DNA of 64,000 bases. It comes from Pseudodesulfovibrio sp. JC047 (lineage in GTDB: Bacteria > Desulfobacterota > Desulfovibrionia > Desulfovibrionales > Desulfovibrionaceae). Under the pieces are notes generated by a model. It had not been told where the DNA came from. It saw only the letters and a program-made list of their open reading frames with translations, and ran no database searches. The stretch covers positions 1 through 64,000 of the forward strand of contig NZ_WUEH01000005.1 in assembly GCF_010468615.1 (NCBI RefSeq). The letters run 5' to 3'. Position numbers and translations under genes: made by a program. Positions 1-64,000 of this stretch are shown one piece after another. Within the stretch, counting starts at the first letter, position 1. Each line of letters opens with the position of its first letter.

Positions 1-68
1 ACGAAAACACGTTGATCAACAAATGCTTCCACAAACCGATAAACTGATGATATTTTAATCCTAGCCAT
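1..68 (-). CDS. Unknown protein, N-terminal fragment (runs off the window)
   Basis: A leftward reading frame opens with ATG at 68 and stays open to the window edge, giving 22 residues beginning MARIKISSVYRF. A strong AGGAGG ribosome-binding site sits about 5 bases upstream of the ATG, which is why a real gene is proposed from so little sequence. The function cannot be judged. It is divergent from a toxin-antitoxin pair, and a small palindrome lies in the shared upstream region. Confidence 0.55.
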   Translation of the reverse strand, partial: MARIKISSVYRFVEAFVDQRVF

Positions 69-95
69 GTCGGCCTCCTTTGAGCTTCACTTTTA

Positions 96-111
96 CTGGT
101 ATTGTTACCAG
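96..111. promoter_or_regulatory. Palindrome, possible operator
   Basis: CTGGTA-TTGT-TACCAG is a perfect 6-bp-arm inverted repeat, 28 bp upstream of the leftward start at 68. Its position suits an operator for that gene. No regulator is assigned. Confidence 0.35.
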
Positions 112-212
112 ATTAAGCCTTGGAGTGCCGACATGGTATTTTTGTGGTTTTATTTTGTGCATCCCTCTTGCGACGTGACGATGGGGCATGATTCAATATG
201 ATTTTGACATGG

Positions 213-240
213 GTCTATATTCAGTCTATATTTAGTCTGA
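213..240. promoter_or_regulatory. Tandem 11-bp direct repeats upstream of the antitoxin gene
   Basis: GTCTATATTCA (213-223) is followed directly by GTCTATATTTA (224-234) and a partial third unit GTCTGA. The period is about one helical turn, so bound proteins would stack on one DNA face. This suits autoregulation by the antitoxin or the toxin-antitoxin complex, which is known for the Phd/YefM family. The link here is inferred. Confidence 0.4.
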
Positions 241-258
241 CCGATTGAGGAGGATATT

Positions 259-522
259 ATGCAGTTTTCAGAACAGGTGAAGCCGATTAGTTATTTGAAG
301 GCGAATGCCTCAAAAATGTTGAATGATATTGGCGATCAGCAACTTTATGTTATTACCCAGAATGGCGAGGCAAAAGCCGTTTTACAAAGTCTTGAGGAAT
401 ACGAAAGAACACAGGAGACTTTGGCTTTGCTCAAGCTTGTTGCCATGGGTAAGACGGCCATCGAGGACGGTCGGGGGGAAGAGGCTTCGCAGGTCTTTGC
501 CCGTATTCGCGAGGGGCTGTAG
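259..522 (+). CDS. Phd/YefM-family antitoxin
   Basis: An 87-residue protein of the usual size for Phd/YefM antitoxins. The N-terminal half (residues 1-50) has the family's layout: a start leading into KPISYLKANAS, a beta strand reading LYVITQNGEAKAVLQS, then a helix starting LEEYE. This half normally dimerises and binds the operator, while the charged C-terminal helix would wrap the toxin. An AGGAGG site precedes the ATG. The toxin gene starts 4 bp after the stop, so the two are translationally linked. Direct repeats just upstream probably serve autorepression. Confidence 0.88.
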   Translation: MQFSEQVKPISYLKANASKMLNDIGDQQLYVITQNGEAKAVLQSLEEYERTQETLALLKLVAMGKTAIEDGRGEEASQVFARIREGL

Positions 523-525
523 GAC

Positions 526-846
526 ATGAAAGTGATTTTGGCTCCATGTGCTGCCAAAGATATTGAGGAGATTATTCAATTTATCAGGGTGCGCGACTCT
601 CGTGAGGCTGCTATGGAGGTGCTGGGCCGATTGGAACAGACTGTTTTTTCTCTTGTCCATCTTCCGAATCGTGGTTCATGGGTCAGGGAGTTGGAAGCAC
701 TGGGGCTCAAGAGCGTTCGGGAAATTCATTGTTCGCCGTATCGCATTTTGTATGAGGTTCAGGTGGATGAAGTCCATGTCTTTTGCATTGCCGATGAGCG
801 CAGGGATATGGCTTCTTTGCTTGAAAGGAGAATTTTGGGGGCGTGA
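526..846 (+). CDS. RelE/ParE-family toxin
   Basis: A 106-residue protein with the RelE/ParE fold signature: an N-terminal strand MKVILAPCAAKDIEEI, a helical middle with a PNRGSWVRELE turn, then paired strands reading VREIHCSPYRILYEV and VHVFCIADERRDM. The YRILYEV segment is typical of this family. RelE members cleave mRNA on the ribosome and ParE members poison gyrase. The sequence alone does not decide between them. Its location directly behind a Phd/YefM antitoxin makes the pairing firm. Confidence 0.88.
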   Translation: MKVILAPCAAKDIEEIIQFIRVRDSREAAMEVLGRLEQTVFSLVHLPNRGSWVRELEALGLKSVREIHCSPYRILYEVQVDEVHVFCIADERRDMASLLERRILGA

Positions 847-891
847 GGCAATCGACTCGCCCCTTCTTTTTGTGATAAATAGGTTCCCCAT

Positions 892-924
892 CAAAAAGAA
901 GGGACGCTCTTTCGAGCGTCCCTT
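892..924 (-). terminator. Hairpin terminator of the glycerol import operon
   Basis: GGGACGCTC (901-909) and GAGCGTCCC (914-922) form a 9-bp stem with a 4-base loop. Read leftward, the stem is followed by a T-rich run (TTCTTTTTG). It lies 25 bp after the stop of the leftward binding-protein gene. It may also stop transcription from the rightward toxin gene. Confidence 0.75.
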
Positions 925-949
925 GGTTGTTTGGGGGGTAAGTTGTTGA

Positions 950-2677
950 TTATTTGATTTTGCCAGCCTTCCACGCTTCGATGAGTTTGTCGTAATCGAC
1001 GGTTTCACCCTTGGGCTTCTCGTTGTCCAATTTGGCCTTGGGAGAGCCTGGCTTGTTCAACCAGTAGGACTCTTCGCGAGGTTCGTTCAGCTTGGGACCG
1101 CATTCGCCGAGGATGTTTGCTCGTTCGAGCCGCATCAGGATTTTGTCCTGTTCCTTGGCAAGGTTGTCCATGGCTGTGTCAACCGTGACTTCACCAGCCA
1201 CTGCTTCGCCGATGTTCTGCCACCAGAGCTGGGCCAGTTTCGGATAATCGGGGATGTTTGTGCCGGTCGGGGTCCAGGCCACGCGAGCGGGACTTCTGTA
1301 GAATTCCACCAGACCGCCCAATTTCGGGGCGCGTTCGGTGAAGGATTTGTCACGAATGTCTGAATCGCGGAACGGGGTCAGACCAACGTGGGTCTTTTTC
1401 AATGAGGTGGTCTTGCAGACGCAGAATTGGGCAAACAGCCAGGCTGCCTGACGGCGTTTGAGCGGGGTGGATTTCAGCAGGGTCCAGGCACCGCAGTCCT
1501 GATAGCCGAGCTTCTGACCTTCAACCCAATACGGGCCGTGCGGAGACGGGGCCATGCGCCATTTGGGCGTCCCATCTGCGTTGACCACTGGTGTCCCTTC
1601 TTCAACCATGGCAGCGGTGAAGGCGGTGTACCAGAATATCTGCTGGGCAACGTTGCCTTTTGCAAGGCTGGGGAGGGACTGGTAGAAGTCCATGCCCAAG
1701 GCTCCTGGAGGAGCGTATTTACGCAGCCAATCCATGTACTTGCGCAATGCGTACTTGGCGGCGGGACCGTTGGTTGCGCCACCACGGGCAACGGATGAAC
1801 CAACGGGACGGCATCCATCGACACGGATTCCCCATTCATCGACAGGCTTGCCGTTGGGAATACCCTTGTCACCGGCTCCGGCCATGGACAACCATGCATC
1901 CGTGAAACGCCAGCCGAGGTCCGGGGCCTTCTTGCCATAATCCATGTGGCCGTAAATGGCCTTGCCATCGATTTCCCGGACATCTTCACTGAAAAATTCA
2001 GCGATGTCTTCATAGGCCGACCAGTTGACCGGCACACCGAGTTCGTAGCCGTACTTGGCTTTGAAGGCTTTCTTCAGTTCGGGTTTCTGGAACCAGTCAT
2101 ACCGGAACCAGTACAGGTTGGCGAATTGTTGGTCAGGCAGTTGATAGAGTTTGCCATCAGGGCCGGTGGTGAAGGATTTGCCCATGAAGTCGTCGATATC
2201 AAGCGTGGGGAGGGTGACGGACTTTCCTTCTTTCTCCATCCAGTCCGACAGGTTGACCACTTTTCCGGAGCGGAAATGAGTGCCGATGAGGTCGGAGTCA
2301 TTGATATAGGCATCAAAGACGTTTTCGCCTGATTGGAATTGAACCTGGAGTTTTTCGATGACATCACCTTCCTGAATCAGGTCGTGGGTGACCTTGATGC
2401 CGGTGATTTCATAGAACGCCTTGGCGAGTACTTTGGATTCGTACTCATGCGTGGGGATTGTTTCCGAGACAACCTTGATTTCCATGCCCTTGAAGGGAGC
2501 GGCGGCCTTGATGAACCACTCCATTTCCTTCATTTGTTCCGCTTTACTTAAAGTGGATGGTTGGAATTCGTTGTCGATCCATTTCTTGGCAGCCTTGGTG
2601 TCGGCAAATCCGACGCTGGCAAGGCTGAGACATGCTACCGTGAGCACGCCTATCATCACTAAACGCCGCAACTTCAT
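950..2677 (-). CDS. glpV: Glycerol ABC transporter substrate-binding protein
   Basis: A 575-residue periplasmic binding protein with a signal peptide (residues 1-25, positive start, hydrophobic core, ending GFA). The body resembles large carbohydrate/polyol binding proteins, and the size fits GlpV of the GlpSTPQV glycerol importer known from Rhizobium. It would capture glycerol in the periplasm and deliver it to the GlpPQ permease. It is the last gene of the leftward operon and is followed by a terminator. GGAGG lies 5 bases before the ATG. Glycerol is assigned from the operon partners and the adjacent glpR, glpAB and glpK. The binding site was not examined residue by residue. Confidence 0.87.
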   Translation of the reverse strand: MKLRRLVMIGVLTVACLSLASVGFADTKAAKKWIDNEFQPSTLSKAEQMKEMEWFIKAAAPFKGMEIKVVSETIPTHEYESKVLAKAFYEITGIKVTHDLIQEGDVIEKLQVQFQSGENVFDAYINDSDLIGTHFRSGKVVNLSDWMEKEGKSVTLPTLDIDDFMGKSFTTGPDGKLYQLPDQQFANLYWFRYDWFQKPELKKAFKAKYGYELGVPVNWSAYEDIAEFFSEDVREIDGKAIYGHMDYGKKAPDLGWRFTDAWLSMAGAGDKGIPNGKPVDEWGIRVDGCRPVGSSVARGGATNGPAAKYALRKYMDWLRKYAPPGALGMDFYQSLPSLAKGNVAQQIFWYTAFTAAMVEEGTPVVNADGTPKWRMAPSPHGPYWVEGQKLGYQDCGAWTLLKSTPLKRRQAAWLFAQFCVCKTTSLKKTHVGLTPFRDSDIRDKSFTERAPKLGGLVEFYRSPARVAWTPTGTNIPDYPKLAQLWWQNIGEAVAGEVTVDTAMDNLAKEQDKILMRLERANILGECGPKLNEPREESYWLNKPGSPKAKLDNEKPKGETVDYDKLIEAWKAGKIK

Positions 2678-2776
2678 ACGTACCTCCGAATGCTGATTAA
2701 AAAAACACCTCTACCTCAATACCTCTTTGACAACCGTCGTTTTTCAAGACGGGTTGGGTTCAGTCGTGCGTTTGAG

Positions 2777-3055
2777 TTATCCCCACCGCATGACAAGAAT
2801 GAGAAAACAGACCGATATCACCGTTGCAATCCAGACCTTGAAATCGGTCAGTCCAATCCATGATAAATGTATATATGCGCTGCCAAGCAGTCCGATGAAC
2901 AGGCGGTCGCCCCGGGTCGTGGTGAGTGGGAGTATGCCGCGTCTGGGCACGCACGGTGAAACCACTTCCCATATCGTCATCCCGACGAGCATCAGGGCGA
3001 TGACGCAAAAGAATCCCGCTGTGACTGGTGTCCATGCCATCCATTCAAGATTCAT
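2777..3055 (-). CDS. glpU: DUF2160 membrane protein of the glycerol importer
   Basis: A 92-residue protein with about three hydrophobic segments and the DUF2160 signatures MAWTPVTAGFF, TIWEVVSPCVPRRG and GDRLFIGLLGSAYIH. DUF2160 genes sit inside GlpSTPQ-V operons elsewhere, where the gene is called glpU and its role is unclear. The inner ATG at 3055 is preferred because GAGGA lies 7 bases before it. The ATG at 3061 would leave only one base of spacing. The gene follows the glpQ stop by 15 bp. Confidence 0.82.
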   Translation of the reverse strand: MNLEWMAWTPVTAGFFCVIALMLVGMTIWEVVSPCVPRRGILPLTTTRGDRLFIGLLGSAYIHLSWIGLTDFKVWIATVISVCFLILVMRWG

Positions 3056-3070
3056 AGTCATATCCTCGTG

Positions 3071-3874
3071 TTAGACCCGGCCAAGGGCAAATCCCTTGGC
3101 AAGGTGGTTGCGTACAAACCAGATGACCAATGCGCCGGGCACGATGGTCAGGATGCCCGCGGCGGCCAGGAGTCCCCAATCCAGTCCCGTGGCACTGACG
3201 GTGCGTGTCATGGTCGCGGCGATGGGCTTGGCCGCTGTTGTCGTCAGTGTTCGGGCAAACAGGAGTTCCACCCAACTGAACATGAAACAGAAAAACGCGG
3301 TGACGCCGATACCGGCTCGAATCAACGGGATAAAGACCCGCAGGAAAAAGCGGGGGAAACTGTACCCGTCGATAAAGGCTGTTTCGTCAATCTCTCTTGG
3401 CACGCCTGACATGAATCCTTCCAGAATCCAGACCGAAAGCGGAACGTTGAACAGACAGTGCGCCAATGCCACCGCGATATGAGTGTCGATCAGGTTGAAG
3501 GTCGAATAAAGCTGGAAGAAGGGGAGCAGGAAAACCGCAGGTGGGGCCATGCGGTTGGTGAGCAGCCAGAAGAAGACCTGCGAGTCACCGATGAAGTGGT
3601 AGCGGGAAAAGGCATAGGCCGCAGGCAGGGCGACCAGCACGGAAATGACGGTGTTGATGGAAACGTAGATGATTGAATTGAGATAGCCGGAGTACCATGA
3701 AGAATCCGTGAATATCTTCATGTAGTTGGCAAATGTCGGATCGCTCGGATACCAGGCAAACACGCCCATGATATCGGCATTGGTGCGCAGCGACATGTTG
3801 AGCATCCAGTAGATCGGGAGAAACAACAGTGCCAGATAGATGATGAGTCCGATGGTTCGTTTCTTGATTATCAT
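3071..3874 (-). CDS. glpQ: Glycerol ABC transporter permease GlpQ
   Basis: A 267-residue inner-membrane permease of the MalG type with about six membrane segments. The cytoplasmic coupling loop reads EIDETAFIDGYSFPRFFLRVFIPL, the EAA motif that docks on the ATPase. The start ATG at 3874 overlaps the stop of glpP by 4 bp (ATGA), a typical coupled start. A longer open frame reaches 4291, but that part antiparallels glpP and is not coding. It pairs with GlpP to form the channel for glycerol. Confidence 0.9.
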   Translation of the reverse strand: MIIKKRTIGLIIYLALLFLPIYWMLNMSLRTNADIMGVFAWYPSDPTFANYMKIFTDSSWYSGYLNSIIYVSINTVISVLVALPAAYAFSRYHFIGDSQVFFWLLTNRMAPPAVFLLPFFQLYSTFNLIDTHIAVALAHCLFNVPLSVWILEGFMSGVPREIDETAFIDGYSFPRFFLRVFIPLIRAGIGVTAFFCFMFSWVELLFARTLTTTAAKPIAATMTRTVSATGLDWGLLAAAGILTIVPGALVIWFVRNHLAKGFALGRV

Positions 3875-4743
3875 GATTTTTCTCCTGTTCCGACAGCCTG
3901 AAGGACCTGGTAGAACAACCAGCAGAACAACAGGATGATGAGGAAGTAGATCAGTGAGAACGCTGCGGCCGGTCCGAGGTCGAACTGTCCCACGGCGATT
4001 TTGACGAGATAGATGGACAGGAAGGTGGTCGAGTTGCCGGGACCGCCTCCGGTGAGGACAAAGGGTTCGGCATAGATCAGGAAACTGTCCATGAACCGGA
4101 GCAGCAGGGCAATGGTCAGGACACCTCGCATCTTGGGCAGTTGGATGTATCGGAAGACGGCCCAGGATGAAGCCCCGTCGATCTTGGCAGCCTGATAATA
4201 GGCTTCGGGGATGGCCCGGAGTCCGGCATAGGCCAGCAGCACCACAAGCGGCGTCCAGTGCCAGACCTCCATGAGCATCAATGTTGTCCATGCGTCGAAG
4301 GCGTGGGCGGTGTGATCAAACGAAATGCCGCTTTCATTGATGAGATAGCCGAACAATCCGATGTCCGGTCGGGTGAAGATGATCCAGATCGTGCCGATCA
4401 CGTTCCATGGAATCAGCAGGGGGAGAGCGAGAATGACCAGACAGGCGGATGCGGTCCAGCCCTTTTTGGGCATGGTCAGCGCAATGGCTATTCCCAGAGG
4501 CATTTCGATGAGCAGTACCAGACTGGAGAATCCCAGTTGCCGCCACAGGGCGTCATGGAGCCGGACATCTTGCAGGACCTCCTTGAACCATTCGACACCC
4601 ACGAAAAATCGTTGTCCGGGACCGAAAATGTCTTGAACCGAGTAGTTGACAACGGTCATGAGTGGAATGATCGCACTGAAAGCCACGATGATGAAGACCG
4701 GGAGAATGAAAAACCAGGCTTTGTTGTTATTCCATTTGTTCAC
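3871..4743 (-). CDS. glpP: Glycerol ABC transporter permease GlpP
   Basis: A 290-residue permease of the MalF/UgpA type with six predicted membrane segments and an EAA-type loop (IPEAYYQAAKIDGASSWAVF). It begins with GTG at 4743, and GGGAGG lies 5 bases upstream. It starts 12 bp after glpT and overlaps glpQ by 4 bp. Together with GlpQ it forms the membrane channel energised by GlpS and GlpT. Confidence 0.9.
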   Translation of the reverse strand: MNKWNNNKAWFFILPVFIIVAFSAIIPLMTVVNYSVQDIFGPGQRFFVGVEWFKEVLQDVRLHDALWRQLGFSSLVLLIEMPLGIAIALTMPKKGWTASACLVILALPLLIPWNVIGTIWIIFTRPDIGLFGYLINESGISFDHTAHAFDAWTTLMLMEVWHWTPLVVLLAYAGLRAIPEAYYQAAKIDGASSWAVFRYIQLPKMRGVLTIALLLRFMDSFLIYAEPFVLTGGGPGNSTTFLSIYLVKIAVGQFDLGPAAAFSLIYFLIILLFCWLFYQVLQAVGTGEKS

Positions 4744-4755
4744 AGTCGCCTCCCG

Positions 4756-5841
4756 TTATTTTATCAGTCGTTCATCGCAATAGATTTTCGTCTTTTCCGG
4801 CGGGAAGGTCAGCCAGCAGGGTCCATCCGGGACGCTTCGGTTGTCCTTGATTCTGGCCTTGACGTCGTTTTCGCCGAATCGTGCGGTGACAATGCGGCAG
4901 AATCCCTGATCTTCAACCCCTTCGACGTGGGCGGGAATGCCGCCGTCAACGGCTGTTTCGTGGAGTCCGACATACATGGGACGGATGCCTATTTTGAGGG
5001 AGCCGTTTTGGTGGGCGGCCTTTTCTGCGGAGTCCGGAGTCAGGGGAATGGCGACGTCATCGACAAGAGCCATGCCATCCCGCACGGTACATTCAAGGAA
5101 GTTCATGCCCGGGCTGCCGATGAAATATCCCACAAAGGTGTGGTCCGGGTTTTCGAACAGTTCCTCCGGCGTGCCGGTCTGGACGATTTCCCCTTTATAC
5201 ATGACCACGATTTGATCCGCGAAGGTCATGGCTTCCACCTGATCGTGAGTGACGTAGATCATGGTCAGTTTGAATTCCTTGTGGATTTCCTTGAGCTTGC
5301 GACGCAGATCCCATTTGAGGTGTGGATCAATGACCGTGAGTGGCTCGTCAAAGAGAATGGCGGCCACATCGTTTCTGACCAGTCCCCGCCCCAGGGATAT
5401 TTTCTGCTTGGCATCCGCAGACAACCCGGCGGCGCGTTTGTTCAAGTCCTGTGTGAGGTCCAGAGCCGTGGCGATTTCATTGACCCGTTTGGCCACTGTC
5501 GCCTTGGGCACCCCCCTGTTTTTCAGAGGAAATGCGAGATTCTGGAAAACGGTCATGGTGTCGTAAAGCACGGGAAATTGAAAGACCTGGGCAATGTTCC
5601 GTTGCTCCGGCTGCATGGCCGACACATCTTTTCCATCGTAGAGAATGCGTCCGTGTGACGGTTTCAGCAGGCCGGAAATGATGTTGAGCATCGTGGTCTT
5701 GCCACATCCTGACGGACCCAGCAGGGCATACGCGCCACCATCTTCCCAGACCGTATGAATCTTTTTCAATGCGAAGTCGTCTTCACTGACCGGACGTGCG
5801 TGATAGCTGTGCTTGATTTCGTTGAGTTCAATGCGCGCCAT
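4756..5841 (-). CDS. glpT: Glycerol ABC transporter ATP-binding protein GlpT
   Basis: A 361-residue ATPase of the UgpC/MalK type: nucleotide-binding domain at about 1-235, then a C-terminal regulatory (TOBE-like) domain. Walker A is GPSGCGKTT (42-50), Walker B ILFDE (162-166) and the switch histidine is H199 (YVTHDQ). The ABC signature is degenerate: LSADA (140-144) stands where LSGGQ is expected. Its partner GlpS has the intact signature but lacks the switch histidine, so the two make one canonical and one degenerate ATP site. GGGAG lies 5 bases before the ATG. This is the importer component and is unrelated to the antiporter GlpT of E. coli. Confidence 0.88.
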   Translation of the reverse strand: MARIELNEIKHSYHARPVSEDDFALKKIHTVWEDGGAYALLGPSGCGKTTMLNIISGLLKPSHGRILYDGKDVSAMQPEQRNIAQVFQFPVLYDTMTVFQNLAFPLKNRGVPKATVAKRVNEIATALDLTQDLNKRAAGLSADAKQKISLGRGLVRNDVAAILFDEPLTVIDPHLKWDLRRKLKEIHKEFKLTMIYVTHDQVEAMTFADQIVVMYKGEIVQTGTPEELFENPDHTFVGYFIGSPGMNFLECTVRDGMALVDDVAIPLTPDSAEKAAHQNGSLKIGIRPMYVGLHETAVDGGIPAHVEGVEDQGFCRIVTARFGENDVKARIKDNRSVPDGPCWLTFPPEKTKIYCDERLIK

Positions 5842-5853
5842 GAGATCTCCCGG

Positions 5854-6933
5854 TTAGTCTGTCTCAGGCGAGGTCATGCGTTCTCCCGCCTTGTTGAATA
5901 CGTAAAAGGCACTCGGATGGACATGGATGGATACCTGATTCCCGGTTTCATGCGTGTGAACACCATCATCCTGTACCACCAGAGATTCGTCGCCATGCCT
6001 GATGTGAACAAAGGTCTCCGATCCGTTGATTTCCGAGAGGGTGACTTCTCCGGTGACGTGGACATGCTCATCGCTGCCCCTGGTCATGCTGAGTCGGTTT
6101 GAACGGACACCGAAGACGTATGAGTCTTGAGGCAGGTCCCGCATGGCAGAGCCTTTGGGAAAGGTCAGTCCGTTTGTCATGCGAACCGAGTTTTCATCGA
6201 TGAGACCGGTCATGAAGTTGATGGGAGGATCATTGAATATCTCGGCCACCTTGGTGGTCGCGGGGTGCTGGTAGACTTCTGCGGTCGGGCCGACCTGGAG
6301 CACACGCCCTTCGTGCATGACAATGATGTTGCCGCCAAGCATGAGGGCTTCACTTGGTTCCGTGGTGGTATAGACCACGACAGAATCCCGCTTGATGAAG
6401 ATCTTTTGCAATTCGTCGCGAAGTTCTTCACGCAGTTTGTAGTCGAGATTGACGAGAGGTTCATCCAAAAGCAGGAGGTTGACGTTTTTGACCAAAGCGC
6501 GGGCAATGGCCGTTCGTTGTTGCTGTCCGCCCGAAAGCTCTGCGGGAAGCCGGTCGAGCAGATGCTCTATGTGCAGCATGGATGCCGCTTCCATGACGCG
6601 TCTGTCGATTTCGTTTTTTTTCACTCCATGGATTTTCAGGGGTGAGGCGATGTTTTCATAGATGGTTTGGGACGGGTAGTTGATGAATTGCTGATACACC
6701 ATGGCAATGCTGCGTTTGCGGACGGTCACGCCCGTGACATCCTGCCCATCGGCAATCACGGTGCCTGATGTCGGTCGGTCAAGTCCTGCCATGACACGGA
6801 GGAGAGAGGTCTTGCCCGCCAGGGTCCGTCCCAGGACGACATAGCGGGAACCTGATTCGAATTTCAGATTGATTTCGTCGAGATGGACTTCCTGCCCAAC
6901 CAGTTTGTTGACGCCTTTGAGTTGTAAACCCAT
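5854..6933 (-). CDS. glpS: Glycerol ABC transporter ATP-binding protein GlpS
   Basis: A 359-residue ATPase and the first gene of the leftward import operon. Walker A is GRTLAGKTS (35-43), the signature is a perfect LSGGQQQR (133-140) and Walker B is LLLLDE (153-158). The switch histidine is replaced by threonine T191 in VYTTTEPSEA, where VTHDQ is usual. This defect complements the degenerate signature in GlpT. GGGAG precedes the ATG by 8 bases. A palindromic sequence resembling a GlpR operator lies about 80 bp upstream. Confidence 0.88.
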   Translation of the reverse strand: MGLQLKGVNKLVGQEVHLDEINLKFESGSRYVVLGRTLAGKTSLLRVMAGLDRPTSGTVIADGQDVTGVTVRKRSIAMVYQQFINYPSQTIYENIASPLKIHGVKKNEIDRRVMEAASMLHIEHLLDRLPAELSGGQQQRTAIARALVKNVNLLLLDEPLVNLDYKLREELRDELQKIFIKRDSVVVYTTTEPSEALMLGGNIIVMHEGRVLQVGPTAEVYQHPATTKVAEIFNDPPINFMTGLIDENSVRMTNGLTFPKGSAMRDLPQDSYVFGVRSNRLSMTRGSDEHVHVTGEVTLSEINGSETFVHIRHGDESLVVQDDGVHTHETGNQVSIHVHPSAFYVFNKAGERMTSPETD

Positions 6934-7008
6934 GAATCGTACTCCCGGTGGTCTGTTCCGGTCAAAATTACCAGAGTATAGTCACATTGCGACATAACAC
7001 CCTCAGCA

Positions 7009-7028
7009 AATGTTCGCAAGCGAAAACA
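7009..7028. promoter_or_regulatory. Candidate GlpR operator upstream of glpS
   Basis: AATGTTCGCAAGCGAAAACA is an imperfect palindrome (TGTTCGC against GCGAAAACA). It resembles the E. coli GlpR operator with TGTTCG half-sites. It lies between the glpR stop and the glpS start, where a repressor of the import operon would bind. The match was judged by eye only. Confidence 0.4.
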
Positions 7029-7078
7029 CTTTTTTTATGACTCCTGGAGTATCGACTTGGTGATATGAGAACTGGTGT

Positions 7079-7888
7079 CTACTCAGCTACATAGAGTTCG
7101 ACATCGTTGTGCTTTATGATTTCGACGAGTTCGGCTGGTGGGTTCTTGTCGGTGAACATGGCATCCACTTCGCGGATATTGCCGAGTCTGACCATGGCGT
7201 TTCGACCGAATTTCGTGTGATCCGTGACCAGGAAAACCTTGCGGGAGTTCTCGATGATCGACCGGGCGGCCGTGACCTCGCGATAGTCGAAATCAAGGAG
7301 TGTGCCGTCCTGATCCACGCCGCTGATGCCGATGACCCCGTAATCGACCTTGAACTGGCGGATGAAGTCGATGGCGGCCTCACCCACGATGCCGCAATCC
7401 TTGTGACGGACAATGCCGCCAGAGACGATCACTTCAATGCCTTCGTTGACGCTGAGTATCTTGGCAACATTGAGATTATTGGTAATGACACGCAGTGAGT
7501 CGTGATGGACCAGAATCCTGGCAACCTCTTCCGTGGTGGTGCCCATATTGATGAAAAGTGATGATTTGGTGGGAATGTTTTGGGCGACCAGTTTGGCGAT
7601 GATCTGCTTTTCCCGGAGGCAGAGGACCTTTCGATCCGTGTAGTCCATGTTTTCCGTGGTGAGTACGGGACCGGCCCCACCGTGGTGGCGTTGGAGCTGT
7701 CCCTGATCGCTGAGGGTATTGATGTCGCGACGGATGGTCTGGGGAGTGACGTTGAACTTGATGGCCAGAGCGCCGATGGTGATGAACCCCCGCTCTCTGA
7801 CAAGCGCAACGATCTGTTTGTGCCGAAGCTGGACCGAGGCGTGTTTTCCGCTTTTTTCAGGGGAATGTGGTGCATCGTGATCTGACAT
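7079..7888 (-). CDS. glpR: DeoR-family regulator of glycerol metabolism
   Basis: A 269-residue DeoR/GlpR-type protein. The N-terminal winged helix (about 20-75) contains the family's recognition helix VTPQTIRRDINTLSDQG, and the C-terminal DeoR sensor domain binds a phosphorylated sugar or polyol. In GlpR this is glycerol-3-phosphate, which releases repression. The start at 7888 has AGGAAGGA 6 bases upstream. An ATG ten codons earlier (7918) lacks such a site. It lies between the leftward import operon and the rightward glpAB operon, both probable targets. Confidence 0.88.
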   Translation of the reverse strand: MSDHDAPHSPEKSGKHASVQLRHKQIVALVRERGFITIGALAIKFNVTPQTIRRDINTLSDQGQLQRHHGGAGPVLTTENMDYTDRKVLCLREKQIIAKLVAQNIPTKSSLFINMGTTTEEVARILVHHDSLRVITNNLNVAKILSVNEGIEVIVSGGIVRHKDCGIVGEAAIDFIRQFKVDYGVIGISGVDQDGTLLDFDYREVTAARSIIENSRKVFLVTDHTKFGRNAMVRLGNIREVDAMFTDKNPPAELVEIIKHNDVELYVAE

Positions 7889-8049
7889 AATCCTTCCTTC
7901 CGTCTCTGATATGTTCAAATGTGAACGGTAAAAACCGGGGTTCTTTGTTCGAAAATGAAAAAAAATAATGACGCAACCCGTGTTTTTCGGTATATTTGGT
8001 CCGTCTTTTCTTTTTATTGCGTCTAGAATTTTCTTTTTTGTTCATACCA

Positions 8050-8082
8050 TTTTCATTTTTTTGCGACAAGGGAAAATGAAAA
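8050..8082. promoter_or_regulatory. Inverted repeat in the glpR-glpA intergenic region
   Basis: TTTTCATTTT (8050-8059) and AAAATGAAAA (8073-8082) are perfect 10-bp arms around a 13-base spacer. A third copy of the half-site, GAAAATGAAAAAA, occurs at 7951-7963. The spacing and divergent position suit an operator controlling glpR and glpA. The regulator is presumably GlpR itself, but this is inferred. Confidence 0.4.
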
Positions 8083-8139
8083 AAGGGTGTTTGAACAAAG
8101 AATCTGTGGTGTTTGCAGGCGGACGTTCAGGAGTTTTTC

Positions 8140-9729
8140 GTGAACATTCTTCAGACAACGGTTCTTATCGTTGGTGGCGGAGCGACCGGAACCGGTTTGG
8201 CCCGGGATCTGGCCTTGCGAGGTGTGTCCTGTCTACTGGCTGAACGGAGTGATTTCAACGCAGGTGCGTCCGGGGGGAACCACGGATTGTTGCACAGCGG
8301 GGCACGCTATGTCGCTTCGGACATGGAGGCCGCGGTCGAATGTCGGGATGAGGGACAGTTGCTCAAGGCCATGGCCCCTCAATGTATCGAGGATACCGGC
8401 GGACTTTTCGTCGCCGTGGAAGGGGATGACGAGCAGTATGTGGCCGATTTTGAGGGAATGTGTCGCAAGAGTGACATCCCGGCCCGGGCACTGGATCGCT
8501 CCGAGGCGTTTGAATGTGAACCGCTTTTGTCCGACAAGCTGATTGCCGCTTACGCGGTTGACGATGCCGCCATTGATCCGTTCATGCTGTCTCTTGACAA
8601 TATGGCCCATGCGTTGGACCTCGGTGCGCGCGTGCTCAGGAACACCCGGGTCGTTCGTTTCCTGCGTGAAAATGGACACATTCGACAGACGATATTTCTG
8701 GATGAAACATCAGGTGAAACCTTTGCGGTCGAGGCCGAGATTGTGGTCAACGCGACCGGGGCGTGGGCCGGGATCGTGGCGGCCCTGGCCGGGGCAGATA
8801 TCCATATTCTATATTCGTCCGGGAGTCTGCTCGTGACGCAGGATCGGTTGGCCAGACAGGTGGTCAACCGGCTGCGCAAGGCATCGGATGCGGATATTCT
8901 CGTGCCTGGCGGAACCGTCTCCGTGCTGGGAACCACGTCCGTGACCATTGATTCGCCGGATCTCTGCCGTCCAACCGTGGCCGAGGCGGACAGGATTGTC
9001 GAAGACGCTCAGGCCATGATGCCTGTTCTGGCGACGACCAGATATATTCGGGCGTATTCTGGAGTACGTCCGCTCGTGTTGACCGGGGAGAGTGGTGACG
9101 CCCGAAGTGTCAGCCGCGGATTTTCCCTGATCGATCATGCCCGTGATGCCGTCGATAATTTCATCACGATCACTGGTGGCAAGTTGACCACTTTTCGACT
9201 CATGGCGGAAAAAACTGCGGATTTGGTGTGTGCCAAACTCAAGGTTGATGCCCCGTGTCTGACTCGGACAGAACCGCTTCCCGCTTCGACCATGGGGCGG
9301 TGGACAGAACCGGGTTTGGCGCCGAAGGACTGGGTGCGCAATCGGGACGAGGATGATTTGATTCTGTGTGAATGTGAAATGGTGTCTCGAAACACGGTGG
9401 ATGCCGTGATCGCGGCCATGCCGGGAATGCGTGGCAAGTCCATGCTCAAGGCGATCGGTTTGCGGAGTCGGGTGGGCAAGGGACCATGTCAGGGCGGTTT
9501 TTGCGGTCTCAGGATCACTGGTCACTTGTACGATCAGGGGCATGTCAGCGGCGAACAGGGGCTTTCGGAACTCTCGTCATTCGTGGAGCGGCGATGGCGT
9601 GGTTTTTCACCGATTCTGTGGGGGCTTCCCATGGTGCAGGCCGATTTGCAGGAAGCCTTGTATTGCGGCGTACTTGATATGGAATTGGACCACAATACGG
9701 ATGATTTGACCTGTGAGGATGACGAATGA
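8140..9729 (+). CDS. glpA: Anaerobic glycerol-3-phosphate dehydrogenase, subunit A
   Basis: A 529-residue flavoprotein that oxidises sn-glycerol-3-phosphate to dihydroxyacetone phosphate. The N-terminal FAD motif is GGGATG (12-17), followed by the DAO-family segment GASGGNHGLLHSGARYV. The C-terminal BFD-like domain has C410, C412, C450 and C455 in the pattern for a [2Fe-2S] cluster. GTG at 8140 is chosen because AGGAG lies 6 bases upstream. A TTG nine codons earlier is less likely. The stop overlaps glpB by 4 bp. Electrons should pass to GlpB and then to the Fe-S proteins encoded downstream. Confidence 0.92.
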   Translation: MNILQTTVLIVGGGATGTGLARDLALRGVSCLLAERSDFNAGASGGNHGLLHSGARYVASDMEAAVECRDEGQLLKAMAPQCIEDTGGLFVAVEGDDEQYVADFEGMCRKSDIPARALDRSEAFECEPLLSDKLIAAYAVDDAAIDPFMLSLDNMAHALDLGARVLRNTRVVRFLRENGHIRQTIFLDETSGETFAVEAEIVVNATGAWAGIVAALAGADIHILYSSGSLLVTQDRLARQVVNRLRKASDADILVPGGTVSVLGTTSVTIDSPDLCRPTVAEADRIVEDAQAMMPVLATTRYIRAYSGVRPLVLTGESGDARSVSRGFSLIDHARDAVDNFITITGGKLTTFRLMAEKTADLVCAKLKVDAPCLTRTEPLPASTMGRWTEPGLAPKDWVRNRDEDDLILCECEMVSRNTVDAVIAAMPGMRGKSMLKAIGLRSRVGKGPCQGGFCGLRITGHLYDQGHVSGEQGLSELSSFVERRWRGFSPILWGLPMVQADLQEALYCGVLDMELDHNTDDLTCEDDE

Positions 9730-10994
9730 CCGGGCGCGACACACTGTATGATGTCATGGTTATTGGGGCCGGATTTGCCGGAATGGCGGCTTCCCTGTTT
9801 GCCGCGCGGCACGGCTTGAACGTTGTGCAGACCGGAGCCACGGGCGGCATTGATTTCAGTACCGGATTCATCGATCTCATGGGCGTGCACCCTGTCGAAG
9901 ACGGCAAGCGGTGGGGCAACCCCTGGGCTGCCATTGAAGCCGTGGTGCGGGACTGTCCCGACCATCCCTATGCCCGGTTATCCAAAGATGAAATCGCCGA
10001 ATCCATCAACTGTTTCACGGAATTCCTTACGGAACAGGGATTGGAATACGTGGGGCATACCGATCGCAATATCTGTTCCCTGACACCGGCAGGCACCGTC
10101 AAACGGACCTATCGGGTGCCCGAGACCGCGTGGAACGGATCGCTCGCTCTGGAGCGGAAAGCACCGACGCTTCTTGTGGATTTTCACGGACTCAAGGGGG
10201 TCAGCGGTGCGCAGATCGTCGAGACCCAGAAACAGCATTGGCCGGGGGTGAAAGCGGTTCGGGTCGCGTTCCCTGGCGGACGCGGTGAGTTGTACCCCGA
10301 ACATATGGCGTGGGCATTGGCTGATCCGGCGGTGCAACAAAAAATGATGGCCGAGGTCCTGCCCCATGCCGAGGATATCGAATATATCGGATTTCCTGCG
10401 GTCCTCGGGCTGAATGATCCCGGGACAGTCGTGCGCCATTTGGCCGAGCTGTCAGGCAAGCGGATTTTTGAGATTCCGACCATTCCGCCATCTATTGCCG
10501 GTCCCCGGCTTCGGGCTGTTTTTGATCGGGGATTGCCTGGTTTGGGGGTTCGAACGCTTTCGCAAAAATTGGTGACCGGGGTGACGCAGAGAAGTGACGG
10601 AGGTTTTGATTTTCAGGTCGGTTCCGGTCCGGCCACTGTTTCGATTTCGGCGAAAAAGGCGATTTTGGCGACCGGACGGTTTTTCGGCAAGGGACTGCGT
10701 GCGGATCGGGAAAAGGTGGTCGAGCCGATTTTTGATGTGCCGGTGGTGCAACCTGCTCAGCGGGATGCATGGCATAATCCGGCCTTTTTTGCGAAACAGG
10801 GGCACCCGATCAATCGGGCCGGGGTCGAGGTCGATGCCCGGTTGCGTCCGATCGGGCCGAGCGGGGAGCCGCTTCATGACACGCTTTTTGCGGCGGGGGC
10901 CATTCTGGCTCATCATGATTGGATGCGGATGAAATGTGGTGCCGGACTTGCCATTGCGACCGCTTTCAGGGCCGTGAAGGAACTGATGCGATAA
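9726..10994 (+). CDS. glpB: Anaerobic glycerol-3-phosphate dehydrogenase, subunit B
   Basis: A 422-residue flavoprotein with an N-terminal dinucleotide-binding motif in VMVIGAGFAGMAASLFAARHG and a C-terminal FAD segment near LFAAGAILAHHDWM. This is the expected length for GlpB, which carries FMN and relays electrons from GlpA. It starts inside the glpA stop codon (ATGA overlap), so the subunits are translationally coupled. No E. coli-type glpC follows. Its functions appear split over the next two genes. Confidence 0.9.
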   Translation: MTGRDTLYDVMVIGAGFAGMAASLFAARHGLNVVQTGATGGIDFSTGFIDLMGVHPVEDGKRWGNPWAAIEAVVRDCPDHPYARLSKDEIAESINCFTEFLTEQGLEYVGHTDRNICSLTPAGTVKRTYRVPETAWNGSLALERKAPTLLVDFHGLKGVSGAQIVETQKQHWPGVKAVRVAFPGGRGELYPEHMAWALADPAVQQKMMAEVLPHAEDIEYIGFPAVLGLNDPGTVVRHLAELSGKRIFEIPTIPPSIAGPRLRAVFDRGLPGLGVRTLSQKLVTGVTQRSDGGFDFQVGSGPATVSISAKKAILATGRFFGKGLRADREKVVEPIFDVPVVQPAQRDAWHNPAFFAKQGHPINRAGVEVDARLRPIGPSGEPLHDTLFAAGAILAHHDWMRMKCGAGLAIATAFRAVKELMR

Positions 10995-11027
10995 TCACAC
11001 GCCAAAAACGGGCAGGAAGGACAGCGT

Positions 11028-12665
11028 ATGACATTTTTTGATATCGGCCTGAGCGTGGCACTGGTCATCTGTGTGGCTGGGGTGGGATTTCGCGTGGCTC
11101 GATGGCGCGGGAAATGGGCTTCTCCCGAATCGTCCTCCGCGTCCCAATGGTGTTTTGGTGTGGCCAGTCTTAAGGCGTTGGTGCTTGATGTCCTCCTGCT
11201 TGCCCGGACCGGGCGGACCAGTGCTTTCCGGTGGTTGGCACACGCACTCGTTTTTTTCGGATTCATGGGCTTGCTGCTGTTTCACGCCCTGGATGAGACG
11301 GTGACGGCATTCTTTTTCCCAGCGTATGAATCCACGCTTGATCCATGGCAATTTCTCCGCAACCTTTTGGGACTCATGACGCTTGTCGGGCTTGCGCTCA
11401 TGGCCTTTCGTCGGCTGTGGGAAAAACGGCTTCGCGACCTGACACGATTTCAGGATTGGGCCGCGTTGTTGGTGATTGGGGGCATCATCCTGTCCGGCTT
11501 TTTTCTGGAAGCGTCGAAAATTATTTCCCCGGCCGTGTTTGATCGCATGGTCGAAGCGTATTTCATCCCGGAAACAGACCGGGACGTCACGGCACTGAAG
11601 GCGTTTTGGTCCCATGAATATGGTGTGGTCTTTTCGGTGCCGTATCCCTCAGATGCCGAAACGCTTGGCTTTGGGGCGAGCCTCAATGAAGACAGTTGTG
11701 TCGATTGTCATGCCGACACGGGCACCGCCTTTGTTTCCCGTTCGCTGGCCACGGCCCTTGGCCCTGTCGCGTTTGCCATGAATACGAGCAGGGCGGATCA
11801 GGTCTTTTGGTATCTCCATGTCCTGTGCTGTTTTGTGGCTCTGGCGGCCATTCCATTTGGCAAGTTCTTTCATCCTGTGACAACGCCGGTCAATCTCGTG
11901 GTCCGTCAGGGACGACGAGATGATCCCGAAGACATGCTGCCGTCGGATGGGGGGCGGGGCATGGGAATGGATGCCTGTACCCGGTGCGGCGAATGTAGTG
12001 TGCATTGCAGCGTTGCCCCGGCCTTTTCGGTCTTGGGAAATGCCATGATTCTTCCTTCGGAAAAACTGATGGCCCTCCGACAGATACATGCAGGGGCTTC
12101 CTTGTCCGAGGCGACTTTGACCGCGTTTTCTGAGGGAAGTCGTCTGTGTACTGAATGTCTGCGCTGTACGGAGATCTGTCCGGCAGGGATCAATCTTCAG
12201 GATTTGTGGATCGCGTCCAAGGCCCAGCTCGTTTCGCAAGCACCGAGTCCCAACGATTTGATGCGCAACAAGACTCCGTCACAACGGGCCAGAGTTTTTG
12301 ACGATTTGTGTGCGTCATCAGTGGTTCCTGCGGTGACGGGATTGGCGGATGATTCCACATCGTATTGGGCGTGTGTGCAATGTACCACCTGTACCAGCGT
12401 GTGCCCGGTGGTGGCGGTCAGTGAAAATCCGTCAGGCGATCTTGATCTGTTGCCACAGCAGATCATGAATTTGCTCCGTATGGGACTCAAGGAAGAAACG
12501 CTTGGCGCGCGCATGGTGTGGAGTTGTACCACCTGCTACAAATGTCAGGAACATTGTCCGCAGAACATTCGCGTGGCCGATGTGTTGTACGAGCTGCGTA
12601 ATACGGTCGCGGCCCGAATCAGGGACGGTGGTGTCCGGTGCTCGAAAAAGGGAGAATCCCAGTGA
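11028..12665 (+). CDS. Membrane cytochrome b / Fe-S electron carrier (NarI- and HdrC-like fusion)
   Basis: A 545-residue protein in two parts. Residues 1-280 hold about five membrane segments with histidines suited to heme b (H72, H86 and others), like NarI/DsrM/HdrE. Residues 310-530 hold four cysteine clusters (CTRCGECSVHC, CLRCTEICP, CVQCTTCTSVCP, CYKCQEHCP), like HdrC/GlpC. A loop between membrane segments 4 and 5 contains CVDCH (224-228), a c-type heme motif. The positive-inside pattern places that loop in the periplasm, so the heme is plausible. The stop overlaps the next start by 4 bp. It probably takes electrons from GlpAB to quinone or a periplasmic cytochrome. Confidence 0.8.
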   Translation: MTFFDIGLSVALVICVAGVGFRVARWRGKWASPESSSASQWCFGVASLKALVLDVLLLARTGRTSAFRWLAHALVFFGFMGLLLFHALDETVTAFFFPAYESTLDPWQFLRNLLGLMTLVGLALMAFRRLWEKRLRDLTRFQDWAALLVIGGIILSGFFLEASKIISPAVFDRMVEAYFIPETDRDVTALKAFWSHEYGVVFSVPYPSDAETLGFGASLNEDSCVDCHADTGTAFVSRSLATALGPVAFAMNTSRADQVFWYLHVLCCFVALAAIPFGKFFHPVTTPVNLVVRQGRRDDPEDMLPSDGGRGMGMDACTRCGECSVHCSVAPAFSVLGNAMILPSEKLMALRQIHAGASLSEATLTAFSEGSRLCTECLRCTEICPAGINLQDLWIASKAQLVSQAPSPNDLMRNKTPSQRARVFDDLCASSVVPAVTGLADDSTSYWACVQCTTCTSVCPVVAVSENPSGDLDLLPQQIMNLLRMGLKEETLGARMVWSCTTCYKCQEHCPQNIRVADVLYELRNTVAARIRDGGVRCSKKGESQ

Positions 12666-13519
12666 AGTACGCCTATTTCCCGGGATGCAAGATCCCGCAT
12701 CATCTGCCCGAATACGGCCAGTCTGTTCAGGCCATGTGCGCGGCTTTGGATATTGAGTTGATCCCGTTGGAGTTTTCTTGTTGCGGGTGGCCCATGCGGC
12801 ATGAAAACGAGCTGGCCTCCATCTATGCCGCCGTTCGAAATTTCGTGATCGCCAACGATGCCGGGCTGCCGATTTTCACCCCGTGCAAATGTTGTTTCGG
12901 TCATCTGAAATATGCCGAATCACGGTTGGCGGAAAATGCGGATATCGCCGCTCAAGTCCGTGAACTGCTGGCTCGTGACGGTCTGTCATTTTCCCGTGAA
13001 ACAGCCATTTTTCATATGTTGACCGTTCTTGATGAACAGGTCGGGGCCGAGAACCTCCGAAAACGGGCCGCAAAACCACTCACCGGAGTGAAGGTGGCAT
13101 GTCATTACGGCTGTCATGCACTCCGTCCGGGGAACGTCACGAATTTTGACGATCCCCTGGCCCCGACCGTGTTCGAACGGCTGATGCAGGCCATTGGCGC
13201 GGACACGCTTGATTGGGATTTGCGGCTGGAATGTTGCGGATACCCGTTGCGTGGCAGGGACAATACCATTTCCGAAGCTCTGATGCGCAAGAAGCTCGCC
13301 GGAGCTGCTGCCTCTGGAGCGGATGTCCTGGCCACGGCTTGCACCTATTGCCAATTGCAATTCGACAGGGAGCGGGATGCGCTTCCCGCTGGCGATTCGG
13401 CGCGCATGGCTCCGCCTGCCGTGCTGGTCAGTCAACTGGTCGGCGTGGCGCTTGGGTTGGACAAGCGGGAACTCGGTCTGGATGGAAATCATATCCCTTG
13501 GGAGTGGTCGGGTTTTTAG
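12662..13519 (+). CDS. HdrB-like protein with two CCG domains
   Basis: A 285-residue protein with the two CCG cysteine domains of heterodisulfide reductase subunit B. The first uses C9, C40-C41 (SCCGWP) and C75/C78 (PCKCCFG). The second uses a CHYGC stretch, ECCGYP and TACTYC. These bind the unusual non-cubane [4Fe-4S] clusters in HdrB. GTG at 12662 overlaps the previous stop, with GGGAG 7 bases upstream. Together with the preceding protein it supplies what the single GlpC protein does in E. coli. It may link glycerol-3-phosphate oxidation to menaquinone. Confidence 0.85.
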
Positions 13520-13590
13520 GAACGTCATTGTGTGATACGGATTCAGGCAAAGATCAGCATACCCGTTTGAGCGTGAACAAGGAGAGACCC

Positions 13591-15102
13591 ATGGCACAGT
13601 ATATTGGAGCTGTTGATTCCGGAACCACGAGCAGTCGATTCATCATTTTTGACGAGCGGGGCCGTATTGTCGGGCTGGACCAGAAGGAGCATCGGCAGAT
13701 TGATCCAAAGCCTGGATGGGTCGAACATGATCCCATGGAAATCTGGATCAATACCCAGGAGGTCATCAGGGGGGCGTTGACCAAATCCGGTCTCAAAGGG
13801 TCTGATTTGGCAGCCATCGGCATTACCAATCAGCGTGAAACCACGGTTGTCTGGGATCGAGCCACGGGCAAGCCTTTTTACAATGCCATTGTCTGGCAAT
13901 GCACCCGAACGCATCGGATATGCAAGGAACTCATGGTCGACGGCGGTCAGGATCGGTTTCGAGAAAAAACCGGATTGCCTATTGCCACCTATTTTTCCGG
14001 TCCGAAAATCAAGTGGATTCTGGATACTGTTCCCGAAGCGCGAATCGCCGCCGAAAAAGGAGATGCCATGTTCGGAACCATCGAAACATGGATCATCTGG
14101 TGGCTGACTGGTGGGCCAAAAGGAGGTGCTCATGTCACGGATGTGACCAATGCGAGCCGCACGATGCTCATGGATTTGAAGACGCTCGAATGGGATATGG
14201 ATATCATTCGAGCCATGGATATCCCTGCCGAAGGCCTTGCCCGTATTGTCCCCTCATCTGATGAAGATACATGGGGACCGACATCGGAAGACGGTCCTTT
14301 GGGTGCCCGTGTGCCTGTTTGCGGGGCGGTGGGGGATCAACAGGCCGCCTTGGTCGGGCAGACGTGTTTTGCGCCTGGTCAGGCCAAGAATACGTATGGA
14401 ACCGGGTGCTTTTTGCTCATGCACACCGGGCACAAGCCCATTCAATCTTCTCACGGCTTGATTACCACGCTCGCCTATCAGTTCAGTGGCCGCAAACCGT
14501 CCTATTGTCTGGAAGGCTCCATCGCCATTGCCGGGGCCTTGGTTCAATGGCTTCGGGACAACCTGCGCATGTTCGATTCCGCGCCGGAAGTCGAAGCACT
14601 GGCCAAAAAGGTCGAGGACACCGGCGGCATGTACATTGTCCCGGCATTCTCCGGCTTGTACGCGCCGTATTGGCGACCGGACGCCCGAGGGGTCATGGTT
14701 GGTCTGACCCGATATATCAACCGGAATCATATTGCTCGTGCCGTGCTCGAAGCCACAGCCTATCAGACCATGGATATTGTGGAGGCCATGAACAAGGATT
14801 CCGGTGTCGAGTTGCAAACACTCAAGGCGGACGGGGGCATGGTGTTCAACGAGCTGCTCATGCAATTTCAATCCGATATACTCAATGTCCCGGTTGTGCG
14901 GCCCAAGGTGGCTGAAACAACCTGCCTTGGCGCGGCCTATGCCGCAGGTATCGCCGTGGGATTCTGGTCCGGGCGGGAAGAGTTGTCCAACAATTGGGAA
15001 GAAGATCGGACCTGGCAACCCAACATGGCCGAACACGACCGGGCCGAAGGCTACAACGGATGGAAAAAGGCTGTCGAACGCACCTATGATTGGGTTGATT
15101 AG
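13591..15102 (+). CDS. glpK: Glycerol kinase
   Basis: A 503-residue FGGY-family kinase that phosphorylates glycerol to sn-glycerol-3-phosphate with ATP. The N-terminal phosphate-binding motif is [15 protein letters not shown], with [11 protein letters not shown] shortly after. The C-terminal half has [13 protein letters not shown] and the ATP-site segments near [11 protein letters not shown] and [12 protein letters not shown] at 13591 has AGGAGA upstream. A longer open frame upstream overlaps hdrB and is not coding. It directly follows the G3P oxidation genes and completes the pathway from imported glycerol. Confidence 0.95.
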
Positions 15103-15176
15103 CAATTGTATCTGAAATATGAAGGACTTCGGTGGCCATTGAAGGCCACCATGTCTTGTGAGCAGAGAGGTCTCCA

Positions 15177-16295
15177 ATGCAGCTATACATGTCCCCGTTG
15201 AAACGAATTCCCATGCTCGACACAGCTCGGTTCTTCGGCATGATATTGGTTTATTACGGGCACATCATTGAACGGATAATGTATCTTGAGAATCCCGTTG
15301 CCGCTGCCCAGTACAAATTCATCTACTCCTTTCACATGCCTTTTTTCTTTCTTTTGGCCGGTTTCACCCTTGACCCGGACAAGATGGTGGTCCCCATCGG
15401 CAAGTTTTTCAAGAAAATAGCGGCATCCAGGCTGGTTCCCTACTTCTTTTTCACGCTGCTTCTGTTACTCGCAAGTTTGATTTTTCCTGGGCATTTCGTG
15501 GTCGTGGATCTTTCGAATGCATCAGGATATCTGAAAGGAATCATCGCGACGCTCACGGGATTTCCCATTTTCAACATTCCGCTCTGGTTCATGGCCTGTC
15601 TGGTTTCTGTCGAAATTCTGCACTTTTGCGTTGGGCGATTCCTCACGAGTCCGTTCAGGATTTTTGCCGCGATCATGGGGTTTTATGTGGGAGGCTATGC
15701 CTTGACCTCGACCATTCAGTTCATCCCCGGGCCGAATTTTTGGCTTGTTCACGAAGCCCTGGTTGTCTACGCATTTTACCTGATTGGTGTATTCTTTCGT
15801 CGAAATGGTATTTTACTTGGTAGTCAACCTCGGTGGCGGCTGCTTCTCGCGACCGTTGTTTGTGCGGGGATTGTTTGTGTGACCTACGACATGAACACTG
15901 GGCCATTTCGTTTTTTCAACGCTGTGGTCATTGTGTTGTCCAGCCATGGAAACATGGTTCTTTTCCCCCTGACAGCCGTGGCCGGGAGTTTGATGATACT
16001 CCTTTTGGCCCGGAGTGTCGGAACCAACAAATATGTCATGTTCATGGGGGAGAATGCGCTGATTCTCTTTTGCCTGAATGGTGTATTCTATCACTTTTTC
16101 AACGGGCCGTTTGCCGCATGGTTCGTTGCCCGATTCCCGGGGCATTGGTTGGCCGTCACTAGTGCCGGAATCCTTTTTACCATCGTCAGCCTCTTGTGTT
16201 GCATCCCTTGTATCATTGCGTTCAATACCTTCTTTCCTCAACTCGTCGGCAAGCCCCGTGTGCAAGGTCCTGTGCTGCCTCGGTTGATACGATAA
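15177..16295 (+). CDS. Membrane acyltransferase (acyltransferase 3 family)
   Basis: A 372-residue integral membrane protein with about ten hydrophobic segments. The start (LDTARFFGMILVYYGH) and the following FHMPFFFLLAGF are typical of the acyltransferase-3 (O-acetyltransferase) family, where the early histidine is conserved. Such enzymes acylate sugars or lipids on the outer face of the membrane. GAGAGG precedes the ATG. No partner genes reveal the substrate. It is not obviously part of the glycerol operon. Confidence 0.75.
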   Translation: MQLYMSPLKRIPMLDTARFFGMILVYYGHIIERIMYLENPVAAAQYKFIYSFHMPFFFLLAGFTLDPDKMVVPIGKFFKKIAASRLVPYFFFTLLLLLASLIFPGHFVVVDLSNASGYLKGIIATLTGFPIFNIPLWFMACLVSVEILHFCVGRFLTSPFRIFAAIMGFYVGGYALTSTIQFIPGPNFWLVHEALVVYAFYLIGVFFRRNGILLGSQPRWRLLLATVVCAGIVCVTYDMNTGPFRFFNAVVIVLSSHGNMVLFPLTAVAGSLMILLLARSVGTNKYVMFMGENALILFCLNGVFYHFFNGPFAAWFVARFPGHWLAVTSAGILFTIVSLLCCIPCIIAFNTFFPQLVGKPRVQGPVLPRLIR

Positions 16296-16301
16296 AGGTT
16301 T

Positions 16302-16358
16302 CCGGGGGCCGCTTTCAGCGGGACCAGCCCTACCGGGGGTCGCTTTCAGCGGGACCAG
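16302..16358 (+). repeat. Two-copy tandem repeat
   Basis: A 26-bp unit starting CCGGGGG and ending GGGACCAG occurs at 16302-16327 and 16333-16358, with one base differing. The period is 31 bp. It lies in the gap after the acyltransferase gene, next to a hairpin repeat. Confidence 0.75.
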
Positions 16359-16376
16359 GACGCTGTCCTGGACCTG

Positions 16377-16430
16377 CCAGAGGCCCCTTTGAAAAGGGGC
16401 CTCTGGACTCCCCGAAACTTTTTGTCGCTC
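16377..16430 (+). repeat. REP-like hairpin element, copy 1
   Basis: CCAGAGGCCCCTTT (16377-16390) and its exact complement (16393-16406) form a 14-bp stem around GA. A tail follows, reading GACTCCCCGAAACTTTTTGTCGC. The same architecture and tail occur in reverse at 16624-16687. It could act as a transcription terminator after the acyltransferase gene, but the shared tail suggests a mobile or dispersed repeat. Confidence 0.7.
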
Positions 16431-16623
16431 GCTACGCTCGAAGCTGTCGGCAGCCATTGTTTGTGCGGTTTGTGGGAGTGCGTTGTAAAAAATAGCATTT
16501 TTTACAGACTCAATAAAAATTCAGAAATATCTGCTTGTTGCAAGATTCTCTTATTTCTTTACTCATGCTATCTTTTCTCTCTTCTTCAATCTCATTCAAT
16601 GGATGTCGTGGAGCCTCGCCAAA

Positions 16624-16687
16624 GGCGCGATAAAAAGTTCTGGAAGGGAGTCCAGAGGGGAACCTCTTTCAAGAGGTTCCCCTCTGG
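16624..16687 (-). repeat. REP-like hairpin element, copy 2 (inverted)
   Basis: Read leftward: a 17-bp stem (arms 16671-16687 and 16652-16668, loop of 2) starting CCAGAGGGGAACC, then the tail GACTCCC...GAACTTTTTATCGC. The first and last stem bases and the tail match copy 1, while the inner stem differs but stays fully paired. That pattern points to selection on the hairpin. A further stem (CATTTTTTGCACG with CGTGCAAAATG, 16698-16742) follows before the next gene. Confidence 0.7.
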
Positions 16688-16781
16688 CCGTCGGAGACAT
16701 TTTTTGCACGACGGCGAGGGGTCGCCGAAGGCGTGCAAAATGTTTGGGAATAGAGGATATGGGGCTGAGGGGGTTCTTGAA

Positions 16782-18083
16782 TCAATCCAAATGTATTCCC
16801 AATTCTTCCCATTGGGCTGTGGCACTTTTTTGGGCGAGTTGGGCCATGTGTTCCGGCCATGGTTCGATGACGAGAGCTTCGGCCACGAGTTGCCAGAGGT
16901 ATTTGACTTCGAATTGATAGCCGTCGAAGAATTTGGGGATGCGTTTCATGATCTGGTCGCGGCAATTGGAGCAACCGACCACGACGACATCCGCGCCACT
17001 GTTCTTGATTTGTTCATATTTGTATCGGGCATGCCATGCGGATTGTTCTTCAAAGGGCATGGGCCACATGCCACCGCCTGCGCCGCAGCAATAGTTTTTT
17101 TCGCGGTTGGGTGTCAGTTCAACAAAGTCATCAACACACTGCTGCACGATCCAGCGGGGTTCGTCGAAATAGCCCGTGCCGAAATTGCGTTCGAGTTCGC
17201 GGCCATGCTTGCAGGAGTCGTGAAAGGTGAAGGTCTTTCCGGCATGGACAGACGGATCGAGCGTGAGCCTGCCCGATTTGATGCGATCCATGAGATAATC
17301 ATAGAGGTACATGAAATCGACGGCATTGGCCGGATCTTCCGCAACGAGTTTGGTCATGCCTTTGCGAAAGCCGTATGATCCGCCGCCGCAGTCGGGCATG
17401 ATGAGCGATTTGATGTCGTGCTGCTGCATGAAGGTTATCTTGCGCCGGGCGAGTTCCGTATTGGCGGTCTCGTTGCCGGTGAAGAGTGCCCAGTCAACCG
17501 CTTCCCAGTTCTCCGAAGGCACGGTCCAGTTTTCCCTGGCCGCGTAGAATATTTTCCACCACCAATACTGATCTTCGAAGTCGCCGTAGACTTCCTTGGA
17601 ATTCGGAAAAAAGAGGATATCGGCCCCGTGCTTGTCCACCGGGACGAAAAAACCGGGCAGTTCTTCGGCCAATTCTTCGCCGAGTTCGGCCATGCCTTCA
17701 AGATAATCTGTTTTTGAAATTCCCAGATTGTTGCCGGTTTCGAGGTTGTTGACCATGCCTTTGTGCAGGGACCCGGGAACATCCTCGCGTGGGCGGAGAC
17801 TCTTCAAATGTCCCATGATCGCCGTGATGTCGATTCCGCCGGGACAGGTGGCGGTGCATCGACCACATCCCGTACACAACCATGGAAAGTCGGACGCAAC
17901 CACTTCATCGACCAGCCCGTTGGCGAGCAATCGCATGACCTTTCTGGCATCCCATCCTTGCTGGGCCGGTGCCCCGGTGGTCGGACACCCATTGGCGCAC
18001 ACCCCGCAGACAAGACAATTGGAAAAATCGTATGTGTCGAGGAAAGCGAGTTCTTTTTTATACTGATTAGGTCTGTTATTCAT
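16782..18083 (-). CDS. HdrD-like iron-sulfur protein
   Basis: A 433-residue soluble protein. Two [4Fe-4S] ferredoxin motifs come first: C23/C26/C29/C33 (CLVCGVCANGC) and C70/C73/C76/C80 (CTGCGRCTATC). CCG-type regions follow: a reduced PDCGGG in the middle and a full set with SCKHG, YCCGAGGG and GCSNC near the end. This is the layout of HdrD, GlpC and DsrK-like thiol/disulfide or quinone-linked reductases. The start at 18083 (MNNRPN) is chosen over an upstream in-frame codon because the extra 39 residues look non-coding. It stands alone, so its electron partners are unknown. Confidence 0.8.
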   Translation of the reverse strand: MNNRPNQYKKELAFLDTYDFSNCLVCGVCANGCPTTGAPAQQGWDARKVMRLLANGLVDEVVASDFPWLCTGCGRCTATCPGGIDITAIMGHLKSLRPREDVPGSLHKGMVNNLETGNNLGISKTDYLEGMAELGEELAEELPGFFVPVDKHGADILFFPNSKEVYGDFEDQYWWWKIFYAARENWTVPSENWEAVDWALFTGNETANTELARRKITFMQQHDIKSLIMPDCGGGSYGFRKGMTKLVAEDPANAVDFMYLYDYLMDRIKSGRLTLDPSVHAGKTFTFHDSCKHGRELERNFGTGYFDEPRWIVQQCVDDFVELTPNREKNYCCGAGGGMWPMPFEEQSAWHARYKYEQIKNSGADVVVVGCSNCRDQIMKRIPKFFDGYQFEVKYLWQLVAEALVIEPWPEHMAQLAQKSATAQWEELGIHLD

Positions 18084-18640
18084 ACCGAAATCCTGTATTT
18101 GCAAAGCCGATTTGCCCAGCGAAGAGGCGGGCACATGAAGTAAACGGGATGCGGAAGTGCGTGAAAAAGTCGAGGGGGGACCGCTGTGTGAGTCTCTCAA
18201 TGCTTGAGAATGTTTCCTACATAAGGTTTTTCAGTAAGTCAAAGCCATATCGAGTATTCTTTTTTGTTGCCGTAAATCTCGTTTTTTTAAGGTGTTGAAG
18301 GTCATTATATGGGGTGAATGAACGAGTTGTCCGCAAAAGAACCGTATTTAGGTGTTGACAAAGTGGGCACTGCTCAATATTCGTTGAAAACGATTTTCAA
18401 TCTCATTAAAATATATGCGCAGGGGGCGAGTCGTGGTGGACGGATTGGTCAGGACATCGGTTTTGGATACTTCAGTGAAGATTCAGGAAAAGGTCAGAGA
18501 ATATGAGGTGACCGTTGTGCGAAGCATGGTTGTTGTCGTTGCTGGTGCAGGGGTGTTCATGATGGCGACCTGCGGTGTTATTCTACAATTTTCGGCGGTT
18601 TGAGTGATATGGTGAGCTGTTCTATTGATGGAATTTTCCA
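18084..18640. other. Intergenic region before the sia cassette
   Basis: This stretch holds the divergent upstream regions of the HdrD-like gene and the GGDEF gene. One possible small frame at 18415-18603 would encode 62 residues ending in a hydrophobic segment (SMVVVVAGAGVFMM). It has no ribosome-binding site and is not called as a gene. No tRNA-like or repeat structure was seen. Confidence 0.5.
18355..18383 (+). promoter_or_regulatory. Candidate sigma-70 promoter
   Basis: TTGACA (18355-18360), a 17-base spacer and TATTCG (18378-18383). The -35 is perfect and the -10 is weak. It points toward the GGDEF gene 257 bp downstream. Confidence 0.35.
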
Positions 18641-19798
18641 ATGAAAAAAGAAGTATTTCAAAAAGAGAAGCACGTGCTTTCACAGGCTGAAGCGTCGCTT
18701 GCGGCAAGCCAACGGGAGGGGCTGCCGATTGCTCCTGCGTTTGTGGCTTTGGTCAAGGGATATGATCGCCTTTTGCGGCAAAGCCAGCGGCTTGTCACCA
18801 TGGGCGATCGGATGCAGCAGTCGCTTACCGTATTGAATCGGGATCTTGAAGCCAGTGAGGTCAAGTACCGAGGGATTTTTGAAAATGTGACGGAAGGCGT
18901 CTACCGATGCGATGCCCAAGGGGCGTTTATCGAAGTGAATCCGGCCTTGAGCGGGATGTTTGGCTTTGCGGAACCGGCCGTGTTTCTTGATGCGATCGGA
19001 ACCATTCGGGAATTGTTTTGCCATGAGGCGGATTTTTCCCGGTACACAGCGCAGCTGGAGTCGGGGAATGTGCGGCATCTGGAAGTCAAGGCCTGTGGTC
19101 CCGACGGCGTGAGTCTGTGGGCGGAGTTCAGTGCCAGTCGCGTGTGCGATACCGCATGTGATGCGAATTGCAATGGAATTGTGGGGATTGTCGCGGATGT
19201 GACTGAGCGCAAGACCATGACCGAGGAGATGTGTCGCCTTGCTCGGACCGACAGTCTGACCGGATTGTGGAATCGGGGATATTTCATGGAATTGGCCACT
19301 CGGGAAATTGCTCGCAGCAAGAGGGGAAAGTTGTCGTTGTCCCTGCTGATTATCGACGCGGATTATTTCAAGGGGATCAATGATGCGTATGGGCATGATG
19401 TTGGGGACAAGGTCCTGGTGGCCTTGAGCGGTGCGCTGCTTGATTCCGTCAGGGAAGTGGATGTCGTCGGTCGGTTTGGTGGCGAAGAATTCGTGGTATT
19501 GTTGCCGGATGCGGCGAGAAACGATGCCTGTTGTGTGGCAGAGCGCATTTTGGAAGGCGTTCGGCAGGTTGTTGTCGATGCCGGAGGGGTACAGGTATCG
19601 GTGGCTGTCAGCATCGGATTGGCATCGCTGGAGAGTGGGGAAGAGACCTTGGATGGACTGCTCAAGTTTGCCGACATTGCCTTGTATGCAGCCAAGAAAA
19701 ATGGTCGGGACAGGGCTGAAGTCTATCATCGATCGGGTTGCGTGTGCGCCGGGCAGGCGGCTGTTTCCGACACAGAATATCAGGACGTGGGGCAATGA
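18641..19798 (+). CDS. siaD: PAS-GGDEF diguanylate cyclase, SiaD-like
   Basis: A 385-residue protein: helical N-terminus, PAS domain at about 70-190, then a GGDEF domain with an intact GGEEF catalytic motif (280-284). An RxxD product-inhibition site (R271-D274) sits five residues before it, so it should make and sense cyclic di-GMP. It overlaps the next gene (SiaA-like phosphatase) by 4 bp, and SiaB- and SiaC-like genes follow. In Pseudomonas the SiaC phosphoprotein activates the cyclase SiaD. Here the cyclase gene comes first instead of last. The name rests on this neighbourhood, and the PAS domain differs from Pseudomonas SiaD. Confidence 0.82.
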   Translation: MKKEVFQKEKHVLSQAEASLAASQREGLPIAPAFVALVKGYDRLLRQSQRLVTMGDRMQQSLTVLNRDLEASEVKYRGIFENVTEGVYRCDAQGAFIEVNPALSGMFGFAEPAVFLDAIGTIRELFCHEADFSRYTAQLESGNVRHLEVKACGPDGVSLWAEFSASRVCDTACDANCNGIVGIVADVTERKTMTEEMCRLARTDSLTGLWNRGYFMELATREIARSKRGKLSLSLLIIDADYFKGINDAYGHDVGDKVLVALSGALLDSVREVDVVGRFGGEEFVVLLPDAARNDACCVAERILEGVRQVVVDAGGVQVSVAVSIGLASLESGEETLDGLLKFADIALYAAKKNGRDRAEVYHRSGCVCAGQAAVSDTEYQDVGQ

Positions 19799-20982
19799 AT
19801 TTTTTGACAGGGCTACTCAATGGGCTTTTGCATTGGAGCGTTGAGCGAAAGATGCTGGCCATGCTTTTTTTCCCGGTGGTTGTTTCACCTCTGGCCATCT
19901 TTATTATCCTGCAATCACGGGGTATTGGATTCACCACGAATTTTTTGGTGGCGTTGGTGGTTTTGTCCATCATTTTGCTGGTGCCCTTTGCAAAGTGGAT
20001 GAGTCATGTGATTGCCCTGCAAAATATCAAGCAGCTCAATGAACAGTGCCAGATGCTTAAACAGGGAAATTACAATCAGGTGCAACTGCCGGATGCCGAC
20101 GTGGATGGGCACGATTTCCTGGAGTTGAAGCGAAACATGCACTGGATGAGCAACGCCATCGCCATGCGTGAGCAGAAGTTGCAAAGGGCCATGGCCGATC
20201 TTGCTCAGGCACAGCGACAGCTTGGTGAGAGTCTGGATTGCGCCAGTGTCATTCAGACGTCCTTTCTCCCCAACATGGTCGATTTGTATGATTATATTCC
20301 CGATCATTTTCTTGTGTGGGAACAACGAGACACTGTGGGGGGCGATGCCTATTGGCTCAAACCGACCGATCAGGGGTTTTTTGTCGGTGTCATCGATTGT
20401 ACCGGGCATGGGGTTCCCGGAGCATTCATGACATTGATTGTGACATCGCTTTTGGACAAGGCCTCGGCGGACGGGACATCGAGCCCTGCCACGATTCTTG
20501 GCCGGATGAATCGGCTTATCAAGGACGCGCTCGGGCAGAACGATCGGGATTCCAGATCGGATGACGGTATGGATTGCGTCTTGTGCCATGTGGCGGATGA
20601 TGGCGGGAGCATAATTTTTTCCGGGGCGAATTCACCCTTGTATGTGGTGGATGACTCCGGTGTTGCGTGTCTCAAGGGAGACCGATGCGGATTGGGCTAT
20701 GTCCGTTCGTCTCGTGAATTTGTTTTTACGGATGTAGCGGTCCCGCTCTCGGATTCGACCCGGGTATACCTGACGTCGGATGGATTTGTGGATCAGGTTG
20801 GCGGAACACGAAAATTTCCCTTTGGGCGGCGGCGTTTCATGGCGTTTCTGGAAGAACAACGAGGGTCTCCCATTGCAACGCAGGGCGTGGAACTCATGCA
20901 CAGACTCAAAGAGTATCAAGGCGATGAAGTACGTCGGGATGACGTGACGCTTCTGGGGTTTGACGTGAAAGGAGGAAAATAG
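19795..20982 (+). CDS. siaA: SiaA-like membrane PP2C phosphatase
   Basis: A 395-residue protein: two membrane segments (about 19-39 and 50-68), a HAMP-like linker with coiled coil to about 150, then a SpoIIE/PP2C phosphatase domain. The metal-binding motifs are GGDAYW and DCTGHGVPGAFM. The start ATG lies inside the previous stop codon, and a longer frame upstream overlaps the GGDEF gene. In the SiaABCD system SiaA dephosphorylates SiaC in response to an outside cue and so switches on c-di-GMP synthesis. Confidence 0.85.
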   Translation: MNFLTGLLNGLLHWSVERKMLAMLFFPVVVSPLAIFIILQSRGIGFTTNFLVALVVLSIILLVPFAKWMSHVIALQNIKQLNEQCQMLKQGNYNQVQLPDADVDGHDFLELKRNMHWMSNAIAMREQKLQRAMADLAQAQRQLGESLDCASVIQTSFLPNMVDLYDYIPDHFLVWEQRDTVGGDAYWLKPTDQGFFVGVIDCTGHGVPGAFMTLIVTSLLDKASADGTSSPATILGRMNRLIKDALGQNDRDSRSDDGMDCVLCHVADDGGSIIFSGANSPLYVVDDSGVACLKGDRCGLGYVRSSREFVFTDVAVPLSDSTRVYLTSDGFVDQVGGTRKFPFGRRRFMAFLEEQRGSPIATQGVELMHRLKEYQGDEVRRDDVTLLGFDVKGGK

Positions 20983-20983
20983 A

Positions 20984-21538
20984 ATGAGAACAAATTTGTT
21001 TAAATATTACGACGAAATGAAACAGGATGGTGTGTTTTTGTATTTTAATGGTCCCGTGTCTCAGCGGGTGGTGGAAGGGCTTGCCGATTCCATGCGTTCC
21101 AAAATGCGGGCCGAGGAAGCTGGCATGGGGGTTATGCAACGGGTCTTTTCCATATTGGTCGAGCAGATGCAGAATATTGTCCGATATTCGTCGGACCGGC
21201 ATGTGGATTCGACGGACTCTGGTGGCGAGATGGCCCATGGGCAAGTGGTTGTCGGGCGAGAAATGGACGGGTCCTTTTTTGTGGCGTGTGGAAACAAGGT
21301 CTCGGCCAAGGATTGCGCAACGCTGACCGCATCGCTTCAGGTGTTGCGTTCGATGAATAAGGACGAATTGAAGGCGTATTATCGAGAACGGCGAAAAAGC
21401 GGAGAGTGCGTGACCGATAAGGGCGCGGGACTCGGGCTGGTCGAAATGGCCCGCAAGGCGTTTCGTCCCATGGATTTCGATATTGTTCCAGTCGATGGCG
21501 GGACGTCGTTTTTCTCCATGAAAGTGGTGATCCAATAG
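20984..21538 (+). CDS. siaB: SiaB-like protein kinase
   Basis: A 184-residue protein with GHKL-type ATP-site elements: an N-box-like EQMQNIVRYSSD and a glycine loop GAGLGLVEMARK. The length and order fit SiaB, the small kinase that phosphorylates SiaC. It starts 2 bp after the phosphatase gene with GGAGG upstream. Kinase and phosphatase side by side imply opposing action on the SiaC protein encoded next. Confidence 0.84.
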   Translation: MRTNLFKYYDEMKQDGVFLYFNGPVSQRVVEGLADSMRSKMRAEEAGMGVMQRVFSILVEQMQNIVRYSSDRHVDSTDSGGEMAHGQVVVGREMDGSFFVACGNKVSAKDCATLTASLQVLRSMNKDELKAYYRERRKSGECVTDKGAGLGLVEMARKAFRPMDFDIVPVDGGTSFFSMKVVIQ

Positions 21539-21547
21539 GAGATGGGC

Positions 21548-21949
21548 ATGACAAAATACAGCATTCAGGCGACCAATTCCTCACCGTCTATCAATTTTGA
21601 CCCCGATGATATGTCCTTTGAAATCAAGGGAGAGTCCTACCCGGAAAATTGCTGGGCCTTTTATGATCCCATGTTCAGGTGGTTGGAACAATTCTTTTCC
21701 GTGACCCGTGAGGAACGGGTGGAGATCAATATGGAGATTCTCTATTTCAATTCATCCTCGTCCAAAACATTCATGGATTTTTTCGAGATGCTCGATACCC
21801 ATGCGGAAAATGGCCGGAATATCGTGGTGAACTGGCGATACCATGAAGAAAATGAGTCGGCCATGGAGTGCGGTGAAGAGTTCATGGGCGATGTGGAACA
21901 GATCAAATTCAACCTTGTCGAATTGACAGATATCAGGGAGTCGGAATGA
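21548..21949 (+). CDS. siaC: SiaC-like regulatory phosphoprotein (DUF1987)
   Basis: A 133-residue DUF1987/SiaC protein. The central strand-turn segment YFNSSSSKTFMDFFEML (66-82) matches the region of Thr68 in Pseudomonas SiaC. Serine 69 is the likely equivalent phosphosite. The start at 21548 has AGGAG 6 bases upstream. An ATG two codons earlier is too close to that site. The stop overlaps the next gene by 4 bp, so the MoxR gene is part of the same transcript. Confidence 0.85.
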   Translation: MTKYSIQATNSSPSINFDPDDMSFEIKGESYPENCWAFYDPMFRWLEQFFSVTREERVEINMEILYFNSSSSKTFMDFFEMLDTHAENGRNIVVNWRYHEENESAMECGEEFMGDVEQIKFNLVELTDIRESE

Positions 21950-22926
21950 ATCCTCGGCAGATACAATCATCTTTGAAAACGCTCATTGCGTTGCAACAGC
22001 CCGTGTTTATCTGGGGTGCGCCCGGCGTGGGAAAGAGTCAGATCGTGGCGCAGGTTGCCCGGGAAATGAAACGGGAATTGATCGATATACGGGCCGTATT
22101 GCTGGACCCTGTCGATCTTCGGGGATTGCCTTCGGTCAAGGATGGGACCGCCTTTTGGAGTCCGCCGTCCTTTTTGCCGACCACGGGAGAAGGCGTGTTG
22201 TTCCTCGACGAATTGAACGCGGCTCCGCCGTTGGTTCAGGCGGCCTGCTATCAATTGGTGTTGGATCGGAAGGTTGGGGAATATACGTTGCCGGACGGCT
22301 GGACGGTTGTCGCGGCTGGTAATCGGGAGACGGATCGGGCCGTGACGCATCGGATGCCGTCGGCGTTGGCGAACCGTTTTGTTCATCTGGATTTCACGGT
22401 CGATGTCGAGATGTGGCTGGACTGGGCTCATGCCAATAATTTGTGCGAAGAAATTCTTGCGTTTATCCGATTTCGACCGAATTTGTTGCATAACTTTGAT
22501 CCCAAACAGAATGAAAAGGCGTTCCCCTCACCTCGATCATGGGAGTTCGCCGCCCGTATTCTCGCTGCGAAGCCGGACCCGGATGTTGAATTGAGTCTGC
22601 TGAAAGGGACGGTCGGGCCAGGCGCGGCGGTTGAATTTGCCGGATTTTCCCGGATATTCAGACAATTGCCCGACCCGGATCATGTCATCGATCAACCGGA
22701 TACTGCGGTTGTCCCTGATGAACCCGCGACGTTGTATGCCTTGTGCGAAGTCCTGGCGCAGAAGGCGGGCGATGCAACCGCTGAAAGCATCGTTACGTAT
22801 GCCTCCCGGTTGCCTGCCGAGTTCGGTGTGCTGCTCGTGCGGGATGCGGTGAAACAGCACCGGGCTGTCGTGGAGACTCCAGCCTTCACCCAATGGGCCA
22901 CCGCCAACTCGGATGTCTTGTTGTAA
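21946..22926 (+). CDS. MoxR-type AAA+ ATPase
   Basis: A 326-residue AAA+ protein with Walker A GAPGVGKS, Walker B VLFLDELN and an arginine-bearing segment near ALANRFVHLDF. MoxR ATPases typically act as chaperones together with a VWA-domain protein, which is encoded next. The start overlaps the siaC stop (ATGA), tying it to the signalling cassette. Its target is unknown. Confidence 0.85.
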   Translation: MNPRQIQSSLKTLIALQQPVFIWGAPGVGKSQIVAQVAREMKRELIDIRAVLLDPVDLRGLPSVKDGTAFWSPPSFLPTTGEGVLFLDELNAAPPLVQAACYQLVLDRKVGEYTLPDGWTVVAAGNRETDRAVTHRMPSALANRFVHLDFTVDVEMWLDWAHANNLCEEILAFIRFRPNLLHNFDPKQNEKAFPSPRSWEFAARILAAKPDPDVELSLLKGTVGPGAAVEFAGFSRIFRQLPDPDHVIDQPDTAVVPDEPATLYALCEVLAQKAGDATAESIVTYASRLPAEFGVLLVRDAVKQHRAVVETPAFTQWATANSDVLL

Positions 22927-22930
22927 GCCT

Positions 22931-24238
22931 ATGAATACGGCGTATATCAAAATTCTCAAGGCCCGGACAGGATTGGTTCTGGAACATCCTTTTTTCGGGT
23001 CCTTGTGTCTGCGGATGCAGCCGCAGGAAGATATTCATTGTGCCACGGCGTGGACCGATGGCCGGACGTTGGGGTATAATCCGAACTATGTGAATGGGTT
23101 GCGTGACGATCAGGTGCAAGGACTCATGGCGCATACCGTGATGCATCCGGCCTGTCAGCATCATACCCGCCGAAATGGGCGGGATCATGCCTTGTGGAAT
23201 ACGGCCTGTGATTATGCCATCAACTGGATTTTGCTGGATGCCGGGATCACTTTACCCCCGAAATATCTGGACACGCCTGCCTGGCACGGCATGACGGCTG
23301 ATGAGATTTATACTGAATTGACCACGCATACGGCGGAAGAAAGTCGTCCCGTGTTTGCGGACGGAGAGGGTGAATCCGCTGGTGACGTTGATCTTGGCGG
23401 AGTCGAGGGAGCGTCCAGCGAAGGAAATGAAGACAATTCCGGGGCTGAAAACGGTGCCGGAGCATCCGATGAAAGTGGACAGGTGGACGATGGTTCGGCG
23501 GGCGAAGCGTCTGATGGGGCGGCCGAAGACCTGTTTGGCGACCCTGGCGGAAGTGGGGAGGTGCGAGACGGTGTGTCTTCTGGCGATGGCGGTGGTTCTG
23601 CCGAGTCCGGACCGGACGAGGATTGGGAGCGCGCTTTGGCCCAGGCCGTTCAAAAGTCACGGGACGTCGGAGATCTGCCTGGAGAACTCGAACGGCTCGT
23701 CAACGATGTCTTGAATCCGAAAATTGATTGGCAGGAATTGCTTTCCCGGTACATTTGTGATCGGGCGCGGGACGATTACAGTTGGACGCCACCCAATAAG
23801 CGGTTTGTCCATCTGGATGTGATTTTGCCGTCGTTATCTCATCAGAAGTTGCCGGAATTGGTGTTGGCTGTTGATACGTCGGGCAGTGTGACCGTTCAGG
23901 AAATGGATCAGTTCGCCGCTGAAGTTTCCGGGATTCTGGACGCCTTTGATACCACGGTTCACATTGTGTATTGCGACGCGCATGTGGCAGGCAGTGAAAC
24001 CTTTGACCGGGCGGATTTGCCGTTGAAGCTCTCCCCGAAGGGAGGAGGCGGGACGGATTATCGACCTGTATTCCAATGGATTGAACAGAGAGGGATGGAT
24101 CCGGCCTGTCTGGTCTTTTTGACGGATCTGGAGTGTTTGAAATATCCGGATCATGAACCGGACTATCCTGTTTTATGGGCGTGCATCGGCCGGGGAGGCG
24201 TGGTGCCCCCCTTTGGCGAGCGTCTGGAAATCTGCTGA
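22931..24238 (+). CDS. DUF2201-type protein with degenerate peptidase motif and VWA domain
   Basis: A 435-residue protein. The N-terminal part (about 1-110) matches the DUF2201 putative metallopeptidase region, ending RDHALWNTACDYAINW. Its zinc motif reads HTVMH (68-72) where HExxH is expected, so peptidase activity is doubtful. Residues 130-225 are a low-complexity acidic Gly/Ser linker. The C-terminal VWA-like domain has the metal-site motif DTSGS and a later FLTDLE. It is the usual partner of the MoxR ATPase just upstream. ATG at 22931 is preferred, since an in-frame ATG at 22913 lies inside the previous gene. Neither has a clear ribosome-binding site. Confidence 0.78.
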   Translation: MNTAYIKILKARTGLVLEHPFFGSLCLRMQPQEDIHCATAWTDGRTLGYNPNYVNGLRDDQVQGLMAHTVMHPACQHHTRRNGRDHALWNTACDYAINWILLDAGITLPPKYLDTPAWHGMTADEIYTELTTHTAEESRPVFADGEGESAGDVDLGGVEGASSEGNEDNSGAENGAGASDESGQVDDGSAGEASDGAAEDLFGDPGGSGEVRDGVSSGDGGGSAESGPDEDWERALAQAVQKSRDVGDLPGELERLVNDVLNPKIDWQELLSRYICDRARDDYSWTPPNKRFVHLDVILPSLSHQKLPELVLAVDTSGSVTVQEMDQFAAEVSGILDAFDTTVHIVYCDAHVAGSETFDRADLPLKLSPKGGGGTDYRPVFQWIEQRGMDPACLVFLTDLECLKYPDHEPDYPVLWACIGRGGVVPPFGERLEIC

Positions 24239-24253
24239 CATGAAGGAGGCAGG

Positions 24254-24715
24254 ATGAAAATTGAATGGACTATCAGTAAAAAAAGAGGCAATCATCGCCC
24301 AGTACTTCAGTATTCCATTGAACTGGAATCGTTTGAGGTCGATCTCGCCGTGCCGCAGGTGGTCGTGGATTCGGCCATTGCCAAACCGCCGTCTGCGTGG
24401 CGGTCGTTTTGCTATCCTGGCGAAGACGAACGGGGCGAAGGGCAGCTTGAGTGGTATCGGCTCATGTCTCCTTCGCACAAGCTCAAACGAATTTCCGAGT
24501 CGGTGACGTTGCCCTGGCGTGGGCAAACGCACGAGTTCGTGGATGTGAAGGCCGCGTTTGAACGGCTTCGCCATGATTTTGAACTGGTGTTGAAAAATGC
24601 CTATGAAAGTGCGCCTTTGAATCTGGTCGAGACGCTAGAGCTTTCCCGGAATACGCGGCAGCATATTGTGTGTGGAGTGGCCTCGGCCCGGATTCTGTCT
24701 GCGGTCGGATTTTAA
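24254..24715 (+). CDS. Conserved hypothetical protein of the MoxR-VWA operon
   Basis: A 153-residue soluble protein that I do not recognise. It has no signal peptide, no membrane segment and no cysteine motif. The first half looks like beta strands around LQYSIELESFEVDLAVP, the second half like helices ending RQHIVCGVASARILSAVGF. AAGGAGG lies directly before the ATG, and it follows the VWA gene by 15 bp. A role with the MoxR/VWA pair is inferred from position only. Confidence 0.65.
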   Translation: MKIEWTISKKRGNHRPVLQYSIELESFEVDLAVPQVVVDSAIAKPPSAWRSFCYPGEDERGEGQLEWYRLMSPSHKLKRISESVTLPWRGQTHEFVDVKAAFERLRHDFELVLKNAYESAPLNLVETLELSRNTRQHIVCGVASARILSAVGF

Positions 24716-24750
24716 CCCTGTATGAAAGTGAAGTGAGTTGGTATTTTCTC

Positions 24751-25194
24751 ATGTCAGAAACAGCAGAACACGTATTTGCCGGGTATCTTGGAGATAACGG
24801 GCTGGCTATGACGCCACAACGTCGAGTGATTGTTGAGACGTTTTTGGAAACGGAAGGACATTTTTCTGCCGAGGAATTGTACGCTCTGGTCAGAGTGAAG
24901 TCCCCGGAAATTGGTCAGGCAACGGTGTATCGGACACTCAAGTTGCTGGTTGATTCCGGTTTGGCGGATGCCCTTGATCTGGGGGATGGCGGAGCTGTGT
25001 ATGAGCACGCTTACGGGCATGAGCATCATGACCATCTCATTTGTGTGCATTGCGGCAAGAATGTGGAAATTTGTGATGATCTTATTGAGGATCGGCAAGA
25101 GCAGGTGGCAACTGAGCATGGGTTTCAGCTTTCGCAGCATCGTATGTATCTGTATGGTGTGTGTGATGCGTGTCAGGGGCAGGGAAACCGGTAA
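24751..25194 (+). CDS. Fur-family transcriptional regulator
   Basis: A 147-residue metal-dependent regulator. The winged helix (about 1-80) includes the Fur-typical ATVYRTLKLLVDSGL. The C-terminal domain has the metal-binding HEHHDHLICVHCGK and a second CDAC pair, so it probably holds a structural zinc. Sequence alone does not separate Fur, PerR and Zur. The start at 24751 (MSETAE) removes 27 poorly supported residues. A Fur/PerR-box-like sequence precedes the peroxidase gene at 40985. Confidence 0.85.
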   Translation: MSETAEHVFAGYLGDNGLAMTPQRRVIVETFLETEGHFSAEELYALVRVKSPEIGQATVYRTLKLLVDSGLADALDLGDGGAVYEHAYGHEHHDHLICVHCGKNVEICDDLIEDRQEQVATEHGFQLSQHRMYLYGVCDACQGQGNR

Positions 25195-25257
25195 ACGTTC
25201 CGGCCTCTTGGGGCGAAGACAACGATATTTTGAAGGGCACCACTTTCTCGATGAGAG

Positions 25258-25278
25258 GAAGGGATGTCCTTCTTTTTT
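25258..25278 (+). terminator. Terminator after the Fur-family gene
   Basis: GAAGG-GATGT-CCTTC stem followed by six T residues. The stem is short (5 bp) but the layout is typical. Confidence 0.55.
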
Positions 25279-25310
25279 GTGAGGGCGAAGACTTTTTGTG
25301 CCGGTTCATG

Positions 25311-25357
25311 ATAGATTGCATCTGGTGCGATCTATAGGTTCGGGACAGTGTGTCCCG
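25311..25357. promoter_or_regulatory. Two palindromes upstream of the DUF4345 gene
   Basis: ATAGATTGCA-TCTGG-TGCGATCTAT (25311-25335, one mismatch) and CGGGACA-GTG-TGTCCCG (25341-25357, perfect). Either could be an operator for the gene starting at 25396. No regulator is assigned. Confidence 0.35.
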
Positions 25358-25395
25358 GACGGTGTGTCATTGTATACACTTCAAGGAGTCGTCAT

Positions 25396-25776
25396 ATGCC
25401 GTTGAAAAAGTATCTTCTCATTCTTTCATGCGGAACAATCAGTCTTATCGCGGTTTTTTATGGGGTCTCCCCCGCGTGGTTTTTTGCCTCATTTCTGTCT
25501 GGCTCCATGCCACCGAGCCTGGATCAGGCACATATTTTACGGGCGGTCATGGGCTTATATCTTGCTCTTGGTGGATTCTGGTTGTTCGCCGCCTTTTCAG
25601 ACCGCTATCGGGACGCTGGCGTGCTCGTTCTCTGTCTGTTCTGCGGGGGACTCGTCTCCGGGAGAATACTCAGCCTCATTGTTGACGGGATGCCATCGCC
25701 GATCTTGATGCTTTATGTCGTGATGGAATGCGCGCTTATCCCTGTTTGCCTGTGGTTGTTGATGCGAAAAGATTAG
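25396..25776 (+). CDS. DUF4345-type membrane protein
   Basis: A 126-residue protein with four predicted membrane segments. The loop GVSPAWFF, the LRAVMGLYLALGGFW segment and the ending fit the DUF4345 family of unknown function. AAGGAG lies before the ATG at 25396, so a frame opening 16 codons earlier is not used. It appears to be a single-gene unit. Confidence 0.68.
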   Translation: MPLKKYLLILSCGTISLIAVFYGVSPAWFFASFLSGSMPPSLDQAHILRAVMGLYLALGGFWLFAAFSDRYRDAGVLVLCLFCGGLVSGRILSLIVDGMPSPILMLYVVMECALIPVCLWLLMRKD

Positions 25777-25865
25777 TAACGCATTAGAGAACTGGTCGAA
25801 TTTGCGTGTGTCCGCCGGGTCATCCTCTTTCCCCATGAGAAAGATGGAAGTCTCTTGTCATGGCC

Positions 25866-25928
25866 TTTTCCAGAAAAAACGGACAAAAAGCGTCTCCAAC
25901 GTGTGCGTTTTCCATTTTTTTTGGAAAA
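25866..25928. promoter_or_regulatory. Pair of 7-7-7 inverted repeats (activator sites) upstream of the sensor kinase gene
   Basis: Site 1: TTTTCCA-GAAAAAA-CGGACAA (25866-25886). Site 2: TTTTCCA-TTTTTTT-TGGAAAA (25908-25928). Their centres are 42 bp apart, about four helical turns. The same motif and spacing occur upstream of dmsA and torC, so these are proposed as binding sites of the NtrC-type regulator encoded at 28812. Apart from these sites and the promoter at 25997, nothing else was seen in 25777-26219. Confidence 0.6.
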
Positions 25929-25996
25929 ACGAAAGGTGCATGGTCCATTCTTTTTTCTACTCTCCAGGAATACTTGATATAGTTTCTATTCCATTT

Positions 25997-26012
25997 TGGT
26001 ATGATCCTTGTA
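25997..26012 (+). promoter_or_regulatory. Candidate sigma-54 promoter of the kinase-regulator genes
   Basis: TGGTAT-GATCC-TTGTA has the -24 GG and a TTG -12 box with correct spacing, but GT stands where GC is expected. It lies 79 bp after the centre of the nearer activator site. The weak -12 lowers confidence. Confidence 0.4.
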
Positions 26013-26219
26013 TTTTCAAAAGAATATTTGTCACATGAATCCTGGGATGATTGGGATGGGTCTTGTGGCTTTTTTGCGTTTTCTTGAGCCAAATTGACGG
26101 GCTTTGAGTGCTGGGTATACAAGGCTGGGACGGCGTTGAAGAACGGTGAAAATTTAATCTTTCATATCCGTTTATAGAGTGAAAATAATTGGACGAAAAG
26201 GACAAAGATCGGGTCCCTG

Positions 26220-28781
26220 ATGAGATATATTTGGCGTGTGTGTTGGTGGCTGTGTCTTTTGCTGCCCTTATTTTCCGGATGTTCCCGGTTTGAGGGACGG
26301 ACGACTTTGACTGCTGAAGAACAGGAGTGGGTCGAGAACAATAGAGAAGTTTTACTCGGAGTTTCTCTGCATTATCCTCCGTATGAAGAGTTTGGGTTAA
26401 AGGGTGGATATCAGGGGTTGAGCGCGGATTATATCCAATTGATCCATGAAAAGACCGGGTTGGAATTCAAACCGCTTCGATTTCGTAATCGTGATGAGGT
26501 CATGGAAGGGGTCAAGCGGGCCGATATTTCGGTTGTCGCCGCGTTGGAAATGACGGATGAACGGCGAGAGTTCCTCGACTTTACTCAACCGTATGTCACT
26601 GTTCCGGCAGCCATTATCACCAGAAAAGAATTTCGTGGAGAACTATCACTTGAGAAGTTGGACGGGATGCGGATCGGCGTCACCGTTTCTCCAGAGTTTA
26701 TCGAGTATCTCGAAAAACATTTTCCGGGGGATTATACCATCATCCCCATGGCCGGAGGGTATATCGGTGGGCTGCGTTCCCTGGCGGTGGGGGATGTGGA
26801 TGCCCTGATCTGTGACATGGCCCTGGCATCACGATACATCGCCAATGCGCGGATCAGCAATCTACGAATCGCCGGTATTTCCAGTTACACCATTAATCTG
26901 CGGATTGCTTCACTCAAAAGCCAGCCCATGGTCGGGCAAATTTTGCGAAAGGGATTGGCCATGATTCTCCCGCACGAACGGAAGACCATTGAAGAAAAAT
27001 GGTTGACCCTGCATTACCGGCCACTGTGGACCAGTTGGACATTCTGGCTGGGAGTGTTGGGTTTTCTCGGGATTATTTTTGGCGGCATTGTGCTTGTCCT
27101 GTTCTGGAACCGGAGTTTGAAACGGCAGGTTGCCCAGCGGACCATGGCGTTGAGTTCAATCAACACGGTCTTGCTCGGTGCTTTGGACTGCCATACCGAA
27201 CGGGAAGTCATGTTGCGGTGTTTGCAAGAGGCGAAGATCATGTCGTCGAGCAAGCGGGCATTTTTGGGAGAGGTTGCGTCCGCCGGGTCCATCACAGTCC
27301 TTTTGGCCTCCGATGAAGAAGGGGATTGCCTTGAGTGTAATGGTGTTGATTTTGAAAATGTCGTGTTGGACAGCGAACATCTGGAGTACTTGGCCGCTGG
27401 TCATGTCGTGAATGTCTCGATCGGGGAAGCGTGCGAGAAGTATCCGCATATCATCATGGTGCCACTTCAGATTCTCGCCGGAACCAACATGAAGATCATC
27501 GCGGTCGTTCGAAGCGAAGGTCGGTATACTTCGAATGAGGTTTCACTCTTGGCTGAGGTTCTGTTCGCTTTTGAAGAAGCCCTGCAACGCAAGCGCACGG
27601 AAATTTCGTTGCATGAGAAGGAGCGGCAGTTGCAACGGGTCCAGCGCATGGAGGCCCTTGGAACGCTTGCCGGAGGCATTGCCCACGATTTCAATAATAT
27701 ACTCGGTGTCATCATTGCCAATGGCGAGATGGTTGAAATGTTTCATCTGGATGCCGACAAGGCCGTGTACCCCAAGATCCGAGCCATTCTCGCGGCCGCA
27801 TATCGTGGACGTGATCTGGTCAATCAGATTTTGACATTCACCCGAAAAAGCAATGACGAAGCCGCGATTCTGAATGTGGGACCGATCTTGAAAGAGACCG
27901 TCCGGTTTTTGCAATCATCGCTTTCGGCCGCTATCACCATTGACTATACCATTGAATCTCCGGAAGCCACGGTGGTGGTCGATCCGACACAGATGCATCA
28001 GGTCTTGATGAATCTGTGTACGAATGCGGCGCACTCGATGGAAGGTGCGGGCGGCTCTCTCTCGCTGTCCTTACGATCTGGTTGGGTCAACCCGTCGCTG
28101 GTCGGGGCACAGAATCTTGAGCCGGGATCGTACCTGATCCTTGAAGTCCGGGACACGGGTGGCGGTATTGAACCAGCCGTGATGGAGCGAATTTTCGATC
28201 CGTTTTTTACCACGAAGAAACCGGGAAAAGGGACCGGGCTGGGCCTTTCGGTGGTGCAGGGCATTGTGAAGTCATGGGGTGGCGAAGTGTTGGTGAAAAG
28301 TACGGTGGGGAAGGGAACGTCTTTTCAGGTCTTCATCCCGGCTGGCAGGGGGCATGAGGAGCAGCCTGCCAGCCTGGGGAATGGTGGTGATATTTCCAAG
28401 GGAACAGGGTGTATCCTGTTTGTGGATGACGAAGAGGAACTTGTCCATTCCTGCTCGGAATTCCTGACAAATCTTGGGTACAAGGTCCATGCTGAAACCA
28501 ACAGCCGTGCGGCTTTGGCTTTATTCGAAGCCACCCCGGAGAAATTTGATCTTGTCATTACGGATTACAATATGCCCGGTTTGAGCGGGGACGAACTTGC
28601 CAAACGGATACTTGCGCTCAAACCCGCTGTCCCGATCATTTTGTGCAGCGGATACAGTCAGAGCTTTGACGAGAGTACCGCTGCGTCTCTCGGGATTATG
28701 GAATATCTCAAGAAACCGATCAGTTTGAAAATGTTGGCACTGGCCGTGCGAAAGTATCTGCGGCCGGATCTTGTTGAATAG
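26220..28781 (+). CDS. Hybrid sensor histidine kinase with periplasmic solute-binding domain
   Basis: An 853-residue protein. A lipoprotein-type signal (LPLFSGC, C21) leads to a family-3 solute-binding domain at about 35-260. A membrane segment follows at about 275-298, then a GAF-like region at about 310-450. The HisKA box is GGIAHDFNN with H489, then an HATPase domain (DTGGGIEP, GKGTGLGLS) and a C-terminal receiver with D782 (ITDYNMP). It likely senses a small periplasmic solute and passes phosphate to the NtrC-type regulator encoded next. DMSO, TMAO or a related compound is suggested only by the reductase operons downstream. No good ribosome-binding site is visible at the ATG. Confidence 0.86.
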   Translation: MRYIWRVCWWLCLLLPLFSGCSRFEGRTTLTAEEQEWVENNREVLLGVSLHYPPYEEFGLKGGYQGLSADYIQLIHEKTGLEFKPLRFRNRDEVMEGVKRADISVVAALEMTDERREFLDFTQPYVTVPAAIITRKEFRGELSLEKLDGMRIGVTVSPEFIEYLEKHFPGDYTIIPMAGGYIGGLRSLAVGDVDALICDMALASRYIANARISNLRIAGISSYTINLRIASLKSQPMVGQILRKGLAMILPHERKTIEEKWLTLHYRPLWTSWTFWLGVLGFLGIIFGGIVLVLFWNRSLKRQVAQRTMALSSINTVLLGALDCHTEREVMLRCLQEAKIMSSSKRAFLGEVASAGSITVLLASDEEGDCLECNGVDFENVVLDSEHLEYLAAGHVVNVSIGEACEKYPHIIMVPLQILAGTNMKIIAVVRSEGRYTSNEVSLLAEVLFAFEEALQRKRTEISLHEKERQLQRVQRMEALGTLAGGIAHDFNNILGVIIANGEMVEMFHLDADKAVYPKIRAILAAAYRGRDLVNQILTFTRKSNDEAAILNVGPILKETVRFLQSSLSAAITIDYTIESPEATVVVDPTQMHQVLMNLCTNAAHSMEGAGGSLSLSLRSGWVNPSLVGAQNLEPGSYLILEVRDTGGGIEPAVMERIFDPFFTTKKPGKGTGLGLSVVQGIVKSWGGEVLVKSTVGKGTSFQVFIPAGRGHEEQPASLGNGGDISKGTGCILFVDDEEELVHSCSEFLTNLGYKVHAETNSRAALALFEATPEKFDLVITDYNMPGLSGDELAKRILALKPAVPIILCSGYSQSFDESTAASLGIMEYLKKPISLKMLALAVRKYLRPDLVE

Positions 28782-28811
28782 CAATGTGATGCATGGATGA
28801 GGAGCTGATAT

Positions 28812-30230
28812 ATGGCCAAGGTGCTGGTGATAGATGATGATCGTTTGATTTGTGACGCACTCATGGAATTGGTTCGGAATATCGGCCATGAAGCGGAATG
28901 TGCATTGAGTGTGAAGGAAGGATTGGCGAAGAATCTTTCCGAAGAATTTGATGTGGTTTTTCTGGATATCCGGCTTCCGGACGGCAGTGGGTTGGATATG
29001 TTGCCGCAACTCAGGGAACTGCCGATTCCCCCTGAAGTCATTATTCTCACCGGCGTTGGAGATCCCGACGGTGCGGAACTGGCGATTCGGAACGGTGCCT
29101 GGGATTATCTGCAAAAGCCGCTTTCTCCCAAGAAAATTCTCCTGCCGCTGCAACGGGTGCTCAAATATCGGGATACCCTGCGCAATGAAGGTTCGAATCA
29201 ATTGTCATTGAAACGGTGTGGCATTGTTGGAAGCGGACCGGCCATCAGCCTTGCTTTGGAACGTCTTGGAATGGCTGCACACAGTGATGCCAGTTTGTTG
29301 CTCACCGGGGAAACCGGAACAGGCAAGGAGCTTTTTGCCCGGGCGCTTCATGAGAATAGCAAACGGAGCCGAGGACCGTTCATCATTGTGGATTGTGCAT
29401 CGATTCCGGCAAATTTGTTGGAAAGTACACTCTTTGGTCATGTCAAAGGGGCCTTTACCGGCGCGGATCGGGCCAGTTGCGGTCTTGTCCTTGAAGCCAA
29501 CGGGGGCACGCTCTTCTTGGATGAAATTGGTGAGATGCCATTGCCGTTGCAAAAAAAGTTGCTGCGGGTGTTGCAAGAGCGGAAATACCGTCCGGTCGGA
29601 GGCTGTCAGGAAGTCACCAGTAATTTCCGGTTAGTGGCTGCAACACATCGGGATTTGAATGAAATGGTGCAAAAAGGCCTTTTCCGTAGCGATCTTTGGT
29701 ATCGCCTCGGCGCCATGAGCATTACGCTTCCCGCACTCCGAGAGCGCAAGGAAGATTTTGAAGAATTGACCCGACATTTTGCCCAACGCATCTGTGATAA
29801 AAATGCGATTCCTCCCAAGACGTTTTCCGATGATTTCATGGAGGCCCTTTCTCGGTACGATTGGCCCGGGAATATTCGTGAATTCACCAATGTCCTCGAA
29901 AATGCGATGATAAGTGCCTACGGTCATACTGAGTTGTTTGCGAATCACCTGCCGGAACGATTGCGGATCGCGATGTTGAAGCACGATCTTGTCGCCAATG
30001 ATGACGCCTCTTCCGCATCGGGATATGTCGAGACCTCATACGATCAGTGTGGGACATTGCCCCCCTACAAGGAATATCGAAATCATGTCCTTGAAAAGGC
30101 CGACAAATGGTACTTTTCTCGGCTGATGGAAGCCGCCTGTTGGGATATCGAACGGGCCTGCTCTCTTTCGGGACTTCGTAAAAGTCGTGTGTACGATCAG
30201 CTCAAACAATCCGGCATCGAAAAGGAGTAG
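28812..30230 (+). CDS. NtrC-family sigma-54 response regulator
   Basis: A 472-residue regulator: receiver domain with phosphosite D52 (FLDIRLPDGSG), AAA+ domain with Walker A GETGTGKE, an intact GAFTGA loop for sigma-54 contact and Walker B FLDEIGEM, then a Fis-type helix-turn-helix in the last 45 residues. GAGGAG lies 7 bases before the ATG. It follows the kinase gene by 30 bp and precedes dmsABC. The repeated TTTTCCR-N7-YGGAAAA sites upstream of the kinase gene, dms and tor are its probable targets. Confidence 0.9.
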   Translation: MAKVLVIDDDRLICDALMELVRNIGHEAECALSVKEGLAKNLSEEFDVVFLDIRLPDGSGLDMLPQLRELPIPPEVIILTGVGDPDGAELAIRNGAWDYLQKPLSPKKILLPLQRVLKYRDTLRNEGSNQLSLKRCGIVGSGPAISLALERLGMAAHSDASLLLTGETGTGKELFARALHENSKRSRGPFIIVDCASIPANLLESTLFGHVKGAFTGADRASCGLVLEANGGTLFLDEIGEMPLPLQKKLLRVLQERKYRPVGGCQEVTSNFRLVAATHRDLNEMVQKGLFRSDLWYRLGAMSITLPALRERKEDFEELTRHFAQRICDKNAIPPKTFSDDFMEALSRYDWPGNIREFTNVLENAMISAYGHTELFANHLPERLRIAMLKHDLVANDDASSASGYVETSYDQCGTLPPYKEYRNHVLEKADKWYFSRLMEAACWDIERACSLSGLRKSRVYDQLKQSGIEKE

Positions 30231-30231
30231 C

Positions 30232-30295
30232 GTTTCCACTCTTTGTGGAGAGAGGGGCCAAATCTCTTTGTCTTTTTTCCGGAATTTTCGGAATA
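30232..30295. promoter_or_regulatory. Pair of 7-7-7 inverted repeats (activator sites) upstream of dmsA
   Basis: Site 1: GTTTCCA-CTCTTTG-TGGAGAG (30232-30252). Site 2: TTTTCCG-GAATTTT-CGGAATA (30275-30295). Centres are 43 bp apart, matching the arrangement before the kinase gene and torC. Site 1 begins directly behind the stop of the regulator gene. Confidence 0.52.
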
Positions 30296-30354
30296 CAGGA
30301 TCACCTTTTCTTGGTTGATCTTTCTAATATACTGTTTTTAAAGACGTTTGTCTA

Positions 30355-30370
30355 TGGCATGGATGTTGAT
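30355..30370 (+). promoter_or_regulatory. Candidate sigma-54 promoter of the dms operon
   Basis: TGGCAT-GGATG-TTGAT has a good -24 box and a -12 box with GA in place of GC. It begins 70 bp after the centre of the nearer activator site. The matching geometry at the tor operon is the main support. Confidence 0.42.
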
Positions 30371-30435
30371 ACTCGGTGTTCCATGAGAGTAGATCCGCTG
30401 TGCTTTTGCGCGCAGTCAAACGAGTAAGGATATGT

Positions 30436-32874
30436 ATGAAAAAGAAAAATTCAGAGCAACCCCCTGTGCAGGGAGGGTTTGGAAGACGTCAATTCCTGAA
30501 ATGGAGTGCCGCACTTGGTGGGGTGACCGCGGTGTCCGGAACCGGCGTTTTGTACGGTTTGCGGTCGGTTGAGAGCGCGGAACCGTTTGCCGACAAGGTT
30601 GTTTGGACATCCTGTAATGTCAACTGCGGAAGCCGGTGTGCCTTGCGGGCTTCAGTCAAGGACGGCGTGGTTACTCGCGTTGAGACTGACGACACCGGGA
30701 CTGATGTCTATGGCGATCATCAGGTTCGGGCCTGTCTCCGTGGCCGTTCCATGCGACATCGCATTTATGCCCCGGATCGTTTGAAATACCCCATGAAGCG
30801 GGTTGGCAAACGAGGCGAGGGAAAGTTCGAACGAATTTCATGGGATGAAGCGTTGGATGGTATTGCGCAACGTTTGGGCGATACCATCAAGAAACACGGT
30901 AATGAATCCGTGTATCTCAACTATGGAACAGGAAATCTCGGAGCTGTCATTTCCAAATCCTGGCCCACTGGTTCGACCCCTGTGGCCCGTCTCATGAATT
31001 GTTTGGGCGGGTACTTGAATCAGTATGGAACCTATAGTGATGCGCAGATTGATATGGCGCTTCCCTATACCTTTGGGAAAGGCTGGGTGAAGGGCAACCT
31101 GTTGTCAGATATCGTGAACAGCAAACTGGTCGTCTTTTTCGGCAACAATCCCGCAGCCACACGTATGAGTGGTGGTGGTCTTGTTCACGATGTGATTGAG
31201 GCCAGAAAAAAAGGGTATGCCCGAATTATCGTCATTGACCCCCGTTTTACGGATACGGCGACGACCCTCGCGGACGAGTGGATTCCCATTCATCCGGGCA
31301 CTGACGCGGCGTTGGTCTGTGGATTGGCCTATGTGATGATAACCGAGAATCTTGTTGATAATGACTTCATCAAACGGTGTACGGTCGGGTATGACGAAGC
31401 CTCCATGCCGGACGGGGTGCCTGCCGGAAATTCCTATAAATCATATATTCTTGGCAAAGGCCGAGACGGTCAGGCCAAGACCCCTGAATGGGCTTCGAAA
31501 ATTACGGGTATTCCCGTTCGTCGCATTGTTCAGTTGGCCCGTGAAATAGGGCAGGCCGAGCCGTGTTATATCTCGCAGGGCTGGTCGGTCCAACGGCAGG
31601 CCAATGGAGAGAACAACTGTCGTGCCATCAGTATGCTTCCCATTTTGACAGGAAATGTTGGTGTTCAGGGCGGTAATACAGGTGCTCGTGAAAGTGGATA
31701 CGGTATTCCGTTTGCCGCATTCCCTGTCCTTGAAAATCCGGTCAAGACGTCCATTTCCTGTTTTACCTGGACAGATGCCATTGAGCGGGGCACGGAAATG
31801 ACCGCGAAAAGAGATGGTGTGCGTGGCCGTGATCGTTTGCAAGCACCGATCAAGTTCATTTGGAATTACGCGGGTAACTGTCTGGTGAATCAACATTCCG
31901 ACAGTAATCGGACTTCTGAAATTCTGGCGGACGACAGCAAATGTGAAACCGTGGTCGTGGTGGACAACTTCATGACCCCCAGTGCCCGTTTTGCCGATTA
32001 TCTGCTGCCTGCGACGTCCAACCTTGAAGAAGATGACTTTGCGCCGCAAGGGTTTGCTTCGGAAATGGGCTACGTCGTCTTTGCCGAAAAGGTCATTGAG
32101 CCGCTTTTTGAAAGCCGGACGATTTATGACATCTGTGCCGGAGTCGCCAAACGATTGGGCGCGGGAGAGACATACACCGAAGGTCGGACCCGGGCACAGT
32201 GGGTTGATTTTGTCTATCAGCAATCGCGTCAACAACTGCCCGAATTGCCTCCCACACTGAAGGAAGCTTTCAAGTTGGGTGTGTTCAAGCGGAAAAATCC
32301 TGGTTTGCCAGCGGTTCCCTACAAGGAGTTCAGGGACGATCCCGAGGGACATCCCTTGAAAAGCCCGTCTGGCAAATTGGAGATTTTTTCCAAGCAGCTG
32401 TGGGATATTGCCCACGAATGGGAACTTGCTGATGGCGATGTGATTTCCGGCCTTCCCGAATATGCTCCCACCTGGGAAGGTGTGGCTGATCCATTGAAAA
32501 AGGATTTTCCTTTGCAACTGATCGGGCATCATTACAAACAGCGGACACATTCCACCTATGGAAATGTGGATTGGCTGAAAAAGGTTGCTCCTCAGGAGTT
32601 GTGGATCAACCCCTTGGATGCCGGGGAACGCGGTGTTGAACACGGAGCCAAAGTCAAGGTGTTTAATGATCGGGGTGTGGTGTACACCATCGCCAAGGTG
32701 ACACCTCGTATCATGCCCGGAGTCTTGTCGCTGCCGGAGGGAGCGTGGTTTGCGCCCGGTTCCGATGGTGCCGATCAGGGGGGCTGCGTAAATGTTTTGA
32801 CGACGCTTCGGCCTTCACCCTTGGCCAAGGGTAATCCCCAACACACCAACCTTGTTCAGGTCGAAAAGGCATAA
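30436..32874 (+). CDS. dmsA: DmsA-like molybdopterin oxidoreductase, catalytic subunit
   Basis: An 812-residue periplasmic enzyme with a twin-arginine signal (GRRQFLKWSAALGG). An N-terminal [4Fe-4S] site (CNVNCGSRC and a later RACLRG) is followed by the DMSO-reductase fold. Serine 201 in GTYSDAQI aligns with the molybdenum ligand of E. coli DmsA. It should reduce DMSO or a related S- or N-oxide with electrons from the DmsB-like subunit. TAAGGA lies 5 bases before ATG 30436. An upstream extension of 20 residues is not supported. The true substrate is not fixed by sequence. Confidence 0.88.
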   Translation: MKKKNSEQPPVQGGFGRRQFLKWSAALGGVTAVSGTGVLYGLRSVESAEPFADKVVWTSCNVNCGSRCALRASVKDGVVTRVETDDTGTDVYGDHQVRACLRGRSMRHRIYAPDRLKYPMKRVGKRGEGKFERISWDEALDGIAQRLGDTIKKHGNESVYLNYGTGNLGAVISKSWPTGSTPVARLMNCLGGYLNQYGTYSDAQIDMALPYTFGKGWVKGNLLSDIVNSKLVVFFGNNPAATRMSGGGLVHDVIEARKKGYARIIVIDPRFTDTATTLADEWIPIHPGTDAALVCGLAYVMITENLVDNDFIKRCTVGYDEASMPDGVPAGNSYKSYILGKGRDGQAKTPEWASKITGIPVRRIVQLAREIGQAEPCYISQGWSVQRQANGENNCRAISMLPILTGNVGVQGGNTGARESGYGIPFAAFPVLENPVKTSISCFTWTDAIERGTEMTAKRDGVRGRDRLQAPIKFIWNYAGNCLVNQHSDSNRTSEILADDSKCETVVVVDNFMTPSARFADYLLPATSNLEEDDFAPQGFASEMGYVVFAEKVIEPLFESRTIYDICAGVAKRLGAGETYTEGRTRAQWVDFVYQQSRQQLPELPPTLKEAFKLGVFKRKNPGLPAVPYKEFRDDPEGHPLKSPSGKLEIFSKQLWDIAHEWELADGDVISGLPEYAPTWEGVADPLKKDFPLQLIGHHYKQRTHSTYGNVDWLKKVAPQELWINPLDAGERGVEHGAKVKVFNDRGVVYTIAKVTPRIMPGVLSLPEGAWFAPGSDGADQGGCVNVLTTLRPSPLAKGNPQHTNLVQVEKA

Positions 32875-32887
32875 GGAAGAGTGACTG

Positions 32888-33508
32888 ATGATAAAAAGAC
32901 CTGCTTTTTATTTTGATATGGAAGCATGTACGGGCTGTAAAACGTGCATGATCGCCTGCATGGACAAGAATGATCTCCCTGATGGCGTCCTTTTCAGACG
33001 TGTCACCGAGTATGCCGGCGGCGAGTGGATGAAAGACAATAACGGCGCATATGAACAAAATGTTTTTGCGTACTATCTGTCGGTCTCATGTAATCATTGT
33101 GAAAATCCCATTTGTGTCCGTTCGTGTCCCACAACGGCCATGCACAAGGACGAGAACGGAATTGTCAGTGTCGATCATGACAAGTGCGTGGGATGCCGGT
33201 ATTGCGAGTGGGGATGTCCGTATTCCGCGCCGCAATACAACGCCAAGAAAGGCAAGATGGAAAAATGCGATTTCTGTCGTGACTATCTGGAACAGGGCAA
33301 ACCTCCGGCGTGCGTGGCGGCGTGTCCCACTCGTGCGCTCGAATTCGGCGAATATGAGGATCTGGTTGCCAAACATGGTGCATCGCAAGTGGTGGCTCCG
33401 TTGCCCGATCCGTCAATAACGTATCCCAATCTTATTGTTTCGGCGAATCGCAATGCGCAGCCCGCCGGATCGCATCTTGGGACAATTCAAAACCCGGAGG
33501 AGGTGTAA
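32888..33508 (+). CDS. dmsB: DmsB-like ferredoxin subunit
   Basis: A 206-residue protein, almost the same length as E. coli DmsB. Four cysteine groups (CTGCKTCMIAC, CNHCENPICVRSC, CVGCRYCEWGC, CDFC...CVAAC) bind four [4Fe-4S] clusters that carry electrons from the membrane anchor to the molybdenum centre. There is no signal peptide of its own, so export would be with the Tat-carried DmsA. It lies between dmsA and dmsC with short gaps. Confidence 0.92.
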   Translation: MIKRPAFYFDMEACTGCKTCMIACMDKNDLPDGVLFRRVTEYAGGEWMKDNNGAYEQNVFAYYLSVSCNHCENPICVRSCPTTAMHKDENGIVSVDHDKCVGCRYCEWGCPYSAPQYNAKKGKMEKCDFCRDYLEQGKPPACVAACPTRALEFGEYEDLVAKHGASQVVAPLPDPSITYPNLIVSANRNAQPAGSHLGTIQNPEEV

Positions 33509-33510
33509 CA

Positions 33511-34386
33511 ATGCTCTTTAATGAATGGAGTCTGGTCATTTTCACCATCCTCGTTCAAACCGCGATTGGCATGTTGCTGGTTTCCGAAGTCGCTCGAATG
33601 CTTTCGCCGTCTCTGGCCGAAAAGCAGTTTTCATGGCAGCTCCCAGCGATCAGCCTGGTGACTGGCGTTTCCCTGTTGTGTTCACTTGGACATCTTGGAA
33701 CCCCCATGCACAGTGTCTATACGATTCTCAATGCTGGCTCCTCCTGGTTGAGCCGGGAAATCCTTGCGACCGGCAGTTTTTTTGTCTCGGTCGTGTTGCT
33801 GACAGGTGTTCGGATCAAATCACCAAAAACTCAGGCAAACGGGCTTGCTCTGATTGCCTGCCTTTTGGGATTGGTCACGGTGTTTGTCATGTCCAGAGTG
33901 TACATGCTTCAGACTGTTCCGGTCTGGGATAGTGTCTCGACCATGCTGGGCTTTTATGGAACAACACTGGTTCTCGGGGCCATTGCTGGCGGAACGTTAT
34001 ACGGGTTTCAAAGCAATCGGGATGGGATGCTGGTGAAAGAGGAGTCTCCTCGCATCGCCGGGACTTTCATTATTGCTGCCGTTTTTGGCTTGGGATTGAA
34101 ATCTGTCGGTATCCCGCTTGACGTGATCGCCATGGATGCGTCAAATAGCTTGGGCATTTCCGGAATAAATATATTGACTTCAGGTGGTACTTTCCTGTTC
34201 GTGGGGTGTGTTGTCCTGACCTTTATCGGAACAGCCGTGTTCGCATGGGGTGTTTCCAGGATCATCGCCTCGGGTGGGATGAATGCCATTACCAATATGA
34301 GCTTGTGTTCCTTTGGTTTGGTCCTTGCCGGTGAGGTTGTTGGTCGGCTTGTGTTTTACGGGACGTATTTGCGTATTGGATTATAA
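33511..34386 (+). CDS. dmsC: DmsC-like membrane anchor
   Basis: A 291-residue inner-membrane protein with eight predicted membrane segments and the early DmsC-type pattern NEWSLVIFTILVQTAIGM. It would oxidise menaquinol and anchor DmsAB to the outer face of the membrane. GGAGGAGG lies just before the ATG, 2 bp after dmsB. Confidence 0.88.
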   Translation: MLFNEWSLVIFTILVQTAIGMLLVSEVARMLSPSLAEKQFSWQLPAISLVTGVSLLCSLGHLGTPMHSVYTILNAGSSWLSREILATGSFFVSVVLLTGVRIKSPKTQANGLALIACLLGLVTVFVMSRVYMLQTVPVWDSVSTMLGFYGTTLVLGAIAGGTLYGFQSNRDGMLVKEESPRIAGTFIIAAVFGLGLKSVGIPLDVIAMDASNSLGISGINILTSGGTFLFVGCVVLTFIGTAVFAWGVSRIIASGGMNAITNMSLCSFGLVLAGEVVGRLVFYGTYLRIGL

Positions 34387-34396
34387 TAGTAAATTC

Positions 34397-34422
34397 GGCC
34401 CGGGAGCATGTCCTCCCGGGCC
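34397..34422 (+). terminator. Strong hairpin between dmsC and the chaperone gene
   Basis: GGCCCGGGAG and CTCCCGGGCC form a perfect 10-bp stem with a 6-base loop, followed by only TTT. It may be a partial terminator that lowers expression of the chaperone and ferredoxin genes relative to dmsABC. Confidence 0.55.
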
Positions 34423-34433
34423 TTTGGAATATC

Positions 34434-35069
34434 ATGGAAAGAATTGATTCGTATTATGGTGCGGCCATTGCGTGCGCGTTTTTGGGTCGGGTATTTTTGC
34501 ACGAGCCTGAGTTGGAATTCATCACGGAAGTCCGCGATGAGCAGTTTTTGGATCAATGGCCGATGGAGATGTCTGCCGAAGGCAAGGCGTGCCTGACGAC
34601 ATTGAGTACCTGTATCGCTGGAGTGGATGCGCAGGCAATGACAGCCCTGCGTGAAGACTACACGGCCTTGTTCGTGTTGTCCGATATAGCCGTGCCGGTG
34701 TGGGAATCTGTTTGGACGACCAAGGAGCGATTACTTTTCGGCGATCCCACCTTTGCCGTGCGTGAAGCCTATGCCCAGTACGGTGTTGCGGCTCCCAAAT
34801 TGAATAATGAACCGGATGACCATATTGGTCTGGAATTGGATTTTCTGGCTCGGCTGTGTGCCGTATCTGCCGATGCCTTGGAAGCAGGGGATACGGAAAA
34901 GGCCGAGGCAACCATTGCCGATGCCCGGGCATTTTATCAGGATCATTTTGGTGTGTGGGCCGGAAAATGCCTCGTGGAAATCCGGGCCAAGGCCTCCACT
35001 GACTACTATCGGTCCATGGCGGGATTGTGCCAGGCCGTGACTGATTCCCTGCCTCGAATCCTGGGCTGA
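34434..35069 (+). CDS. TorD/DmsD-family redox enzyme chaperone
   Basis: A 211-residue all-helical protein of the TorD family. The region PVWESVWTTKERLLFGDPT, followed by NEPDDHIGLELDFLARLC, matches the family's conserved core. Such proteins bind the Tat signal of their molybdoenzyme until the cofactor is inserted. The position after dmsABC makes DmsA the likely client. A separate TorD lies in the tor operon. Confidence 0.87.
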   Translation: MERIDSYYGAAIACAFLGRVFLHEPELEFITEVRDEQFLDQWPMEMSAEGKACLTTLSTCIAGVDAQAMTALREDYTALFVLSDIAVPVWESVWTTKERLLFGDPTFAVREAYAQYGVAAPKLNNEPDDHIGLELDFLARLCAVSADALEAGDTEKAEATIADARAFYQDHFGVWAGKCLVEIRAKASTDYYRSMAGLCQAVTDSLPRILG

Positions 35070-35090
35070 CGGGCCTCTCAAGGGGATATC

Positions 35091-36116
35091 GTGCCATCGT
35101 CACCGTATGTGATACAGACTGCATGTCTTCGTCATGTCGGCGGGGAGTGCTCCCTGTGTGCCGACGTGTGTCCGGTGCAGGCAATGATCTGTGATGCGGG
35201 GGTGTCGCTCGACACGGCCCACTGTGTTGCTTGCGGTATTTGCGCGTCAGTTTGTCCTGTTGAAGCGGTTCGTCATGATGCGGTCGAGCGGCTGGTGACA
35301 ACGGTATGCGATAGCCGTCCGGCGGAGTCCGTGACAGTGGGGTGCACTGCCCTTTCCTGTGTGTCGGACGGACTCATTGCTCTGGATGGGTGTCTTTCCG
35401 CCATTGGATTTGACGCGCTGTTGGCCGTGGCCTGTGCCGGTGTGGGGCCGGTTCGGTTTGTCCATGGAGCGTGCGCCCGGTGTGAAAAAGGTGACCACTG
35501 TCGGTTATTCAAGAAAACCCTGCGAGATTTTCGGCAGACCTTCCCCGAGATGGCGGCACTGCTGCAGTGCGATGCAGCGAAAAATGGTGGTTCATCCGCG
35601 AAAGACACCATGTCGAGACGGGGGATGTTTTCCCTGTTCCGTGTCCGCCCTGAAGAGCGCAATCCCACGGTCTCGAACTCAGTGTCCGCTTGTGTGTCGA
35701 TTCCGGATTCCAGACGAGGGCGATTGCAGACGCTCCTCCGTGGATTGTCTTGCACTGGTCCCGTGCCGGACGGGGTGCGAAATGCGGATATTCGTATTGA
35801 CGCATCATGTACCGGATGTGGAGCCTGTTCCAGAATATGCCCGGTGGGGGCTCTTGAATACGAAACGGATGACACCGGGGTTTCAATCCGGTTTGCCGCC
35901 GTGAAATGTATTGATTGCGGATTGTGTCTTTCGGCGTGTCGAACCGATAGTCTCCACCGATTCCCCGGATCATGGGAAGGTGTGCGGGAAACGCAGCCGC
36001 GTTGTCTCTATTTGGGGACTCTCGCGGTCTGCAAGCGGTGCAAGGCTCCGTCAACGGTGTTGGTTCACGGGTATTGCCCTGTGTGTGCCCATGTGTTGGG
36101 TGTGACATCTTCCTGA
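35091..36116 (+). CDS. Multi-cluster ferredoxin-type protein of the dms operon
   Basis: A 341-residue soluble protein starting with GTG, with AAGGGG 6 bases upstream. Two ferredoxin-like cysteine pairs occur near the N-terminus (CSLCADVCP, CVACGICASVCP) and two more near residues 240-285 (CTGCGACSRICP, CIDCGLCLSACR). The final 30 residues hold CKRC...CPVC, like a zinc ribbon. It resembles ferredoxin proteins that accompany TorD chaperones in anaerobic molybdoenzyme operons, but the role is not established. The last cluster has CR in place of CP. Confidence 0.75.
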   Translation: MPSSPYVIQTACLRHVGGECSLCADVCPVQAMICDAGVSLDTAHCVACGICASVCPVEAVRHDAVERLVTTVCDSRPAESVTVGCTALSCVSDGLIALDGCLSAIGFDALLAVACAGVGPVRFVHGACARCEKGDHCRLFKKTLRDFRQTFPEMAALLQCDAAKNGGSSAKDTMSRRGMFSLFRVRPEERNPTVSNSVSACVSIPDSRRGRLQTLLRGLSCTGPVPDGVRNADIRIDASCTGCGACSRICPVGALEYETDDTGVSIRFAAVKCIDCGLCLSACRTDSLHRFPGSWEGVRETQPRCLYLGTLAVCKRCKAPSTVLVHGYCPVCAHVLGVTSS

Positions 36117-36290
36117 TCGAGTACCTGTCTGGCTTTTTCGATATATCTGGTCTGTATATTCCTTGTAAAAATATTTTTGTGCCTGTTTTCATATGAAATG
36201 GGGTCTGCCGTCGTGTCTTCAAACTGTCTGTGCGAGGATTTTCTGTCGATGTTTGCTGGTCCATGCCTTCATGATTTTTTTCAAACGTCT

Positions 36291-36351
36291 TTTTCCAACG
36301 ATTTTGGAAAAGCATCCGACATCGATGGAATTTTCCATAAAAATCGGAAAA
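36291..36351. promoter_or_regulatory. Pair of 7-7-7 inverted repeats (activator sites) upstream of torC
   Basis: Site 1: TTTTCCA-ACGATTT-TGGAAAA (36291-36311, perfect arms). Site 2: TTTTCCA-TAAAAAT-CGGAAAA (36331-36351, one mismatch). Centres are 40 bp apart. This is the clearest of the three pairs. Together with the promoter at 36413 it accounts for most of the 363-base gap before torC. Confidence 0.65.
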
Positions 36352-36412
36352 TCGGCGCACTTCCTGTGTTTGTAACTGTCTGATATAAAACAATTTTATG
36401 TATTTCATGCTA

Positions 36413-36428
36413 TGGTATTCGATTTGCT
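36413..36428 (+). promoter_or_regulatory. Candidate sigma-54 promoter of the tor operon
   Basis: TGGTAT-TCGAT-TTGCT keeps GG and GC exactly 10 bases apart and has a perfect -12 box. It begins 72 bp after the centre of activator site 2 and lies about 50 bp before the torC start. Confidence 0.62.
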
Positions 36429-36479
36429 TTTATTCCATTCAACAACAAAGACACGGCGTTATGCGTGAAGGAGTTTTGA

Positions 36480-37634
36480 ATGGGAATTGGATTTGGTGCC
36501 AGAATTGGCAGATGGCGGTGGTGGCTGCTTGCCGGAATATGTCTGGGAGGAGTGCTGCTTGTTTCTGCCGCTGTCGGGGCAGGGCCGAAAGGCGAAGATG
36601 ACGGCAATGGATTCTGTTTGTCCTGCCATGTGATGGAACAGACGGTGTATCCCGAATATGTGGTGTCAAAACATTTCAAGAATCCTTCCGGGGTTCGTGC
36701 CCAATGTGCCTCCTGCCATGTGCCGGAGGAGTTGGGACCAATGGTTCGCCGGAAAGTGGCCTCTATTTCCGAGGTGATTGGGTGGATGCGTGGAACTCTT
36801 AATACGCCTGAAAAATTTGAAAAAAACAGATTGCGACTGGCCAAGAGTGTGTGGGCTGATTTCAAGGAGAGTGATTCACGCGAGTGTCGAAGCTGTCATC
36901 GTGTCACCGCCTTTGATTTTACGGCCTTCAAAAAACCGGAATCAGTCGAAACCATGCAAAAGGGACTGAAAGACGGACAGACGTGCATTGATTGCCACAA
37001 AGGCATTGCGCATACCATGCCGGATCTTTCTGCGGGGTTCAGGGCCTTGTATGAGGAAATACAGGCCGAGGCCCAAAAAGGCGATCTTGACGCTGACGCG
37101 GTGTATCCCATCAGCGTTGCCAATTGTTTCCTTGAAAAAGACGGTCCCAAGGCCGGGCGGTTGTTGCCTTTGACACGTCTCGAAGTACTTGAAACTTCGG
37201 GAGATTGGGCCAAGGTCCGGGTCAGAGGATGGCAACAGATCGGTGCTGAACGGGTTATTTGTGAAGCGCAGGGACGGCGTATTTTCTCGGCGGCTTTGAG
37301 CAAAAGAGTGCTGGACCATGTGCGTGGAGGAGAGCCGATGGTTGACCCCGAGACCGAGCAGTTGTGGCGTGAGGCTGAATTCGACTGCTGGATCAAGGGC
37401 GGTGAATTTCTCGCGGATATCGATCGACTCAATGCCTATGGCAGCGAGCTTCATGCGGCGACCTGTGGGGGCTGTCATGCGCAGACTCCGGCTTCGCATT
37501 TCACGGCCAATCAGTGGATTGGTGGTATCAAGTCCATGGGAAACCGGGTGTCCATGAGCAAGACGAACTATCGTATTCTTTTGAAATATCTTCAGATGCG
37601 CGCCTCGGATATCAGCGGCGAAACGCATTCATAA
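36480..37634 (+). CDS. torC: TorC-type pentaheme c-type cytochrome
   Basis: A 384-residue membrane-anchored cytochrome. One N-terminal membrane segment (about 13-33) is followed by a NapC/NirT-like domain with four CXXCH sites (CLSCH, CASCH, CRSCH, CIDCH). A C-terminal domain carries a fifth (CGGCH), as in TorC. It takes electrons from menaquinol and hands them to the periplasmic TorA. AAGGAG lies 6 bases before the ATG. The operon order is torC-torD-torA. Confidence 0.9.
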   Translation: MGIGFGARIGRWRWWLLAGICLGGVLLVSAAVGAGPKGEDDGNGFCLSCHVMEQTVYPEYVVSKHFKNPSGVRAQCASCHVPEELGPMVRRKVASISEVIGWMRGTLNTPEKFEKNRLRLAKSVWADFKESDSRECRSCHRVTAFDFTAFKKPESVETMQKGLKDGQTCIDCHKGIAHTMPDLSAGFRALYEEIQAEAQKGDLDADAVYPISVANCFLEKDGPKAGRLLPLTRLEVLETSGDWAKVRVRGWQQIGAERVICEAQGRRIFSAALSKRVLDHVRGGEPMVDPETEQLWREAEFDCWIKGGEFLADIDRLNAYGSELHAATCGGCHAQTPASHFTANQWIGGIKSMGNRVSMSKTNYRILLKYLQMRASDISGETHS

Positions 37635-37645
37635 AGGGGTGTGTC

Positions 37646-38308
37646 ATGTCGAAAACAGCAGAGAAGAAGATTGGAAACAGGCCATTGATTCTTCGATGGA
37701 TAGCAGCATTGTTTGCTCGGGAACTGACGGTGGAGGATGTGGAAAGCTATCGGACCGGCGAAGGTCGTGAACTATTCACCGTCATTACGCAGGATGTGCC
37801 CGACGCCGTGGAACTCGAAACCATGCGTCGTGTGCTGACGGGTCCGCAATCTTCCGAAGATGTTGCCCTTGATTTGGCGGCCGCCTTTTCGTGGTTGTTT
37901 CATGGTGTGGGTGGTCCAAAGGCCGCCCCCACGCATTGGCACGACTGGTCCGAGGCTTCGGACGGTTCGCAGATGGCGTGCATTGAGACATGCGCGGCAT
38001 TGATGGCTCGGTGCGGACTTGGTCCGGCCCTGGACAGTGACGAATCCGCTGATCATGTGAGCGTGCAGTTGGAGTTTTTGAGCTATCTCGAAACACAGAT
38101 GGCGTTAGAGCCGGATGGTCCCTGGCTCGGCTATCGGGATCGTTTGGTGTCTGATCAGCTCAATGCGTGGTTTCCCCATTTTTTACGGGCCTGTGAACAG
38201 AATGACCGAAGCGGTTTTTATGCCGCATTGGCTGGTTTGACGCGTCGAGTCATGCCGGATGGATTCACGGGCACCCCGAATTCTACTCAGGCAGCAGATG
38301 CTGCGTAA
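37646..38308 (+). CDS. torD: TorD-like chaperone
   Basis: A 220-residue TorD-family chaperone with the conserved region SWLFHGVGGPKAAPTHWHDWSEASDG. It sits between the cytochrome and reductase genes, so its client is the TorA-like enzyme. AAAGGGG lies 6 bases before ATG 37646. A longer frame upstream overlaps torC and is not used. It is distinct from the chaperone in the dms operon. Confidence 0.87.
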   Translation: MSKTAEKKIGNRPLILRWIAALFARELTVEDVESYRTGEGRELFTVITQDVPDAVELETMRRVLTGPQSSEDVALDLAAAFSWLFHGVGGPKAAPTHWHDWSEASDGSQMACIETCAALMARCGLGPALDSDESADHVSVQLEFLSYLETQMALEPDGPWLGYRDRLVSDQLNAWFPHFLRACEQNDRSGFYAALAGLTRRVMPDGFTGTPNSTQAADAA

Positions 38309-38331
38309 CTTTGTATCGAGGAGGTACTTCT

Positions 38332-40782
38332 GTGACTCAATCACATCAGAACAGCGGACACGGGATGTCGCGCCGTCAATTCATCGGTTCTTTTGCCGCT
38401 GCCGGGGCAATGGCCTCGTTGCTCGGTCCATCCATGCTCGGGACCGCATTGGCCGGAACCCCGGAACTGAACGCGGGGTCGTGCGCCACGTTTTGGGGAA
38501 TTTTCAAGCTCCATGCGAGTAATGGAAAAATCGTCAAGTCCGAGCCGTTCGCCAAGGACAGTTCTGTCAACGAGATGACCACCAACATGCCGGGATATGT
38601 CCATTCCCCCGCACGGATCAAGTACCCCATGGTTCGCAAGGGCTTTTTGAAGGATGGTCGTCTGTCGGATACATCCGAACGAGGCAAGGGCGAGTTTGTG
38701 CGTGTGAGTTGGGACAAGGCCGGAGAGTTGATCGCCGACAATCTGCACCGTATCACGAAAGAATATGGTCAGGACGCTGTCTATTCCACGCCGAGTGGCT
38801 GGTACATGCTGGGCAAGGTCAATGCTGCCGGTGCCTGCATGAGCCGGTTGTCCAACCTCATGGGTGGTTTTGTTCGTGCCGTTGGCGATTACTCCACAGG
38901 TGCCTCACAGGTCATCATGCCGTATGTCGTTGGTAACATGGAAGTATACAGCCAGCAGACATCGTGGCCGGTCATCATCGAGAATTCCGATGTCGTTGTG
39001 GTTTGGGGTGGCAATCCCATGAACACGTTACGGATCTCCTGGCCTGCTCCGACCCATAAGGGCATTGAGAGTTTCAAGGAATTGAAGAAGCGTGGCAAAC
39101 GGTTGATTTTCATTGACCCGACGCGCAATGAATCCATCCAGGAATTGGGTGGTGAATGGATCGCTCCCCGACCTAATACCGATGTCGCCATGATGTTGGG
39201 TGTGGCGTACACCATTCATGAAAAGGGCCTGACAGACCAAGCCTTCATGGATGAATATACGAGCGGTTTTGACAAGTTCCTTCCCTACCTGCTCGGCACC
39301 TCGGACGGTCAGCCGAAGACTCCTGAATGGGCGGAATCCGTCTGTGGTGTCCCGGCACAGACCATGCGTGAATTGGCGGAAGTGTTTGCCAAGAACCGTA
39401 CCATTCTGATGAGTGGTTGGGGTATCCAGCGGGCTGATCATGGAGAACAGCCGCATTGGATGTTGGTCACCTTGGCCTGCATGTTGGGACAGATCGGGTT
39501 GCCCGGTGGTGGTTTCAGTATCGGTCATCTCTATTCGAATCAGGGAACACCGTTTGCCAATGCGCCGAGTGTGCCTGGCATGTCCGGAGGCAAGACCCCG
39601 GAAGGCGCGCCCACGCCGATTCCCACCGCTCGGAATATCGATATGCTGCTCAATCCCGGAAAGATCATTGACTACAATGGCCGGAAGATCAAATATCCAG
39701 ATATCAAAATGATTTACAACGGGTTTGCCAATTCACATACCCGTCAGCCCCAGCGGGAATCCGCCATACGGGCATGGCAGAAACCCGAATGCATTGTCGT
39801 TCACGAAATGTTCTGGACGCCGACCGCGCGCATGGCCGACATTGTCCTGCCCATTTCCACCCCGGCGGAATGCATGGATATGACCACCAGTGAAGATGGC
39901 CGTTTCCTGATTCCCATGAAGCCCGCCATCAAGCCGCAGTATGAGTCCAAGCCGACTTACGACGCGTTTGCCTTCATTGCTGGCAAGCTCGGCATCGGCT
40001 CTCAATACACCGAAGGCAAGAGCGGCAAGCAATGGCTTGAATTCTTCTATAATCAGGCCATGAAAGACGCCAAGCGCAAGGGTTTGACCATGCCGACGTT
40101 CAAGGAATTCTGGGACAAGGGCGAGGCGCTTGAGTTCGAGGTTCCCGAGTCCGCAAAGACATGGACTCGATACACCGACTATCGGGAAGATCCGCTTCTT
40201 GAGCCACTTGGAACGCCGTCCGGCAAGATCGAAATCTATTCCAACGCCATTGCCAGGATGGGCTATGACGATTGCAAGGCATATCCTTCGTGGATAGAGC
40301 CGACAGAGTGGTTGGGATGCGAAAAGGCCAAGACCTACCCCTTGCACATGTTGACCTCGCACCCGAGGCATCGTCTCCATTCCCAGTTGAATCACGTCAA
40401 GGCGTTGCGTGATCTGTACACGGTCCAGGGACGTGAGCCGGTGTGGATCAGCAAGGAAGACGCCACGGCTCGTGGTATCAAGGACGGCGAAGTGGTTCGC
40501 GTCTTCAATGATCGTGGCGCGGTTCTGGCCGGTGCCGTGGTCACGGACAACCTTCGTCAGGGTGTCATCCGGTTGTGCGAGGGCGGATGGTATGATCCCA
40601 TCGAACCCGGCAAGGCTGGTTCCATGTGCGCCTATGGAAGTGCCAACGTGTTGACTCTTGATAAAGGCAGTTCCAAACTCGCTCAGGCCGTGAATGGCAA
40701 CACCAGCCTGGTCCAGGTGGAAAAATATACGGGCAAACTCCCTGAACTCACCGTGTTCGAGGCTCCGAAAAACGCGATGTAA
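38332..40782 (+). CDS. torA: TorA-like trimethylamine-N-oxide reductase
   Basis: An 816-residue periplasmic molybdoenzyme with a twin-arginine signal (SRRQFIGSFAAAG) and no Fe-S cysteine motif, as expected for TorA/DorA. Serine 188 in GDYSTGASQVIMPYVVG aligns with the molybdenum ligand. It would reduce TMAO to trimethylamine with electrons from the TorC-like cytochrome. GTG at 38332 follows AGGAGG by 7 bases. A terminator follows the gene. DMSO or biotin sulfoxide are possible alternative substrates. Confidence 0.9.
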   Translation: MTQSHQNSGHGMSRRQFIGSFAAAGAMASLLGPSMLGTALAGTPELNAGSCATFWGIFKLHASNGKIVKSEPFAKDSSVNEMTTNMPGYVHSPARIKYPMVRKGFLKDGRLSDTSERGKGEFVRVSWDKAGELIADNLHRITKEYGQDAVYSTPSGWYMLGKVNAAGACMSRLSNLMGGFVRAVGDYSTGASQVIMPYVVGNMEVYSQQTSWPVIIENSDVVVVWGGNPMNTLRISWPAPTHKGIESFKELKKRGKRLIFIDPTRNESIQELGGEWIAPRPNTDVAMMLGVAYTIHEKGLTDQAFMDEYTSGFDKFLPYLLGTSDGQPKTPEWAESVCGVPAQTMRELAEVFAKNRTILMSGWGIQRADHGEQPHWMLVTLACMLGQIGLPGGGFSIGHLYSNQGTPFANAPSVPGMSGGKTPEGAPTPIPTARNIDMLLNPGKIIDYNGRKIKYPDIKMIYNGFANSHTRQPQRESAIRAWQKPECIVVHEMFWTPTARMADIVLPISTPAECMDMTTSEDGRFLIPMKPAIKPQYESKPTYDAFAFIAGKLGIGSQYTEGKSGKQWLEFFYNQAMKDAKRKGLTMPTFKEFWDKGEALEFEVPESAKTWTRYTDYREDPLLEPLGTPSGKIEIYSNAIARMGYDDCKAYPSWIEPTEWLGCEKAKTYPLHMLTSHPRHRLHSQLNHVKALRDLYTVQGREPVWISKEDATARGIKDGEVVRVFNDRGAVLAGAVVTDNLRQGVIRLCEGGWYDPIEPGKAGSMCAYGSANVLTLDKGSSKLAQAVNGNTSLVQVEKYTGKLPELTVFEAPKNAM

Positions 40783-40880
40783 CTCAGTGGAATAAAAATA
40801 CTGGAAAGGTCTATTCCGTCACCTCCTGGAGTGGACCTTTCCTCCATGTTTCGTCTGAAATGTGGACACATCCTCTCTCG

Positions 40881-40913
40881 ACTCCCCGTTTTTCTTCGGG
40901 GAGTCTTTCTTTT
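40881..40913 (+). terminator. Terminator after the tor operon
   Basis: ACTCCCCG and CGGGGAGT form an 8-bp stem followed by CTTTCTTTT. A second, larger stem (GGAAAGGTC with GACCTTTCC) lies just upstream at about 40804-40845. Confidence 0.8.
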
Positions 40914-40916
40914 GTA

Positions 40917-40954
40917 TTGACGAATATCCGTTTTCTAGGTGATAATAATTACTT
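40917..40954 (+). promoter_or_regulatory. tpx promoter with overlapping Fur/PerR-like box
   Basis: TTGACG (40917-40922), 17-base spacer and TGATAA (40940-40945). The -10 overlaps TGATAAT-A-ATTACTT (40940-40954), which matches 11 of 14 positions of the TGATAAT-N-ATTATCA Fur-type consensus. A Fur-family repressor could block the promoter here. Confidence 0.5.
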
Positions 40955-40984
40955 AAATGAAAACAGTTTCATGAAGGAGAAAGT

Positions 40985-41503
40985 ATGAATGAACGTACAG
41001 GAGTGATTACATTCCAGGGCAATCCATTGACCCTTGTCGGGCCTGAAATTCGTGTTGGGGATACCGCCCCTGATTGTGCTGTGGTCGCCAATGACCTGTC
41101 CCGGGTGACGTTGGCCGATTATGCGGGGAAGGTCCTTGTCATTGCCGCAGTTCCCTCGTTGGATACCCCGGTGTGCGATATGGAGACCCGGCGTTTCAAT
41201 ACCGAGGCCGCCGCTTTGGGTGATGCCGTGAAAATCCTGACCGTCAGCATGGACCTGCCATTTGCGCAGGCTCGTTGGTGCGGTGCGGCCGGTGTTGAAG
41301 CCGTGCAGACGCTTTCCGATCACGCCGAAGCGTCCTTTGGCGAACAGTGGGGCACCTTGATCAAGGAATTGCGGTTGTTGACGCGTGCCGTTTTCGTGGT
41401 CGGGCGTGACGGCAAGGTTGCATACGTCGAATACCTGAAAGAGATTACGGAAGAACCCGACTATGCGGCTGCCATCGAGGCTGTCCGTACCGCCATCGGA
41501 TAA
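40985..41503 (+). CDS. tpx: Thiol peroxidase
   Basis: A 172-residue atypical 2-Cys peroxiredoxin of the Tpx family. The peroxidatic cysteine is C64 in PSLDTPVCD and the resolving cysteine is C99 in RWCGAAGV. It reduces hydrogen and organic peroxides with thioredoxin. AAGGAG precedes the ATG. It is a single gene with its own promoter and terminator. Confidence 0.94.
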   Translation: MNERTGVITFQGNPLTLVGPEIRVGDTAPDCAVVANDLSRVTLADYAGKVLVIAAVPSLDTPVCDMETRRFNTEAAALGDAVKILTVSMDLPFAQARWCGAAGVEAVQTLSDHAEASFGEQWGTLIKELRLLTRAVFVVGRDGKVAYVEYLKEITEEPDYAAAIEAVRTAIG

Positions 41504-41525
41504 AAAACGGTTCCCAAAAAAAAGG

Positions 41526-41561
41526 AGTCCGTCTTTCCTGCTGGGGAGGCGGACTTTTTTT
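41526..41561 (+). terminator. Terminator after tpx
   Basis: AGTCCG with CGGACT, extended by a CTTTCC/GGGGAG inner stem and followed by seven T residues. Confidence 0.82.
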
Positions 41562-41629
41562 GGGATCATGAACGCAGTCCCTTTTTGGTGCGCTGGACCT
41601 TGGTTTCTGCCTGGGGTATATGAAAACAT

Positions 41630-42328
41630 ATGTCACAACAGACGATTATATTGATTGAAGATGAGGTGGCCATTGCGGATGCGGTTTCGTTCTCGTTGCA
41701 GCAGGAAGGATTTGCCGTTCGGCATCATGTGTTGGGACGGGAAGGTTTGGAGGACTATCGTGCGCATGGTGCGGACCTGATCATTCTGGATGTTGGCCTG
41801 CCGGATATCAGTGGGCTTGCCGTATGCCGAGAGTTGCGCGTGGAGTCTTTGGTCCCAGTCGTTTTCCTGACCGCCAAGAGTGATGAGATTGATAGGGTCA
41901 TGGGGCTGGAAATCGGTGGGGACGATTATGTGACCAAACCCTTCAGCCCGAGAGAACTGGTCGCTCGCGTCCGGGCCATATTGCGCCGGACCAATGGAGA
42001 ACCAATGGGAAGCGGAAGGGCTTCCGGTGCTCATTCAGCGTCGCTTTTTGAAGTACATGAAGCGAGTGGGGTCGTGGTTTGCGCCGGGAGAGAGTTGTCT
42101 TTGACGCGTCAGGAATTTCTGGTGCTTTCCACACTTCTTTCTCAACCTGGACGGGTATTCAGTCGTTCCCAGATCATGGAACAGGCGTGGGAGTCGCCTG
42201 ATACCAGTCTGGAGCGGGCCGTTGATACGCACATCAAGTCGTTGCGCTCCAAGCTGCGTGCGGTCCTTCCCAATGCCGATCCTATCGTGACCAAGCGTGG
42301 CTTCGGCTATTCCATTGAGGTTGACTGA
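41630..42328 (+). CDS. creB: OmpR-family response regulator, CreB-like
   Basis: A 232-residue regulator: receiver domain with ILDVGLPDISG holding the phosphosite, a conserved VTKPFSPRELVARVRA, then a winged-helix DNA-binding domain ending TKRGFGYSIEVD. A CreC-like kinase and a CreD-like membrane protein follow, which supports the CreB name. Repeats resembling the CreB target (cre-tag) lie before creD. No strong ribosome-binding site is visible. Confidence 0.85.
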   Translation: MSQQTIILIEDEVAIADAVSFSLQQEGFAVRHHVLGREGLEDYRAHGADLIILDVGLPDISGLAVCRELRVESLVPVVFLTAKSDEIDRVMGLEIGGDDYVTKPFSPRELVARVRAILRRTNGEPMGSGRASGAHSASLFEVHEASGVVVCAGRELSLTRQEFLVLSTLLSQPGRVFSRSQIMEQAWESPDTSLERAVDTHIKSLRSKLRAVLPNADPIVTKRGFGYSIEVD

Positions 42329-42330
42329 AC

Positions 42331-43761
42331 ATGAGTTTGCGATTCCGACTCTTCATCGCCTTTGCCCTCATGGCCGGGATGAGCCTGTTCTTTCTGCTTG
42401 ATATCGTGACTGATGAACTCAAGCCGGCCATGCGTCAGACCATGGAAGAAACGCTCATTGACACATCTTTCATGCTTGCAGAGTTTGCTCGTGAAGATTT
42501 CCGGAAAGGACATTTCGAGGGGGATCGTCTGCTTGAAGCCTTGGATCGATATACCAGGGTCAGTCCTGATGCGCTTGTCTGGGGGGTCCGGAAGCAGAAA
42601 ACCGATCATCGGATTTATGTCACGGACGCGCACGGGGTCGTGCTGTATGATTCGGATGGAGGACGTGATGTCGGCCGGGATTATTCCCGGTGGAATGATG
42701 TCTATTTGACGTTGCGGGGAAAATACGGAGCACGGTCCACGCCATCCGGCAAGAATGGGCCGTCCGTCATGTATGTGGCCGCACCTGTTCTCAATGACAT
42801 GAATGAATTGGTCGGCGTGCTTTCCGTTGGCAAACCGACAGCCAGTATCGAACCGTATTTCGTGAAAACACGGGCCAAGATCATTCAGGCGAGTGCGATG
42901 CTGTTTTTCGCGGCTCTTGTCGTTGCCATGCTGTTTGCCTGGTGGCATGGGCGAGATATGACACGGTTGGTGGCGTATACTGATGATCATGCTCGGGGAC
43001 GCAAGTCTCGACAGCCTCGGTTCGGGGCCTCTGAAATGAAGCGGTTGGGTGAAGCCGTGGAAAAGATGCGTGTCGAGCTGGAAGGGAAAGAGTATGTTGA
43101 ACAGTATGTTCATTCATTGACGCATGAATTGAAGTCACCGCTCACAGCCATTGGCGGGGCCGTTGAAATTCTTGAATCATCTGGTTTGAGTGACGCTGAC
43201 CGGCAGCGATTTCTCCAGCATATCGGGACGGAAAACAGTCGTATGCGGGAGATCATCGAGCGACTGCTGCATCTGGCGTCTCTTGAAAAACAGGCCACAT
43301 TGAACAATCCGACCACGGTAAATATCGCAACACTGCTGACCGAGCTGCTTGAGGCGTTGGACGTTCGGGTGTCTGGTGGGAATATCTCGCTGGAACGGAA
43401 TTTCCCCGAGACGCTTCTGGTGCAGGGCGAAAGTTTTTTGCTTAATCAGGCCCTGGATAATCTTTTGGGCAATGCGCTGGACTTCACTTCACACGGGGGC
43501 ACACTTTCTGTTTCGGCATATTCCGAGAGTGATAGTGTGGTCGTCGAGATTTTCAATTCGGGTGAGTCTATCCCGGAGTATGCTATTGATAAGATATTCA
43601 CTCGATTCTATTCACTTCCACGACCTTCTGGTGGCACGAAAGGGACAGGATTGGGACTGCCTTTTACTCGGGAAGTGGCTGAGTTGCACGACGGCAGTAT
43701 TGTGCTCGAAAACGTCGAAGGCGGCGTTCGTGCCGTCTTGCGTCTCGCTGTATCGTTGTAG
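42331..43761 (+). CDS. creC: Sensor histidine kinase, CreC-like
   Basis: A 476-residue membrane kinase. It has an N-terminal membrane segment, a periplasmic sensor domain at about 30-185, a second segment at about 190-208, a HAMP-type linker, a HisKA box with VHSLTHELKSPLTAI and an HATPase domain ending GTGLGLPF. The length and sensor domain fit CreC. It starts 2 bp after creB. In enterobacteria CreC responds to growth on minimal media or to carbon source shifts, but the cue here is unknown. Confidence 0.85.
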   Translation: MSLRFRLFIAFALMAGMSLFFLLDIVTDELKPAMRQTMEETLIDTSFMLAEFAREDFRKGHFEGDRLLEALDRYTRVSPDALVWGVRKQKTDHRIYVTDAHGVVLYDSDGGRDVGRDYSRWNDVYLTLRGKYGARSTPSGKNGPSVMYVAAPVLNDMNELVGVLSVGKPTASIEPYFVKTRAKIIQASAMLFFAALVVAMLFAWWHGRDMTRLVAYTDDHARGRKSRQPRFGASEMKRLGEAVEKMRVELEGKEYVEQYVHSLTHELKSPLTAIGGAVEILESSGLSDADRQRFLQHIGTENSRMREIIERLLHLASLEKQATLNNPTTVNIATLLTELLEALDVRVSGGNISLERNFPETLLVQGESFLLNQALDNLLGNALDFTSHGGTLSVSAYSESDSVVVEIFNSGESIPEYAIDKIFTRFYSLPRPSGGTKGTGLGLPFTREVAELHDGSIVLENVEGGVRAVLRLAVSL

Positions 43762-43763
43762 AT

Positions 43764-43803
43764 TTCACATCAAAAACACATCGTTTCCTCACATATATTT
43801 CAC
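43764..43803. promoter_or_regulatory. Two cre-tag-like repeats upstream of creD
   Basis: The CreB target is TTCAC-N6-TTCAC. Here CTCAC-ATATAT-TTCAC (43788-43803) has one mismatch, and TTCAC-ATCAAA-AACAC (43764-43779) has two. They lie 24 bp apart, within 107 bp of the creD start. CreD is the best known CreBC target. Confidence 0.6.
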
Positions 43804-43870
43804 ATGCCCGGGGCAGGGTCTCCTTGACGATGACATTGTAAAAAAATCGTCGACAAAAGGAGGCATTTTG

Positions 43871-45250
43871 ATGAAAGGGTATTTGGGAAAATTTTGTGCG
43901 ATTACGGTTTTGTCCTTAGTGTGTCTCATCCCTTTGAGTATGGTTGAAGGGGTCATTTACGAAAGGGATCGGTTGCATCAGGACGTCGGGGTTGAAATCG
44001 CCTCACAATACGCGGGGTATCAAAGGTTGACTGCGCCGGTCCTGGTGGCGGAATACACGTTGGAGGAAACCTCCACCCGAATTGTTCGAGACGCATTGAC
44101 CAAGGAACGGAAGGAAGAAACCTTCACGGCCAAGGTCCTGGCCAATAGGATTCTTGTCCCGGAAAAAACGTTTGTGAAAGGGGTGTTGCGTCCAAACACA
44201 CTTCAACGGGGAATCTTTTCCATTCCGGTCTACACCTCGAAGGTTCAGATCAATGAATTCTTTTCAAAGAGTGATGTGCCACGCGTCGGGCAAATGGTGG
44301 ATGGAATGCGGGTGGTTGCTGTTTCCCTGGTGATGCTGATGCCGTTGAAGGAGCCGGGCGGGATTTCAACGCCGCCCTTGCTGCAATTGAACGGACGGAA
44401 AATGGATGTGTATCCCAGTCATAAAAATGCGGTCATCAAGCCGTGGCCAACGGGGTTTTCGACATCGGTTGATCCCGCATCGATCGATGAACATCCGGTG
44501 ATTTCTTTTTCCATGACGCTTGATCTGCACGGGTCCCATGAGTTGAGTTTCATTCCTTTGGGTGGAGAGTATGCAGTGGACCTTCAATCGATTTGGCCGC
44601 ATCCGCGATTTGATGGTGCGTATTTGCCTGCGACCCGCGAAGTGACGCGGACAGGATTCAAGGCACATTGGTTGGTCACGGAGTTTGCCAATGGCGCGGG
44701 GCTTGGAAGCGCAGATATCTTGAGTTGGGACCGTCCTTCATTTGGCGTGGAACTCATAGATCCGGTGGATATCTATACAAAATCTGAACGGGCGGTGAAA
44801 TATGGGTTTCTGTTTGTTCTCCTGACATTGGAATTTTTTTTCCTTTTTGAAATGCTTCGGGGAATGCGGATTCATGTGGCCCAGTATCTTTTTGTTGGTG
44901 CCGCATTGATCATTTTCTATTTGTTGCTGATTTCCCTGTCCGAACATATCGGTTTTGTCTTGGCGTATCTTGTCGCGAGTTGCACCTGCGTTTCCTTGCT
45001 GACCGTGTATGTGCGGAGCATGGTCAAAAGCATGAAAGTCGCCCTTGGGTTCGGGGGGGCGATCGCCGTTTTATATGGCGCGCTGTATGGGATTCTGCTC
45101 TCGGAACAGTATGCACTTGTGCTTGGGTCCGGATTGTTATTCATCATACTGGCCGGAACCATGTTTTTGACACGTCATGTTGATTGGTATTCTCTGGAAG
45201 GGGCGGCGGAGTATACAAAATTACTGCGGCGAAAAAAGACGATTGAATAA
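43871..45250 (+). CDS. creD: CreD-family inner membrane protein
   Basis: A 459-residue membrane protein. A single N-terminal membrane segment is followed by a large extracytoplasmic domain (about 35-300), then a cluster of five or six membrane segments. The start (LSMVEGVIYERDRLHQDVGVEIASQYAG) is the typical CreD signature. AAAGGAGG precedes ATG 43871, and a longer frame upstream overlaps creC. Function is unknown beyond roles in envelope stress and beta-lactam response in other bacteria. Confidence 0.9.
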   Translation: MKGYLGKFCAITVLSLVCLIPLSMVEGVIYERDRLHQDVGVEIASQYAGYQRLTAPVLVAEYTLEETSTRIVRDALTKERKEETFTAKVLANRILVPEKTFVKGVLRPNTLQRGIFSIPVYTSKVQINEFFSKSDVPRVGQMVDGMRVVAVSLVMLMPLKEPGGISTPPLLQLNGRKMDVYPSHKNAVIKPWPTGFSTSVDPASIDEHPVISFSMTLDLHGSHELSFIPLGGEYAVDLQSIWPHPRFDGAYLPATREVTRTGFKAHWLVTEFANGAGLGSADILSWDRPSFGVELIDPVDIYTKSERAVKYGFLFVLLTLEFFFLFEMLRGMRIHVAQYLFVGAALIIFYLLLISLSEHIGFVLAYLVASCTCVSLLTVYVRSMVKSMKVALGFGGAIAVLYGALYGILLSEQYALVLGSGLLFIILAGTMFLTRHVDWYSLEGAAEYTKLLRRKKTIE

Positions 45251-45268
45251 GATGGCTTGTGAACGAAA

Positions 45269-45302
45269 CGCCCCGTGTCATGTCGGCACGGGGCGTTTTT
45301 TT
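45269..45302 (+). terminator. Terminator after creD
   Basis: CGCCCCGTG and CACGGGGCG form a 9-bp stem followed by seven T residues. Confidence 0.88.
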
Positions 45303-45329
45303 GTGGGGGTATGCGGCTGATGCCGTGCA

Positions 45330-45623
45330 TCAGCTGTTGAGTGGTGTCAGGACAACTTCCTTGTGGTCGTTGAATCCCAGTGAATAAGCAGTGCCGTATT
45401 TCTCAAGAAAATCCTCTTCTGCGGTGAAGGGGACACCTTCGATTTCGATTCGTTCGTCATCATCTTCATCAGCTTCATCCATGCCCAGACCGAGCACGAT
45501 TTTCGCATGTCAGCCTCCGCCGATTTTATATTCACGAAGCCTGATACAGGTCTCTTCGTCTTCATCTTCAAGCATGGTCCGGAGTTTATCGAGCATCTCT
45601 TCCGGGACAGTCAGTTCAAACAT
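45330..45623 (-). CDS. HesB-like selenoprotein (in-frame UGA read as selenocysteine)
   Basis: A 97-residue protein if the TGA at 45512-45510 (codon 38) is read as selenocysteine. The sequence continues in frame on both sides: CIRLREYKIGGG, U38, then HAKIVLGLGMDEADEDD, ending TPLNS at a second TGA. The motif GGG-U-HAKI matches HesB/IscA-like small proteins that carry cysteine or selenocysteine at this place. It lacks the C-terminal CGC of true A-type Fe-S carriers. A hairpin directly after the UGA could be the bacterial SECIS. It starts 17 bp after the C_GCAxxG_C_C gene, in the glycyl radical enzyme cluster. An ordinary gene caller would cut it in two or miss it. Confidence 0.8.
45480..45509 (-). 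promoter_or_regulatory. Candidate bacterial SECIS hairpin
   Basis: Immediately after the UGA, the RNA CAUGC pairs with GCAUG 30 bases on. Inside, AUCG and CGGU pair (one G-U) around a UGCU loop that includes a G, a feature needed for SelB recognition. The loop is somewhat close to the UGA. Confidence 0.55.
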
Positions 45624-45640
45624 GATATTTTCCTCGTTGA

Positions 45641-46189
45641 TTATGGTTGGATTCGCACGGGTCCAAGCCCGTGTTTGGTGAATTCGTCAGGGTGGGAGTC
45701 ATTGATCGGATCAACGCTCTCATTTGTTGTGTCCGGAGTGTCCGGATTGAGAAGTTGGTCGGCACAGATGGCTGTCGCCGATTCCACATACTTGAGGCAG
45801 ATTCCCTTGGATGTGGAATTCGGGTCGCGGGTTTTGCTCAAATCCCGACAACAGACACTTCCGTAGTGCGTCAAAAAGCGGTCATGCAGTTTTTTGGAAG
45901 CCGTGCGGACGGTCTTTTCGTCGGCTGGCAGTGGTCCATTCCCGAGAATGAGGCTTTGGGCCATGACCGCACCGGCCAGTGCGCCGCAGACACATCCGGC
46001 ATCGCCAATGCCACCGCAAAATCCTTTGGAAATGGCACGAGCGGTCTCCGGTGACAAACCACCGTGAAATTCCTGGTTGATGACAGTCAGGACAGCCTCG
46101 GAACAACACATTGAACCAGAACCGTACAGGTGCCGGGCTGCCGAGCTTGTTCGTGCGATGAGGTCCGCATTTTTTTCATGGGCTTTCAT
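45641..46189 (-). CDS. C_GCAxxG_C_C family protein
   Basis: A 182-residue cysteine-rich protein. Conserved cysteines occur in SMCCSEAV, KGFCGGIGDAGCVCGALAGAVM, SVCCRDL and near KGICLKYV, the pattern that names the C_GCAxxG_C_C family. These proteins are thought to bind metal or do redox chemistry, but the function is unknown. The start at 46189 (MKAHEK) trims 39 unsupported residues. It lies between the activase gene and the selenoprotein gene with gaps of about 20 bp, so all three are probably cotranscribed. Confidence 0.82.
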   Translation of the reverse strand: MKAHEKNADLIARTSSAARHLYGSGSMCCSEAVLTVINQEFHGGLSPETARAISKGFCGGIGDAGCVCGALAGAVMAQSLILGNGPLPADEKTVRTASKKLHDRFLTHYGSVCCRDLSKTRDPNSTSKGICLKYVESATAICADQLLNPDTPDTTNESVDPINDSHPDEFTKHGLGPVRIQP

Positions 46190-46209
46190 TGTGAATCCTT
46201 TTGGAGTCG

Positions 46210-47103
46210 TTACACAATGACGGTTTTCAGACCGTGGTTGGCAAATCGTTCCAGAACGACATTCAGTTGTTCCGGCGTGTATTCGCCAGACATCCGGTAG
46301 GGCCATCCCAGGGCCGCATATTTGTTACGGCCAAAAGCGTGACAGGGCATCACTTCGATTTCTGTTCTGTCAAATTCCTTGAAGAAGTTCGCCATGGCTG
46401 CGATGTTTTCGTCAGAATCATTCATGTCTGGCATCAACGGCATACGAAGACGGACCTGTGTGTCGGAATTCAGGGCTGCCCGCAGATTTCGTAGAATGAT
46501 GGTGTTATCCTGTCCGGTGTATTTTTTATGCTGCTCCGGATCCATGTGTTTGCAGTCAAACAAGAAAAGGTCTGCCAGTTCGATGGTGCGGTCAAAGCGT
46601 TCAGCAGGGCAGAAACCACACGTATCAACAGTGATATGAAATCCTTCGTCATGCGCCGCCTGTGCCAGATCCAGAAAGAACGCGCCGCCAGCTGTTGGTT
46701 CTCCTCCGCCAAAAGTGACCCCGCCGTTTGAGTTCTCATAAAAGAGGGAATCTTTACGGACGACATCCATAATGGCTTCGACAGTCATTTCCTTGCCAGC
46801 TATTTCGCGGGCTTTGCTCGGGCACACGTCGGCACATTGGCCACAGTTGATACATTTCTCGACATCTCGTCCGAATTTCCCGTCCAGTGGGACCACGGCC
46901 CCGGCAGGGCAGACGTTCATACAGGCGCCGCATCCGGTGCAGAGTGATTCGAAAAACATCAGCTGCGGTGTTGTTCTTTGCGATTCCGGATTACTGCACC
47001 AGAGGCAGGAGAGCGGACATCCTTTCAAAAAAACCGTGGTTCGCAATCCCGGACCGTCCTGAACAGACATTCGTTGAATATTGTAAATCATTCCCTGACT
47101 CAT
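46210..47103 (-). CDS. Glycyl radical enzyme activating enzyme
   Basis: A 297-residue radical SAM enzyme. The SAM cluster is C29/C33/C36 (CPLSCLWC). Two extra ferredoxin clusters are inserted after it (CTGCGACMNVCP and CINCGQCADVCP), as in activases of glycyl radical eliminases and decarboxylases. FGGGEPTAGG marks the SAM-binding strand. It installs the glycyl radical on the enzyme encoded upstream. The start at 47103 has GGAG 7 bases upstream, and a 72-residue extension crosses the intergenic hairpins and is not used. Confidence 0.92.
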   Translation of the reverse strand: MSQGMIYNIQRMSVQDGPGLRTTVFLKGCPLSCLWCSNPESQRTTPQLMFFESLCTGCGACMNVCPAGAVVPLDGKFGRDVEKCINCGQCADVCPSKAREIAGKEMTVEAIMDVVRKDSLFYENSNGGVTFGGGEPTAGGAFFLDLAQAAHDEGFHITVDTCGFCPAERFDRTIELADLFLFDCKHMDPEQHKKYTGQDNTIILRNLRAALNSDTQVRLRMPLMPDMNDSDENIAAMANFFKEFDRTEIEVMPCHAFGRNKYAALGWPYRMSGEYTPEQLNVVLERFANHGLKTVIV

Positions 47104-47137
47104 ACGTGTCTCCGCAGATAGGTGTTGTGAGTTGAGT

Positions 47138-47215
47138 GGACGGCTGAGCCGTCCCTGTCGTGATATGTCCAAAGGGACAGGGTGGGACTTGAATGTGGAG
47201 GATGTCCCACCCTGT
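47138..47215 (-). terminator. Two perfect hairpins between the glycyl radical enzyme and its activase
   Basis: ACAGGGTGGGAC (47177-47188) pairs with 47204-47215 (12 bp). GGACGGC-TGA-GCCGTCC lies at 47138-47154 (7 bp). Neither has a T-run. They may be attenuators or mRNA stabilisers that keep the enzyme more abundant than its activase. Confidence 0.6.
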
Positions 47216-47227
47216 GGAGTATACCCT

Positions 47228-49681
47228 TTAGGAAGTGTATTCTGTGCGTTTGATAATCTCGTTCTGAACGCCCATGTCCAGACGGGTGAAGTAGGCGCTG
47301 AAACCGGCGACACGAACAACCAGATCCGAGTATTCTTTCGGGTTGACCTGTGCGTCTTTCAATGTCTTGGAGTCAACGCAGTTGAACTGGATATGGGAGC
47401 CGCCAAAGTCGCAATACGTCTTGATCAGCGAGATGAGCGTGCGTGCTCCGTGTGGGCCTTCGATGACAGAAGGAGAGAACTTGACGTTGAAGTGGTTCGC
47501 TCCATATCGGACGGTATCAATAGCCTCCGCACCGGACTTGATGAGGGCGGTGATGCCTTCGTGGTCGGTTCCCGGCATGGCAGAGACGCTGCCGTCAGTC
47601 AGGGCGACACCCGCCTTACGGCCATTGGGCAAGGCACCCATGAGTGCGCCGAAGTAGTTGTGGTAGGACAGGGAGTACGCATCCAGCGGAGTGCGGTAGC
47701 CAAAGCAGTCCGGCCCTTGAGCGTGGTGGATGGCATCCACATCCCTGTAGTATTGTTGCACGAATGCTTCGACTTCTGGGTAATCGTTGCCGTGTTTGGG
47801 GGCGTCAAAGCACATTTTTCGGATGTTTTCGCAGCCTTCGAAGTTCGATTTGATGGCATCCAACAGTTCTTTCATCGTGAGCTTTTTGGTGTCAAAAACC
47901 AGATGCTTGATCGCGAGCAGGGAGTTTGCCGCATCGACACCGGCGGTCATGATGGGGTTGACCTGTGGATAACGGGTTCCGCCAGCCTCTTCGCAGACAC
48001 CTTTTTCAATGCAGCCGTCATACATCGCGGAACGGAAGATACTCGGAACGACTTGGAGTCTGGCCATTTGGCTCAGGTCAGAATGTTTCCGGGAGATGTT
48101 GAAGAGGTGGTCGAGTTGTTTTTTGTACGCGTCGTAGACCTCGTCAAAGGAGGTGAATTCGGTGGGATCGCCGGTTTCAACACCAACGTTCTTTTTCGTG
48201 ACTGGGCATTTGCCGTTGTTCAGCATGACCTCGACGATCTTGGCGAGGCAGGGCTGATCTTCCTGAGTGATGAAGCTGCCTTTGCCGCAAATGCCAGTGG
48301 AGACACAACCGTAGTTGCCGCAGTTTCTGGCATCTTCCAGCGAAATGCCTCCTTCATATTGTCCGAATCGGGCGAGGTTTCGTTGAACAACCACAGTGTT
48401 GTTCAAAATCTGCGGCTGACCGGACCCGCCACGAATGCATTCCACTACTTTTTTCAGATAGGAATCTTTCATCTTGGGATGATAGAGCAGTGTCAGCGTG
48501 GGCTGAATGTTTTTCATTGTGACCTGGGTATCGAGCAACATTTCTTCCAGCTCGGTGCTGGCGTCATTGCCATCGGCATCCACGCCTCCGATGGTGATGC
48601 TTTGTCCTGTGTGGCCGGACAGGGTCAGTGCGTATGAGTTGCCTTGATATTCTGCCAGTTCGAGATGTTTGATCCACTGAAATTTAAGGAGGGTAGAGAC
48701 CTGTTCCCGTGTCAGGTTCCCCTCGTCGATATCTTTTTTGAAGAAGGGGTACATGTACTGACCGTAGCGCCCCGGAGAGGTTGCACATGCCATTTGCTCG
48801 ATTTCAATGGCCAGATGGATGAACCAGAATGACTGGATTGCTTCGCGGAAGTTGCGGGCCGGGAATTCGGGAACACGGCGGCAGATTTCAGCGATTTCCA
48901 GCAGCTCTTTTTTGGCCTTGGGGTCTTTTTCGTCGGCAGCGGTTTTTTCGGCAAGGTCCGCATAGCGATGAGAGTGGGCAATAACCGCTTCCAGCGTCAC
49001 GAGCATGGACCGGTACAGTTCGTGCTTTTCAGTGTTCGCCAGCGTGGTGGGGCAGTTCTCAAAACGAGTTTTGACATCGTCAATGAGCCAGCGCAACCCC
49101 TTGTTCAGGACCATGGGATAGTCGGCAATGCCGGAGCCACTCGCAACACTGACGTTTTCATAATACATGCCGGCCTTGGCATACGGCTTGGGGTTGATGC
49201 CATATTTTTCCTTGAACAATTTGTTGTTCAGGTCAATGCAGGTATGGCCTTTCCACAGCTTGTAGGTTTTTTCCAGCAATTCCTGTGTCTCGGCCGGAAT
49301 TTTCATCTCGCCCAGTGAGGCCATTTTGGCCATCTGCATCTCTTCCTTGATCCAGGAAACGTTCCATTCCGGGTATGCGTAGACACCAGCTCGCACGCCG
49401 GTGAGCGTGCCAACGATGGGATTGCCATCGAGGAAAATGTTTTTTCTGGTCAGGACACGTTCAAACAATTTGGCGCGAATGTAGAATGTGGATTCACCTT
49501 GGTATTCTTTATAGACTTCGTTGAGAAATTGCAGCCGTTCGGGGTCCATCACCTGTGGAGCGTTCATGAGAAAACTCTTGAGTTCCTTGACTCGATTTTC
49601 AGCGGTATCCCAATTGATGCCATATCCCATGGATTCCGTGGCTGTTGATTCGGTATCGTGTATCGTCGAAAGATTGGTCAT
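47228..49681 (-). CDS. Glycyl radical enzyme of unknown substrate (GCVS active site)
   Basis: An 817-residue enzyme of the pyruvate formate-lyase-like superfamily. The radical glycine is G793 in RVAGFSAYF and the thiyl cysteine is C459 in NYGCVSTGIC. Choline lyase, diol dehydratase, isethionate lyase and hydroxyproline dehydratase carry GCVE, where the glutamate is the general base. Serine here argues against those reactions. The gene is first in a leftward cluster with its activase, a C_GCAxxG_C_C protein and a selenoprotein. A sigma-54 promoter lies 78 bp upstream and a divergent sigma-54 activator follows. A TauE-type exporter and an amino-acid permease nearby hint at an amino-acid-like or sulfonated substrate, but this is inference. 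Confidence 0.88.
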   Translation of the reverse strand: MTNLSTIHDTESTATESMGYGINWDTAENRVKELKSFLMNAPQVMDPERLQFLNEVYKEYQGESTFYIRAKLFERVLTRKNIFLDGNPIVGTLTGVRAGVYAYPEWNVSWIKEEMQMAKMASLGEMKIPAETQELLEKTYKLWKGHTCIDLNNKLFKEKYGINPKPYAKAGMYYENVSVASGSGIADYPMVLNKGLRWLIDDVKTRFENCPTTLANTEKHELYRSMLVTLEAVIAHSHRYADLAEKTAADEKDPKAKKELLEIAEICRRVPEFPARNFREAIQSFWFIHLAIEIEQMACATSPGRYGQYMYPFFKKDIDEGNLTREQVSTLLKFQWIKHLELAEYQGNSYALTLSGHTGQSITIGGVDADGNDASTELEEMLLDTQVTMKNIQPTLTLLYHPKMKDSYLKKVVECIRGGSGQPQILNNTVVVQRNLARFGQYEGGISLEDARNCGNYGCVSTGICGKGSFITQEDQPCLAKIVEVMLNNGKCPVTKKNVGVETGDPTEFTSFDEVYDAYKKQLDHLFNISRKHSDLSQMARLQVVPSIFRSAMYDGCIEKGVCEEAGGTRYPQVNPIMTAGVDAANSLLAIKHLVFDTKKLTMKELLDAIKSNFEGCENIRKMCFDAPKHGNDYPEVEAFVQQYYRDVDAIHHAQGPDCFGYRTPLDAYSLSYHNYFGALMGALPNGRKAGVALTDGSVSAMPGTDHEGITALIKSGAEAIDTVRYGANHFNVKFSPSVIEGPHGARTLISLIKTYCDFGGSHIQFNCVDSKTLKDAQVNPKEYSDLVVRVAGFSAYFTRLDMGVQNEIIKRTEYTS

Positions 49682-49758
49682 TGATATCTCCTGTTTGTGT
49701 AAGATTTTCCCTGAAGAAAATTGAAAGCGGTGTTCCGTCGCTTGTTCTTTTTGTAACT

Positions 49759-49774
49759 AGCAGGAGGTGTGCCA
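49759..49774 (-). promoter_or_regulatory. Sigma-54 promoter of the glycyl radical enzyme operon
   Basis: Read leftward: TGGCAC-ACCTC-CTGCT. GG and GC are 10 bases apart and the -24 box is perfect. It lies 78 bp before the start at 49681 and is probably activated by the divergent regulator. Confidence 0.72.
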
Positions 49775-49862
49775 TTTCGTTGTTTTTGTGCTTTTTTAAG
49801 TAATAACACCTTGATATAACAGTGTTTATTGGTCAATTTAGCGACTTTATGAGATCGTGAAA

Positions 49863-49889
49863 AAAGTTTTTTTTTATAAAAAAAACTTT
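49863..49889. repeat. AT-rich palindrome between the divergent genes
   Basis: AAAGTTTTTTTT and AAAAAAAACTTT are perfect 12-base arms around TAT. The centre is about 102 bp upstream of the sigma-54 promoter, a usual distance for an activator site. It could also act as a terminator in either direction. Confidence 0.45.
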
Positions 49890-49973
49890 CTTTTTCTACA
49901 AAAATTTTTCATTGGAGGGCTGGACGCACACTTTTTCCTTGTATTCACACTCATTTTGAAGGGGTTGTATGCT

Positions 49974-51470
49974 ATGTATTTTGACAAGAAAAAGTTCTTT
50001 AATGTTAATCGTGAGAGCGTATTAACGCCTTCCATGAAAGCCATTTGGGATGATATGGGGCTTGGTGTTGCTGTCGTGGACGCAAATGGCCTGTGTGAAT
50101 ACATGAATCCCATACAAAGTCTTGTTGATGGTTTTGGCCGAGTTCCTGTTGAGGGACAGCATATAACGGATCTTTATGTGCCACATGATGTGAAGTGTAT
50201 TCCGACGCTTGAATGCCTTCAAAAGGGACAGCCGTTGCTCAAGAAAAGTTATTTTTACAAGACGACGAACAACTATCTTGCCAGTACGGTTTCGGATTTT
50301 TTCCCATTGTTTGATCACGGGAAAAAGGATGGCGTCATTGCTTTCACCATCTGGACAGGGACCACGTCCTTGGTGAAGCGGCACAAGCGGTCGGCAAAGG
50401 GCGTTGTTCCTGAAAAAAGTCCGTATGAATATTATACGTTTGACAGTCTGATTGGGAAAGATGCTGCCTTGATCGAAGTGATGAATGAGGCGCGAACCGC
50501 TGCGCAGTCGGCATCGCCCGTCATGATATGGGGAGAAAGCGGCACCGGGAAGGAGTTGTTTGCGCAGGCGATCCATGCTGCAAGTACTCGGTGCCAGCAT
50601 CCATTGGTCCCGGTGAATTGTGCGGCTATTCCTGAAAATTTACTGGAGGGGATTCTTTTTGGCACGGCCAAGGGGGCGTATACTGATGCCGCAGACAAAC
50701 CCGGGCTTTTCGAAGAAGCCGATGGCGGGACATTGCTGCTTGATGAACTGAATTCCATGCCCATGGGATTGCAGGCAAAGCTTCTTCGCGTCCTCCAGGA
50801 AAAACGGGTCCGTCGGCTTGGGTCCCGTACTGAAATACCAGTGGATGTCCGGGTTATCAGTATCTTGAATGTCGATCCACTGTCTGCGGTGGAGCAAAAT
50901 ATCTTGCGGCGAGATTTGTTTTACCGTCTTGCCGTTGTGGGGCTTTCCATACCGTCATTGCGGCAACGCAAACGGGATATTCCTTTGTTGGCCCGCACAT
51001 TTATCGATCGTTCCGAGCATCGTGGGAACAGCGGGGAAATCGTTCTCGATAAAGAGGTCCTTCGCGTTTTTCGTGACTATGAATGGCCGGGAAATATCCG
51101 TGAGCTGTTGCACGTCATAGAGGGGAGTCTTGCCTTGATTGGTGATCGGTTGTCCATTGAGTGGGGCTGCCTTCCTCGTCATTTCAGAGATGCCTGTCAC
51201 AATGCAGAGGCTCCGCGCAAGGCTGTATGCAGTCCGGTTGCACCGGTGGTGACACCTTCTGCCCAGAAAACCTTTTATGATTATCAGACGATCAAACGGA
51301 GCAATGTCATTTCGCTCAAGGAATGCGTGCAGACGTATGAGGCGGAATGCATACGGAATGTGTTGCGAGTCACTGGCGGTAACGTGGCAAAGGCCGCACG
51401 GATTATGGAGCTGACAGGTGCGGGCCTGCGATACAAGATAAAGCAGCTTAACATTGAAGACGATGAATAG
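49974..51470 (+). CDS. PAS-containing sigma-54 activator with altered GAFTGA loop
   Basis: A 498-residue RocR-like activator: a PAS-type sensor domain at about 20-130, AAA+ domain at about 155-390 with Walker A GESGTGKE and Walker B LLLDELNSM, and a Fis-type helix-turn-helix in the last 40 residues. The sigma-54 contact loop reads GAYTDA (234-239) instead of GAFTGA. There is no receiver domain, so it likely senses a ligand directly. ATG 49974 with AAGGGG upstream is preferred over a frame starting at 49857. It is divergent from the glycyl radical enzyme gene, its likely target. Confidence 0.85.
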   Translation: MYFDKKKFFNVNRESVLTPSMKAIWDDMGLGVAVVDANGLCEYMNPIQSLVDGFGRVPVEGQHITDLYVPHDVKCIPTLECLQKGQPLLKKSYFYKTTNNYLASTVSDFFPLFDHGKKDGVIAFTIWTGTTSLVKRHKRSAKGVVPEKSPYEYYTFDSLIGKDAALIEVMNEARTAAQSASPVMIWGESGTGKELFAQAIHAASTRCQHPLVPVNCAAIPENLLEGILFGTAKGAYTDAADKPGLFEEADGGTLLLDELNSMPMGLQAKLLRVLQEKRVRRLGSRTEIPVDVRVISILNVDPLSAVEQNILRRDLFYRLAVVGLSIPSLRQRKRDIPLLARTFIDRSEHRGNSGEIVLDKEVLRVFRDYEWPGNIRELLHVIEGSLALIGDRLSIEWGCLPRHFRDACHNAEAPRKAVCSPVAPVVTPSAQKTFYDYQTIKRSNVISLKECVQTYEAECIRNVLRVTGGNVAKAARIMELTGAGLRYKIKQLNIEDDE

Positions 51471-51492
51471 AACGGGATTGGCTGTCCATGAA

Positions 51493-51529
51493 GCAGAGGG
51501 AGGGACACAACCTCCCTCTGCTTTTTTTT
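51493..51529 (+). terminator. Terminator after the sigma-54 activator gene
   Basis: GCAGAGGGAGG and CCTCCCTCTGC form a perfect 11-bp stem followed by eight T residues. It lies at the convergent end with the TauE-type gene. Confidence 0.88.
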
Positions 51530-52262
51530 ACAAAAAAGAACGGCCGAGACAGACAATGCCTGCGAGGGTGATGACCACCATGAGAACGCGTCTGAAGGTT
51601 TCGACATTGATGTGTTTGACGACGGGGAAAGCGCAGAGAGTCCCTAGAATTGTGGCTGGAATGCCATACAGTACATAGTTGAATAACGCCGGTGTATACA
51701 TGCCTGCCGAAGCCTGTAAGGCACAGGTCATGGTGCCTCTGATAACGAAGAAGACGCCGAGTGTTCCCAGAAAGGCCCTGGGGCTCCAATTGACATACAG
51801 CCCGTATGCTCCGACCGGGGGGCCATCGAATGAGATGGCTGTTCCCAGTAATCCAGCTCCGAACCCGGCGGCGCCACCGCGTCCCCAGGATTCCTTGTGG
51901 ACTGTTTTGACCTGGAATGTCTGTTGCCAATAGACATAATAGAGGAGCAGCAGTCCAACCGCTCCCTGCAAAATGGCTCCGGAAACGAGTTGCAGGATAA
52001 ACAGACCGAGAATGGCCCCGGGCAGTGATCCGACCAGCATTGGCCAGAGGGCTGACACGCGGCAGTGTCGAAAGTGCATACACGCGATACATCCATCCAT
52101 GATGACATTCAGAATGCAACTGAGCGGAATGAGGTCGTGCATGGGGATGAACATGGCTGCCACGGGAACCGCAACCAAGGCTCCTCCAATGCCGCTGACG
52201 CCGGAGACAAAGCCGCCGACAAGCCATGCGCAGAAGACCATGATGTATATTGGATCAGGCAT
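51528..52262 (-). CDS. TauE/SafE (TSUP) family sulfite/sulfonate exporter-like permease
   Basis: A 244-residue membrane protein with about eight segments and the repeated glycine-rich TSUP motifs GFVSGVSGIGGALVAVPV and GGAAGFGAGLLGTAISFDGPPVG. Members export sulfite, sulfoacetate or similar anions. The start at 52262 (MPDPIY) is proposed. The frame is open upstream into the DUF4125 coding region without a stop, so a fusion or a second lesion is possible. The location beside the glycyl radical enzyme cluster suggests it exports a product of that pathway. Confidence 0.78.
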   Translation of the reverse strand: MPDPIYIMVFCAWLVGGFVSGVSGIGGALVAVPVAAMFIPMHDLIPLSCILNVIMDGCIACMHFRHCRVSALWPMLVGSLPGAILGLFILQLVSGAILQGAVGLLLLYYVYWQQTFQVKTVHKESWGRGGAAGFGAGLLGTAISFDGPPVGAYGLYVNWSPRAFLGTLGVFFVIRGTMTCALQASAGMYTPALFNYVLYGIPATILGTLCAFPVVKHINVETFRRVLMVVITLAGIVCLGRSFL

Positions 52263-52839
52263 TGGATGATTTCTCCGTCTCCCGAGAGGGGGGGTGTTCA
52301 GGTGTCTTGCATATTTTTTGAGTGAGCCGTGCCCCAGTTTGCTCATGAGCAGGTCGTATCGTTGTTGGACCAGATTCTCTTTGGTGTCTTGTGCGGTGCG
52401 GACGCATGTTTCATAGGCGTCCATGGTTGTTATCGAGTAGGTCTCTAGTTCGCAGCCAAGATAGCGGCAAAAGCTTTCATGCCCGTCGGGGTGGACAATT
52501 TTCGGGAATTCTTTGGCAACGTCTTTTCGCCATGCGCTTTCCGCTGCGACAATTTCTTCGATGCGTGGGTCTGTACTGATGGAGGGGATTAATTGATCCA
52601 TGAGTGCGTATTTTTCGGTCATGAAATTACGCCCTTGTTTTTGGGCCTGTCGTAGATCAGCGATAGGAATGAAGAAAGTCGTCCGAGAGTACTCCGTGAG
52701 TGATTTCTCGCATGAGTCGAAATGATTCAGGTCGTTCTTGGCATATGGAGGTGCCGCCCTGATTCTTTACGGCAAGGAACATGTCCAGTTCAGAATGAAT
52801 GATTTCTTCGATGAGTGCTTCACGAATATTTTCTGGCAT
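52263..52839 (-). pseudogene. Frameshifted DUF4125 gene
   Basis: The first part (start 52839, MPENIREALIEEI) reads EMF-type DUF4125 sequence LDMFLAVKNQGGTSICQ up to FLHSYR and a stop at 52657. The remainder, ADLRQAQKQGRNFMTEKYALM onward, continues in another frame from about 52670 to the TauE-type gene. Joined, they give a protein of about 195 residues, the normal DUF4125 length. A net loss of two bases (or gain of one) near 52670 explains it. There is no homopolymer there, so either a real lesion or an assembly error is possible. DUF4125 has no known function. Confidence 0.75.
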
Positions 52840-53142
52840 TGTTTTTCTCGTGTTTTTTGAGTGTCGTATGGGCATGAAGTCGTGTGTAGAGAGTGTCTTT
52901 TTGTGCTGCAAGGTATTGACGTATTCAGGCTGTGCGGCAGGAAAAGGAGTCTCTTGACGGCTTTATGAAAAAAAGAACAAGCATACCTGTGCAAAGCCAG
53001 TGCCGTTTACTCTTTTTTCTTTTTTATATGAAGGTGTTTTCTTTGATGTGTTTTAAACATTTGAAATAAATGATAAAATTTTATTTTTTGTACAGTGCCT
53101 GATTCCCCTGCCGCTTTTCTTGACGTTTTTTGGGTATGGGAG

Positions 53143-53168
53143 AAAAACTTTTGAAAACAAAAGTTTTT
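53143..53168. repeat. Perfect AT-rich palindrome
   Basis: AAAAACTTTTG-AAAA-CAAAAGTTTTT: 11-base arms, 4-base loop, followed by more T residues on the + strand. It could be a terminator or an activator site about 300 bp before the permease promoter. Confidence 0.5.
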
Positions 53169-53310
53169 TTTCAAAAAAGATATAGATTTTTATTTTTTGC
53201 AAAAAGTTGTGAGAGTTGTTTCGTAAAATAATCAATAATTTTAGTAGTATGTTGAGATGGTGAAGAATTTCACGTAATGGCATTGTCTTTGCTTATAAGG
53301 GAATCAAGCA

Positions 53311-53400
53311 ATGGATGAATTGTTGTTACCTGAAGATTTTGAATGCGGAGGATCTGTTCGCCCCTCTGCAGTGACTCGAAGACTGTGTGGTTCACTCTGA
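53311..53400 (+). CDS. Possible 29-residue peptide
   Basis: ATG at 53311 with AAGGGA 9 bases upstream, reading MDELLLPEDFECGG and ending CGSL. The stop codon is the last base triplet of a hairpin arm: ACTCTGA (53394-53400) pairs with TCAGAGT (53406-53412). It lies upstream of the sigma-54 promoter, so it would not be a leader of that transcript. Coding status is uncertain. Confidence 0.25.
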   Translation: MDELLLPEDFECGGSVRPSAVTRRLCGSL

Positions 53401-53455
53401 ATTTTTCAGAGTTCATGGTCACTCAGTGGTTGGATGTCTGTCTGTGGACATCTCA

Positions 53456-53471
53456 TGGCAGAGATGGTGCC
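53456..53471 (+). promoter_or_regulatory. Candidate sigma-54 promoter of the permease gene
   Basis: TGGCAG-AGATG-GTGCC keeps GG and GC 10 bases apart. It lies about 105 bp before the permease start and is similar to the glycyl radical enzyme promoter. Confidence 0.5.
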
Positions 53472-53574
53472 GATACATGTTTTTTTGTCGGTAGCAGTGC
53501 TTTGAATGCCTGTTTGTATTGATTTGATTGATACAAATATTCACGAAGAATTCCGTAAATTGAAGAGAGTTTAT

Positions 53575-55092
53575 ATGTCTCAAGACGAACATTTGAAATT
53601 GGAAAAATCGCTTTCCCCGGCACAAGTGTGGGCGTTGGCGCTTGGATCGATCGTTGGCTGGGGCTGTTTTGTCTTACCTGGTGATATGTTTTTGCCTCAG
53701 GCCGGTCCGTTGGGAACCCTGATTGGTTTTCTGGTTGGGGCCTGCCTGCTGTGTTTTGTCGCGGTTTGCTATAGTTATATGATCAAGTACGCTCCCGTTG
53801 CCGGTGGAGCTTTTGCCTATGCCTATGTTGGCTTCGGTCCGACAGCCGCCTTTATTTGCGGTTGGGCACTTGTCCTTGGATATATTGCCATCATCGGTAT
53901 TGATATCGCCGCCCTTGCGCTTATCTTTCGTTTTCTTTTCCCGGGTGTTTTTGAATTCGGGGCATTGTATTCCATCGCTGGATGGGACGTCTATACGGGC
54001 GAAGTCCTGCTCATGTCCGGTGCGACCCTGTTGTTTGGCTGGTTGAATTATCGTGGGATCAGTTTTGCCGGTAAGTTGCAGGTCGTCCTTGCCTTTTTGT
54101 TGACGGTGGGGATTGTGGGATTGTTCTCCGGTGCAAGTACTTTGGAGACCGCCAGCATAGGCAACCTTGTTCCTCTCTTTGCTGAACACCGTTCAGTCCT
54201 GTCTTGCGTATTGCTGATTTTTGCCATTTCTCCCTTTCTTTTTGTGGGATTTGATACGGTGCCGCAGGCGGCCGAGGAGTTTTCCTTTGATCCTGCGCGT
54301 GCTCGGAATATCATGATTATAGCCATTTTGTGCGGTGTTGTTTTGTATAGCCTCGTGACATTGTCTGTCGCAATCGTCATTCCGTATCCTGAAATGCTCG
54401 CAAAGATGGACGCCATCCGTGCCAGTGGCGGGACTGCGTGGGCAACAGGCGAAGCCGCGACCATGGCTTTCGGCAAGTTTGGTGCCACAGTTTTGGCGTG
54501 CGCCGTCATGGGAGCCGTTTGCACGGGAATCAACGGTTTTTACATCGCGACGTCCCGATTGCTGCTCAGCATGGCGCGTGGTGGAATCCTGCCTTCCTGG
54601 TTTGGTGATATCCATCCCACGTATCGTTCTCCCTACAAAGCCATTTTGTTCACCATCGGAATTGTCTTGCTGACACCATTTGCCGGTCGAGCCGTTGTTG
54701 TATGGATCGTGGACATGAGTTCTGTCGGGACTGGTATCGGGTACCTTTTCACCTGCCTTGCTGCCCGTCGTGTTTTGCTTGGTAGCCCAGAGGTTTCTGA
54801 AAGAGCTGTTCGCATGTTCTGCTGCATCATGGGAACATTGACCGCTGTGATGTGTATTGTTTTGTTGCTTGTCCCCGGCTCTCCGGCTTCCATTGGTGTC
54901 GCGTCCCGTTGGTGCCTGGTTGTTTGGGTCAGTTTGGGTGTCTTCTTTTACTTTTCCAACAAGAGCGAGTGGGCGAAACTCCCTGAAGCGGATTTGCGCG
55001 CACAGATTCTTGGACGTCGGGATATCCCCGTGTTTTTCAAATCTCGAGAACCTCGGCCTCAGCTGCAGGAGCAGAGTTCTTCGGTGGAATAA
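53575..55092 (+). CDS. APC-family amino acid/amine permease
   Basis: A 505-residue membrane transporter with twelve predicted segments. The first segment has the APC-typical GSIVGWGCFVLPGD, and a later FVGFDTVPQAAEEF matches the family's substrate-gate region. APC permeases carry amino acids, amines or related zwitterions. GAGAG lies 5 bases before ATG 53575, and an upstream in-frame extension is not supported. A sigma-54 promoter candidate precedes it and a strong terminator follows. It may supply the substrate of the nearby glycyl radical enzyme, but this link is only contextual. Confidence 0.85.
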   Translation: MSQDEHLKLEKSLSPAQVWALALGSIVGWGCFVLPGDMFLPQAGPLGTLIGFLVGACLLCFVAVCYSYMIKYAPVAGGAFAYAYVGFGPTAAFICGWALVLGYIAIIGIDIAALALIFRFLFPGVFEFGALYSIAGWDVYTGEVLLMSGATLLFGWLNYRGISFAGKLQVVLAFLLTVGIVGLFSGASTLETASIGNLVPLFAEHRSVLSCVLLIFAISPFLFVGFDTVPQAAEEFSFDPARARNIMIIAILCGVVLYSLVTLSVAIVIPYPEMLAKMDAIRASGGTAWATGEAATMAFGKFGATVLACAVMGAVCTGINGFYIATSRLLLSMARGGILPSWFGDIHPTYRSPYKAILFTIGIVLLTPFAGRAVVVWIVDMSSVGTGIGYLFTCLAARRVLLGSPEVSERAVRMFCCIMGTLTAVMCIVLLLVPGSPASIGVASRWCLVVWVSLGVFFYFSNKSEWAKLPEADLRAQILGRRDIPVFFKSREPRPQLQEQSSSVE

Positions 55093-55142
55093 CCTCGGAT
55101 CGTGTTCGGCAAAGACGTTGAGTCTGGTCGGACGGTTCTTTT

Positions 55143-55177
55143 GCCCCTGTCTGTCGCGTACAGACAGGGGCTTTTTT
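55143..55177 (+). terminator. Terminator after the permease gene
   Basis: GCCCCTGTCTG and CAGACAGGGGC form a perfect 11-bp stem with a 7-base loop, then six T residues. Confidence 0.9.
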
Positions 55178-55209
55178 GTGAGAAAATATGAAGAAAATAG
55201 GGCTGGATG

Positions 55210-57033
55210 CTAGCGGATAATGGTTGTTTGAACGTGTTTGGCAACATCAGTGGCGTTTTGCCCGATCAGCACGAGAAAACAGTCCGTGTGCGGTTGGTCG
55301 GCGGGGATTAGGGTGTGTGACCCTGGGACGTATTGGAATATTTCCGGTTCCTGAGCGTCATGAAATCGGACCACGCCTTTGGCCCGAAGAATCTGATCGG
55401 GCAGGGCGGTCACGCATCGTTCAAAGCGGCCGCGATCAATGGGGGTGTCCAGAGAAATCAGTGCGCTGTGGATATGGTCGTCTTCATGGGTCGCATGGTG
55501 CGTCATGGGGGCAATGTGTGGAGTCGGACGACGGAGTTTTTTGCGGAAGTTGACGCCGTACAGCAGGGTAGATTGAATGTCGCCGTTGGTCATGCAATGC
55601 AGATCTCCAGATGGATTCAGTGCTCGGAGCGTGTGTTTGAGGGCTGCCACGGTTGCTTCGTTGACGCGATCGATCTTGTTGATGAGCAGGACGTCAGCCA
55701 GTCTGACTTGACTGCGGGCCACTTCGAATTCGGCAAGTGTGTGTTCGGCCCCGGCAGCGTCGAGGACCGTGGTCACGGATGCGAAATTCAACAGGTCATC
55801 GAGGTCCGCCAGTTCCGAAAGCAGATTGGCCGGATTGGCAAGGCCAGTTGTTTCCAGAACCACGAAATCAGGTTGGAATTCGGAAAGAATACCGGACAGG
55901 GCGGATCGCAGACTGCCAGCCAGAGTGCAGCAGACGCAGCCTTCGTCCACTTCGGTGACCGCATACGTTTGACCAAGCAATTTCCCATCCAATCCTTTTT
56001 GACCGATTTCATTTTGGATAACCGCCACAAAATGGTTTTTGCCAGCCTGTTCTTCAATGAATCGAGCCAGAAATGTGGTTTTGCCCGATCCGAGGAAGCC
56101 GGTCAGGACAATCAGTTGTGGACGTTCCGTGATGCCCATGGTCCGTTTGTCGAGGCTGTTTGATGCTCCGGGCAGCTCGGAGGACAGCCATGGCGCGTCG
56201 GCAAAGGTCTCCGGCATGGTTTCCGGGGCGGTCCAGCGGGTATCCGGCGTATCGAATTCCGGAGATTCCGGAACCGGGCAGTGCCACCCCAGTCCAAGGC
56301 GCAGGTCCTGGATATCCGGGGCTGGAGTGCTGTGGAGACTGGTGTGATTGCCATAGGTCCGCAGCATGGCCTGACGCGTTTGTCGGATCAGGGATTTCGG
56401 GGCGGTTTGCAGGCAATATGATGCGGATGCGGCCAGGGCGTTGAAGAAGGGGATGGCTATATCCCACGCTGGAAGCCGCTGGTCTTCTGCTCCGGGGGCA
56501 ACGGCATGGATCGGGCCGGTTGGTGTGTCGAGCACGACTCCGTCCTGTGCGATCACGATGTCGTTTTCCGGTGCCGTCAGCGTCAGGGATATTCCGGATT
56601 CTTCGGAGTGGAAACAGGCTTCCAGCACACCGACGCCGAACAGGGCGGTCATGTCGGGGAACAGGGGGAATTCCCGGATTCGGTCGAGATAGTCGTTTTC
56701 ATGAGCGATCAAGCCGGCTTGAATACTGAAGGATTCGATCAATGATTCGGTTGCGGTCGGAAAATAGGTCAGATGAAATGTCGCGTACCCCATGGTAGGT
56801 GTTTCCGAAAAATTGAGGAGTTTCAATCCATAGACGCCGTCCATGCCCGTGATCCGAACCGTTAGGCCTCCTTGCCCTTTGGCACAGTCGCGGACTCCCC
56901 GCCAGCCGAGTCGGTGGCGCACGCCGGGAATGAAGTTGGTTCGTGTCATCAGTGCGCGCGGCAGTTCCTGTGCGGCACGGGCCGGATTGGCCTGCATGGC
57001 CGGAGGCAGAAGCGTGTCGAGAAAATGAACCAT
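55210..57033 (-). CDS. COG0523 (CobW-like) GTPase with a large N-terminal domain
   Basis: A 607-residue protein. Residues 305-607 are a COG0523 metal-chaperone-type GTPase: Walker A GFLGSGKTT (312-320), the CxCC motif at 366-369, LINKIDR as the guanine-specificity motif, and a CobW C-terminal domain. Residues 1-300 are an extra domain that I do not recognise. The GTPase half begins right after an internal methionine (M299), which suggests a gene fusion. It is the last gene of a leftward operon behind a metallo-beta-lactamase-fold protein, which may be the metal recipient. The start at 57033 has GGAG 5 bases upstream. Confidence 0.82.
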   Translation of the reverse strand: MVHFLDTLLPPAMQANPARAAQELPRALMTRTNFIPGVRHRLGWRGVRDCAKGQGGLTVRITGMDGVYGLKLLNFSETPTMGYATFHLTYFPTATESLIESFSIQAGLIAHENDYLDRIREFPLFPDMTALFGVGVLEACFHSEESGISLTLTAPENDIVIAQDGVVLDTPTGPIHAVAPGAEDQRLPAWDIAIPFFNALAASASYCLQTAPKSLIRQTRQAMLRTYGNHTSLHSTPAPDIQDLRLGLGWHCPVPESPEFDTPDTRWTAPETMPETFADAPWLSSELPGASNSLDKRTMGITERPQLIVLTGFLGSGKTTFLARFIEEQAGKNHFVAVIQNEIGQKGLDGKLLGQTYAVTEVDEGCVCCTLAGSLRSALSGILSEFQPDFVVLETTGLANPANLLSELADLDDLLNFASVTTVLDAAGAEHTLAEFEVARSQVRLADVLLINKIDRVNEATVAALKHTLRALNPSGDLHCMTNGDIQSTLLYGVNFRKKLRRPTPHIAPMTHHATHEDDHIHSALISLDTPIDRGRFERCVTALPDQILRAKGVVRFHDAQEPEIFQYVPGSHTLIPADQPHTDCFLVLIGQNATDVAKHVQTTIIR

Positions 57034-57097
57034 GGGGGCTCCGGGTGTTTGCGGCCGCCCCGGGGTTGGGGCGGCCGCGAGTGAGGGGAGGGATGGG

Positions 57098-58255
57098 TTA
57101 CCCAAAGGTAATGGTATCCCCGTTTCCGAGGTACGCCTTGTCCTTTGAGCGGAATTTGGCAGTCCCTTCGACAACCGGATATCCGGCGGCGATGAACTTC
57201 TTGGCGCAGAGGACGCCGGTGCAATGGTTGCAACCGATGCGCTCAAAGCCGTAGTCGCCCAGTGAGATGACTAAATCGTCATATTTGGGGTCCCAGTCAT
57301 CAAAGGGCGAGATGTGCAATCCCCCGTAGATGCCGTGGCAGTTGTCGTTTTCGTATTTTATTTCGTTGTAGGCGGTTTCCGCAAAACGGATGATGCCCTG
57401 ATGGCAGCAGCCAGTGACGCTGACCAGTCCCTTGTCCGCCACATTGAAGTACAGGGATTGCTCCCCGTACACCCGGCAGATGATGGGGATGGCAAAGACA
57501 TAGCTCGCCATGCCCGGGATGACCGGATTCAGGCCGTTCTTGACCGTGATGAGTTTGCCCGTATGGCCGCAGTCCTTGATGTACTGCAATCCTTCCGGGT
57601 AGAAGCCTTCCGGGATGTAGATGGTGATATCCGGGTCGTACTTGAGGGCAACAGGGAGTCCCCAGAAGTGGTCGAAGTGCTCGTGGGAGAAGAAAAGGGC
57701 TTCGATTTCCTTGTTTTCCAACATCGTGTCGATGCCTTCCCGTTTGAAGCATTCGTCACACCATTTATAGGACCAGCCCACGTCGAGGAGGAATTTGCGC
57801 TTGTTGCCGCTCATTTCCTCGACTTCTACCAGGGCCGCATAACCACCGGCATTTTCAGGATGAACCGAATTGCCTTCGATGATCTCCCACGCCTCGTCCA
57901 ACCGGTTTGGGAGCAGGTGTTTGATCTTTTCGATGCCTTCTTCGTATGATCCTTTGCCAAGCCCCTTTCCGTTACCGAACGGGGGCCAATTGTAGTCATA
58001 CTGATTGACGAGCAATCCGCCTGCGCCTTTGATATCACCCATCAACACGCCGTTATCAAACCAGCTTGTTTCCGTGATATTGGTGACCTTGACGCTTCTG
58101 CACGTCCCGATATCCGTCATTTTCCGTTCGGTGGTGGGGAAGTGCCCCTTGCGCACGGACGAGTATGAATACAGGCCCATGGCTCCGAGCAGTCCAACAC
58201 CGACACCAGTTGCGGCTCCCTTCAGGAAGTCGCGTCGTTTCATATTGTCTGACAT
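57098..58255 (-). CDS. Tat-exported metallo-beta-lactamase-fold protein
   Basis: A 385-residue protein with a twin-arginine signal (KRRDFLKGAATGVGVG) and an MBL domain. The metal motif is HEHFDH (191-196). Further candidate ligands lie in VTGCCHQGII and GCNHCTGVLC near the C-terminus. It resembles the family of MBL proteins related to a dihydropterin-ribofuranosyl-aminobenzene phosphate synthase. Tat export implies folding with metal in the cytoplasm, which fits a neighbouring COG0523 chaperone. Substrate is unknown. It starts 18 bp after the membrane protein gene. Confidence 0.82.
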   Translation of the reverse strand: MSDNMKRRDFLKGAATGVGVGLLGAMGLYSYSSVRKGHFPTTERKMTDIGTCRSVKVTNITETSWFDNGVLMGDIKGAGGLLVNQYDYNWPPFGNGKGLGKGSYEEGIEKIKHLLPNRLDEAWEIIEGNSVHPENAGGYAALVEVEEMSGNKRKFLLDVGWSYKWCDECFKREGIDTMLENKEIEALFFSHEHFDHFWGLPVALKYDPDITIYIPEGFYPEGLQYIKDCGHTGKLITVKNGLNPVIPGMASYVFAIPIICRVYGEQSLYFNVADKGLVSVTGCCHQGIIRFAETAYNEIKYENDNCHGIYGGLHISPFDDWDPKYDDLVISLGDYGFERIGCNHCTGVLCAKKFIAAGYPVVEGTAKFRSKDKAYLGNGDTITFG

Positions 58256-58273
58256 GCGATACTCCTGTCCGGG

Positions 58274-59692
58274 CTATTTGCCGGGGATGATGTTAACGGC
58301 GGCATACACCGAGGGCAGTGCCCATACCGTAATGAAGTAGAAGAGGACACCCATGGCGACTCCGGCCCCCAGACCCGCGCCAAAGCGTGGCGTCCAGCGG
58401 ACATCGTTGATGGCGGCCTGGTGCGCTTCGTGGTCCGCATCGATTTCTTCAGCGGTTTTTTGGACCATCTTCCACCCCGGCCAGTTATCCATGAACCAGT
58501 GGTGGACCAGCCAGATGTTGACCAGCCAGATCATCGGAATCATGGGGAACTGCTGCGGATGCGAGAAGCCCTTCTGGGTACCGAGGAACATGTGGGATGT
58601 CTTGTAATAGACAATGTAGAGCGCAATGGCACCGATCAAGGTGACCACGGTCCGGATAAGGACATTGACCGGCATGGAGTATTTCTTGGGCCAGTTGTTA
58701 CAGTAGAAGGTTACGAACAGGGCCGGGACCAGGAAGAAGATAGCCATTTCACCGACATGTAGCCACCGCCAGTCAGGGGCGAATGCACGGCGGGTTCCTC
58801 TGATCGCTTCGCCCCAGGTCAGTTCCTGTGCAAAGTAGAGGAAAAAGTGCATGGCCAGGGCGATGCCGATGATGCCGAAGAAACAGGCAAAACGGCGCGC
58901 CCAGTCGTTCTTGATGAGATTGAAGGGATAGCGTTCCCAGATGGTTTCCACCAGCCAGACAACCACGGTACAACACATGATCCACGAGATGTGGAAGTTG
59001 CCGGAAACCGTGTCCGCAAACTGTTCCCAGTACGGTGGTGCAATGGAGGTGAAGTACTGCCACGGATGATACAGGATTCCCATGTGTGGATGCATGGTGA
59101 CGAAGTAGACCACCATGGACAGGAAAAACGTCAGCATGAGGATGGAGAATCCCTTGGCCGGTTGTTTCAGTTTTTGCCATGGAGCCTCTTCAAAGGCCAC
59201 GACCCATGCCGGGGAAAGCCAGCTTGCAATGGCCGCGAACATGAGAATGGCCAGCGCCGAATATTCGATCGCGAAAAAGCTGGTGACGCCCGGAAGTTTT
59301 TCGAGCTGTTCTGGGTTGAAGTATGCCAGTCCGTAATTGCCGAGCAGCCCTTCAAAGAATCCTTTGATGAGCGTGATCAGAATGACGGCTGAAATTGTTG
59401 TCAGGATCGCCCCCTTGAGAAGGGGATGTGTGTTTTCTAGCCATTTTCGTTTGAAGGGCCAGTAGTTGAAGATGTAAACCATCCAGATCATCATGATCAG
59501 CCACCAGCGACAATACATGTAGCCCACATAAGGGGTGTACATGCGCATGACGCCGCGCGGGTCCTGGAATATCCACCATGAGAGATAGAAGATTCCGAGC
59601 GTCAACACCAAACTGACGAGCGCGGGGATCGGTCCCGACCATCGCTTGACGAGTTTGCGTTCTTCCAAGTAGCCTTCACCAAACCGTTCCAT
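58274..59692 (-). CDS. Large integral membrane protein of unknown function
   Basis: A 472-residue protein with about twelve hydrophobic segments, unusually rich in tryptophan and with histidines in or near membranes (MHPHMGILYHPWQYF, NIWLVHHWFMDNWPGW). I do not recognise the family. The histidine pattern could serve heme or metal, but no standard motif is visible. AGGAGG lies 5-6 bases before the ATG at 59692. A frame opening 14 codons earlier lacks such a site. It is probably the membrane partner of the exported MBL protein. Confidence 0.72.
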   Translation of the reverse strand: MERFGEGYLEERKLVKRWSGPIPALVSLVLTLGIFYLSWWIFQDPRGVMRMYTPYVGYMYCRWWLIMMIWMVYIFNYWPFKRKWLENTHPLLKGAILTTISAVILITLIKGFFEGLLGNYGLAYFNPEQLEKLPGVTSFFAIEYSALAILMFAAIASWLSPAWVVAFEEAPWQKLKQPAKGFSILMLTFFLSMVVYFVTMHPHMGILYHPWQYFTSIAPPYWEQFADTVSGNFHISWIMCCTVVVWLVETIWERYPFNLIKNDWARRFACFFGIIGIALAMHFFLYFAQELTWGEAIRGTRRAFAPDWRWLHVGEMAIFFLVPALFVTFYCNNWPKKYSMPVNVLIRTVVTLIGAIALYIVYYKTSHMFLGTQKGFSHPQQFPMIPMIWLVNIWLVHHWFMDNWPGWKMVQKTAEEIDADHEAHQAAINDVRWTPRFGAGLGAGVAMGVLFYFITVWALPSVYAAVNIIPGK

Positions 59693-59755
59693 TCGAGCCT
59701 CCTCTTGAGGGGGATTCCGAGACATGGGCCCCACCCCATTGTCCCGGGTGTTCGG

Positions 59756-60034
59756 TTACCCCCCGGATTCCTTCGGACCGTATGCTTCTGTCATGGCGTC
59801 ATGGACTGCCAGCAACAGAGCGTCGCGGTCCGGAGAGTCCGGGTCCAACCCTAGTCGTTCTGCTTCCAGAGCAAGCAGTTCCGGAGGGAAATCTCCGGCA
59901 ATGGAATTCAGCGCCATCGTTGAACGCGGTGCGTCGGCGTGCGCTGGGTGTCCATTCCCCTGAGTCTCGGCAGCTCCATGCGGCCTTTTCGGGAGACTCC
60001 CCTTGAAAAGTTGTCTACGTGTCAGGTGTGCCAT
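59756..60034 (-). CDS. Small protein with RRQLFKG start
   Basis: A 92-residue protein beginning MAHLTRRQLFKGSLPKRP. The RRQLFKG looks like a Tat motif, but no hydrophobic stretch follows, so export is doubtful. The C-terminal half is acidic and helical (PPELLALEAERLGLDPDSPD). AAGGA lies 6 bases before the ATG, which is inside the end of the GntR gene (13-bp overlap). It precedes the membrane protein gene. The function is unknown. It may be an assembly or regulatory factor. Confidence 0.62.
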   Translation of the reverse strand: MAHLTRRQLFKGSLPKRPHGAAETQGNGHPAHADAPRSTMALNSIAGDFPPELLALEAERLGLDPDSPDRDALLLAVHDAMTEAYGPKESGG

Positions 60035-60777
60035 AGGGTGTCCTTTTGGTCCTGCTCCGCTTTTTCTCGCAGTGAACGGTAGACCAGGTCGGTCATGGGG
60101 ACCTGTTCCCGTTCTTCGAGGATGTTGCACATTCTGAGGAAATAATTGGCGGTGATGGACCTGGCCCAGTCCCCATCTCGGGCTTGGAGCGCGTGCAACA
60201 ATTTGATGTGATCCGCGAAAATGGCTTCGCGTTCCTCGCGTCGCAGCGTAAAAAAAATGTCGTAGGTCGCCATGTCCGTGGAGCAGACCTGTTCGACCGT
60301 GCGGACGAGGAAATCATTACCTGTGCCCACGGCCACGAGCCGGAAAAATGTCAGGCTTTCATTCCAGACACGTTCAGCCGATTTTTGAAAGATGGACCGG
60401 GATATATTGACACTGCATTGCTTGAGTTCTTCGAGATGGCGTGCGCCGATGTGGTGGGCCGCATGTTCTGCCACGATGGGCAGGAGCATGAAGGCCGCTT
60501 CCAATTGATCGGCCATGGCCTTTTCCGGGCTGAGATTGAGTTCGAGCGGATTGTCGTGGGCCGGGGAAATGCCGATGCGGAGATAGCACCCGCTGCCGGG
60601 GCGGATGGAAACCAGGCCTCTGGCTTCGAGCGCGTGCAAAATGCTTCGGAGGGTATTTCGACTGATGTTCAGTCGTTTGACCAGCTCCCGTTCAGGAGGA
60701 AGCCGTTCACCCGCCTTGATTTTCATGTCCTGAATGATTTGTCCGAGTTCCTTGAGAGCCAACTCTTTCTTTTTCAT
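60022..60777 (-). CDS. GntR-family regulator (FadR subfamily)
   Basis: A 251-residue regulator: N-terminal winged helix with the GntR signature ERLPPERELVKRLNISRNTLRSILHALEARGLV (about 18-60), then an all-helical FCD ligand domain. FadR-type regulators bind small carboxylates or acyl compounds, and FCD domains often hold a metal. It is the first gene of the leftward operon with the small protein, membrane protein, MBL and COG0523 genes. A matching TNGTNNNACNA operator lies upstream, suggesting autoregulation. Confidence 0.88.
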   Translation of the reverse strand: MKKKELALKELGQIIQDMKIKAGERLPPERELVKRLNISRNTLRSILHALEARGLVSIRPGSGCYLRIGISPAHDNPLELNLSPEKAMADQLEAAFMLLPIVAEHAAHHIGARHLEELKQCSVNISRSIFQKSAERVWNESLTFFRLVAVGTGNDFLVRTVEQVCSTDMATYDIFFTLRREEREAIFADHIKLLHALQARDGDWARSITANYFLRMCNILEEREQVPMTDLVYRSLREKAEQDQKDTLWHT

Positions 60778-60881
60778 GAGACACCGACCGCCTTTGCGCT
60801 TTTTGTGCGCCTATTGGAGTTACCAATTAGCTGTGTTCACATCGTGTCGCCAACAAAAATGTATAAATTTGCTAAAAAAGA

Positions 60882-60930
60882 ACCAATTTGGTGATATATT
60901 TAATCCAATATGCGAATTGGTAGAACCAAT
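60882..60930. promoter_or_regulatory. FadR-type operator sites upstream of the GntR gene
   Basis: ATTGGT-AGA-ACCAAT (60916-60930) contains TGGTAGAACCA, an exact fit to the FadR-subfamily consensus TNGTNNNACNA. A second palindrome, ACCAA-T-TTGGT, is at 60882-60892. They lie 105-150 bp before the GntR start. Confidence 0.55.
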
Positions 60931-61063
60931 CAACCTGAATCGATAAAATCAGGGAAGGTTGTGTGGTGAGGCCACAAATGATCCGATCGGGGCGATCAGG
61001 CAGGTCCTTTTGTGAAGACGGTATCAGAGGGGGGAACTCCGAATACGGAGTTTGAGTGGTGGA

Positions 61064-62317
61064 TTATTGTTGCCGTTTGGCCGCGATGGCATTGTTGAGT
61101 GGCGTGAGGATGGAATCAAAGGCCTTGGCGTCGAAATCCACAAAACGGTTGGGTTCTGTGGAACAGAGAATCAACACGGTTTTGAGGATGTCTTTTTCGT
61201 AATAGGGCTTGGCGTAATAGGAACGGATGCCGCGCGGGATGAACAAGGCCCAATCAATGGGTTTGATACTGTCGAGCGTGTCGTCAACCACGAGATGGTC
61301 GATCTTGAATCGGGCGATATCTTCGGCAATGGTGCCTTTGTATGAGAATTTTTCGCCGGGAGTCATGTCTGCCAGCGGTGCGCCCACGCCGGTGACGATG
61401 ACGGTTTTTCGTCGGGTCTGAATGTCGGACAACATGACGGCGTTGCACCGTTTGGCGATTTCAGGCAGTTCAAGCACGCGGCACAGCATGTCGGAAATGT
61501 CTGCTGCTTCGTCGAAGATGGCTTGGGTGTTGTTCAATTGTTTTTCAGAAGATGAGGAGTCCCCCATACAGATCGGAAGTGCCGAGATGCGAATCAGGGC
61601 ACTTTGTTTCCAGGGAACCCACTGGAGTTCCACCTTGGCCTTGAGCGGTTCACCCTGTGTGGTGTGCAGGTGGAGGGTGCCGTTCCATGGGCGGTTTGGC
61701 AGATCCGGCACAATGGATTCGATGAGTTCATCATTTGCCTTGGGAGAGATTTCCGTAAAATGGGGGAGCAGGCCATTCATGGCGCGAGGCAGGGCAAAGA
61801 GTTCCCGGGCTGCGGCATTGGCCTGTTTGATCCTCATGGATTGGTGGTTCATCAGAATGATCGGGGTCGGGACGTGGTCAATACGGAGTCGGGATTCGGC
61901 ATCGGTTTTTTGAATATCTCGGATGACGTCAACGGTATCGCCAACATCCAGTAAATAGCCGTAATAGTAGCGGGGATCGGATGAATTGACGGCCCCGGTG
62001 AGTTTGAGCCACATGATACCGTCGGCCGGAGTATGAACCCGGAAGACCGTGGCCGTGGTTCGGCCTTCCCGGACAGCCTCGAAAAAGGCGTCCAGCAGAT
62101 GCGCGTCCTCGGGGAGGAGCATCTGTTTGCGAAACGCGACGTTTTTCAGGAAAAGTCGGGCACTGTCACCAAGCGGGTGCAAGGGATAGTCGTTAAAGAA
62201 TTCAATGCGGGATCGGGCTATTTCAATGCGCCAGAGCAGGGCCGGGAAGTCGTTCACAAAACTGCTGAGGTCCTGAATGGGAATAGCGTGTTGCTGAGGT
62301 GCTGGATCGCGTTTCAT
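61064..62317 (-). CDS. PAS/GAF sensor-like protein without output domain
   Basis: A 417-residue soluble protein. Two PAS-like domains (about 10-135 and 140-255) are followed by a GAF-like domain (about 265-410). The second PAS contains HVPTPIILMNHQSMRIKQANAAARELF, typical of PAS cores. No kinase, GGDEF or DNA-binding region is present. It could modulate a partner by direct contact. It lies downstream of, and in the same direction as, a HAD gene, with a gap of about 119 bp. Confidence 0.7.
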   Translation of the reverse strand: MKRDPAPQQHAIPIQDLSSFVNDFPALLWRIEIARSRIEFFNDYPLHPLGDSARLFLKNVAFRKQMLLPEDAHLLDAFFEAVREGRTTATVFRVHTPADGIMWLKLTGAVNSSDPRYYYGYLLDVGDTVDVIRDIQKTDAESRLRIDHVPTPIILMNHQSMRIKQANAAARELFALPRAMNGLLPHFTEISPKANDELIESIVPDLPNRPWNGTLHLHTTQGEPLKAKVELQWVPWKQSALIRISALPICMGDSSSSEKQLNNTQAIFDEAADISDMLCRVLELPEIAKRCNAVMLSDIQTRRKTVIVTGVGAPLADMTPGEKFSYKGTIAEDIARFKIDHLVVDDTLDSIKPIDWALFIPRGIRSYYAKPYYEKDILKTVLILCSTEPNRFVDFDAKAFDSILTPLNNAIAAKRQQ

Positions 62318-62436
62318 GGTGTCTCCTGTTACCTTTCAACGAATTACTGCAATTTGGTGAACGGGTCAACGGGAGGGACAGAGACTCGTGATGAAGTTGC
62401 ACCGTCGTTTGTGCCATGTTGGTCGATTTGTTGCTT

Positions 62437-63129
62437 TTATTTAGGTGGATGTGTGAAAATATGACAGAGTTCATTTACTGTCAGCCCTTCGAGGCTGGAA
62501 CATTCAAAATCGGCTGTGTGTAATTGTTGGCCCGGTGAATTGGGATTATTGAAACCGAGACTGCGCATTCCAGCACGTCTGGCAGCCAGAATGCCGTTGG
62601 TCGAATCTTCGATGACCAGACAGTCCTTTGGGGGAACTTTTAACTTTTTCGCCGCAAGCAGGAAGATGTCCGGGGCGGGTTTGGCCTGCGGTACATCGTT
62701 ACCACCCACGATTGTCGTGATGACAGTGTGCAGTCCGATGGCTTTGAGTGTCGCTTCGATAACGTCCGTGGTGTTGGACGAGGCCAGAGCAAAGGGGATG
62801 TCGTGCATTGTCAGATCGTTGAGCAGGGTGGGAATCCCTGATATGGGCCGTAATCCCGATGAAGCCGCGAGAAAGGTCTTGTAGTGCGCCATTTTTTCAT
62901 CAGACAAGGCCTGTGGAGCGTCTGGCAGATGGTGTTTTTCTTTCATCAACCGCCATTGCGTCACACTGGATGTGCCGATGAGGTGGCGATATTCTTCCGG
63001 TGGGCAGACAAAACCGAGTTCCGCTGCGTATTCGATGAAGATGCGTTCGTGAATGGGCTCCGAATCAAAGATGACACCGTCCATGTCAAAGAGAACCGCC
63101 CCTGGATATTTCATGTTCATCGCTGTCAC
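62437..63129 (-). CDS. HAD-family phosphatase, beta-phosphoglucomutase-like
   Basis: A 230-residue HAD hydrolase. Motif I is FDMDGVIFDSEP with the nucleophilic aspartate, motif II lies near ALASSNTTDV and motif III/IV near KPAPDIFLLAAKKL and CLVIEDSTNGI. The helical cap follows motif I. Such enzymes remove phosphate from sugar phosphates or move it within them. The substrate is open. The frame begins with GTG at 63129. ATG at 63120 is an equally possible start. Confidence 0.86.
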   Translation of the reverse strand: MTAMNMKYPGAVLFDMDGVIFDSEPIHERIFIEYAAELGFVCPPEEYRHLIGTSSVTQWRLMKEKHHLPDAPQALSDEKMAHYKTFLAASSGLRPISGIPTLLNDLTMHDIPFALASSNTTDVIEATLKAIGLHTVITTIVGGNDVPQAKPAPDIFLLAAKKLKVPPKDCLVIEDSTNGILAARRAGMRSLGFNNPNSPGQQLHTADFECSSLEGLTVNELCHIFTHPPK

Positions 63130-63201
63130 CGTCTCCGTCTGTGTATAAAATGTTCATTCATGATTGTTTGTTGGCCGTCAAATGTCAAAAGCGATATGAT
63201 G

Positions 63202-63242
63202 ATTCCCTGAAAGATTCATTGAGTGCGTCAGGGAATTTTTTT
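63202..63242 (+). terminator. Terminator-like hairpin with no obvious upstream gene
   Basis: ATTCCCTGA pairs with TCAGGGAAT (9 bp), followed by seven T residues in the rightward direction. The only gene nearby upstream runs the other way, so it may end a small RNA or an antisense transcript. Confidence 0.6.
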
Positions 63243-63264
63243 CACCGCTGTGGGGGTATCAAAC

Positions 63265-63292
63265 TTGCATTGCCTTGCGCTTACGGTATATT
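63265..63292 (+). promoter_or_regulatory. Candidate promoter of the last gene
   Basis: TTGCAT (63265-63270), 16-base spacer, TATATT (63287-63292). It lies 30 bp before the ATG at 63323. Confidence 0.4.
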
Positions 63293-63322
63293 AGCGTCAA
63301 TCAATTGAATGTCTGTGGTGGG

Positions 63323-64000
63323 ATGATGCTGGAGTATATGGTTCGATCTAATTATTTGCACGAGGTGCAGCGCACTTTCGGAGGCACGGTCCATTGGGAT
63401 GTCATGGGGTTTTTATCCCAGATATTCCTGGTGGTTGTGCCTATGGTGTTGGTTATTGTCCTTTGGCATTATCGGCAGATATTCACTTTTCGAATTATCC
63501 GATTTTTTGTTCGGCTTTTTTGTGCCCGGCGAAGAGCACTTGTTGAAAAATATCTGGTAGAGCGGGGAGTGTTGGTCGAAGTCTCCCTGTATTCTAATGA
63601 TGGCATCGGCAAACGGTTGTGCAGCGCCCGTATTGCAAAAGTGGTTGACGGGGAAATGCATTTGCAATTGATCGAAACCAGCCCGATGGTCGCGAGGTTG
63701 AAGAGTGCGCGGGTTATTTGTTTGATGAAACCTTTTGCGTATTCCGGTCAGCGAATCAATGCCTTTGTGACGTTTATCAGTCATATGAAACGCCGGGGTA
63801 TTGTCTTGAAGGAACTTTCGCTCTCCACTCCGATTCGGTACAAGCACATTATTCGAAGACGTCATGTTCGGCAGCGGTTTTCCCGGGAAGAGGCTGTTCG
63901 GGTCAAGGCCTGGAGTGGGAGCAGGAAGAAGAACTTTTGGAGGGCACGGCCTGACTTGCAGACCGTGAATAATCCCGCACAGTATGGCAAAGGGATGCGT
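63323..64000 (+). CDS. Membrane-anchored protein with possible PilZ domain (partial)
   Basis: A reading frame open to the window edge gives 226 residues. Residues about 30-48 form a membrane segment (IFLVVVPMVLVIVLW). A cytoplasmic region with strands follows (VLVEVSLYSND, KRLCSARIAKVVDGEMHLQLIET), resembling the YcgR N-terminal fold. RRRHVRQRF then resembles the RxxxR c-di-GMP motif that opens PilZ domains. The DxSxxG part would lie further on or is not visible. A c-di-GMP-responsive role is therefore a guess. Confidence 0.6.
   Translation, partial: MMLEYMVRSNYLHEVQRTFGGTVHWDVMGFLSQIFLVVVPMVLVIVLWHYRQIFTFRIIRFFVRLFCARRRALVEKYLVERGVLVEVSLYSNDGIGKRLCSARIAKVVDGEMHLQLIETSPMVARLKSARVICLMKPFAYSGQRINAFVTFISHMKRRGIVLKELSLSTPIRYKHIIRRRHVRQRFSREEAVRVKAWSGSRKKNFWRARPDLQTVNNPAQYGKGMR

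Follow-up and report, generated by a model that had tools for sequence, protein, structure and literature searches.

The small gene at 45330..45623 on the minus strand of the window (the whole stretch of 64,000 nucleotides analyzed here, from Pseudodesulfovibrio sp. JC047) is interrupted by an in-frame UGA and almost certainly encodes a selenium-containing protein with an IscA-like fold. Judged from sequence comparisons, it is probably both a real selenoprotein and the dedicated partner of one clade of glycyl radical enzymes (GREs); this estimate covers identity and partnership, and the chemistry is graded separately below. The following features of the locus were identified:

45330..45623, minus strand: predicted ErpA-related (NF033940) selenoprotein gene, 97 aa, Sec at codon 38 (read-through translation and family match)
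45510..45512, minus strand: in-frame UGA, predicted selenocysteine codon 38 (frame; alignment to Cys in homologs)
45479..45499, minus strand: bacterial SECIS-like hairpin, 8-bp stem, apical loop GGUCU (fold and Sec/Cys gene comparison)
45641..46228, minus strand: C-GCAxxG-C-C family protein gene (PF09719, 92.8 bits; scanned stretch, start codon uncertain)
46210..47100, minus strand: radical-SAM GRE activase gene (TIGR02494, 365 bits; start codon uncertain)
47228..49681, minus strand: glycyl radical enzyme gene, 817 aa; Cys459 in GCVSTG (no CXE Glu), radical Gly793 in RVAGF, extra invariant Cys299
49857..51470, plus strand: sigma-54-dependent activator (best NCBIfam match PrdR, 310 bits, below the cut-off of 795)
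51528..52839, minus strand: DUF4125 and TauE/TSUP exporter, the DUF4125 part in two frames
53506..55092, plus strand: APC-type amino-acid permease; similar permeases recur beside the GRE on other fragments

An in-frame UGA within an ErpA-related gene

The sequence-only reading had joined two minus-strand frame pieces through the TGA at 45512-45510, and coordinates, frame and position of the UGA proved to be exact; the final UGA of the open reading frame lies at 45332-45330 on the minus strand. A profile search against NCBIfam showed that NF033940 (full name 'ErpA-related iron-sulfur cluster insertion protein') matches residues 1-93 of the read-through protein with 135.1 bits (cut-off 65), and a search of the raw genome with this profile gave 127.6 bits with '1 TGA' inside the match. 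At E 0.001 the whole genome yielded no second NF033940 match. Across the 33 UGA genes of the close clade, codons 1-37 have a median pN/pS of 0.22 and codons 39-97 one of 0.29, showing that the part behind the UGA evolves as coding sequence. The claim that the sequence is coherent on both sides of the UGA is thus borne out by the profile match and by the purifying selection on the later codons.

To compare codon 38 among homologs, we searched 297 genomes of the order for NF033940; 71 gave a match at E 0.001, and in 47 it exceeded the cut-off. With an HMM built from a clean seed, 78 family ORFs were extracted from the window and from 50 regions around the over-cut-off places outside it. Codon 38 is TGA in 41 of these ORFs and Cys in 35, so that homologs with C or U at this position, as the sequence-only reading had proposed to look for, make up nearly the whole set; the remaining two ORFs, both remote paralogs of about 30 bits, carry Asp. 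The Sec position aligns with the Cys of the motif GGGCSG in the A-type protein HI1723 (2apn). A third, remote paralog is present in tandem arrays (L086:3441-3755, L088:6405-6740, L131:10573-10869), and the two aligned ones (L086, L088) are those with Asp at the Sec/Cys position.

A lone UGA gene occurs on 20 fragments and a lone Cys gene on nine; 17 combine one gene of each form, and five have other sets. In a tree of 76 members, which has few columns and many open forks, at least 14 changes between Sec and Cys are needed, and four of them are forced by well-supported branches. Some genomes of the NF033940 family hold Cys forms only; selenium is therefore not essential.

A search for selA, selB, selC and selD had also been suggested, and all parts were found in the same genome over their cut-offs: selB with 399 bits, tRNA-Sec with 76 bits, selA with 601 bits and selD with 339 bits. 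The selD gene (L105, G000:C23:26653-27582) contains one in-frame TGA, and SelD is therefore probably a selenoprotein itself. In a survey of the 48 genomes with the family (the 47 and G310) at a threshold of E 1e-8, tRNA-Sec was detected in 41 of 41 genomes with a UGA form. It was not found at this threshold in five of the seven Cys-only genomes, a result weaker than the bare numbers because a single genus accounts for three of the five and one of the assemblies has a completeness of only 86%.

A SECIS-like hairpin is kept in UGA forms

The GGUCU loop of the hairpin starts 18 nt after the UGA, and the fold has an energy of -11.9 kcal/mol. These values agree with the constraints for bacterial SECIS elements given in a figure legend of a 2026 review (PMC13188914): a small loop, a G in its first two positions, a location 16-37 nt after the UGA and an MFE of -7.5 or lower. 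The folding energy by itself does not stand out (z = -1.0), being reached by 26 of 200 shuffled sequences. Rfam searches gave no SECIS match for 45200-45800, where one chance snoRNA match was obtained (E 0.83), and for the whole window nothing at gathering score and no SECIS family.

Since folding of the single sequence is not significant, the case for a SECIS element rests on the comparison of Sec and Cys genes. This was limited to genes that encode Leu-Gly-Leu at the loop, which are 33 of the 41 UGA genes and 17 of the 35 Cys genes (8 and 18 excluded). The GGUCU loop is present in 33/33 UGA genes versus 8/17 Cys genes, all eight stem pairs in 24/33 versus 0/17 and at least seven pairs in 33/33 versus 4/17, counts that come from related sequences and are not independent. 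On the 14 fragments with both forms, the UGA copy has a mean of 7.86 pairs and the Cys copy 6.0. The hairpin seen behind the UGA is thus SECIS-like, preserved in UGA forms and decayed in Cys forms. Together, all sequence tests except single-sequence folding energy and Rfam support the assignment of the window gene as a selenoprotein gene within NF033940, as well as its tie to one GRE clade described below.

The gene accompanies one clade of glycyl radical enzymes

The window GRE (47228-49681) served as the query against these 297 genomes, up to three candidates being scored in each. A sharp gap in the scores was found: 49 genomes have a match of at least 748 bits (48-100% identity), and the next matches reach at most 432 bits. 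In genome G293 the match is cut by the contig end (500 bits, 61% identity). All 47 genomes with NF033940 over the cut-off fall within the resulting 50 with the clade GRE; among the 247 others, no match to the family exceeds this cut-off. The remaining three clade-GRE genomes are G292, in which a weaker family member (50.7 bits, L140) lies directly behind the GRE, G215, for which no IscA-like gene was found on the 13-kb fragment searched (L141), and G293, whose contig ends inside the GRE gene.

The clade GRE was found on 48 of 51 fragments. It always lies upstream of the family genes and on their strand, at a distance of 25-1761 bp from the closest one. Missing it are L090, a 6.6-kb contig, L091, which holds a second Cys copy, and L092, with the gene at the contig start. 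The sequence-only reading had placed the gene at the end of a GRE cluster and called the setting unusual; the cluster is confirmed, and the setting is a conserved rule for the family.

Among 395 genomes of the phylum, five have NF033940 over the cut-off and 11 a GRE match at E 1e-150, including those five. Sixteen further fragments were fetched. One of them, from G310, a member of another order, contains a GRE of 57% identity followed by UGA and Cys copies. On seven fragments with a GRE of 46-50% identity, a distant IscA-like ORF was found at most 100 bp away in five (L134, L140, L142, L143, L144) and about 4 kb away on the other strand in L132, and none was found on L141. Two of these distant ORFs, near divergent GREs of other orders, have a UGA at the motif (L132:11829-12092, L134:8792-9067) and possibly represent independent gains of Sec. 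Fragment L145 (G092, second GRE, 54%) has a family ORF with neither Cys nor Sec at the motif, as read by eye. No IscA-like gene was present on the fragments of 3-19 kb with GREs of 38-45% identity (L133, L135-L139).

The activase gene is located between the GRE and the selenoprotein-family gene on 36 of the 48 fragments, including the window, an order that suits the activase as a partner just as well as the GRE. On the other 12 the family gene lies 25-203 bp behind the GRE. Seven of them encode the activase on the other strand (L076, L084, L088, L094, L096, L097, L098), and in L095 and L099 it lies kilobases away on the same strand. No activase was found on fragment L093, the family gene of L089 stands between the GRE and the activase, and L086 breaks off inside the GRE. 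Since the gene still follows the GRE on ten fragments with the activase elsewhere, a role with the GRE itself is favored. One arrangement counts against such a role: the UGA copy of L100 is found about 3 kb past the Cys copy, and it is the latter that adjoins the GRE cluster.

Among open-licence PMC papers, screened by title and abstract start, no report of a link between an IscA-type selenoprotein and a GRE was found; one paper on glycyl radical and HesB was unrelated by its title.

The linked enzyme lacks the CXE glutamate

The window GRE contains the domains PF01228 (101 bits) and PF02901 (526 bits), and its model shows a GRE fold (pLDDT 79.7), with low-confidence stretches including 460-462 and 670-705. 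C459-V-S/G/A/T, Cys299 and G793 are conserved in 47/47 clade proteins. With trans-4-hydroxy-L-proline dehydratase (HypD) and other GRE eliminases the enzyme has the fold, the catalytic Cys and the radical Gly in common; however, their CXE Glu is replaced by Ser, Gly, Ala or Thr in the clade, and Asp278 of HypD aligns with Cys299. One unrelated GRE also has Cys there. The HypD profile NF043068 gave 509 bits with the window GRE versus a cut-off of 1100. Glu occupies the CXE position in two unrelated GREs on the fragments, and Gln or Glu is found there in several more distant relatives. According to PMC7077986 and PMC8473560, this Glu is essential in both HypD (E436Q) and IslA (E470Q). Lacking it, the clade GRE probably does not belong to the known type of eliminase.

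The neighborhood of the GRE was compared on 50 fragments, with rough counts that come from a crude gene caller: an APC permease was found on 27, a TauE/TSUP exporter on 25, DUF4125 on 17 and the C-GCAxxG protein on 10, and a sigma-54 activator also recurs. From the permease, the exporter and the activator we infer that the GRE substrate is probably amino-acid-like and used catabolically. A strict sigma-54 promoter pattern matched four times in the window (0.79 expected), with no match before the GRE. A sigma-54-type pattern is located at 53278-53293 on the plus strand, about 210 bp before the amino-acid permease. Scans of the window for sigma-70 promoters and terminators gave results at chance level.

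Several further observations were made at these loci. At 51528-52839 (minus strand) of the window, DUF4125 extends across two adjacent frames, the second part continuing into TauE, and L068, L072 and L083 have two separate genes there; the break in the window is either a frame error of the draft assembly or a decayed gene. In L069 (9841-17440) the first cluster is directly followed by another GRE, which is unrelated (30%) and comes with an activase, a sigma-54 activator and a TauE-like gene of its own. The GRE of L060 (G243:C4:107379-109580) has an internal TGA or frame break in the assembly. Relatives with this clade GRE include MAGs of Mailhella, a gut genus; the nearest relative (86% identity) comes from a Pseudodesulfovibrio MAG.

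An IscA-like fold with a single conserved chalcogen

The predicted structure of the window protein has a mean pLDDT of 91.7. A Foldseek search with the model gave IscA and SufA as the best PDB matches, with a TM score of 0.70 for 1s98 (IscA). Among 48 aligned members, R28, G35, C/U38, F66 and G77 are invariant. A-type carriers have three ligand Cys, including a C-terminal CxC. The window protein shares the fold of the A-type carriers IscA, SufA and ErpA and has Sec at the position of their first ligand Cys, but their C-terminal ligand Cys are absent: no Cys follows codon 38 in the window protein or in 56 of 76 homologs.

We discounted an intramolecular selenenylsulfide with Cys26, as this residue is present in only 52 of 76 members and, according to the secondary structure of the model, lies at the opposite end of a strand from residue 38. 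We know of no redoxin with an IscA-like fold. Since in addition no resolving Cys is conserved, a simple role as disulfide reductase is weakened.

The protein had been described as a HesB/IscA-like selenoprotein. The IscA-like fold holds; the family is NF033940, of which the window protein is a full-length match, and not the HesB-like selenoprotein of anaerobes. The name of NF033940 mentions neither Sec nor GRE, yet 41 of the 78 members compared have UGA at the key codon. The review PMC13188914 describes the HesB-like protein as TIGR01911 with the motif UxGP and counts it among the selenoproteins with no established role; a text search of its main text found neither NF033940 nor ErpA. TIGR01911 did not appear among the NCBIfam matches of the window protein. 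Some of the 'HesB-like' Desulfovibrio selenoproteins of a 2006 survey (PMC1794560) might belong to NF033940.

A candidate role and its rivals

In the mechanism we propose, SelB and tRNA-Sec would read the UGA at codon 38 as selenocysteine, steered by the hairpin right behind it. The product would present a single conserved chalcogen (Se here, S in the Cys paralogs) at the place of the first A-type cluster-ligand Cys, with the C-terminal ligand Cys absent. This IscA-fold protein would serve the one GRE clade without the CXE glutamate of the known GRE eliminases. As a small subunit or selenol donor, it may reduce, repair or load the active site of the GRE, where the alignment places a second invariant Cys. 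Direct action of the lone selenol on this enzyme is quite possible, though we would put it somewhat short of an even chance. The small subunits of other GREs, benzylsuccinate synthase beta/gamma and the HPAD small subunit, are likewise small proteins dedicated to one GRE. They have other folds and bind Fe-S clusters by several Cys.

A more specific version, which we regard as possible but doubtful, is a two-component radical enzyme: the clade GRE, with no eliminase Glu and with a second invariant active-site Cys, would work only with the IscA-fold partner, whose lone selenol or thiol would reduce the active site, give an H atom to it or exchange sulfur with it. Mixed dimers containing a Se-S pair would be in line with the repeated emergence of tandem Sec and Cys copies.

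Two alternatives concern the nature of the gene. UGA stops most genes and the hairpin energy is unremarkable, as would be the case for a true stop with a pseudogene or an overlapping artefact behind it; the purifying selection past the UGA, the Cys at codon 38 in paralogs and the restriction of UGA forms to genomes with a tRNA-Sec match make this reading extremely improbable. It is also very unlikely that the window protein simply belongs to the HesB-like selenoproteins already known. The two share a Sec residue in a protein of the IscA type and a weak match to NF038090 (IscA_HesB_Se), but this match has 26.2 bits versus a cut-off of 85, and the motif of the window protein is UHAK instead of the UxGP given in PMC13188914. 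The same genome moreover holds a separate, classic NF038090 pair (L103; G000:C22:11856-12149, 14136-14429), one with an in-frame TGA and one without, and this family was therefore rejected as the home of the window gene.

Two others accept the selenoprotein and assign it a different task. In the main rival reading, a GRE-specific Fe-S carrier, it would hold a cluster with Sec or Cys from two subunits and deliver it to the radical-SAM activase or to the GRE. The IscA fold, the name of NF033940 as an ErpA-related insertion protein, Sec at the first A-type ligand position and the activase in the operon, which in the window carries Fer4 domains (extra ferredoxin-type clusters) and lies between GRE and family gene on most fragments, speak for such a carrier; with the C-terminal A-type ligand Cys lacking, PF01521 at 22.0 bits under its cut-off of 26.3 and the gene staying behind the GRE on the ten fragments with the activase elsewhere or on the other strand, we consider it rather unlikely. 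Less likely still is protection, in which the selenol would quench or repair the glycyl radical, or trap what the GRE makes, be it a reactive product, a sulfur species or a metal. This would suit the lone conserved selenol with no resolving Cys and the exporter and C-GCAxxG protein close by, but the profile results for the window protein include no match to GrcA, and the tight linkage to one clade would require a hazard specific to this clade. The preferred reading, a partner that acts on the GRE itself, is graded above.

Small proteins of this kind would be overlooked or shortened by gene finders that stop at UGA. The near-exclusive link between a subfamily of IscA-type selenoproteins and one GRE clade gives the protein a concrete partner, an operon and an assay, and the GRE clade, which lacks the hallmark of the known GRE eliminases, may carry out different chemistry. 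If the two-component radical enzyme is true, it would be a reaction class new for GREs and the first defined role of an IscA-type selenoprotein.
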